32,650 nt of DNA from a virus. Under the pieces are notes generated by a model. The model did no database searches, had not been told where the DNA came from, and worked only from the letters and a program-made list of their open reading frames with translations. This document shows positions 1 to 32,650 of this stretch, piece after piece; positions within the stretch are counted from its first letter, which is position 1, and each line of letters opens with the position of its first letter. The stretch spans positions 1-32,650 of IMG/VR virus record IMGVR_UViG_3300023202_000131. One strand, written 5' to 3'. Made by a program: the position numbers and the translations under genes.

Positions 1-26
1 CGAAAAGACTGGCCGACTCGCGAGGC

Positions 27-53
27 TTGACCCTAGGGGCCTGCATGTTAAAG
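27..53 (+). promoter_or_regulatory. possible tRNA promoter
   Basis: A TTGACC hexamer at 27-32 resembles a -35 box. An AT-richer stretch (ATGTTAAAG, 45-53) follows at roughly -10 distance, and then a GC-rich discriminator typical of stable-RNA promoters. It lies about 20 bases upstream of the tRNA-Lys half gene. The -10 match is poor, so this rests mainly on position. Confidence 0.3.
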
Positions 54-71
54 AGCCCCGGGCCTTACGTC

Positions 72-113
72 GGGCTGTTAGCTCAGTTGGTAGAGCAGCG
101 GACTTTTAATCCG
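72..113 (+). tRNA. 5' half of a tRNA-Lys(UUU) gene at the prophage junction
   Basis: The sequence follows a standard tRNA from the acceptor strand GGGCTGT (72-78) through the D arm (GCTC/GAGC around AGTTGGTA) to the anticodon stem and loop. The loop is C-TT-TT-AA (103-109), which places anticodon TTT at 105-107. The 3' side of the anticodon stem starts correctly (TCCG, 110-113) but the next base fails to pair with G98. No variable loop, T arm or matching 3' acceptor strand follows. The gene is therefore cut just past the anticodon loop, a common crossover point for tyrosine integrases. I infer that the left side is host DNA and that element DNA begins near 110-114. A functional copy would have to be rebuilt at the other junction, outside the window. 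Confidence 0.7.
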
Positions 114-359
114 ACGTACCCCTTCCCGCGCCTTGGTTTTCTCAGTGATTCCGCGACGGGCTGCGTCAGCAAGCGCCTCGAAGCGTCTGCAAACGCCCCT
201 TTTGAGACACGGAATGGGACACGGGCCTAGCCCGCCTCACTCAGCTATTCAAAGTCGTCCGGCACCCGCGTAGCAGGCGCTGCGATGGCAAGAACGACGT
301 CCTCTAGGCGACGCGCGACCGCACGAGCGCTTGGGGTGTTTCATAGGCTTCCTTCACGC
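114..359. other. junction-proximal non-coding DNA, candidate attachment-site arm region
   Basis: This stretch of about 250 bases lies between the truncated tRNA and the late-operon terminator, and I see no convincing gene in it. It holds three consecutive decamers beginning AAGCG/AAACG (171-200), a repeated GACACGG (206-212 and 218-224) and a small inverted repeat CGGGC-CTA-GCCCG (222-234). Short repeats beside a crossover site can be integrase arm sites, but no integrase is present to compare with and this reading is speculative. Confidence 0.35.
171..200. repeat. three tandem imperfect decamers
   Basis: AAGCGCCTCG, AAGCGTCTGC and AAACGCCCCT follow one another in exact 10-base register, sharing the pattern AA(G/A)CG(C/T)C. 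One helical turn of spacing would suit a protein-binding array. The array is short and could be chance in GC-rich DNA. Confidence 0.35.
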
Positions 360-402
360 AAAAAAAGCCCCCGCCCTCTGGCAGAACACAGAGAGCGGGG
401 GC
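360..402 (-). terminator. strong intrinsic terminator of the late operon
   Basis: Read on the minus strand, GCCCCCGCTCT (402-392) pairs with AGAGGGCGGGGGC (379-367) across a loop of about a dozen bases, and a run of seven T (366-360) follows directly. The stem has about ten pairs, nearly all G-C. It sits about 40 bases beyond the stop of the last minus-strand gene, as expected for the end of the late transcript. Confidence 0.93.
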
Positions 403-444
403 ACCCGTTGGAGGAGTGTCGAGGAGGGCCCCCGACGACATTGG

Positions 445-639
445 TTAGGAAGGGCTGAGCTTCCAGTCGATTCGGCGCATCACTTCTTCGAATTCGTCTT
501 CGCTCACGCCGTGCGCCTTTCGCCAGCCCTCGATCCAATGCAGGAGCGCGTCGGGGTCCCGAAGCAAGCGCATGAGCTCGGGCCAGGTTTTTTCGAGGTC
601 GCGGTGAAACTCGGCGGCGAGGTCGTTCGGTGTGCTCAT
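445..639 (-). CDS. small acidic protein of unknown function, last gene of the late operon
   Basis: A 64-aa protein that I do not recognise. It is mostly predicted helix, with acidic residues and several Trp (EKTWPEL, LLHWIEGWRKAHG, EEVMRRIDWKL). It has no membrane segment or signal peptide. Its ATG overlaps the stop of the preceding gene in an ATGA junction, so it is probably translated by coupling. Its place after the endolysin and before the terminator is where phages often keep a lysis accessory or an unrelated late passenger gene. Codon use and the coupling make it a likely real gene, but no function can be assigned. Confidence 0.7.
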   Translation of the reverse strand: MSTPNDLAAEFHRDLEKTWPELMRLLRDPDALLHWIEGWRKAHGVSEDEFEEVMRRIDWKLSPS

Positions 640-854
640 GGCTCATCGTCCTTCGGCGGCGGGCGTGACGTGCGGCGCAGTCCATAGGGCTCGTAGCGCC
701 ATTCCTCGAGGATGAAGCGCACCTCGCGCACCGTTTTCACAAGCCCTCGCGCAGTCAACCGGGTCGCCGCACGGGCTTGGTGGGACCGGGACAGCTCAGA
801 GAGGGAAGTTTCGAGGTCTTCGAGTTTTTGAAGGGCGCGGATGTAGTAGCTCAC
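636..854 (-). CDS. small basic helical protein of unknown function
   Basis: A 72-aa product starting at a GTG (MSYYIRALQKLEDL). The first 30 residues look like an amphipathic helix or short coiled coil, followed by a basic middle (TRLTARGLVKTVREVRF) and a Pro/Lys/Asp tail. It starts 11 bases after the amidase stop with a weak purine stretch (GAGAAG) upstream, and its own stop overlaps the next gene (ATGA). There is no membrane span. It could bind nucleic acid or be an endolysin accessory, but neither is shown by the sequence. Confidence 0.65.
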   Translation of the reverse strand: MSYYIRALQKLEDLETSLSELSRSHQARAATRLTARGLVKTVREVRFILEEWRYEPYGLRRTSRPPPKDDEP

Positions 855-865
855 GGGTGCGCTTC

Positions 866-1555
866 TCAGTACCCCGCACAGTCGAGCGCGTCAAAGAGCT
901 CGGTGCCGGGGTCGCTTTTCGGGCGGGACACGTGGAAGTGCCCAAGCACTCCCGAAAATGTGGCGAGCTCGGCCTTGGTGAGCTTGCGGCGGATGAGGCG
1001 TCTGTTTCCATTGCGGGGGATTCGGCGGCGGATGGCGGGGAGCACCGTCCGCAGCCCTTCGTCAAGCGCGAGGAAGGCTTTGAGCTGCCATGGCGTGAAC
1101 GCCGCAAATTGACGCAGCCGCCCGTTGAGCGTCGTCGTGTAGACGGGCCGGTCCCTTCCGGGGCGCGGAATGGCTTTCCCCGGCCGCCGGAAACCGTAGC
1201 AGGTGATTTCGGTGCCGACCGATCGCGGATTGACGTGACCCGCGTCAAAGGTATCGATTCGGGCGGGGTCCGCGAACTGCCAAACGACGCCCCACGAATC
1301 GATCAAGAACTCGACGCCAAGCCGTCGGCCCGTGAGCGTGCGGAACGTTTGCCGCGCCGTCCCTTCGCCCCCGGTGAAGTGGGCCACGTGAAGGTCGATT
1401 TTCTGCTTTTTGAAGCGGCGCCGCGCCCCCTTTCCTTCGATGAAGGTGAGGCCGTGGTCCTTCCAGGTGAGCACGGGAGCGGCGATTTCGATCCGCATGT
1501 CGGCCACGATGATGTCGCTCCCGTAGTGACCGGAGTCCGGGCAATAGTCTGTCAT
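866..1555 (-). CDS. endolysin, N-acetylmuramoyl-L-alanine amidase (amidase_2 type)
   Basis: A 229-aa cytoplasmic murein hydrolase expected to cut the bond between N-acetylmuramic acid and L-alanine at the end of infection. The zinc-site landmarks of T7-lysozyme/PGRP-type amidases appear in order: HVAHFTGG near residue 57, DAGHVNPRSVGTEI near residues 105-118, and GHFHVSRPKSDPG near residues 205-217, where the last His and the KSDPG signature complete the site. No signal peptide or cell-wall-binding domain is present, so release should depend on the holin. The start codon overlaps the stop of the upstream membrane gene (ATGA). The protein is somewhat longer than T7 lysozyme, with a basic Arg-rich stretch around residues 175-190. 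Confidence 0.92.
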   Translation of the reverse strand: MTDYCPDSGHYGSDIIVADMRIEIAAPVLTWKDHGLTFIEGKGARRRFKKQKIDLHVAHFTGGEGTARQTFRTLTGRRLGVEFLIDSWGVVWQFADPARIDTFDAGHVNPRSVGTEITCYGFRRPGKAIPRPGRDRPVYTTTLNGRLRQFAAFTPWQLKAFLALDEGLRTVLPAIRRRIPRNGNRRLIRRKLTKAELATFSGVLGHFHVSRPKSDPGTELFDALDCAGY

Positions 1556-1887
1556 CGTCGTCGCCGTAACTTCTGCGCGATGCCGTCGAGGTCTTTTTCG
1601 TGGCGGTTGAGCGTGGTGTCGATGAGCCGCATTCGCTCCGGGCTCACGTGCTGACAGTCGCGCTTGACGCGCTCCACTTCGGCCTGGATCTGCTTCCGTT
1701 CCGCTTCGCCCAAGTCAATCCGGTTTTTCTGGTCGAGCAGTACCCATACGAGAATGGCCACCAAGGCCGGACCTAGAAGAGCCGCGGTCCACCATACTCC
1801 TCTGCCAAAGTCCGCGGCGCTTCGGAACCGGTCGATGCCCGCGCGGATGGACGGGCTGACGCGGATGCTACGTTTGCTTTCCGCCAC
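1552..1887 (-). CDS. membrane protein with one span and a coiled coil, candidate inner-membrane spanin or holin partner
   Basis: A 111-aa product starting at GTG. About 30 residues precede a single hydrophobic segment (about 31-52: VWWTAALLGPALVAILVWVLL), which is followed by a charged, heptad-like helix (about 55-105) ending in a run of Arg. One span plus a periplasmic coiled coil is the layout of Rz-type inner-membrane spanins, although XhlA-like holin accessories look similar. It overlaps the upstream gene by 20 bases and the endolysin start by four, placing it in the lysis cassette. No lipobox-bearing Rz1 partner is seen in another frame. The lysis role is inferred from topology and position. 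Confidence 0.72.
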   Translation of the reverse strand: MAESKRSIRVSPSIRAGIDRFRSAADFGRGVWWTAALLGPALVAILVWVLLDQKNRIDLGEAERKQIQAEVERVKRDCQHVSPERMRLIDTTLNRHEKDLDGIAQKLRRRR

Positions 1888-2128
1888 GGCCGTACAGTGC
1901 TTGCAAGAGAAGTCGGTTTTCTGCTTCCACGGCCGCCAGTTGTTCCGCCAAGCGCGCAGCCCGGCGTTCGAGGAATTCGATTCGGTTTCGGGTTCGGTCC
2001 CGGGTGTCGTTCCGTCCTAGGACATACATGCGCTCGAGGTGGGTGCGGATGAAGCGCGTGAGCTCGTCCGGCACCGGGTAGCCGAGACGGTCGCGGATGG
2101 CGTCTTCCGAATCGTCGATGACGGTCAT
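1868..2128 (-). CDS. small coiled-coil protein of unknown function
   Basis: An 86-aa soluble protein. Residues 1-45 are acidic then mixed (DDSEDAIRDRLGYPVPDELTRFIRTHLERMY). Residues 48-78 are a strong heptad helix (RIEFLERRAARLAEQLAAVEAENRLLLQAL) that probably dimerises. It starts directly after the stop of the diguanylate cyclase gene (TGA-ATG), so the two are very likely co-translated. It could be a partner of the cyclase or an independent lysis-region gene. I do not recognise a family. Confidence 0.7.
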   Translation of the reverse strand: MTVIDDSEDAIRDRLGYPVPDELTRFIRTHLERMYVLGRNDTRDRTRNRIEFLERRAARLAEQLAAVEAENRLLLQALYGRGGKQT

Positions 2129-3136
2129 TCACTTTGGGTTCCCGGGGAAGTCGGATTCCAGCGGCGTGAGGCTTTCGGGCGGCGGCACGATGCTCGAGCT
2201 GTGCAGGAACTTGTTTTTGGTGGCGGAGTTTTTGGCCTTGATCAAGATGGGCGACGCCTTCCCGATAATCCCATGCAAGGTCGAAGCTTGGCTTGAGGAC
2301 CCGGATCCGAGTTGCACGATGGCGCCCGAGCAGGTCACCTCGGCGGTGCTTTCGTCGCCCGCGCTGTTGAGGTAGATGGGGCGGCTCATTCCGTCGCGCA
2401 GGCGCTGCATGATGGTGGTCGCTTCTCGCGCGTCCCGGCATGAGACGATGGCGATAAACTCGTCGCCCCCGACGCGTCCGCAGTCGTCGGTCAACCGGAG
2501 TCGTCGCCGCATCCGCTCGGCCGTCTTTCGGAGCACAAGGTCGCCCGCGGCTTGGCCCCATCGCGAATTCACCTCTTTGAAGTCGTCGAGGTCGATCAGC
2601 GCGGCGTAGACTTGGAGGCCGAGGCGGTCGCTGAGCGCGATGGCTTTGGGGATGGCCTCTTCGACGCCTCTGCGGTTCAGCAGGCCCGTGAGCGCGTCGA
2701 GTCGGGTCAGCGCCTCAAGCTTCTTTCGCTCCTCGATTTCGTCGGTCTTGTCGATCTGGAGGCCGAACGCGCGATCGTCGGCGACCTTGCCCCTCGATTC
2801 GACCGCGACCCAGTGCCCGTCACGGTGCCGGTAGCGCATGACGGCAAGGTAGATGCCTTTGGGGTCTGCCTTGGCCCGCTCGAGGCTTGCGTCGACGTTT
2901 TTTGAGTCGTCCGGATGCGCGATCGAGCGCCAGAACTTGGGCCCTTGCGGAATCTCGTCCGCCGAGAATCCAAACGTTTCGCAGAACTTTGGGCTTGCCC
3001 AGCTCAGCCCCTCGTTCGACAGGTCCCATATCCAGCATCCGTCAAACGCGGACTCGTAGAGCTCGAACGCATCCCATCCGATTAGTTCGATGAGCTCCTG
3101 CCTCAGTCTGTCGCTGGCTGCTTCGATCTGGTTCAT
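2129..3136 (-). CDS. PAS-GGDEF diguanylate cyclase encoded in the phage lysis operon
   Basis: A 335-aa soluble protein predicted to make cyclic di-GMP from two GTP. Residues about 28-135 form a PAS sensor domain (WIWDLS, FGFSADEI, HPDDSKN, RYRHRDGHWV). A short helical linker (EIEERKKLEALTRL) leads to the GGDEF domain, which opens with DALTGLLNRRG (147-157). The metal and guanine site is present (IDLDDFKEVN 181-190 with N190, and D199), the signature GGDEF is at 223-227, and an RLTD inhibitory site at 214-217 has the same spacing as in PleD. The last part, where ADxALYxAK is usual, is altered (GKASPILIKAKNSATKNKF), so activity needs testing. There is no membrane segment. Stop-start contacts on both sides (TAG-ATG upstream, TGA-ATG downstream) tie it into the operon. 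Catalytic activity and any effect on host motility or biofilm are inference. Confidence 0.93.
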   Translation of the reverse strand: MNQIEAASDRLRQELIELIGWDAFELYESAFDGCWIWDLSNEGLSWASPKFCETFGFSADEIPQGPKFWRSIAHPDDSKNVDASLERAKADPKGIYLAVMRYRHRDGHWVAVESRGKVADDRAFGLQIDKTDEIEERKKLEALTRLDALTGLLNRRGVEEAIPKAIALSDRLGLQVYAALIDLDDFKEVNSRWGQAAGDLVLRKTAERMRRRLRLTDDCGRVGGDEFIAIVSCRDAREATTIMQRLRDGMSRPIYLNSAGDESTAEVTCSGAIVQLGSGSSSQASTLHGIIGKASPILIKAKNSATKNKFLHSSSIVPPPESLTPLESDFPGNPK

Positions 3137-3601
3137 CTACACGTGCTCGCGGAACCATCGCCGCATTCGCTTCTTGGGCCACGTCCACGCGTATTCGCGC
3201 CAGAGCGCGTTGACGCAGCGCTCGATTTCCCGGCGGGGGTCGTAGGCCGCTCGGATGTTGACGAGCATCGCCTCACGCTCCCATCGCCAGCGGAACCAGG
3301 CGAGTCCGATCGGAAGCGGGAGCATCAGGTAGGTGAGCCAGAAGAGCACGTTCCACTTGCGCCATTGCGTCACGTGGACGCATTCATGCCGGATAAGAGT
3401 GACGTATCGGTACGGGTCGGCGACGGTCGTTGGGTACCAGATGGTGCGCCCGAGAGTGGTCCAGTAGTGAGTGACGAATCGCTTGTTGCCGACGACGCGA
3501 AGCAGGTGCCCGATGGCGCGCATGAAGCGGGAGCCGTCTTTGGGGCGAAGGCGCGCACCGTGCTCAGCGAGAATGGATTCGACGTCGAGAGAAGACGTCA
3601 C
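3137..3601 (-). CDS. HExxH metallopeptidase-like protein with a hydrophobic segment
   Basis: A 154-aa protein starting at GTG within a GTGA overlap with the upstream gene. It carries a zincin motif RHECVHVTQW with H72, E73 and H76. A hydrophobic stretch follows (about 84-105, VLFWLTYLMLPLPIGLAWF), then WEREAM, where a Glu near 108-110 could be the third zinc ligand. The spacing HExxH, aromatic/Tyr segment, E-x-EA resembles small phage and bacterial gluzincin-like proteins. The C-terminus is basic and Trp-rich. It may be a membrane-attached peptidase acting at lysis or on an envelope protein. Substrate and activity are unknown. Confidence 0.78.
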   Translation of the reverse strand: MTSSLDVESILAEHGARLRPKDGSRFMRAIGHLLRVVGNKRFVTHYWTTLGRTIWYPTTVADPYRYVTLIRHECVHVTQWRKWNVLFWLTYLMLPLPIGLAWFRWRWEREAMLVNIRAAYDPRREIERCVNALWREYAWTWPKKRMRRWFREHV

Positions 3602-4233
3602 AGAAACTGCCCCGCGGCGTATCCGGCTCCGCCGGCGGCGACGGCGGTCAAGACGATGGCGCCCACGCGTTTGAAGCGCTCGCGGCGGACCTGTCTCTTT
3701 AGCTCGTTCGACCGCTTCCGCTCCATGCTTGCCGCTTTCTTAAACAAGTCCGCTTGCTCGTCTCGATGGTGGAGGGCGACGCGAAGGGCGTCGATGGTCT
3801 GGTCGGACAGCTCGATGAGGTCCTGTTGACGGGCGATGGTGTCGTCCGCGGTGACGATGGTCTGTTCAAGGCTCCGGACGTAGGCGCGCATTTCGTCAAG
3901 CTCTTCTTCGGCTTCTTCGAAGGTCTGGGCCCGCGGCATTTGCGCGATGCGGCGTCGCTGCTTTTCGTTTTGGACGACGGCCGCGTCAAACTTCGCCTGG
4001 AGCACACGCACTTCTTCGGCCTTGACTTTGCGCTTGGCCTCGTTCGTGAAGGCGAGCGCGGCGGCTTCGTCTGCGCGTTTCGATTCGGCCATGGCCCGTT
4101 CTTTCACCAGCTCGATTTCAGCGCGGAGCATGCGGTCCTGGCGCCGGACCTGTGCGAGCTCGAAGAGCAGCCAGCCGATGGCGGCGGCGACCACGAAGGC
4201 CCCGACGACACCGAGCCAGCCTTTCCACGTCAT
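3598..4233 (-). CDS. two-ended membrane protein with a long coiled coil, candidate spanin
   Basis: A 211-aa product, taking the ATG at 4233 because it overlaps the stop of the holin-like gene (ATGA). An upstream in-frame start at 4374 would lie wholly inside that gene. Residues 6-26 are a membrane span (WLGVVGAFVVAAAIGWLLFEL). Residues 30-175 are an almost continuous charged helix with heptads. The C-terminus (about 188-211, VGAIVLTAVAAGGAGYAAGQFL) is a second Gly/Ala-rich hydrophobic segment. A long coiled coil with membrane segments at both ends could bridge inner and outer membranes like a spanin, although known u-spanins use a lipid anchor at the N-terminus. Function is inferred from topology and position. 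Confidence 0.75.
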   Translation of the reverse strand: MTWKGWLGVVGAFVVAAAIGWLLFELAQVRRQDRMLRAEIELVKERAMAESKRADEAAALAFTNEAKRKVKAEEVRVLQAKFDAAVVQNEKQRRRIAQMPRAQTFEEAEEELDEMRAYVRSLEQTIVTADDTIARQQDLIELSDQTIDALRVALHHRDEQADLFKKAASMERKRSNELKRQVRRERFKRVGAIVLTAVAAGGAGYAAGQFL

Positions 4234-4499
4234 GGCTTCGGAGGAGGTGACGACTTGACGGTTTTGACGACCACTTCCCCGGTCGGGCCTTGTCCGGGCC
4301 ACTTGAGGGTGCCGGGCTCGTCCGCACGGCGAAGGATGCCGAGACGGTAGAGCACGCCCTGAACGCTGGCCCACTTGGCGTCATCGGCCTTCGATGGCGT
4401 GGCGCCGATGACGAGTGACACGATGACGGACACGGCCGCGGCGATTTCCAAGATGAGCGTAAGTCCACCCCCGGTGAACCACTCGATGACCTTTTCCAT
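4230..4499 (-). CDS. small single-span membrane protein, probable holin
   Basis: An 89-aa protein starting at the ATG at 4499 (MEKVIEW), which has a good ribosome site (AAGGGGGAAGTA) in front and shares a base with the stop of the preceding micro-ORF (TAATG). A longer start at 4556 is less likely because it overlaps that micro-ORF. One hydrophobic segment (about 10-32, GGLTLILEIAAAVSVIVSLVIGA) is followed by TPSKADDAKWASV, the TP.KADD pattern seen after the last span of many small phage holins, then a cytoplasmic Pro/Lys tail. It lies first among the lysis genes. Holins of this kind open the inner membrane to release endolysin. Confidence 0.75.
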   Translation of the reverse strand: MEKVIEWFTGGGLTLILEIAAAVSVIVSLVIGATPSKADDAKWASVQGVLYRLGILRRADEPGTLKWPGQGPTGEVVVKTVKSSPPPKP

Positions 4500-4579
4500 T
4501 ACTTCCCCCTTTGTCGATACAGTCGCCATCGCCGAATGATTGGCAAGTGTTCCCACCAGGCGTGCGGCGTCATGTTCAT
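4499..4579 (-). CDS. 26-aa micro-ORF bridging the fibre and lysis modules
   Basis: ATG at 4579 sits in an ATGA overlap with the stop of the upstream 373-aa protein gene. The TAA at 4501-4499 shares one base with the ATG of the holin-like gene. The peptide is rich in Trp, Arg and His (MNMTPHAWWEHLP then IIRRWRLYRQRGK), amphipathic and strongly basic at the end. Coupling at both ends is hard to get by chance and argues that it is translated, perhaps to carry ribosomes into the holin gene or as a small chaperone-like or membrane-active peptide. I do not recognise it. Confidence 0.65.
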   Translation of the reverse strand: MNMTPHAWWEHLPIIRRWRLYRQRGK

Positions 4580-5697
4580 GCTCTTACCAAAAACCTTCGT
4601 CCGGGCGCCGGTCCTGCGCTTTGGGTGAAATCGATCACTTGCCAGTCAAACGTCCGGTCGATGAAGTTTGAGGCATCCTCGTAGTGGTCGAGCTGGAGCG
4701 TGGTCGCGTCCGTAATTTCGAGCGTTGCTCCCGCGCAGGCAGGCCAGTTGGAATTAATGGTGCCGTCGCAACGGCCCGATGCCACCGCTCCGGGGCTGCC
4801 TGTGTGCATCGCGATGGATGCCGACGTATTGACCGATGAGATCGCGATGTCCTCTGGCAACGTGGTCACGCTGCCCACGTTTGTGAGAATCGAGCCCCGT
4901 TGCACCGTTTCACCGTTCGCGAACTTGACCACCCACCCGCTCCAGTCGATCGCGTTCGAGTCGGCCAAATCGCGAGTGACTGTGACCGTGGTTGAGTCGG
5001 TAAGGTCAACGCCCACGATGGCAGCGCCAGGGTCAGCGGCGTCCGTCGCCGGGTGCGCCGCTTTCCACGAGCCAAACACCGCCGTGTTGGCTGGCGTGAC
5101 GGCAGTCACGGTGCCGGTGTTGCTGGTCACCGCCGCGCCAAGCTGAACGTCTACGGCTTCCGTTGTGAAGCCCCCGTTGATGGACTCGATCACGTAGTAG
5201 TTGCCGTCCATCGTGCCCTGTGGCGTGCCCGTGCGGTCGAGCGTGAGCTCGTCCACGTCGGTGAGGCGCGCCCGCAGTAAATGGTTTCCCGCGCCTTCCG
5301 TCCCGGTGCTTTGCATCGAGTACGCCAATGCATAGGTGTTGGCCAGCACGACGTTTTGACCGAGTGAGGCTGCGAGCGAGCCCGATCCGGATGCGACCTG
5401 AAACGTGCCTTGTTGAACGCGAACCTCGGCAGGGTTGTATTCGACCACATACACGAGCACGGACATTGACGAGTCCGTGTTGTCGCGCTCGACCACCAGG
5501 TCGCCAGACGTAAACCGGACGTTGAGCGCGTAGTTGTCAACATCTTGGAAATTGCTAGCAATGTCGCCAATGACGCGCTTTGAGACATACGGGACGCAGT
5601 TGGCCGTCGTTGGGCTCCCCGCAATGGCGACCTGCTCAAAGCCATCCCCGTCTGCAAGCGAAACCGTAACCGGCGTTATGGATGTGATCAGGCTCAT
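4576..5697 (-). CDS. beta-rich probable virion surface protein of unknown function
   Basis: A 373-aa protein with no signal peptide, rich in Thr, Val, Ser and Gly and almost without Lys, with alternating strand-like segments (VTVSLADGDGFEQVAIAG, TVTAVTPANTAVFGSWKAAH, TTVTVTRDLADSNAIDW). Residues about 30-150 resemble a compact phage fibre or decoration fold (NYALNVRFTSGDLVVERDN). The rest looks like serial beta domains ending in a short basic tail. It starts right after the stop of the lipoprotein gene (TAG-ATG) and its end overlaps the micro-ORF. Position after the fibre genes suggests a tail-fibre tip or accessory surface protein. No specific family is recognised. Confidence 0.75.
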   Translation of the reverse strand: MSLITSITPVTVSLADGDGFEQVAIAGSPTTANCVPYVSKRVIGDIASNFQDVDNYALNVRFTSGDLVVERDNTDSSMSVLVYVVEYNPAEVRVQQGTFQVASGSGSLAASLGQNVVLANTYALAYSMQSTGTEGAGNHLLRARLTDVDELTLDRTGTPQGTMDGNYYVIESINGGFTTEAVDVQLGAAVTSNTGTVTAVTPANTAVFGSWKAAHPATDAADPGAAIVGVDLTDSTTVTVTRDLADSNAIDWSGWVVKFANGETVQRGSILTNVGSVTTLPEDIAISSVNTSASIAMHTGSPGAVASGRCDGTINSNWPACAGATLEITDATTLQLDHYEDASNFIDRTFDWQVIDFTQSAGPAPGRRFLVRA

Positions 5698-8600
5698 CTA
5701 AAAGCTCGCGCATGAAGGCTCTGGGTCTGATACGGGAGATCCGTCGCACTCCCACACGTTGTCGGAAAACTCTGCATAACTGCCTGAGGAAGCCCCGAAC
5801 CCATAAATCGGCGTGTAGAACTTGTTCCCGGTGGCCACAGCGTCAGGCAGGTTGTTGTTGAGGATGTAACCACCAGCGGCCCCAAGCCAGTTGTTGCTAA
5901 TTGTGGCCCCCGTCGAACCCTCCTCGATCAAAATGGTTTGGCTCCAATGGAAGTTGCCCGGCTGCGAAGGCGGCCAATAGAAGTTGTTTCCGTCAATGGT
6001 GCAATTGGTGCAGCCCCTCATCTGAACGCCATCGGTATGACTGCCAGGAGACCAGTTTGTTCCGGGGTTGTTCAGATAAGAATCCTCAAGCAGCGTATCA
6101 GCTCCGTTAAACTTTACGCTGTCACTTCCGCAGTCGTGAATGTGCAGCCGCGTGAACCGATTCCCTGTGCCCAGGTCATACAAGCAGGAGGACGAGCTTC
6201 CGGGCCCGATCTCGCCGTCCTCGAGCACAACATTGTTGGATCCAGACTTTACCCATACCGTGTAGGAAGGCCCGCCCGTGGCGATGAAATTTCTCACCGT
6301 GACGTTGGAGCTTTCGATCTTCAGGTAGTTGAAGGTATAGTTTTCGTAGACGCCGGGTTGATCGATTGTTTGGCTGCCAAACGGAGTGAGAATCCCTGGG
6401 TTTGTCGGGCCGGTGTTGGCCTCGGTCGGCTTTGTAGACGCAACACACTGGTTGGTGCCCTGGTCGCACGCCTCTCCCGCAACCAGGCAACTGCCGCAGT
6501 TGACCGTGCCGCCACATCCGTTGTCCGCGCTACCACACTCAAGCCCGGCGCACGGGCTTGGCGTTGGCGTGCAACACACGCCGTCGTTGCACGTATCCCC
6601 GTCTCCAGGGTCGCATAGGCCGCCAGGATCGCAGCTCAACACTTGGCCGCAGTTGTTGGCCCACGAGCCGCAATTCTTGTCCGGGCTGTAAAGGTCCGCG
6701 CAGAAATTCGCGTTGGGCGTGCAGCATGTAAAGCTGTCGGTGCAGACTTCGCCTCCGCCGCAACCGGGGCTCGACGTGCAGTCGAGCGTGCCGTTACAGC
6801 CATCGTCAGGAAAGCCGCAGTCAAAGCTCGCGCACGTAAGCGGAGCACAGGTTGGAGTCCACGACCCTTCGGTAAGATTGGCCTGTGCCAACGTGTCCCC
6901 GTTCGCCCAAAGGCTCACGAACTCCAAAGGAAAAGTCGCGCCGCTCCGGAGCTCAAAGTCGTTTGCGATTTGCGTGTTGAATGTTTCGTCGTAGTCCTCG
7001 ACGGTGGCGTCGTAAGTCCCGCCCGTGATGTCCACCGTAAACGTGACCTTGTACCAGGTGCCCACCTCCGCCGTGGGGCATGTGCCCCCCACGCAGCGGT
7101 AGGTTCCCGTAGCGTCGTCCCGCGCCTGAAGCTCAAACCCGCTTTCATCGTAAAGGCGTACCGCCGCCGCTTGGTTGACGAAGTCTTGGGCCGTCGAGCT
7201 CGAGAGCCCGACAAAGGCGTTGAGCAGTCCGTCTGTATCCAGGCTGGCGGCGCGGAACCACACAACCGCCGTGAGGTCGTCGGACGCTTCTTGCTCCGAC
7301 TGAGAAAACGTCCAACTCGACTGCGTTTGAAGCTCTGCCGCAATGGGCGAAGTACCCCCAGTGCCGCCAGTACCACTAGTGCCACCAGTGCCGCCAAAAC
7401 CGGACCAGGTTCCCGCGGACTCCTCGATGGCCCCAATATCCCACGACGCTCCAAGCGGTCGCGCATTTCCTCGGATGTCCCACGCAAAGCTGCCACGAGC
7501 CGCGCCGTTGTTTCGCTGAGGTCGGTCGATGAGCGAATCAAAGTCACTGATCGTAACGTCGGCCGGGAAGTCGCCAAGGCTCGTCGAATACGGAACGCTC
7601 TCGAAAAACGGATTTGCGATGCTGTATGCAGGCGTCGAAACCAGGTCGTTTACCTGGTCTGCCGGTGCGTATTGCGAATCGATCACTTCGCCCCAAAGGT
7701 TATCCGAAAACACTTGCTCCGTTGGGTTGTGTACGGTGCTGCTGCCGTGCGTGGTTTGAAGGTTGCTCGAAATATTGTTTGTGAAGTCGCTGTTCGTGAT
7801 GTTGCTGTGGACGAACATCGATCCATAGCCGCCACCACGCGCCCGGCCCCAGACGATATTGTTGTGGAACTGAAGATTGTCTGCGTCCCGCACGGAGACG
7901 ACAAACCCGCCTGTGTACGGCGTATAGAAGATGTTGTTGACGACCGTGACGTTGTTCGCGATGTTTCCCGACTGCGTGTAGTCCTGGATAAAGAACGCGG
8001 CACTGCTGTAAACGTTGTAAACAAGGTTGCCGAGGATGAGCGAGTCGTCCACGCCAAGGATGAGCTCGATGCCGTCCGAGTGGCCGTTGTAACAGGGGCC
8101 GGTGCTGTTGTCCGTCCCCTTGCCGTACAGACCGTGGATCTTGTTATGGGCAAAGATGACGTTATCCCCGACTTGCTGCTGGATACCGTCCTCGGCAACG
8201 TCGTGCATATCCACGCGGTCGATCACGAGATAGTTGGCGTTGACTGCCGCCACGAGGTTGCAGGTGCCTTCGGTGTGAATCCCGCCCGACTCGCCGTACC
8301 CGCCGTCAATTTCTAGGTTGCGCAGGACGACGCGATCGGTTTCGTCCACCGCAACCACGTCTTGCGGCGTTCCCGCGCCGAAGAACCCGCCATCTGCCGA
8401 GAACACGAGCCCCTGCTTTTCCTGGCCGTCAATCGTCCAGTAGTCGGTGTTGATGTCCACAGGACCAAAGATGGCCTTGCCCTGCCCGAGAATGGTCTGC
8501 CAGCCCGTCTCGGTCCCGTGGCTGTCCTCAGTCGCTTTGCGGATGACAATGTTCTGCGTTCCGGAGTTGGCCACGCTCCACGTTCGCGTGAACGAGTTGT

Positions 8601-11496
8601 CGTAGTCGCCCGACGCGACCCAATACGTCGTGTCACGCACCATTGGCGAGGGGAGCCCCGCCCTTGCGTTGTCCCAGTCGGTTCCGTTGCCCGCGCCTCG
8701 CGCCACCGCCGCGACGTACACGTCGTTCGACGGCGTGTCGCTGTAGCTGAAGCCTGTGCTGAGGCAGTAGCCGCTGGTGTACGGAACGCCTTCGCAGATG
8801 CACTCCGCGCCAATGGCCGCGTCAAGGGTGCAGGTCGTCGCCGGTCCTGACGGCCATTCGGAGGTGTCCACGGGCGACCACGGGCTGCCCCCGCCGGATG
8901 ACAAGATGATGTCGCGGAGCTGCTTGCGGTGCGTGTCCCAGTCGTCGGGGTCCGAGCTCCAGCTTTGCGGCTGGTTTCCGTAGCCGCCTGGGTTGTTCAT
9001 CTCCCACCATGCGAGGGGCACGGCGTTGGCTACGATCAAGTCGGTTGCAGCGGAGTTGATGGCGTCCGCCATCTTGACGTAGTGGAGGTCCTGAACGCCA
9101 CGCCGCCAATGCTTGTAGCGCAGCGAGACGATGGGGCCGTCGATGCCGTAGTTGTTCGATGCGGGGAAGTCCTGGTCGAAGTCGCGCCCGGGGTACATAA
9201 GCAGGCCGTCGCCGTTGCTTGTGATGGAGCCGCGCTGGCCCCATTGGTCGTCTTGGCAGTAGCCGCGATCGCACGTCCCGCCCCCGGTGCATGGGTCGCC
9301 GTCCACGCCTGACGTGTCGCAGGTCTGCCCCTGGGGGCACTGCATGTCCACGGAGCAGTCCGCCCCCGAGCCCGAGCAAACGCCCTCGCAGACATCCTTG
9401 ACACGGATGCCAATGTTCCACGCCGACTCGAATGGGTCGCGAACGCCTTCGCTCGAGGAGTCGCCGCGAGAATCGGAGTTGTTGTAGTCGCCGAAGCTCT
9501 GGGGGTCCTGCCAGTAGTTGACGGACCAGATCCAATACTTCTCGAGACCGAGCTTGTACGCCGCCCACATCGCCTCGCGGAGCGCTACGCCTTCGTCTTC
9601 GACGGCATGGCTCCCGATGAGCGGGCGCTGGCCGTTGTAGCCGTACATGCGGCCCGCCGGGAGAATGATGTCGCGGCCCTCTTGGAAGCTGCTGTCGCAC
9701 GTTCCGGCGCAATCGCCGTCCACCGTGCAATATGTTTCGCTCTGCGGGTCGATGCAGTTGCCGGTCTCCTGTCCAAACAGGCCCCAGCCTGGCTGGAAGA
9801 ACATGACCGGGGCCGCCTGAAGCGTGACGTTGGTCATGTCGTCGTAGTGCTGCGGCGGCTTGGTGATGAAGGTGTCGAGGCCAGAGCCGCCCGACGTCAT
9901 CCACGCGCCCCATTGGTCGTAAATCGAAAGGTTGCCCGTAGACGGCTCATCGATGAGATACAGGAACAGGTCCGCGTCCCAGTTGCCCGATGACGCCTCG
10001 CTCATCCACGCGCTGGCGTAGGCGTTGACAGCCTCGCTCGTGACGCCCGCGTCGCCCCCGGTGCAGTTGCCTGCCGCAGCGCACCAGCTCGTATACCACT
10101 CCGCGCCCCCCTGGGGTCCAATGGCGTGCGTGTGGACGCCCCGCATTTCCCCCGGCCCACGATAGCCCTGTGCGGACGTGAAGAGGTCGCCGTCGAGGCG
10201 GTCGCGTTGCCCGGACCTCATGTTGCCGGGAACCGTGTTGTCCGCCCCGATGAGGTCGATGCGGTGGCGGTGCGCGACCTTGAAATACCGATTGATGATC
10301 GTGTCCGCCGTCGCGGTGGGGTTGAAGAAATTGGCCTTGCCCTGGTGTTTCCACCGAACGTAGCTGTCCTGAATGAACGAAAACGCCGGGACGGGTCCGG
10401 GCGTGTCCGGCATCGTGCGGTCATGGACAACCACGCGAACCGGGATCGCAATCTGCGCCGCGCCGGGCTCGTCCACGCGAATGTTCCCGGTGTACGTGCC
10501 AGCGGCGAGCGAGCGCGGGATCCAGATGTCGGCCCAAATGAGCTGGCTGTTCCCGGCCTCAACGTTGAACGCGCCGTCGGCATCGCTGCAATCCCCATCG
10601 GCACACACGAGCGGCACGGCGATGTCGGGAAACTTTTTGTTGGCACCGGGGCGGTCGGCCCAGAGTTGGGTCCCTCCCGCGCTTTGCATGAGCGACGGGG
10701 CCGCTTGCTCGTTCACGAGGATGTCCCCGTAGTGGAACATCGAGATGCCCTCGATCTCGAGATACCGGACGTAGAACAGCTCGATGTCGGTCGTGGTCCA
10801 GTTGAACAGGTTGTTCCCGACGCGGGTTGGGTCGTGGAGAATGGCGCCGCCTGGTCCCGAGAGCGAGTCCATCGAGACGGTAACGCCGTTGACCGCCGTG
10901 GTTTCGGCTTCGAGCACGAGCGCGAACGACACTACCTCGTTCTGCATCCCGTCGAGGTCGATGGTCGGGATGGAGTCCTCGCTGTCGTACACCGCATTGA
11001 CTTGAGGGAGCCCCGGAGTCTCGTCTTGCAAGACGGTTGTCTCGCCCGACTGCGCCCAGATCGCGCTGATGTCGCCTGGAGCTCCACCAATCGTCAACAC
11101 CGTCCCGCCGTCCACGGCGGAAATGCACCCGTCGTCCACCCCATCGCTCCCGCACGCCGTCGAGGCGTCCTTGGCGTAGTGGTTGACCTCGTAATAGACG
11201 CCGGTCGCATCCACTGGAATCTGAAACGAGCAGTTGTCGGTCGCGCCTTCGGCAACGCAGCTCAGCGGTCGCGGGGTTTGCGTGGCGTCGCCGTTCCAAG
11301 TCGCATGGACAAACGAGCATCCGCGCACCGCGATGCCGTCCGCGTCCGTGGCCGTGATCGTGCAAGTGACGGTCCCGCCGGGGAGTGGGCTCGTGCTGCT
11401 GATCTGAAAATCGGTGATGGTCGGACCGCCCACGTCGGATGTCTCGTGACAGCCAACGGCAGCAAAGAACAGGGCGATTAGGGATAGGCGTTTCAT
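5698..11496 (-). CDS. giant multi-domain lipoprotein: GH123/DUF4091-like glycosidase with two beta-helix regions
   Basis: A 1932-aa product. I chose the ATG at 11496 because it gives a lipoprotein signal peptide (MKRLSLIALFFAAVGC, lipidated Cys16) with GAGG upstream; the open frame extends to 11556 without a signal. Domains in order: Ig-like region (about 25-140). GH123/DUF4091-like region (about 145-900) with the adjacent Asp-Glu pair D516/E517 in LYLIDEP, a Cys-rich insert (about 697-747), and GDGLLMYPG near 762 before SLRYKHWRRGVQDLHYV. Right-handed beta-helix (about 920-1360) ending DIGAIEE. Gly/Thr linker (about 1367-1383). LamG-like region (about 1385-1545). Cys-rich CGSADNGCGG-type repeats (about 1547-1683). 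Second beta-helix (about 1700-1910). GH123 enzymes cleave beta-N-acetylgalactosaminides, so it may trim surface glycans. The lipobox and many Cys point to the cell envelope, not the virion. The domain reading is by eye; the substrate is unproven. Confidence 0.85.
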   Translation of the reverse strand: MKRLSLIALFFAAVGCHETSDVGGPTITDFQISSTSPLPGGTVTCTITATDADGIAVRGCSFVHATWNGDATQTPRPLSCVAEGATDNCSFQIPVDATGVYYEVNHYAKDASTACGSDGVDDGCISAVDGGTVLTIGGAPGDISAIWAQSGETTVLQDETPGLPQVNAVYDSEDSIPTIDLDGMQNEVVSFALVLEAETTAVNGVTVSMDSLSGPGGAILHDPTRVGNNLFNWTTTDIELFYVRYLEIEGISMFHYGDILVNEQAAPSLMQSAGGTQLWADRPGANKKFPDIAVPLVCADGDCSDADGAFNVEAGNSQLIWADIWIPRSLAAGTYTGNIRVDEPGAAQIAIPVRVVVHDRTMPDTPGPVPAFSFIQDSYVRWKHQGKANFFNPTATADTIINRYFKVAHRHRIDLIGADNTVPGNMRSGQRDRLDGDLFTSAQGYRGPGEMRGVHTHAIGPQGGAEWYTSWCAAAGNCTGGDAGVTSEAVNAYASAWMSEASSGNWDADLFLYLIDEPSTGNLSIYDQWGAWMTSGGSGLDTFITKPPQHYDDMTNVTLQAAPVMFFQPGWGLFGQETGNCIDPQSETYCTVDGDCAGTCDSSFQEGRDIILPAGRMYGYNGQRPLIGSHAVEDEGVALREAMWAAYKLGLEKYWIWSVNYWQDPQSFGDYNNSDSRGDSSSEGVRDPFESAWNIGIRVKDVCEGVCSGSGADCSVDMQCPQGQTCDTSGVDGDPCTGGGTCDRGYCQDDQWGQRGSITSNGDGLLMYPGRDFDQDFPASNNYGIDGPIVSLRYKHWRRGVQDLHYVKMADAINSAATDLIVANAVPLAWWEMNNPGGYGNQPQSWSSDPDDWDTHRKQLRDIILSSGGGSPWSPVDTSEWPSGPATTCTLDAAIGAECICEGVPYTSGYCLSTGFSYSDTPSNDVYVAAVARGAGNGTDWDNARAGLPSPMVRDTTYWVASGDYDNSFTRTWSVANSGTQNIVIRKATEDSHGTETGWQTILGQGKAIFGPVDINTDYWTIDGQEKQGLVFSADGGFFGAGTPQDVVAVDETDRVVLRNLEIDGGYGESGGIHTEGTCNLVAAVNANYLVIDRVDMHDVAEDGIQQQVGDNVIFAHNKIHGLYGKGTDNSTGPCYNGHSDGIELILGVDDSLILGNLVYNVYSSAAFFIQDYTQSGNIANNVTVVNNIFYTPYTGGFVVSVRDADNLQFHNNIVWGRARGGGYGSMFVHSNITNSDFTNNISSNLQTTHGSSTVHNPTEQVFSDNLWGEVIDSQYAPADQVNDLVSTPAYSIANPFFESVPYSTSLGDFPADVTISDFDSLIDRPQRNNGAARGSFAWDIRGNARPLGASWDIGAIEESAGTWSGFGGTGGTSGTGGTGGTSPIAAELQTQSSWTFSQSEQEASDDLTAVVWFRAASLDTDGLLNAFVGLSSSTAQDFVNQAAAVRLYDESGFELQARDDATGTYRCVGGTCPTAEVGTWYKVTFTVDITGGTYDATVEDYDETFNTQIANDFELRSGATFPLEFVSLWANGDTLAQANLTEGSWTPTCAPLTCASFDCGFPDDGCNGTLDCTSSPGCGGGEVCTDSFTCCTPNANFCADLYSPDKNCGSWANNCGQVLSCDPGGLCDPGDGDTCNDGVCCTPTPSPCAGLECGSADNGCGGTVNCGSCLVAGEACDQGTNQCVASTKPTEANTGPTNPGILTPFGSQTIDQPGVYENYTFNYLKIESSNVTVRNFIATGGPSYTVWVKSGSNNVVLEDGEIGPGSSSSCLYDLGTGNRFTRLHIHDCGSDSVKFNGADTLLEDSYLNNPGTNWSPGSHTDGVQMRGCTNCTIDGNNFYWPPSQPGNFHWSQTILIEEGSTGATISNNWLGAAGGYILNNNLPDAVATGNKFYTPIYGFGASSGSYAEFSDNVWECDGSPVSDPEPSCASF

Positions 11497-11592
11497 ACCG
11501 GCCTCAGTGCAAGAGATACGGTGGGGACGGTGTTGGGGAGGAATGATGCGTTTCACGAGATGATCATCCGGTTGTCGCGTTTGTCCAAGTTG

Positions 11593-12757
11593 TCATGGCC
11601 CCACCGTGAAATCGCTTCGGCCCGAGAGCGTTTGAATCTGCGACGTGTTGAGAAGCGCTCTGTTGCCGGATTTGTCTTGCGCCCAGCAATATCGAACGGT
11701 GTAGGTGCCACTTGGCGGAATCTGAATGTCGCAGTTGACGGCCAATGTATAGTCGGGTCGCTCACCTCGGCGCGCTCGTAGCACTGGAGCACGTCGCCGC
11801 CTGGCCCGTCGAAAATGCAACCTGCGTGATCGATCCCGCTTTCAGAACCGCTAGGCCAGTTGTCGTCGGCGGTGACGGTCACCGTCTCTAGCATTCCTGG
11901 CGTTGCAGGGTCGGGCGGAAGCTGAACCGCCGTGATCGTCGGCGTTCGCGAATCAGAGCCAGGTGGCCCACTGCCGGATGTCAGCGTGATGCCGTTCGCC
12001 GTGTAGTATTCCGGAAGGTCAAAACGATAGACCCCTCCATCTTGGGCGACAATGGAGACGGAGGTTGTCCACCTGCCGCCGTTCGTAAAAAAGTTGTTCT
12101 CGTTTGAGTGATACCAGTTTCCAGAGGCGCGTTGCTGCGGCAGCGTGATCGTGCAGCTCCAAAACCCGTCGTGCTCGCCGCCAACGCACTTGGCGGGCCA
12201 CCCGTAGCCTTGCAGGAGATAGGTCGCGACATCCGCCTGGTCGTTGACATAGTCGTGCCAGGTCGTGATGTACGGCCCTGGAATCGGATCAATGGTGCGG
12301 AAGATTGCGATGTCGTCCAGGTCTTGGGACCAAGGCGAAGGACAATAGCCGCCCGCATTGCACGTCGAGACGCACTCTGTTGTGTTTGCACATGTCGGCT
12401 CCTCTTGTCCGACCGGGCAATCGCAATCCACTGCTGGATTGTCCGCGCAGCTTCCGCCTGGGTGGCAAAAAGCGTCGTTGTTGTGCTTGCACCAATAGCC
12501 GTCGAAGAGTCCGCGCTCGCATTTCTGGACGAAAAACTCGACGTGCAATGGGCTCCGAATGATTTGGTCAACGATGAATCTGACGCCGTCCTTTCCACCC
12601 ACGACGTTTGATTGCTCCCCTCGACGCAGTGCGCGGCGGTTAGAACCGCGTGCGGTCCGACCGCAACTCCACTGCAAGCAGGAACCTTAACAGTGCTCAT
12701 GGAGTCAGTCGCAGCAACGCCAAAATAAACGGCCAGGACAGTTAGAAGCTCTGTCAT
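11593..12757 (-). pseudogene. trypsin-like secreted protein interrupted by two frameshifts
   Basis: Reading starts at the ATG at 12757, next to the stop of the fibre gene, with a short signal-like N-terminus (MTELLTVLAVYFGVAA) and the trypsin histidine motif TAAHC (His43). At the C run 12617-12620 the sense shifts by -1 into the frame continuing NVVGGKDGVRFIVD, with DDIAIF where the catalytic Asp is expected and several Cys pairs. At the G run 11755-11757 it shifts by -1 again into LAVNCDIQIPPSG and ends SDFTVGP. One extra base in each homopolymer would restore about 388 residues: a trypsin-like domain and an Ig-like tail. No GDSGG motif is seen, so even the repaired protein may be a pseudoprotease. 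True mutations and sequencing errors cannot be separated here. Confidence 0.78.
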
Positions 12758-12758
12758 G

Positions 12759-15700
12759 TTACCACCGCACCGAAACGAGCGCGTAATCGACCGTGTTTAC
12801 CACGGCAGTGACTTTGATATAGACCATAGTGTCTGCCGGAATCGTTCCGTTCGTAATATTTAGACTGGCGTCGCCTCCGGTGGCGCCTGTGGCGATGCCG
12901 GAAATGATTGCGTTGTTTACGGTGTCCCATTCGAGAGAGGAGTCGGCGGGTTCCGTGTGAATCTCCATGTTAATGAACGGGTTGCCCGAGCCGAGTACGG
13001 CGCATCTTGCCGCCGTGATCGTGATCTCCTCGTGCGTCCGGAACCACGGAATCACTTCCAGGGCGACTGGGTTTTTAATCGGGATGTCCTTCGTGCCGCC
13101 ACCTCCGCCACCGCCGCCTGAGATCGCAACTTCCGCCACGTCGCCGACCTTTTGCACGGTGACGTTTGAACTTGTGTACTCGATCGTCTTGCAGCCTATG
13201 GCGCTTGTCGATCCGTCTGAAATCGTCGGAAGCACGCCAAACCCGCTGAGCTTATGTTTTGTGCCGTCCGCCTTTTGAAGCAGAAAATCGTCGCTTGCCT
13301 CCAGAGTCCCCTCTGGCAACGCGCTGATGTCTTGCACTTGGGCAAGCGAAGCAAACGGTCCTCCTGGCAGATTGCCGTTCTCGTCTCGCTGAACGATCGC
13401 AAACGGGTCTGTCCCGCCGATGTCGATGTCTGCGAGCGCATCGGACAGCTCGACGGACGTGCCAAACAAGTTGGTGAAGCCGATGGTTAGGACTTCGAGC
13501 TGCCCGGAACCGTTGACGCCGATGGTAACGCCATCGACTTGAATCCCGATTTCTTGGACCGTGCCACCGTTGTTGTGCCATAGCCGCTGCGTTTCGGAGT
13601 CGTAGTAGAAAGGCTTCCCGTTGAAATCGCCAACAACGGGGTCAGCGGTGCCCGTGGCGTCGCCTACTTCAATGTCAGAGCCGCCACCGTTCGCCGCAAG
13701 CCACTCAAGCGCGTCCGAAACCGTCCCTGCCCCGCCGTCTACCGTCGAGTCGTTGGGGATGTCGTCGGAGCCCTCGATGCCAAGGGTCGCCCGCGCCGTG
13801 GCGGCGTCAGCGTCGTCGAGCAGCGTTTCTGCGAACGCGGAGATGTTTGCGTTGTCGGATGGCGTTCCGGTGAGCGCGGAGAAAGACCCGCCGCCGCTAT
13901 TGGCGGCCAGCCATTCAAGCGCATCCGAGACAGTCCCCGCACCACTGTCTACCGTGGAGTCGTTCGCAACGGTGTCGGACGAAATAGACGGGTTTGAGGC
14001 GTCTCCACCGACCCACGTTTCAAGGTCGTCGAGGAGGTCGGCGTCGGCCGTCATGTTGCGGTCGTTGACAAGTGCGTCGAGCTCCGCGAGGTTCGCAAAC
14101 GGCGACCCACCGCCGCCCCCGGTGTACCGGCTTGGGTCGATGGTTTCCGGCCCTGCAACCGACCAATCGACAAAGAGCGCATTGATCGCTTGCAGGTCGT
14201 CAAACTGATCTGTGAGGTTGATGTCCGTGATCAGGGTGTCGAGAACCGAAAGCTGAACCGGCTCCAAGTCCTCAAACCCGGTGTTGTGCGGGTTGCTTGC
14301 GACGACGTGCGCGGTGAAGGCCGTAAGGTCAACTTTGGTGCCAAGAGCCGAAGCAATAGGACCGCCCGATACTTTGTCGGTGTCGCTCGTGTTGGTGACG
14401 TTTTGAAGCGAAAGAGCAGTCTTGGCCTCAACGACCGTCAGGCCCTCGATTGTTGTCGGGCCCGTGAACCGCGCAAACTCAAGCGCGTTGGGGCTGTTTG
14501 CGGTGTCTACGCTTCCGCCGCCGCCGCCTGCGGGCGTGGCCCAAATGCCGTCGCCGCGCCAAAAGGTGGAAGCGCTCGCGTTGGTGCCGCTGTTGAGGTT
14601 GCCAACGGGCAAGTCGCCGGTGATCTCGCTGGTTAGGTCAACATCGTCGTTTTTGTCGCGTTTGGCGTTGAGCGCGACCTGCGTATCGTCACTGATTGGC
14701 TTGTCGGCGTCCGCCGTATTGTCCACATTGCCAAGCCCCACGTCCGTCGCGGTGACGTTGTGCGGGTTGCCCGTCGTGACCGATGTGTGCGGGACGTTCG
14801 CGTCGTCAATGTTCGTCGCGCCCTGGTCCGCGGTCCAGTCGATGTGCTCGTTGGCCTCGAACCCCGGAAGCGTGTCGTGGTTCAGCGCCGCGATGGCTGC
14901 TGCGTTGGCTGCGACGTCGGCATGGTCCGAGCCGTCGCCTACTGCGTGCGCATCGCCCGTCGCGCCTTCACGGAGTTGAAGCAGCGTGAAGGTGTACCAC
15001 GCGTCGTTGTAGCTGTAGAGGCCGCCGACGGCCCCGGCGTATGAAACCGGGATTTCGAAATACACGCCGGACTCAATTGCGGGGCCATCGACGATCCACT
15101 GAATGGCCGCCGGTTCGCTTGCGAGCAAAAATCCGTTTGCCTGTACGAAAAGCCGGTCTCCCGCTCGCAGTTGCTGAAAGATCGCGGTCGGCACCGTGCT
15201 CACGCTCTGCAGGTTGATTCGGATCGCAGTCGTCCCCGCCACGGTGACGTCGTTGACCAGAAACTTCCCCTGAGCGGGAGCCTCTGCGCCCGTGTAGACC
15301 GCCTCGACCTGCCACGAGCCAAACCCGCCCGAGGTGTATCCAACCGACGCGCTGTTCGCCGCCACCGCCGCCACCGCCGCATCGTCGTATGCGTTGGTGT
15401 CGGCTTCCGCTTCGTACAGCGCTTTGATTTCCGCGCCAGTGAGGTCGGCCGTCGCGCCATCCTCAACGTTGAGCAGTCCCCGAACCTGTGCCGCCGTCAG
15501 TTCTTCGCTTGCCCCGCTCCCGGCCGTCAGCCGCCCGAGAATCCGGTCCTGGGCAACATTGCTGACGACATCGACGGTCTTGTTCGCGATGTTCGTCTCA
15601 AGCTGCTCAAGCGCCGTCGTGACAGACCCCAACCCACCCGCAACCGTGGAATCGTTGTCGATCTGGTCTGAGGTGTAGTCACCGGGCTCTGCCGTGACCA

Positions 15701-17438
15701 CGCCATCGCGGCCAAAGACGCTATCGACCGGAGCGGACCCAGGGGCCACGTTGATGTTGACTTGGCCCGAGCCACCGTCCGCCGCCGTGATCGCGCCTGT
15801 GAAGTTGAGCGTCGTGGCCGTGCCGACGATTTGCACGTCGTCATCCTCGACCGATACAGACCCCCCGACGCCGGGCAGGTTCAAAAGCTGCGACCCGTCC
15901 ACGGCCGGAAGCCCTGGCCCGCCCCCAACGTTTTCGAGCTGGACCACGTCGCCAATCGCCGAGCCCACGTCTTCGACCGCGGCCGTGCCGAGCCCGAGTG
16001 TGGTTCGCTGGGCGGCTGGGTCCGCGTCGTCGATGAGGGCCGCGCCCGCGGTCGAAATGGTCGAGACGTTGGTGAGCTTGGCTTCGTTGTCCGCTACGAT
16101 GGCCGCGTCGTCGTATGTGACCTTGGCGTTGTTCGCGACGGTGTCCGACTCCATCGTATCGAGGTTCACCGCTTGGGTGACCGTGATGCGGTCGGTCTTC
16201 GTCTTGGCGCTGGTGGCGTCCGATTGGGCTGCCGCGGCGTCGAGAAGCGCCTGAGCCGCGGACGATTGAGCAGCGGTTGTCCGAGTGTCGAGCTGGTTCA
16301 GCGCGTCATCGACAAAGGCCCCGGCGACGTTCGAGTCGTTGTCGACCTGGCTTGCCGCGTAGTCCGACTCTTCGGCTGCGACGACCCCGAGGCGCCCGAA
16401 GACGCTCGCGACCGGGGCGGCGCCTGGCGTCACTTCCACGCGGATTTGATTCGGCGACGGCTCGGTGACGACGACGGACCCTGCAAAGTCGATTTCGGTG
16501 GCCGCGGTCGTGAGCGGAACCGTGTCGTCTTTGATGGTGAGGTCGGTGCCGCCCGGGGTGACGTCGGCAACGGTCGCCAGCGGATTTGCTCCCGTCGGGG
16601 CGTTGGCGTTGTCGAGGGCGGCTTGCTGGTCGGGGGTGAGGCTGACGCCGTCGGCCCCGGCCGGGCCCTGGGGCCCTTGCGGGCCTTGGGCACCGTCTGC
16701 GCCTGCGGGCCCTGCGGGGCCCTGGGGGCCGATGGGGCCTTGGGGTCCCTGGGGTCCAACGAGGGAGTCGGCAAAGTCCTGCTGGGTGCCGCTGTTGCCC
16801 GCCGCGATCCACGCTTGATAAGCGCTCTCGCCCGGGTCTCCGTCGGCGCCGTCTTGGCCTGCGGGCCCGGGGTCCCCTTGAGGCCCTTGAATGGTATCGA
16901 CCTGGCTGGTCGGCACCTTTCCGGACGCGTCGAGGCTTGCGACGCCGTTCGGCGCGCCTTTTTGCGACAGTTGGACGTAGCGCGCGTCCCCTCGCGCGTC
17001 CGTGTGATACTGCGGGTGGTCGTCGTCGGAGAGGCCCGTTTGCGCCCCGTGGTCCACCGCTTGCCCGTCCACCACCGAGGACGGGTTGTAGGTTTCGATC
17101 GAATGCGTGTCACCGTCGGCGAGAGAGAACCCGGCGGAGTCTTTGGTTTCCGCGGGGTCGACCGCGATTTCTTGATACGCGGTGTGCCGGACTGTCCCTG
17201 TGACGGTGTAAAGGCGCGCGCGCCCCTCAAAGCGAATGTAGACCAGGGACCCCGCTACGAGCTGGTCGAGCACGTCGGCGACGTTGAGCCCGCCCACGAA
17301 ATGGCTGACGTCCAAACGGTCGCCCGCGGCATTGGTCTGCCAACTGCCAACGCCGGGATCGGCAGACACGTCGGCTTCAATGGACGCAAGTGTCCACTCC
17401 CCGATCCCGGGGTTATCGATGGGTACTTGAATGGACAT
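12759..17438 (-). CDS. large tail fibre with collagen-like triplet repeats
   Basis: A 1559-aa fibre expected to trimerise and contact the host surface. Residues 1-180 form a baseplate-proximal head ([31 protein letters not shown] near 145 is a common fibre motif). Collagen-like Gly-X-Y runs lie at about 184-204 and 225-262. The shaft then has repeated modules of the type VFGR.GVV.AE..DY (near 343 and 571) followed by DNDS.VAG, and later two copies of [18 protein letters not shown] (near 1170 and 1240). [16 protein letters not shown]-like segments are also typical of siphovirus and myovirus fibres. A run of eight Gly precedes the C-terminal domain of about 110 residues, probably the receptor-binding tip. 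It overlaps no neighbour but sits directly upstream of the trypsin-like gene. Confidence 0.9.
13685..13970 (-). repeat. two copies of a fibre-shaft module
   Basis: Two stretches of roughly 75 bases, near 13689-13765 and 13899-13975, encode almost the same peptide ([17 protein letters not shown] and LAAN.GGG). Their DNA differs mainly at third codon positions, so the duplication is old and under protein-level selection. It lies inside the fibre gene. Confidence 0.7.
16655..16895 (-). repeat. collagen-like Gly-X-Y coding repeats
   Basis: Nine-base-like GC-rich repeats encode Gly-Pro-Gln, Gly-Pro-Ala and Gly-Ala-Asp triplets in two blocks separated by about 20 non-collagen residues. Such tracts form triple helices in phage fibres and often vary in length by slippage. 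They are coding repeats of the fibre gene, not an independent element. Confidence 0.85.
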
Positions 17439-17443
17439 GGCCT

Positions 17444-17773
17444 CTACGGGACTGGGGTGTAGACTTTGAACCGCGTCTTTTCAGAGCGGAACGGAATTCC
17501 AGCGGGCGCGGTTCGGCCTCGCGCCTGGCCTTCCCACCACCCCGGAGTCTCGGCGACACCATCGCCGCTTTCGGGGGTGTAGACGATCTTGGCGCCCGGG
17601 CTTATCCAGATGCCGCTGGTGATGACGACGGATTCGCCCGTCGTGAGGTTGCGAAACCGAAACTCGAGATCGACGGCGTCCGCGAGCTCGGAGTCGAGCA
17701 TGGGTTGCCCGTTGCGAAACACGCGGACGTCAATCTGCTCGCCTTTGTGGCCCACGTAGAGCTTCGGAATCAC
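17444..17773 (-). CDS. BppU-like small baseplate/fibre-adaptor protein
   Basis: A 109-aa beta protein starting at GTG within a GTGA overlap with the upstream gene ([16 protein letters not shown]). The pattern of an opening strand, [18 protein letters not shown], then YTPESGD, then WWEGQARG and a closing strand, resembles the N-terminal domain of siphophage BppU baseplate proteins, which attach receptor-binding proteins to the baseplate. It directly precedes the big fibre gene in transcription order, which suits a role as a fibre adaptor. The family call is by pattern only. Confidence 0.6.
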
Positions 17774-18282
17774 GCGCAGCCTTTCGGCTTGGCCGCCTGT
17801 TCGTCGATCCGGTCGAGGATGAGCTGAATGCCCTGATTCAACGTCTCGACGACGGTTGCGGTATTGAGGCTCGCCACGTCGATCGCGCCAAGCACGCCGC
17901 CCATGGTGCCCGGATCGTTGTTCTCTGCCGTGATGGCGGACCAGATGGCGTCACGCACAAGCCCGTCCACGAGCACGACGTCGAGCTCGCCGGCGCCGTT
18001 TCCGCCGACTTGGCGAAGATGGCACTTGAACTGAAACGATGTGTCTGGCGCTTCGGAGAGCAGCGCAAAGTCGCCGTAGCTCCCCGAAACGTCCGGGTTT
18101 TCGACGAGCGTATGCGCGGCGTCGGCGTATGCGCCCCATGTTCCCGTGGCCCAATCGGTGAGCCAAAGGCCCGTCGCGAGGTCTTCGAGCCGCGCTTCCA
18201 CCGTGGCGCCAGGGACGACGCCGTATTGCGTGAGCACGGTTCCCACGTAGACGGGTGTGCTTCGAAATCCGAGGATGCTCAT
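17770..18282 (-). CDS. tail-associated protein of unknown function
   Basis: A 170-aa protein whose ATG overlaps the stop of the propeller-bearing baseplate gene (ATGA). Residues 1-115 look like a beta domain (VYVGTVLTQYGVVPGATVEARLEDL, VSGSYGDFALLSEAPDTSFQFKCHLRQVGG). Residues 118-165 are helical and could form a trimeric coiled coil (VRDAIWSAI, LNTATVVETLNQGIQLILDRIDEQ). A beta domain followed by a coiled coil suits a short connector between baseplate and fibre. No family is recognised with confidence. Confidence 0.7.
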   Translation of the reverse strand: MSILGFRSTPVYVGTVLTQYGVVPGATVEARLEDLATGLWLTDWATGTWGAYADAAHTLVENPDVSGSYGDFALLSEAPDTSFQFKCHLRQVGGNGAGELDVVLVDGLVRDAIWSAITAENNDPGTMGGVLGAIDVASLNTATVVETLNQGIQLILDRIDEQAAKPKGCA

Positions 18283-19697
18283 ACGTAATTCACCATCGTG
18301 ACGATCCAGTAGTGGGCCGGGCAGATTTTCAAAAGAAGCTTTTCAAATTCCGCGCGCCGCGCCGCGGGCACGTCCGCCAGCGTCCCGAACGTCTGGCCAC
18401 CGAAGTAGAGAAAGAAACGCCACAAGTCGGGGTCGCTTGGAACGGGCCGCGGCGCCGCCAGGGTTAGATCCTTGTTCCAGAGGTACATCGGATCGTTGGC
18501 AAGGTATCGGTTGCAGACGACATCCGGCTCGCCGCATTCGATGTTGGTGTCGCCGCACTGGTTCGTTCCGATCAAGGGGACGTTGGTGTAGTCACGCGGG
18601 TCGTGCGCGACATTTCCAGACTGGTATCGGTAGATCGCGTCGTTCGTCTCGCCAAGCATGAAGGTGTACGAGGGGCTAACCAGAATCTCGTTTGGAGACG
18701 TGTCTTCTGCAGTGAAGTCGTAGACGAGCGACGGTGTCCCCGCCGAAAGAACGTCGTAGGGAGTGGACAGCGGCCATGCGTAGAGCGTGCCATCTGCGCC
18801 GAGCGTGTAGAGCGTGAGCCCGTCATCGGCGATGTCCGCGCCTATGGTCTCCGCCTGAAAGCCAAGCGTCCCGATTGCGCCCTGAAGCGTCATGCCCGGA
18901 ACCCAATCAAGCGGGTGCGTCTGCCACCACTGCACCTCATTGTCGCCGTCGCCGACGATGTAAAGATCAAGGACAAAGAGCGACGGCCCGCCGACGCGGA
19001 TGGAGCGGATGTCTTGCGGGTGGAAACCCGTGTCCTTGAAGTCTCCGCTGTAGCTCATGCCCGAGAGCTCCCAGCGTGGGCCGTTGGAGTAGACATAGAC
19101 GACGCCGCCCTGTCCGCCGATGAACATGAACTGGCCGCCGTCGTCGAACGCGATTGCTTCGGGGTTGGCCTCTTGTGCGGCGACGGAAAAGGTGGGGCCA
19201 GCGACCGCAGAGCTCAACTGGTAGGGCACTGTCAAGTTGATTTGCCGCACGGTTGTCCCATCGAGCGTGAACAACCGATCGCCTGACGCGCTCATCGCAA
19301 ACGCGGTCACGGTGGGCTGGACCGCTAGAAAGTCCCCCGTATATTGGAGCCCGCCCTGGCTGTTCCACTCGTGGATGTAGACGTCGGAAAACCCCGCGCC
19401 TTGCACGATGTCCTGAAGGTAGCGGGGCGACTGGCCCCCTCGAAGCGATGCCCATGCTGCCGCGATCGCGTCGCGCAAGTCCGACTCGAGCGCGGGGCGC
19501 GTAATGTCGAACTGCCGTACCCATTCGTCGAGCTCGCGCGTGGTTTCGGGACGCAGGTCCTCGTGAACCTGGTCCACCACCAAACGCGCCGCGCTCCCGA
19601 CGGTCGAATACCCCTCGAGGTAGCGGCGCAGCATCCGATCGGCCACGAGATTCCATGCCCTGCCCGTGGGCAGAAGCCTGCGAAACGTCTCGAACAT
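18279..19697 (-). CDS. YmfQ/Mu gp48-type baseplate protein with an inserted beta-propeller-like domain
   Basis: A 472-aa protein. The N-terminal about 110 residues (LLPTGRAWN, then LDEWVRQFDITRPALESDLR and YLQDIVQGAGFSDVYIHEW) and the last about 75 residues (FFLYFGGQTFGTLADVPAARR, then EKLLLKICPAHYWIV) together match the small DUF2313/YmfQ family, usually about 200 residues long. Between them, residues about 115-375 carry repeated strand patterns (SASGDRLFTLDGTTVRQINL, DDGGQFMFIGG, ADDGLTLYTLGADGTLYAWPL) with VPYQLSSA and TPYDVLSAG, like phage propeller repeats with the Dl.TA signature. It starts right after the stop of the upstream gene (TAA-ATG). The insertion probably projects from the baseplate and may bind a receptor. 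Confidence 0.82.
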   Translation of the reverse strand: MFETFRRLLPTGRAWNLVADRMLRRYLEGYSTVGSAARLVVDQVHEDLRPETTRELDEWVRQFDITRPALESDLRDAIAAAWASLRGGQSPRYLQDIVQGAGFSDVYIHEWNSQGGLQYTGDFLAVQPTVTAFAMSASGDRLFTLDGTTVRQINLTVPYQLSSAVAGPTFSVAAQEANPEAIAFDDGGQFMFIGGQGGVVYVYSNGPRWELSGMSYSGDFKDTGFHPQDIRSIRVGGPSLFVLDLYIVGDGDNEVQWWQTHPLDWVPGMTLQGAIGTLGFQAETIGADIADDGLTLYTLGADGTLYAWPLSTPYDVLSAGTPSLVYDFTAEDTSPNEILVSPSYTFMLGETNDAIYRYQSGNVAHDPRDYTNVPLIGTNQCGDTNIECGEPDVVCNRYLANDPMYLWNKDLTLAAPRPVPSDPDLWRFFLYFGGQTFGTLADVPAARRAEFEKLLLKICPAHYWIVTMVNYV

Positions 19698-20261
19698 TTA
19701 CCCAATCACGCCGAACGACGCGATGTAGATTCGATGCGTGCCCAAGCGGAGGTCAAGCTCCGCCGTTCCATTGAGAAGCCGCACGTAGATGATTTCGCCG
19801 CCCTGAAAGAGGCTTGGAGCCGCCACGAAGTTGTCAAACACGGAATCGTACGTCGCAAACACGGTGCCGACCGCCGCGCCTGTATAGAGGTCGGGGCTGA
19901 ACTCCAATCGAAGCCAGTTGCCTTCAAACGTCTCAACATTCGGCGACGGGCCAATGATGGTGGTGTGCGTGATCGCCGCGTTGTTGAGCAGGACGTTTCC
20001 AACGTACTTGATCGGAAACAGCTTTAGGAGCGCGTCGAGGTAGTCACTTGCGCCCACCTCGTCCGGAGATCCAGAAGGCAAAATCCCGGCCCTTGCAAGA
20101 AGCGCTTGCTGGAATCCAAAGTGGTCGTTGACCCAGCGCTCCTCGAGCGGGGTGCCCGTTCCGTCTCCCGGCACGGTGACGTTCTTCGCTTTGCCGTGCG
20201 GATAGCCGCCATCTCCGGTCGTGATCTGCCCCGCATACTCGTCTGACGGTCGAATGGCCAT
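19698..20261 (-). CDS. fibre-type baseplate protein
   Basis: A 187-aa protein with a good ribosome site (AAGGGGA) before its ATG. The N-terminal half has features common in prophage tail-fibre heads: RPSDEYAGQ, GYPHGKAKNVTVPGDGTGTP, LEERWVND and GFQQALLARAGI, then SDYLDALLKLF. The C-terminal half (about 90-187) is a small beta domain (LRLEFSPDLYTG, EIIYVRLLNGTAELDLRLG). It lies between baseplate J and the YmfQ-type protein, so it is probably a short fibre or an attachment protein near the baseplate. Confidence 0.72.
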   Translation of the reverse strand: MAIRPSDEYAGQITTGDGGYPHGKAKNVTVPGDGTGTPLEERWVNDHFGFQQALLARAGILPSGSPDEVGASDYLDALLKLFPIKYVGNVLLNNAAITHTTIIGPSPNVETFEGNWLRLEFSPDLYTGAAVGTVFATYDSVFDNFVAAPSLFQGGEIIYVRLLNGTAELDLRLGTHRIYIASFGVIG

Positions 20262-20273
20262 TGAAGTGTCCCC

Positions 20274-21470
20274 TTAGATGAAGTTCACGGCACCGAGCTT
20301 TGCCCGCTCGCCGTGCCCGAGGTTGTAGGCAGACACAGGAATGGTGCCCTGCTTGAGCGTGACGCTCGTGGTCGTCGCCCCAAGCGCGTTGGCCGCCTCT
20401 GCGACGATGCCAGAGACTTCGGATTCCGTGATTCGGTCTTTGCGTGGAAGAACCGAGAGGCCAGCGATGAACGGCTCACGCGTGCGAAGGTGTTCGTCAA
20501 GCGCTTCCTCGATGGCGGTCTCCGCCGCGCCTTCGTCGTCTGCAATCAGTCCCACCACGTCGACGTTGAACGCCGATCGCGCAATCGAGCGGACGTTGAC
20601 CACCACGCCCGCGGGCCGTCGCGACGCAAGCCCGGCCTGGTCAAACTCGATTGCGGCCTTCACTTCGTCGATCTGCGTCTGCGTCGGGAACCCGTCGGCG
20701 CTCCCGGAGCTCGCCTCGGTCGCTTCGATGTATACGTCCATTTCGTTCGGAGCCCCGGTGTAGACGTAGACCGACTTGACGCCCCCCACGGTTCGCGCCC
20801 AAACCCGATAGTCCGTGTACGCGCCCCCTTGCGGGGGGAACTGCGTCCGCTCGAGCACCCGCGCGCGGTATTCTTCTTCGGTCTCCCCCGCCGCCCCGGT
20901 TGTCAGAAGCGAAAGCACGGTCGCATCCGTCCCCACGTCGGCGAGCGGCAGCGCCCACTGAAGCACGTCGCCCGTAGCGCGGTTTCCGATTTCACCCGCG
21001 CCGCCCCCGCCCTCTTGGTCCGCCACCGGGCGAACGACGACGGGAACGAGCGGGCCGGTGAGACTGGTGCTCGTGACGACCGTATAGGTCACCCCGGACG
21101 GCGCATGCACCAACTGGGTGCCCGCTTCAATCTGGCCTCCGGTCTGAAGGACCGTCGGAAGCACCGTGAGCTCCGCACGGGTCGCCGCCACGGGGTCTCC
21201 GACGCCGAAGGCCCGGCCCCACTCGACCAACGGCCGAACGGTCTTCCCGTTGACGACCGTTTCGTCAAAAGACGCATGCGCCACGAATTGCTGGAGCAGC
21301 ATCCAGCCGGCGTATTTGTAGACGATGGTGAAAAACCCCGCCGACGCCTTTGCAAGCACGCGAGAAAACGACTTCGGCAACAGCGGGAACGTCTGCGAAA
21401 TCGCGCCCTCGATTTGGGCGAGCAGGTTGTCGGCCACCTCTTGCGTCGGCGGCGTCACAAACGCGGTCAT
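20274..21470 (-). CDS. baseplate wedge protein J-like (Mu gp47 family)
   Basis: A 398-aa protein starting at the ATG at 21470 inside an ATGA overlap with the gp46-like gene; a GTG two codons earlier is also possible. It has the usual gpJ order: an N-terminal helical wedge part, a central beta part (EIGNRATGDVLQWALPLADVG), the signature ETEEEYRARVLERTQFPPQGG near residues 192-212, then TDYRVWARTVGGVKSVYVY, and a C-terminal segment of paired helices and strands. These proteins form the wedges that open at sheath contraction. Length is close to the Mu family size. Confidence 0.9.
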   Translation of the reverse strand: MTAFVTPPTQEVADNLLAQIEGAISQTFPLLPKSFSRVLAKASAGFFTIVYKYAGWMLLQQFVAHASFDETVVNGKTVRPLVEWGRAFGVGDPVAATRAELTVLPTVLQTGGQIEAGTQLVHAPSGVTYTVVTSTSLTGPLVPVVVRPVADQEGGGGAGEIGNRATGDVLQWALPLADVGTDATVLSLLTTGAAGETEEEYRARVLERTQFPPQGGAYTDYRVWARTVGGVKSVYVYTGAPNEMDVYIEATEASSGSADGFPTQTQIDEVKAAIEFDQAGLASRRPAGVVVNVRSIARSAFNVDVVGLIADDEGAAETAIEEALDEHLRTREPFIAGLSVLPRKDRITESEVSGIVAEAANALGATTTSVTLKQGTIPVSAYNLGHGERAKLGAVNFI

Positions 21471-21892
21471 CCCCACGCCTCGAGGTATTCAAGCGCGTAC
21501 CGCTCATCGCCGACGAAAATCTCCGGCTGTAGAAGGACGAGGTTCACATCCTGAAGCGTTGCGGTTGCGTTGATTTGGTTCGCGAAGTGTCGAGTCATCC
21601 AGGCCAGGTCGTTTCGCATGGCGTCTTCGAGCCGCAGAAGGTTCGATGGGGTGGCGGGAAGCGACTTGAGCGCGTATTGAGTTTGGCTTCGATAGCGGTT
21701 GTCGGCGTCGGGCTCGTCGAGATTGCCCCACCATTGCAGGCGCTCGTCCCTTGGCAGGCCGCTGTCGCGCTCGTTGCCGCCGAAGAGCGAGAGGTAGGCA
21801 GCGGTGACGATGCCGGCCTCCATCGTGATCGCGCCATTGACAATTTCGATGTTGCCGCCGTCCGGCGTATGGAAGAGATAGACGTCGGTCAT
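21467..21892 (-). CDS. Mu gp46-like baseplate wedge protein (gpW/gp25-like role)
   Basis: A 141-aa protein starting at the ATG at 21892, chosen because it overlaps the stop of the gp45-like gene (ATGA). Features typical of the gp46 family are seen: the acidic opening with TPDGGNIEIVNG, TAAYLSLFGGNERDSG, LQWWGN, SQTQYALKSLPATPSNLLRLEDA, and DLAWMTRHFANQINATA. These proteins link the hub to the wedge in Mu-like baseplates, equivalent to gp25 of T4. Its end overlaps baseplate J. Confidence 0.87.
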   Translation of the reverse strand: MTDVYLFHTPDGGNIEIVNGAITMEAGIVTAAYLSLFGGNERDSGLPRDERLQWWGNLDEPDADNRYRSQTQYALKSLPATPSNLLRLEDAMRNDLAWMTRHFANQINATATLQDVNLVLLQPEIFVGDERYALEYLEAWG

Positions 21893-22404
21893 TTGTCCAC
21901 GAAGAGCCGTTTCGAGGCTACGGTTTGGACGGCGGGCTTTTGCGCGGTTGCTGCCGACTTCAGTGCCGCGCCCCCGTCCATTGGGGAGACCGTCCACCCG
22001 CTGAGAAGGTCCCAGAGGCGCGCAAATTCTTCATCGACGCGCTCTGCGGTCGGGACGGGTTTGTCCGCGTCATCGGCGCCGGCGCGAATGGGGCCGCCGC
22101 TTGTCAGGTAGAGCACGCCGACCACGTTGCCGTCGTCGTCGCGCGCGTAGAGGCGCTTTTCGCCGGGCCCTGCCGTGCCGGCGTTCCTGGTGTCGATGTA
22201 GCCCACGACGGCATAGGCGCCGGAGCCCGGGGCTTGCGCTGCGAAAAGCTTGTCGTCGCGCAATGGATGGGCGTCGTCCCCAGGCGGCGCGAAGTGCTCC
22301 GCCGTGAGATTCGGCTCTCCGCCCGGGTCAAATTTGGTTTCTGCGACGTGGCGGCCCTGTACGAGGGTGCGGACGAACTCGAGGACGGTGCCGATCAGTC
22401 CCAT
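21889..22404 (-). CDS. Mu gp45-like baseplate spike (gpV-type)
   Basis: A 171-aa protein starting at the ATG at 22404 (MGLIGTVLEFVRTLVQGRHVAETKFDPGGEPNLTA is the expected opening, helix then OB-fold entry). The open frame continues upstream to 22623 inside the hub gene, which argues against the longer start. FAPPGDDAHPLRDDKLF and YAVVGYIDTRNAGTAGPGEKRLYARD match the gp45 spike body, with GVLYLTSGG as the beta-helix lead-in. The C-terminus lacks an obvious metal-binding HxH tip. The spike pierces the outer membrane on contraction. The gene overlaps the hub gene by ten bases. Confidence 0.85.
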   Translation of the reverse strand: MGLIGTVLEFVRTLVQGRHVAETKFDPGGEPNLTAEHFAPPGDDAHPLRDDKLFAAQAPGSGAYAVVGYIDTRNAGTAGPGEKRLYARDDDGNVVGVLYLTSGGPIRAGADDADKPVPTAERVDEEFARLWDLLSGWTVSPMDGGAALKSAATAQKPAVQTVASKRLFVDK

Positions 22405-23429
22405 GGGAGCACCGTCGGGATCTCTCCGGCGAATGTTCCCGGGAGCGTGACGCCAAGCCGAACGGTGGTTTTCGATCCGTTCTGTCGGAAAAAGGCGTCG
22501 CGGACTTGGAGTGAGGTTTCGCGGTAGATCATGGCCTTCGGGGCTTCGAGCGTCAGGATGTCGGCCGGAGCCCACAGCGCGCCGTTTTGTGAGCGCCACG
22601 TCGGGAGCTCGTCGAGGACCCACGCGGCCGCGTTGCCAAACATGCGCGCCATCTTGGCTTGCACGGCGGTCGGAAGGTCCGCGCTACTGGTGTCGTCCGC
22701 GGAGAACGAAACGGGGCGAACCACGCCGAGATGGGGGTTCTGGACGGTGTATCGCGACCCCCGACTCCGCGACTTGGCGCGGGAGATGCCGGTGATTTCG
22801 CTGTAGTACTGTTGCGGGGAGAGCGCCGCGACCACGCCGCCCAACGGCGGATGATTCGCCTTCAGGCGTGCCACGGTCGGCCCGCTTCCCTTCGGCCGCC
22901 AAAACCGCATGGTCCCGTCCGGCGTGTCGGTGATGACCATGTTCCGCTGCCGAGCGAGTTCGGCCAAGAAGCTCAGATGCTTCTGCTCCGGCTCGAGCGC
23001 GACGCGGCGATAGGGCCGGTCGTCCTCGGCCTCGACGGCCACCTTCACGCCAAACGGCTCCGCCAGTCGCGCAAGAATCTCCGACAGCCGGAGCCCGTTG
23101 AACTCGAGAGGAAACTTGCTCGCCGGCGCGTTCTGGTCCGCGAGCCACGCGGGGAGCGAAAAGGCCGAGCACGTGACCGTGCTCGAATCTTTGGCGCTTG
23201 CCGGGTCCACCCCCACCAACGTGCCCGTGAAGAGCGGTGCGTCGTCCACTAGGATTTGGAGGTTTTTGTAGGTGAACGGCCGAAACGTGTCGCGGAAGAC
23301 TTGCTTGTCGGGCTCGAAGATGGACGAGAAGGTGCAGGTCGAGAAGTTGTCGATCGAGCGCTGAATCTCGAGATCTTCCCACGCCTCCCATCGCCGACCG
23401 TCGATGACGACCGCGACGTCTTCAGGCAT
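22395..23429 (-). CDS. baseplate hub protein, Mu gp44/P2 gpD-like
   Basis: A 344-aa protein that should form the trimeric hub at the tail tip, joining tube and spike. Family features: opening beta region with IQRSIDNFSTCTFSSIF, FRPFTYKNLQILVDDAPLFTGTLVGV, SLPAWLADQNAP, FNGLRLSEILARLAEPFGVKV, KHLSFLAELARQRNMVITDTPDG, and the closing TLEAPKAMIYRETSLQVRDAFF. The start overlaps the preceding gene by eight bases and the end overlaps the spike gene. Length is normal for the family. Confidence 0.88.
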   Translation of the reverse strand: MPEDVAVVIDGRRWEAWEDLEIQRSIDNFSTCTFSSIFEPDKQVFRDTFRPFTYKNLQILVDDAPLFTGTLVGVDPASAKDSSTVTCSAFSLPAWLADQNAPASKFPLEFNGLRLSEILARLAEPFGVKVAVEAEDDRPYRRVALEPEQKHLSFLAELARQRNMVITDTPDGTMRFWRPKGSGPTVARLKANHPPLGGVVAALSPQQYYSEITGISRAKSRSRGSRYTVQNPHLGVVRPVSFSADDTSSADLPTAVQAKMARMFGNAAAWVLDELPTWRSQNGALWAPADILTLEAPKAMIYRETSLQVRDAFFRQNGSKTTVRLGVTLPGTFAGEIPTVLPWD

Positions 23430-24678
23430 AGATTCTCAGCTCTTTGCCGCGAGGCAGAAGCGTGATTTCCTGGCCCGTGAGGCGGTTTGAGTCGATGAGG
23501 AAATCGAGCTTGTCGTCAATGCTCCCGTAGTACTCGGCGCACACATCGATGATGGTGCGAGGGCGATCGAGCACGATGCGGCGCTCTGGAACGAGGGTGA
23601 ACGAGATTTCTACCAAGTAGCCCACCGTCGACGCCACGGCGCTTTGGAGGGCTTGGTAGGAGGCGCCGGGATCGATCTCGGCAAGTGTGTCAAACCCCGC
23701 TTCCCGCCACGCGACGACGGCATCGAACTGGACTTGAATCGTCTCGGCCGTCTCGATGGCTTCGGGCTTTGACAGGAACGTGTGATTCACCGCCGACTCC
23801 GCCATGCCAGCCACCGCGTTCGTCGCTGTGAAGTCCGACGCGTGGAAGTCGTTCGAAATACGGACGCGCTCTCTCACGAGCGGCGACAGAAACGGGTTGC
23901 CGGCGTTGTCCTCGAGGATGTCCCGAAGCAAGTCGGCGTATCCGAGGATGCGGTCTCGTATGCCGATGAGCGCCGTGGCGGGCGCCTTGATGAGGTTTGA
24001 GACCTGTTGCGCGAGGTAGACGGGGTTCCCAATCAGGACGTCGAGGCTCGAGTTGATGGCGCTCTGCGCGTCTCGAAACTGCCGGTTGATTTCGGTGGCG
24101 GCTTCCGTGGGCTTCGACAGGCGCTTGTCGATCTCGCCGATCTTTTTTCGCATCGTCGCGATGACGTTTTGCCGGGCGGTCGCGGTTCCGAGGTTGAGCG
24201 CGTTGGCGTACTGCTCTCCCGAAATCCTCCCGTGCTCCTCGAGCGCGGTCATGGCTACGATCTTTCGATCGGCGGACGCGCGAGGATAGATCTCGATCAG
24301 CGTCTCCCAGAACGTCAACTCGACGACAGTCTGGTTTGCCCCAGTCACAAGCGGGTCAAGCCGCTTCTGGTCCCCCAGCCAAACCACGTCGGCGGTTCCG
24401 TGGATTGGGTGCTCCAGCCGCCCGACGCCCGGCTCTTCGAGCGCGGCCTCAAACGTATTGGCCGCCAGGTCGTGCTCCGAGCCCGAAAAGAAGCAGCGCA
24501 GCGGAAACCGTCGCGGCCCAACGCCGTCTTGCTGCACGTATCCGCCGTCCACGCCGGCAAACTCAAAGACCGAGCCGCGTCGCTGCACCTCTTGAGTAAT
24601 GTCCTGGTACTCGAACGGGATTCGCGTCCCGCTTGGCGAGGTGTAGGCCGCCTCGCGTAGTCGTCCTTCCCAGGTCAC
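23422..24678 (-). CDS. Mu gp43-like tail/DNA circularisation protein
   Basis: A 418-aa protein with a GTG start directly after the tape-measure stop (TGA-GTG). The N-terminal 150 residues match the DNA_circ_N domain: LREAAYTSPSGTRIPFEY, GGYVQQDGVGPRRFPLRCFFSG, FEAALEEPGVGRLEHPIHG and VELTFWETL. The middle is helical. The last about 45 residues (IDVCAEYYGSIDDKLDFLIDSN and NRLTGQEITLLPRGKELRIYA) look like a LysM-type end. In Mu-like phages this protein sits between the tape measure and hub and belongs to the baseplate centre; the family name refers to an early proposed function. Confidence 0.87.
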   Translation of the reverse strand: MTWEGRLREAAYTSPSGTRIPFEYQDITQEVQRRGSVFEFAGVDGGYVQQDGVGPRRFPLRCFFSGSEHDLAANTFEAALEEPGVGRLEHPIHGTADVVWLGDQKRLDPLVTGANQTVVELTFWETLIEIYPRASADRKIVAMTALEEHGRISGEQYANALNLGTATARQNVIATMRKKIGEIDKRLSKPTEAATEINRQFRDAQSAINSSLDVLIGNPVYLAQQVSNLIKAPATALIGIRDRILGYADLLRDILEDNAGNPFLSPLVRERVRISNDFHASDFTATNAVAGMAESAVNHTFLSKPEAIETAETIQVQFDAVVAWREAGFDTLAEIDPGASYQALQSAVASTVGYLVEISFTLVPERRIVLDRPRTIIDVCAEYYGSIDDKLDFLIDSNRLTGQEITLLPRGKELRIYA

Positions 24679-26211
24679 TCAGAACGCCCCCGACGGCGAA
24701 AGCTTCGGGTGAACCGTCGACCCTTTGGGTTTCTTGGTGACTTCGGCGCGGCCGGTGTCGTCCAAGATCTTGATCTCAAGCACCGACGGCGGTTGCTGGT
24801 TCGCCGGCAAAAGCGGCGGCGTGACGGGCGCGACGTAGTTCCTGGCGAACTCGGGGTCGACCGTGCGCGGGCCGCTTCCGTCTGTCCCCGAGTAGGCGTC
24901 CACCCGTTGCTGGTCCGCCATCCGCTTCCATTCCTCGTATGCCTCGCTCCCGACCCCCAGCTTGTAGCCCGCGATCCAGTCCTCGAAGACGTGGGTGGCT
25001 TCGCGCCATCCGCCGGCGGGGTCCGAAGCCATCGACACCAGAAGGCTCTGGTTTTCCCGAATCAGCTCCGTCGTGAGCTGCGTAATCTCGCGCAAGTCGT
25101 CCTTGTATCCCTCGAACACCCCCACGCGCACCGCTTCCCATGCGCTCTTGAGCTTGACGACGTCGCCTTGCAGTGTGTCGAGGCGAAGCTCGGCCATCTC
25201 TTCGGCCTTGCCCGACGCCTTGGTGAGCTCGGCCGAGAGCGCTGAGAACTTCCCCGACTCGAACAAGTCTTTGAGGTTCGTGGCCGCCTTCTGTCCCCGG
25301 AGCCCAACGAGGTCCGCGAAAAACGCGACAACCTCGAGATTTCCACCGGACTTCTGTGCGGCCTTGCCGAAGTCCGAAAGCAGCATCGGCAGCGGCACAA
25401 GGTCGCCTTGCGAATCCTTGAGCTGGACTCCGAGGCGCTTCATGCGATGTTCGAGGCCCTTCGTCGGCTTCGCAAGCTTCGTGAGCATCGTGTTCATCGC
25501 CGAGCCGGCGACGGACGCATCAAGGCCCACGTCTTGCAAGAGCGCGACGGACGTGACGACGTCTTCGAACGGGATGCTGAGTTGTCGCGCGGTGCTCGAG
25601 ACGTTGGAGAGCGACTCTCCGAGGCTTCCGATCGTGCTGTTCGTTCTCGCGCTCGCAAGCGCCAACACGTCGGCGACGTGCCCGGCCTGCGTTGCTTCGA
25701 GGCCCATGCCCTTGAGGGCATTGCTCACAACGTTGGCGACTTCGGCCATTTCGAGCCCCGACGCCGCGGCAGCGTTGAGGACGCCGGGCGTCGCGCTCAG
25801 AATCTGTTGATTCGAAAAGCCCGCCTTCGCGAGGATTTCCATCGCGTTCGCGGACTCCGTCGCGGTGAACTTCGTTGTGGCGCCAAGCCGTTGCGCGAGC
25901 GTGTCGAGCTCGGCGATGTCGTGTCGCGTGCGAAGTCCGACGGCGCCCACGTTTGTGATGGCTTGCTCGTAGTCGGCGCCGGCCTTGAGGAAGCGCGCGG
26001 AGCCGTACGCGGCCGCGGCCCCCGCCGCACCAAACGCGAGCGTCACCCGTGAAAGGGTGCGGGCGACGTTCCCGAACGCGCCGCTCACGTTGCGCGCCAT
26101 GCGGTTGCCGGTGCGCTGGAACCGGTCCATCCGGCCCTGCATCTTGGCGACAGGGCGGGAGAACCGGTCCACCGCTTGGAATACCGTCTTCGTGGTGAAA
26201 CGTCCGGCCAT
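24679..26211 (-). CDS. tail tape-measure protein (TP901 type), short
   Basis: A 510-aa protein. A basic N-terminus (RFTTKTVFQAVDRFSRPVAKMQGRMDRF) precedes a hydrophobic helix (about 58-70, LAFGAAGAAAAYG). The TP901 core follows: QAITNVGAVGLRTRHDI, LAQRLGATTKFTATESANAMEILAKAGFS, and ALLQDVGLDASVAGSAMNTML. At 510 residues it is short for a contractile tail, and with about 1.5 angstrom per residue would predict a tail of roughly 75 nm. It begins four bases before the end of the frameshifted chaperone frame, the usual order. Confidence 0.9.
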   Translation of the reverse strand: MAGRFTTKTVFQAVDRFSRPVAKMQGRMDRFQRTGNRMARNVSGAFGNVARTLSRVTLAFGAAGAAAAYGSARFLKAGADYEQAITNVGAVGLRTRHDIAELDTLAQRLGATTKFTATESANAMEILAKAGFSNQQILSATPGVLNAAAASGLEMAEVANVVSNALKGMGLEATQAGHVADVLALASARTNSTIGSLGESLSNVSSTARQLSIPFEDVVTSVALLQDVGLDASVAGSAMNTMLTKLAKPTKGLEHRMKRLGVQLKDSQGDLVPLPMLLSDFGKAAQKSGGNLEVVAFFADLVGLRGQKAATNLKDLFESGKFSALSAELTKASGKAEEMAELRLDTLQGDVVKLKSAWEAVRVGVFEGYKDDLREITQLTTELIRENQSLLVSMASDPAGGWREATHVFEDWIAGYKLGVGSEAYEEWKRMADQQRVDAYSGTDGSGPRTVDPEFARNYVAPVTPPLLPANQQPPSVLEIKILDDTGRAEVTKKPKGSTVHPKLSPSGAF

Positions 26212-26214
26212 GGT

Positions 26215-26813
26215 TTAGCGTGTCGGCTTGGTTCGTTGCCGCAGAGAAGCCCGGTTGGCTTCGTAAAAGAAGCGGATTTGTTCCATCGTCAGCTCGCGCG
26301 CGTCCGGAAGCCCCGAGAAGTCCGCGCAGATTTGCGCGAGCATGGAGGCGTAGACGTGGAGCAGCGTGTGGTGTTTGAGGAAGAGATCCTTCCCCTCCGA
26401 AACCAGCGGCGTCCGGACCTTCAGGCGAAAAAAGGGATGGCGAGAACGCTCACGATCTTAAAGTCGCGGACGTCCATGTCGGCGAAACGGCTCGGGTGCT
26501 CTTTGCAGAGCCGCCCAAGCAACTTATACGACGCGCTCTTGCTTCCATCGGCAGCCATGAACAGCGATCCGGTGGGCTTGTGAAACTTGATCGGAGTCTG
26601 GTTTTCGTCGAACCGCGGCGTATACGTGAGCGCCCCGTCTTCCTCGAGAAGCAGGTCGCCCCGCGCCATCACCCGGACAAACGTCCGTTTCAGCCCCCTT
26701 AGCGATGCGCGGTCCGAGTCGTCGAGATCGTCGGTGTCGAGGTCCCACGTCTCACAGAGCCGCTCGAACTCTTGCTCGCAAACCGCGCGTGGGTGCTCTT
26801 TTCGGTCCGTCAT
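26215..26813 (-). CDS. tail-assembly chaperone GT fusion made by -1 frameshifting
   Basis: The longer product of the tail-chaperone gene. The first 129 residues are the G protein. At the slippery T-TTT-TTC the ribosome moves back one base and reads 70 more codons (RLKVRTPLVSEGKDLFL through ELTMEQIRFFYEANRAS) to TAA at 26217-26215, for 199 residues in all. The -1 frame stays open over this whole stretch, ends four bases before the tape-measure start region, and fills what would otherwise be a gap of about 200 bases without a gene. The T extension normally recruits tube protein to the tape measure. The match to the lambda G/GT arrangement in layout is very good; usage of the site is inferred. 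Confidence 0.88.
26421..26813 (-). CDS. tail-assembly chaperone G (Mu gp41-like), unshifted product
   Basis: A 130-aa acidic, mostly helical protein (CEQEFERLCETWDLDTDDLDDSD, then RGLKRTFVRVMARGDLLLEEDG, ending SVLAIPFF). It starts at an ATG overlapping the tube-gene stop (ATGA) with GGAGG upstream. Terminating at TGA right after the slippery site, it is the abundant form that coats the tape measure during tail assembly and is absent from the virion. Family assignment rests on position, size and the frameshift. Confidence 0.88.
   Translation of the reverse strand: MTDRKEHPRAVCEQEFERLCETWDLDTDDLDDSDRASLRGLKRTFVRVMARGDLLLEEDGALTYTPRFDENQTPIKFHKPTGSLFMAADGSKSASYKLLGRLCKEHPSRFADMDVRDFKIVSVLAIPFFA
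26427..26433 (-). promoter_or_regulatory. programmed -1 ribosomal frameshift site T-TTT-TTC
   Basis: On the minus strand the heptamer TTTTTTC lies in the right phase for X-XXY-YYZ slippage (codons CCT TTT TTC), two codons before the zero-frame TGA. The -1 frame is then open for 70 codons. No downstream stem-loop or pseudoknot was verified. Confidence 0.85.
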
Positions 26814-27199
26814 CCCTGCCTCCGAAGCTGCCCAATTCCTTCGACGTTGAAGGTCGCCGTCGCGTCCTCAGTGCTTCGGCTCACCTTCCCGACGATGGTC
26901 CCGCGCCCTTCCCATACAACGTTCCCGGGGAACGTGAACGTGATGTCTTCGAACACGGGGCGATTGGCGCTTTCCTGCAATGCCTCTTGGTCGCCAAGCA
27001 CGTCGTCGACTTCGACCTTGCAGTTTTCCGCGGACCAGTTCGTGCGCGGCATGACCTTTCGGCCACCCCCACCCCCATTGGGCCTCACTTCGGGCTCGTA
27101 TCCGCCCACGAAAACGTCCAGGTCGGCGTCCGCCGCCATTTGATACGTGCGATTACCGATGCTCATTTCAACGCAACTGCCGCCGATTGGGTTCGACAT
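26810..27199 (-). CDS. tail tube protein
   Basis: A 129-aa protein with the beta-strand pattern of contractile-phage tube proteins (MSIGNRTYQMAADADLDVFVGG, SAENCKVEVDDVLGDQEALQE, DITFTFPGNVVWEGRGTIVG, ATATFNVEGIGQL). A run of Gly around 40-46 would lie in a loop. A clear ribosome site (GGGAGGGAAGC) precedes the ATG and the gene directly follows the sheath gene in transcription order, the Mu L-M arrangement. It forms the inner tube that is driven through the envelope. Confidence 0.9.
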   Translation of the reverse strand: MSNPIGGSCVEMSIGNRTYQMAADADLDVFVGGYEPEVRPNGGGGGRKVMPRTNWSAENCKVEVDDVLGDQEALQESANRPVFEDITFTFPGNVVWEGRGTIVGKVSRSTEDATATFNVEGIGQLRRQG

Positions 27200-27209
27200 G
27201 CTTCCCTCC

Positions 27210-28697
27210 CTATGCCGCCAGCGGCCGCTGGCCGTAGTTGAATCCGAAGTTGAACGTCACGCCGATTTGGTCGGTGTTGCCCGACACCTTGGCGGTCACT
27301 TCGATATTGAGTTGGTCCCCGTCCTGTTCATCGATCCACACGTTGATGGACGCCTTCGCGAACTCGGGGTCGGCGATGATCGCCGCCGCCGCCGCCGCGT
27401 CGATAATCCCCGCGACACGGGCCTTGGCGTGCTTTGGCTTGCGCGCCATTGGGTTGGTGACGCCCTCTTGGTCGTCCGGAATGAGCACCGCGCCCTTCCA
27501 GTCGTTGCCCTCGAACTCGTTCCGCAGCGCGTGGATGAAGTTCATGAGCTTGACGATCGTCACCACCTTTCGATACGGCGGCACGGGCTGCCCCGTCGGC
27601 GCGTAGAAGGTGATGATTTTGCTGAGGTGCACCTCGCCGTCGATGACCTCGATGGTCGACGCGCCGTCCTTCAGGGCGGTGTCCCGCGCGGTGAAGTCCC
27701 ATTGATCGGAATCGGGCCCGGGCTCGATGCCCGTGGCAATCTGTCCCGCGTAGTCAACCGGAGGATTGTCCTGCGCGACCTTTGCGATGCGGGCGAGCTG
27801 TCGCGCCGCCACCACGAACGGAAGGCTCTTCGACCCGGGCGCCACGAGCAGGCTGTTTACGCGGTCGCTTGTTCGCACTTTGGAGACCGCCGTCGCCGCC
27901 GTCACGCTCGCGTCGGTGTTGCCGCAGAACGCAACCAACGGCCGCTTTTCGTTTGGCCCCCATCGCCCCTCGCCAAGCGTCCGAAGCGCGTCAAGCGCGG
28001 TCGTGTCCGCAACCTCCAAGCAGTTGAGGATGAACGGTGCCCACCCCGTGCCGAGCTGATTGATGGCAGGCGTGAGCGCCGGATTCGCCGCGCCGCCGGT
28101 CGGCTGCGTAATGGCAAACGTCATCCCTTCGGCGTCGCCAATCACCTCGATGTAGAGCCCGTTTCCGCTACTTCCCTTCCACTTGGCCGTGAAGTTCACG
28201 GTCGAGCCCGCGGCCACCCCAATCATGGGCTGCTCCAAGATGGCGTTGACCGCTTGCGCGGCTGCCGTGGAAAACGCGGCCGGGTCGGCGCCGACGCCAA
28301 GCGTGAACTGTTCGGACAAGATGCCGTTGATGGCCACGCGAAGCGTCGCCGAAGCGGTGAGCGTGCCGGTCGGGGCAATGGCCCCCGCCGCGGCGACCCC
28401 TGCCCCATCGTCGCTCAATGGGTAGACCCAGACCGGAATGGTCCCGACGCCGTCCCCGTTGACCGGCAGTAGTTCGCGGACGGCAAGGTTCGCGGGCGAG
28501 CCGTAGCCCACTCTGGCGCCGACTTCGTCTGCGGACAGTGGGCGGAACTTGTCGTTTGAGTAGACCGCCGCGCTTGCGCCTTGCGCGAAGACGTGAACTT
28601 CGATCGGAAGGTACAGGATCGTGTTTCGGCGGAGGTCCTGGAATTGGGTCTTGATGCCAACGCCACGCGCGATGGCCGTTGCTTCAAATGGCGGCAT
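27210..28697 (-). CDS. tail sheath protein (Mu gpL-like)
   Basis: A 495-aa contractile sheath subunit. Expected features are present: GVGIKTQFQDLRRNTILYL opening, VHVFAQGASAAVYSND, LFGP-equivalent neck PANLAVRELLPVNGDGVGTIPVWVYPL, a central domain with AFCGNTDASVTAATAVSKVRTSDRVN and ARIAKVAQDNPPVDYAG, and the C-terminal arm KVVTIVKLMNFIHALRNEFEGNDWKG through LNIEVTAKVSGNTDQIGV. AGGAGA lies ahead of the ATG. Presence of sheath plus tube establishes a contractile tail. Length is normal for the Mu group. Confidence 0.93.
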   Translation of the reverse strand: MPPFEATAIARGVGIKTQFQDLRRNTILYLPIEVHVFAQGASAAVYSNDKFRPLSADEVGARVGYGSPANLAVRELLPVNGDGVGTIPVWVYPLSDDGAGVAAAGAIAPTGTLTASATLRVAINGILSEQFTLGVGADPAAFSTAAAQAVNAILEQPMIGVAAGSTVNFTAKWKGSSGNGLYIEVIGDAEGMTFAITQPTGGAANPALTPAINQLGTGWAPFILNCLEVADTTALDALRTLGEGRWGPNEKRPLVAFCGNTDASVTAATAVSKVRTSDRVNSLLVAPGSKSLPFVVAARQLARIAKVAQDNPPVDYAGQIATGIEPGPDSDQWDFTARDTALKDGASTIEVIDGEVHLSKIITFYAPTGQPVPPYRKVVTIVKLMNFIHALRNEFEGNDWKGAVLIPDDQEGVTNPMARKPKHAKARVAGIIDAAAAAAIIADPEFAKASINVWIDEQDGDQLNIEVTAKVSGNTDQIGVTFNFGFNYGQRPLAA

Positions 28698-28700
28698 TGC

Positions 28701-29381
28701 TTAGTTCTCCTGAGTGAGGTCGAAGTTCGCGGCGAAATAGAGCTCGCCGTCTCCGCGTCGCTTCACCGAAAGCGCGATGCGTGAGAGTTCGGGGTAGGTG
28801 TTGAGCGGCGAGAACTCGCTGAGTCCCACCATGAGATCGATGCGCCCCCCGACGACGCGCGGGACAACGGCGCCGCCCTCGGTGGGACGGAAGACGTTTC
28901 GGGCTTGCACGCGGCGACTCCACACGATGCCCTTGAGCCCGAGATATTTGTGCTGGCTCGCCATCAACACCTGGCGAGTCAGCCTCATAGCCCTGTGCGC
29001 CTCGAAGATGGCCTCACGGTCGCCGGGCTTGTGGCCGCCGCCCACGACATCTTCGGCGATGCCGTAGCCGTAGCAGTCGATGTGATAGATCGCGTCGACC
29101 TTCGTGCGGTTGATGGCGTTGCTCGCCGAAGGGTCGTATTGGTCCGAGTCGTAAGCGATATGGACAATCGGCGGCTGCACCGTGAGCGCGCCTTCGTCGA
29201 GCGCAAACCCGTTCCACGGGTCGAATCGTTCGGTGCAGACCTTCAGCGACCACGGGGCCGGGTCTTTGCCGGCGTCCGCCGCGAGCGCTTTCTGGTTCTC
29301 AAACTCGGAGAGCAAGATCGCGCCAATCGCGTCCCGGACAAGCTCAAACGTGTCGGGGGCCTCGAGCAGATGGTCGATCAT
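28701..29381 (-). CDS. probable tail terminator / neck protein (Mu gp37-like position)
   Basis: A 226-aa protein starting at ATG in an ATGA overlap with the previous gene, directly ahead of the sheath gene. Sequence features are a helical N-terminus (EAPDTFELVRDAIGAILLSEFENQ), a beta core with PPIVHIAYDSDQYDP and KVDAIYHIDCYGYGIAED, and a helix EAIFEAHRAMRLTRQVLM. This looks like the Mu gp37/tail-terminator neck family, which caps the tube and joins it to the head. The call relies on order and general pattern. Confidence 0.7.
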   Translation of the reverse strand: MIDHLLEAPDTFELVRDAIGAILLSEFENQKALAADAGKDPAPWSLKVCTERFDPWNGFALDEGALTVQPPIVHIAYDSDQYDPSASNAINRTKVDAIYHIDCYGYGIAEDVVGGGHKPGDREAIFEAHRAMRLTRQVLMASQHKYLGLKGIVWSRRVQARNVFRPTEGGAVVPRVVGGRIDLMVGLSEFSPLNTYPELSRIALSVKRRGDGELYFAANFDLTQEN

Positions 29382-29749
29382 GGCCGGTAGGCTTGAAGGA
29401 TGCAGAGGACCGCGCCGATCGTGCGGTCAATGCGCGACTCGGTTACCTTGTAGTGACGCTCGGTGCCGCAGAGGTCGGTAAACGAAAGCACCCACGGCTT
29501 CTTGGCCGCGTCGGTGACCCCGACCGGGGTGTCCATCTCGACGCTCGCAAGCGCGCGGAGCGAGATGAGCGCGGACGCGCTTTGCCCGGCAATCAGTTGC
29601 CCGGTTTCCGGGTCAAGGGTTTCGCCAATGTCCGAAATCTGCGCCTGCACTTCTGCGGAGACTTCGAACGGATCTGAAATCACCACGGGCCAGCCGTCGC
29701 CCTCCACTATGGATTGGAGGTCGAGGCTGGCCCGCTGTCGGAGGTTCAT
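29378..29749 (-). CDS. head-tail connector (head-closure) protein candidate
   Basis: A 123-aa protein starting at ATG in an ATGA overlap. Its pattern (QRASLDLQSIVEGDGWPVVISDP, VSAEVQAQISDIGETLDPETG, ISLRALASVEMDTPVG, VLSFTDLCGTERHYKVTES, IDRTIGAVLCILQAYRP) is a small beta barrel with a metal-free core like head-tail joining proteins of other phages. Its place between capsid and terminator supports a neck role. Exact family not resolved. Confidence 0.65.
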   Translation of the reverse strand: MNLRQRASLDLQSIVEGDGWPVVISDPFEVSAEVQAQISDIGETLDPETGQLIAGQSASALISLRALASVEMDTPVGVTDAAKKPWVLSFTDLCGTERHYKVTESRIDRTIGAVLCILQAYRP

Positions 29750-29952
29750 GCGCCCTTCGCAGGAACCAGAACGCCGCTTTGCACGTAGGCGTCAAACGAG
29801 GTCTGCCCGACGAACTCGGGAACCACCTCGTCACCTTCCACCAACGTCCCCTTTCGGGTGCAGTTGATGGACTTGCCTTCGGCAACCACGTAACGCTTCG
29901 GTTTCGCAGGCGCCGCCTTCGGCTTCTCTGCCGCCGTCTTGCGTTCAGGCAT
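29746..29952 (-). CDS. small Ala/Pro/Lys-rich neck-region protein
   Basis: A 68-aa protein starting at the ATG at 29952, which shares a base with the stop of the capsid gene (TAATG); the open frame upstream to 30003 lies within the capsid gene. The first 20 residues are Lys/Ala/Pro-rich and disordered (KTAAEKPKAAPAKPK), then a compact part YVVAEGKSINCTRKGTLVEGDEVV resembling small Mu gp35-like proteins found after the capsid gene. Function unknown, possibly completing the head vertex. Confidence 0.65.
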   Translation of the reverse strand: MPERKTAAEKPKAAPAKPKRYVVAEGKSINCTRKGTLVEGDEVVPEFVGQTSFDAYVQSGVLVPAKGA

Positions 29953-31031
29953 TAGAGAATGACGTCCATGCAACCGAACGTGTCGATCGCGGTCGGGATG
30001 CACAGCGGGCGCGCGCTGACGCTAACCATCAGGTTTTCGCGGTCGTCGCTAAGCCATGCGTTCATGATCATGTCCATGCCGCGCTCTCCATCGGAGACGC
30101 GCCGCGGGAGATAAGGGAGCACGCGCGAATCGGGCGGGCCGATAAGCGGGATGTTCCCCCAGGTGAGGTCGAGGCGTCCGTCGCCCATGACGATGACCTT
30201 GTCGTCCGCCATGTAGCGCGTGAGAACGCCCGTCTGCGGGTCTTTGTACTGGCCGGTGTAGGACCAGATTTCGAGGTTGTTTTGCCCCACGGAAATGGTC
30301 CCGTGGAACTTGCCGCCCGCGCCGCGGGTCTCCGGAGCTTGCAAGCCCCCGAGGTTGATCCGCCGGTTGTCGAGTAGCGCCCGAACGTCGTTATTCGCCA
30401 GAAACCCGGTAAGCGCCGCGCGTCCCATGATGACGCGCACAGCTTCGGCGCGCCCGTTCTGACGAATGAGGTCCGCGCGGGCCTCGAGGTCGGCAAGCGG
30501 ATTGTTTGCGCCCGCCGCCCACGTTCCCGAAGCGTTGGCGAAATGCGCCGTCTTCGGTTTGAAGTCGATCGTGTAGACCGCGCTCCCGTTTTCGTCCGTG
30601 AGCGTGCACGTGCCGGTTTGAAGCACTTGCGCCGCCTCGAGTTCGACGGCTCGACGAACCTTCGCCTGAAGCCGCCGCGCGATGTCCCCGGCTGCCATCA
30701 TGGCATTCGCCTGGAAGTCGGGGTCTTGGAACGGGTCTTGGCCTGCCTGGCGCTTGTTGAGCTCGAACGCGCTCACCGCGCCTGCCTCTTTGAAGACAGG
30801 CGGCTTGATGCGCTTGTTCGTGTACTCGCTCGCCTGGTTGAGCCGCGGCCCCACGGTGATGTCGTGCACCGCAACGGCGACGTCTTCGTCCTCTCGAAGA
30901 ATGTCGATCTCGACCTCTTCCGAGTTGTGGAAGTTGCGCGGCGGGCTCGTGAAGAAGCCGGAGAGGAAGCCCGGGACTTCCGTGGTCTGCCGGTATGCCG
31001 TCAGCATCCGGCGTGTGAGTGAATCAGTCAT
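29952..31031 (-). CDS. major capsid protein (lambda gpE family)
   Basis: A 359-aa HK97-fold capsid protein of the Phage_cap_E family. Typical features: GFLSGFFTSPPRNFHNSEEVEID near the N-terminus, RLNQASEYTNKRIKPPVFKEAG, RQAGQDPFQDPDFQANAMMAAGDIARRLQAK, and WGNIPLIGPPDSRVLPYLPRR toward the end. AAGGAAGG precedes the ATG nine bases after the decoration gene. It forms the icosahedral shell stabilised by the gpD-like protein next door. Confidence 0.93.
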   Translation of the reverse strand: MTDSLTRRMLTAYRQTTEVPGFLSGFFTSPPRNFHNSEEVEIDILREDEDVAVAVHDITVGPRLNQASEYTNKRIKPPVFKEAGAVSAFELNKRQAGQDPFQDPDFQANAMMAAGDIARRLQAKVRRAVELEAAQVLQTGTCTLTDENGSAVYTIDFKPKTAHFANASGTWAAGANNPLADLEARADLIRQNGRAEAVRVIMGRAALTGFLANNDVRALLDNRRINLGGLQAPETRGAGGKFHGTISVGQNNLEIWSYTGQYKDPQTGVLTRYMADDKVIVMGDGRLDLTWGNIPLIGPPDSRVLPYLPRRVSDGERGMDMIMNAWLSDDRENLMVSVSARPLCIPTAIDTFGCMDVIL

Positions 31032-31040
31032 GTGCCTTCC

Positions 31041-31442
31041 TTACTGGTTGTCCTGTTGGGCAAGCTGCTTGACAGGCTTCGCAACGATTCCGCTATCGCG
31101 GAGGTCGTCGAGTACGGCCTCATCCACGTTGCTCCCGTCGCCGTCGGCATCGATGATGAGACGGTCCTGGTTGACCGTTCCGCGAATGAGCACTGCCGCC
31201 GCCACGTCGCCCGCGCCCGTGGCTTCCACGGGGTAGGTCAACACGCCTTGAGCAACGCCGTTGCCGGCCGTGCTGCCGCCCTTGACGTAGATTTGCCACT
31301 TGAGCGACGTCGTGTTCCTCGCAAGGATCGTCCCCGCTGCGAGCAGGTCCGCGCCACCGAACGTGATGACGTGGTTTTCGAAGTCCCCTTCTTCGAGCGC
31401 AATCTGCCCGAGGTCGACGTTTTCGATGTTGAGATTAGCCAT
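31041..31442 (-). CDS. head decoration protein (lambda gpD-like)
   Basis: A 133-aa protein whose ATG lies eight bases inside the end of the protease gene with GGTGA upstream. The segments LEEGDFENHVITFGGADLLAAGTILARN, WQIYVKGGSTAGNGVAQGVLTYPVEATGAGDVAAAVLIRG and NQDRLIIDADGD match the gpD family, trimers that clamp the expanded capsid. The usual gpD length is about 110 residues; here a helical C-terminal tail (about 108-133) adds to it. Confidence 0.88.
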   Translation of the reverse strand: MANLNIENVDLGQIALEEGDFENHVITFGGADLLAAGTILARNTTSLKWQIYVKGGSTAGNGVAQGVLTYPVEATGAGDVAAAVLIRGTVNQDRLIIDADGDGSNVDEAVLDDLRDSGIVAKPVKQLAQQDNQ

Positions 31443-31782
31443 GGCTCACCCCCATGAGTTCCTCGAACTTCGACACCACGGCTTCGCCGAAGCCGCCTTC
31501 TCCGTTCGCCTTTGCTCCATCGGCCGCTTCGGCGACGATGGCCTCGTCGTCTTGGCGGGCCTGGATGTCGCGCCTGTTGATGGCCGCGGCCATGTAGGTC
31601 GCGACAAGTGTTTGAGTCATCGGCTCGCCGCTTTCGATGGCGGCTTCCGAGGTTTTGCGATCCCCCGACTGTTGGCCCATTTTGAGGTGGGCACAGACGC
31701 GGTCGCGTTCCTGTGTTACGCCCTCTTGCACCAGAGCAGCACACAGCTCTGGATATTGGGCTCGCAGTTTGTCGAGGTTCAT
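31435..31782 (-). CDS. nested in-frame scaffold protein (Nu3-like internal start)
   Basis: An in-frame ATG at 31782 (MNLDKLRAQYPEL) begins the scaffold half of the protease gene and would give a 115-aa separate protein. AGAGGA lies seven bases ahead of it on the minus strand, a proper ribosome site inside the coding frame. In lambda, Nu3 is made the same way from the 3' end of gene C. The scaffold product fills the prohead and is later removed by the protease. The internal start is inferred from sequence only. Confidence 0.72.
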   Translation of the reverse strand: MNLDKLRAQYPELCAALVQEGVTQERDRVCAHLKMGQQSGDRKTSEAAIESGEPMTQTLVATYMAAAINRRDIQARQDDEAIVAEAADGAKANGEGGFGEAVVSKFEELMGVSHG

Positions 31783-32586
31783 ATTCGCTTCCTCTGAAGG
31801 CTCGGCTTCAGCATTTGGGACAGCCCGCAAGGAAGGCCCTGCGATACCGTCAATCATCTTTCGACGCTTCGCTTCGGCGGCGAGGAACGAAGCCCCTCTG
31901 CCAAAGTCCTGATTCACCGTCGCCACGGTGGTTTTTCGCCCGCGCGCAATCGCATCGGCAAAAAGCTCGTGAATGGCGTCCAGCCACTCCACGACGACCG
32001 CCTTCCCCTCTTCGGTGCGCACGTCCGGCCGCTTGTCGGGGGACTCCGAATTCGTCAGGTCGACAAAATCGATGTGCGCGTTCTCGGTGGTCACCATGAA
32101 CGACGCGGCAACGCCGACGCTTCCAAACATCGAAGCGGAGCTTGTTGCTTCAATGGGTCCGGCGACGGCTGCAATCGCATACGCGGCCGAAAACGCGCTC
32201 TCCGCCTTGACGACCATAGGTTTGTCGAACGCCTCGAACGCGGCAAGCGCATCGAAAAGGCCGTCCACGGTGCCGCCCGGGCTGTCGACAGAGACTTCAA
32301 CACGCTTGATGTTCGGGTCGCGCCCTGCCACGTCGAGCGCCGCCTGCAGGTCAACGTAGGCCGTGTTCGCGCCGTAAAAGAATTGCGCGATCCAACTCGG
32401 CTTCTTGGTCAAGATTCCCTCGACCCGGATTTCTGCGACGTCGCCGGCAACCGTCAGGCTTTGCGGCCCGTCCCCGCGCGCCATTTGTTCCTCGAACGCG
32501 GCGAGCTGCGCTTCGGACGGACAGACCCCGCCTTGCTCCATCGCCCTCAGTTCGCGGAGCACGTCTTCCCTCATCAACCACCACAT
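31435..32586 (-). CDS. S49-type prohead protease with C-terminal scaffold region (lambda gpC-like)
   Basis: A 383-aa protein. Residues about 45-245 form an SppA/ClpP-like S49 protease domain: AEIRVEGILTKKP, SVDSPGGTVDGLFDALAAFEAF, then the Ser of AESAFSAAYAIA as nucleophile, MFGSVGVAASF and the likely general base Lys in ESPDKRPDV. Residues about 269-383 are a charged helical scaffold (MNLDKLRAQYPELCAALVQEG, ending FEELMGVSHG). In lambda the equivalent gene makes both protease and scaffold. It starts 3 bases after the portal stop; a Met four codons later is also possible. Confidence 0.9.
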   Translation of the reverse strand: MWWLMREDVLRELRAMEQGGVCPSEAQLAAFEEQMARGDGPQSLTVAGDVAEIRVEGILTKKPSWIAQFFYGANTAYVDLQAALDVAGRDPNIKRVEVSVDSPGGTVDGLFDALAAFEAFDKPMVVKAESAFSAAYAIAAVAGPIEATSSASMFGSVGVAASFMVTTENAHIDFVDLTNSESPDKRPDVRTEEGKAVVVEWLDAIHELFADAIARGRKTTVATVNQDFGRGASFLAAEAKRRKMIDGIAGPSLRAVPNAEAEPSEEANMNLDKLRAQYPELCAALVQEGVTQERDRVCAHLKMGQQSGDRKTSEAAIESGEPMTQTLVATYMAAAINRRDIQARQDDEAIVAEAADGAKANGEGGFGEAVVSKFEELMGVSHG

Positions 32587-32589
32587 GGG

Positions 32590-32650
32590 CTAACCGGCCT
32601 CTCTTTCGTCGTCCTCGTCTTGGTCGCTGTCGACAAGCGACAGCCCGTCC
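32590..32650 (-). CDS. C-terminus of the upstream gene, probably the portal protein
   Basis: The last 19 codons of an open frame running in from the right edge, ending DSDQDEDDEREAG and TAG at 32592-32590. The acidic tail is like the disordered ends of lambda-type portal proteins, and the place directly ahead of the S49 protease fits lambda gene order B-C. Too little sequence is present for a family match. Confidence 0.6.
   Translation of the reverse strand, partial: DGLSLVDSDQDEDDEREAG

What the first reader, a model, noticed from the sequence alone, without database searches (positions are those of the whole stretch)
2129..3136. Complete PAS-GGDEF diguanylate cyclase wired into a phage lysis operon
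The sequence shows a PAS domain, an intact GGDEF motif, the conserved metal/guanine residues (D182, N190, D199) and an RLTD inhibitory site with the same spacing as in PleD. The gene touches both neighbours by stop-start codons, inside the late lysis segment. Cyclic-di-GMP synthases are very common in bacterial chromosomes but I know of few in phage late operons. A soluble sensor cyclase here could switch the host towards a sessile state, alter surface polysaccharide or exclude superinfecting phages, or act as a lysogeny-time signal if an internal promoter exists. The altered end of the GGDEF domain leaves some doubt about activity.
Basis: partly seen in the sequence, partly recalled or inferred. 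Interest (0 to 1): 0.88.

Follow-up and report, generated by a model that had tools for sequence, protein, structure and literature searches.

The report
Phage-carried signalling enzyme among lysis genes
This phage carries, in the same run of genes that makes its cell-wall-breaking enzyme, a complete sensor-linked enzyme predicted to make cyclic-di-GMP, the signal bacteria use to switch between swimming and sticking; phages with such enzymes are known but few, and this one is unusually complete and sits in an unusual place.

Summary
On the minus strand, 3136..2129 encodes a 335-aa soluble PAS-GGDEF protein with every catalytic residue tested, the PleD-spaced RxxD inhibitory site and a canonical 18-residue PAS-to-GGDEF linker. 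AlphaFold gives a confident model (pLDDT 88.7) in which the doubted C-terminal helix is intact, although five positions that are almost invariant in 69 relatives (not known to be catalytic) are changed. The gene abuts both neighbours (TAG|ATG, TGA|ATG) in a tightly coupled run that contains an Amidase_2 endolysin and ends at a strong terminator, so it is phage cargo, not host flank. The phage is not Mu-like: lambda-type head (GpA terminase, cap_E, HDPD), contractile tail. None of 50 related virus records holds a GGDEF gene, so it looks lineage-specific. Phage diguanylate cyclases are already known (Bacillus phages G and SP-15, Yuavirus/Vojvodinavirus, a Mu-like Cariaco virus); the novelty is a complete PAS-GGDEF inside a lysis segment. 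Most likely it makes c-di-GMP late in infection and acts through host effectors; activity and benefit are inferred, not shown. New member of a known kind; moderate interest.

The parts
2129..3136 (-). PAS-GGDEF diguanylate cyclase, 335 aa: N-terminal helices 2-30, PAS about 31-129, signalling helix 131-145, GGDEF 146-303, disordered tail
2456..2470 (-). codons of the GGDEF motif (res 223-227)
   Evidence: position computed
2486..2497 (-). codons of RLTD (res 214-217), inhibitory (I) site
   Evidence: position computed
1868..2128 (-). 86-aa protein of unknown function, starts on the base after the cyclase stop
   Evidence: no relative in 24 records (no positive control)
1552..1887 (-). 111-aa protein with one transmembrane stretch; weak Rz-like spanin match (E=0.03)
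866..1555 (-). Amidase_2 endolysin, 229 aa
   Evidence: E=1.4e-6, above Pfam cut-off
636..854 (-). 72-aa ORF, unknown
445..639 (-). 64-aa ORF, unknown
367..402 (-). intrinsic terminator (14-bp stem, then a run of T) closing the operon
3137..3601 (-). 154-aa hydrophobic-centre H-E-x-V-H-x-x-Q protein; its relatives are phage genes, one directly after an Amidase_2 endolysin
3598..4233 (-). 211-aa transmembrane plus coiled-coil protein (ATGA overlap with the gene upstream), spanin-like by anatomy only
4230..4556 (-). 108-aa protein with one transmembrane stretch, holin candidate by anatomy only
72..123 (+). 5' half of a tRNA-Lys-like sequence (TTT anticodon region), probable attachment-site remnant at the phage boundary

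Best explanation
A phage-borne diguanylate cyclase carried as an accessory (moron-type) gene. A soluble PAS-GGDEF protein dimerises through its PAS and signalling helix; when the PAS is in its active state it joins two GTP into c-di-GMP, with product feedback at the RxxD site. Because the gene is locked by stop-start coupling into the last, lysis-containing stretch of the head-tail-fibre-lysis gene run and has no recognisable sigma-70-type promoter of its own, it should be made together with the endolysin, late in infection, and act on the host only through host c-di-GMP receptors (polysaccharide synthases, motility, pili). Shown: domain content, residues, linker register, predicted fold, position, coupling, absence from the relatives searched. 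Inferred: enzyme activity, late expression, host output.
For: PAS_3 and GGDEF above Pfam and NCBIfam cut-offs. Catalytic and guanine-binding residues match 69/69 relatives at D182, K187, N190, D199, R221, G224, E226, K302. I-site RLTD present. PAS-to-DxLT spacing is 18 residues; 31 of the 34 measurable sequences, the query included, fall at 18, 25 or 32, i.e. whole heptads apart. Model pLDDT 88.7, C-terminal helix 287-303 formed. Foldseek: RbdA PAS-GGDEF-EAL E=3e-16; GGDEF domain of Dcsbis rmsd 1.9, TM-score 0.89 over the target. Exact abutments, coupled run and strong terminator. GC3 0.81, like the structural genes (0.73-0.83). Phage-type neighbours on both sides and about 2 kb to the tRNA-half boundary argue against host flank.
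Against: Five positions that are near-invariant in relatives but not known to be catalytic differ (S191, Q195, A272, S295, I299). The PAS ligand is unknown. No close homologue was found, so purifying selection cannot be tested. No c-di-GMP receptor (PilZ) or riboswitch found in the phage. A cyclase made only minutes before lysis has no obvious benefit. The host is unknown.
Confidence: 0.66

Rival explanations
1. Decayed or catalytically dead passenger: a host PAS-GGDEF gene picked up by the phage, folded but inactive, or acting only as a GTP- or c-di-GMP-binding protein.
For: Five near-invariant positions changed, including the D of the 'AD' motif (69/69 D in relatives); absent from all 50 related records searched.
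Against: Full-length open frame with coupled start and stop, all catalytic residues, I-site and linker register intact; confident fold; composition like the phage genes.
Confidence: 0.15
2. Lysogeny-stage gene: transcribed from an unrecognised promoter or by read-through in the prophage state, changing the biofilm or motility of lysogens.
For: Lysogens of Bordetella phage LK3 (Vojvodinavirus), which encodes a GGDEF protein, over-produce biofilm (PMC8471281; correlation only). The gene lies near a probable att site.
Against: No sigma-70-type promoter in 1-6000; no intergenic space upstream of the gene in which to hold one; no integrase seen, so temperateness is itself unproven.
Confidence: 0.12
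3. Lysis-timing module: the PAS senses a late-infection cue, and c-di-GMP or the protein itself controls the coupled membrane/holin-like neighbours.
For: Start-stop coupling to a membrane-type H-E-x-V-H protein, a one-TM protein and the endolysin.
Against: No c-di-GMP-binding domain or riboswitch found in the record; the H-E-x-V-H relatives occur without GGDEF and one lies near head genes, so the module is not conserved.
Confidence: 0.05
4. Host DNA wrongly placed in a viral contig.
For: Klebsiella phage ST16-OXA48phi5.4 shows this happens: its cyclase is a truncated host gene at the integration site (PMC7371120).
Against: The gene is flanked on both sides by coupled phage-type genes and is not at the record edge.
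Confidence: 0.02

Closest known systems
Bacterial PAS-GGDEF diguanylate cyclases and relatives (RbdA/PA0861, Dcsbis, PleD, WspR)
   Same: Catalytic residues, I-site, GGDEF fold, heptad-spaced signalling helix
   Different: Phage-encoded; only 21-28% identical to the 69 compared relatives over the alignment; S/Q/A/S/I at five near-invariant sites
Bacillus phage G gp350 and Bacillus phage SP-15 diguanylate cyclase
   Same: Phage-encoded GGDEF proteins; structural matches in BFVD
   Different: No PAS domain found in gp350 by Pfam; SP-15's protein is short (183 aa) and lies in a polysaccharide/teichoic-acid cluster; G's is among metabolic and unknown genes
Yuavirus / Vojvodinavirus GGDEF proteins (Epa38, PSA20, FP1, CN1)
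   Same: Phage-encoded GGDEF-family protein; lysogens of Vojvodinavirus LK3 make more biofilm (PMC8471281)
   Different: About 155 aa, no sensor domain, AGDEF motif, shortened C-terminal half, in a run of small genes near an exonuclease gene and, in the Yuavirus records, upstream of the terminase
Mu-like Cariaco Basin virus with a diguanylate cyclase (PMC7785012)
   Same: Cyclase proposed as a viral auxiliary gene
   Different: Cyclase at the contig edge beside cellular genes; phage Mu-like; authors report a promoter upstream of it
GGDEF-EAL proteins of two large virus contigs (L178, L180)
   Same: Phage-encoded GGDEF enzyme
   Different: About 660 aa with N-terminal hydrophobic segments plus an EAL domain, similar gene order in both contigs
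GGDEF domains in phage polyvalent proteins (PMC5512222)
   Same: GGDEF deployed by phages
   Different: One domain of giant multi-domain proteins (compare, L181), not a stand-alone sensor enzyme

Membership tests
GGDEF diguanylate cyclase | GG[D/E]EF motif in a scoring GGDEF domain | tested here: met
GGDEF diguanylate cyclase | Metal, triphosphate and guanine residues (PleD D327, K332, N335, D344, K442 equivalents) | tested here: met
   D182, K187, N190, D199, K302; PleD numbering from own knowledge
GGDEF diguanylate cyclase | Intact C-terminal AD-x-AMY-x-AK-x-x-G-[K/R] helix | tested here: inconclusive
   Helix modelled and K302 kept, but S295 for D and I299 for Y
GGDEF diguanylate cyclase | c-di-GMP synthesis in vitro | not testable with these tools
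   needs an enzyme assay
Feedback-inhibited DGC (I-site) | RxxD five residues ahead of GG[D/E]EF | tested here: met
   RLTD-DCGRV-GGDEF
PAS-coupled DGC | PAS domain and heptad-length linker to DxLT | tested here: met
Hypr GGDEF (cGAMP synthase) | Ser replacing the guanine-binding Asp (PleD D344) | tested here: not met
   D199 is Asp, as in all 69 relatives; Hypr rule from own knowledge
GGDEF-EAL bifunctional protein | EAL domain | tested here: not met
Known anti-phage defence protein (PADLOC) | match to a PADLOC model | tested here: not met
Mu-like phage | Mu-type head genes | tested here: not met
   Head genes are lambda-type
Mu-like phage | DDE transposase (MuA type) | not testable with these tools
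   the record is partial, so absence could not be judged
Phage lysis cassette | Endolysin with holin/spanin-like neighbours in one transcription unit | tested here: inconclusive
   Amidase_2 clear; TM and coiled-coil neighbours by anatomy, spanin match only E=0.03

The most novel reading that the evidence does not exclude
The PAS-GGDEF enzyme is a working part of the lysis programme: a PAS-sensed cue late in infection sets a c-di-GMP pulse that tunes lysis timing or rapidly alters the surface of the dying cell (receptor masking, matrix output), so that a phage uses the host's second messenger as a lysis-stage signal.
Probability: 0.1. Interest if true: 0.8.

Novelty: new member of a known kind. 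Interest (0 to 1): 0.43.

Why it matters
Phage-encoded c-di-GMP enzymes are occasionally reported, but I found no report of one shown to be active as a phage enzyme; the best published link, in Vojvodinavirus lysogens, is a correlation. A soluble, sensor-linked, apparently intact cyclase physically coupled to endolysin expression is a clean case for asking whether phages write to, and not only read, the host's lifestyle signal, and whether they do so during lysis. The two GGDEF-EAL proteins with similar neighbours in large phages suggest that such genes can be kept over time, not only passed through.

Tried and rejected
Mu-like assignment: rejected on lambda-type head genes. Host contamination: rejected on two-sided phage context. 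Klebsiella phage cyclases as precedents: phi5.4 rejected because its cyclase is a truncated host gene; ST846 phi9.1's ends exactly at the record end and is doubtful. Many phage-collection hits (faecal 'Bacteriophage sp.', Acinetobacter MD-2021a, Salmonella and Listeria contigs) were not used because they may be host sequence. Searches for relatives of the endolysin, the coiled-coil gene and the 86-aa gene found nothing (one search has no positive control). The H-E-x-V-H neighbour is not strictly a lysis protein: one relative follows an endolysin, another sits between scaffold-like and capsid-like genes; its fold search gave nothing significant. No c-di-GMP riboswitch or PilZ. The Photobacterium plasmid hit (about 30% identity) is an ordinary cellular locus. 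The CtrA lytic-deferment paper was read as a lead but gives no link to a phage cyclase.

Full report
What is there. The window is a whole IMG/VR record of 32,650 bases. The gene is on the minus strand, 3136..2129, 335 codons, ATG start. Pfam and NCBIfam both call PAS and GGDEF domains far above their cut-offs. The enzyme's key residues are in place: D182, K187, N190, D199, GGDEF 223-227, K302; the RxxD inhibitory site RLTD 214-217 stands five residues ahead of GGDEF, as in PleD (PleD positions from own knowledge). In an alignment with 69 relatives, nearly all from bacterial genomes, the residues known to matter for catalysis are shared; the alterations against the near-invariant consensus are S191 (D), Q195 (H), A272 (G), S295 (D) and I299 (Y).

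Signal coupling. The distance from the end-of-PAS D-x-T motif to the D of DxLT is 18 residues. Of the 34 sequences where a simple motif search could measure it, query included, 25 have 18, five have 25 and one has 32 (18 + 7n); three fall elsewhere (5, 24, 30). The query keeps the commonest register, which argues that the PAS-to-cyclase transmission path is unspoiled. The guanine-binding Asp is kept, so the predicted product is c-di-GMP and not cGAMP (Hypr rule from own knowledge).

Where it sits. Genes run on the minus strand in the order head protease, decoration, capsid, sheath, tape measure, baseplate, fibre, a 1,952-aa beta-helix protein with a weak glycoside-hydrolase-123-like match, a 373-aa protein, then a run of short coupled genes: 108-aa one-TM, 211-aa TM coiled-coil, 154-aa H-E-x-V-H protein, PAS-GGDEF, 86-aa, 111-aa one-TM, Amidase_2 endolysin, 72-aa and 64-aa. 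Spacings across this run lie between -20 and +19 nt; the cyclase abuts both neighbours with zero spacing. A strong terminator follows at 402-367, and no sigma-70-like promoter was found in 1-6000, though the host's promoters may differ. A tRNA-Lys-like 5' half lies at 72-123, a likely attachment-site remnant. The cyclase is thus about 2 kb inside the phage, among phage genes.

The phage. Terminase GpA and a lambda-family portal on an overlapping contig (L087, 99% identical over 4.3 kb), capsid E, HDPD and S49 protease give a lambda-type head; the sheath is about 50% identical to those of Shewanella phage SppYZU01 and similar 43-kb myoviruses. It is not Mu-like. No integrase was seen, but at least one end of the genome is missing.

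Distribution. Two scans of 2.9 million virus contigs, one with the protein and one with a 70-sequence alignment, returned only distant GGDEF loci (five in all); the method needs a short conserved peptide and so undercounts. None of 50 records with related sheath or neighbour genes holds a GGDEF domain (positive controls rang), though many are fragments. Bacterial matches are 21-28% identical over the alignment, with no close source. So the gene looks like a rare, lineage-specific acquisition with no visible recent donor.

Comparison with known cases. Phage diguanylate cyclases are a known if small class: Bacillus phage G gp350, Bacillus phage SP-15 within a polysaccharide/teichoic-acid cluster, short degenerate GGDEF proteins conserved in Yuavirus and Vojvodinavirus, where lysogens of LK3 make more biofilm (PMC8471281), a Mu-like Cariaco virus (PMC7785012), GGDEF domains in polyvalent proteins (PMC5512222) and, found here, GGDEF-EAL proteins with similar gene order in two large virus contigs. 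Some apparent cases are host DNA: the Klebsiella phi5.4 cyclase is a truncated host gene (PMC7371120). In BFVD only twenty viral models match at E <= 0.001, several of them named histidine kinases and so probably matching by PAS. I found no paper describing a cyclase in a phage lysis segment (library limited to open-licence papers).

How it most likely works. Shown: composition, residues, predicted fold, position and coupling. Inferred: a PAS-gated dimeric cyclase, made late with the endolysin, raises c-di-GMP in the infected cell, and host receptors do the rest. c-di-GMP acts directly on polysaccharide synthases (own knowledge), and a c-di-GMP-dependent glycan is a phage receptor in E. coli (PMC8669472), so surface change or exclusion of superinfecting phages is plausible but untested. 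A lysogeny role would need an unrecognised promoter or read-through; a lysis-timing role would need a c-di-GMP receptor that I could not find in the record.

Verdict. Interest 0.43.

Noticed in passing
L181 4683-15071 (IMGVR_UViG_3300017971_000108, 44 kb): A GGDEF domain with the main motifs (DTLTGL, DLDDFKELN, GGDEF) sits inside a giant protein (3463 aa in the locus, open frame 4218 aa in the record) that also carries Strawberry-notch helicase domains, i.e. a polyvalent-type protein.
   Followed up: partly
L178 7329-9302 and L180 7188-9167: Two large virus contigs carry a ~660-aa GGDEF-EAL protein with N-terminal hydrophobic segments at a similar place, followed in both by a thermonuclease-like gene.
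   Followed up: partly
L002 3-830: A GGDEF protein with N-terminal hydrophobic segments lies directly upstream of a terminase (with an intein-like insertion) and portal in a 31-kb virus contig; its C-terminal helix is also unusual.
   Followed up: no
window 3137-3601; L005, L006, L182: A small family of phage H-E-x-V-H-x-x-Q proteins with the signature LAWFRWRWEREA: beside an endolysin in L006, beside head genes in L182. Looks like a membrane metallopeptidase, but the fold search gave nothing significant.
   Followed up: partly
window 72-123 (+): 5' half of a tRNA-Lys-like sequence followed by unrelated sequence, just outside the operon terminator; probable att remnant.
   Followed up: partly
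window 5698-11556 (-): A 1,952-aa protein with beta-helix and weak GH123-like matches and Cys-rich stretches downstream of the tail fibre; possibly a host-surface adhesin or depolymerase.
   Followed up: no
G050 244356-244817 (+) (328-kb record of L178): A second, weak GGDEF match with an in-frame TGA in the same large phage.
   Followed up: no
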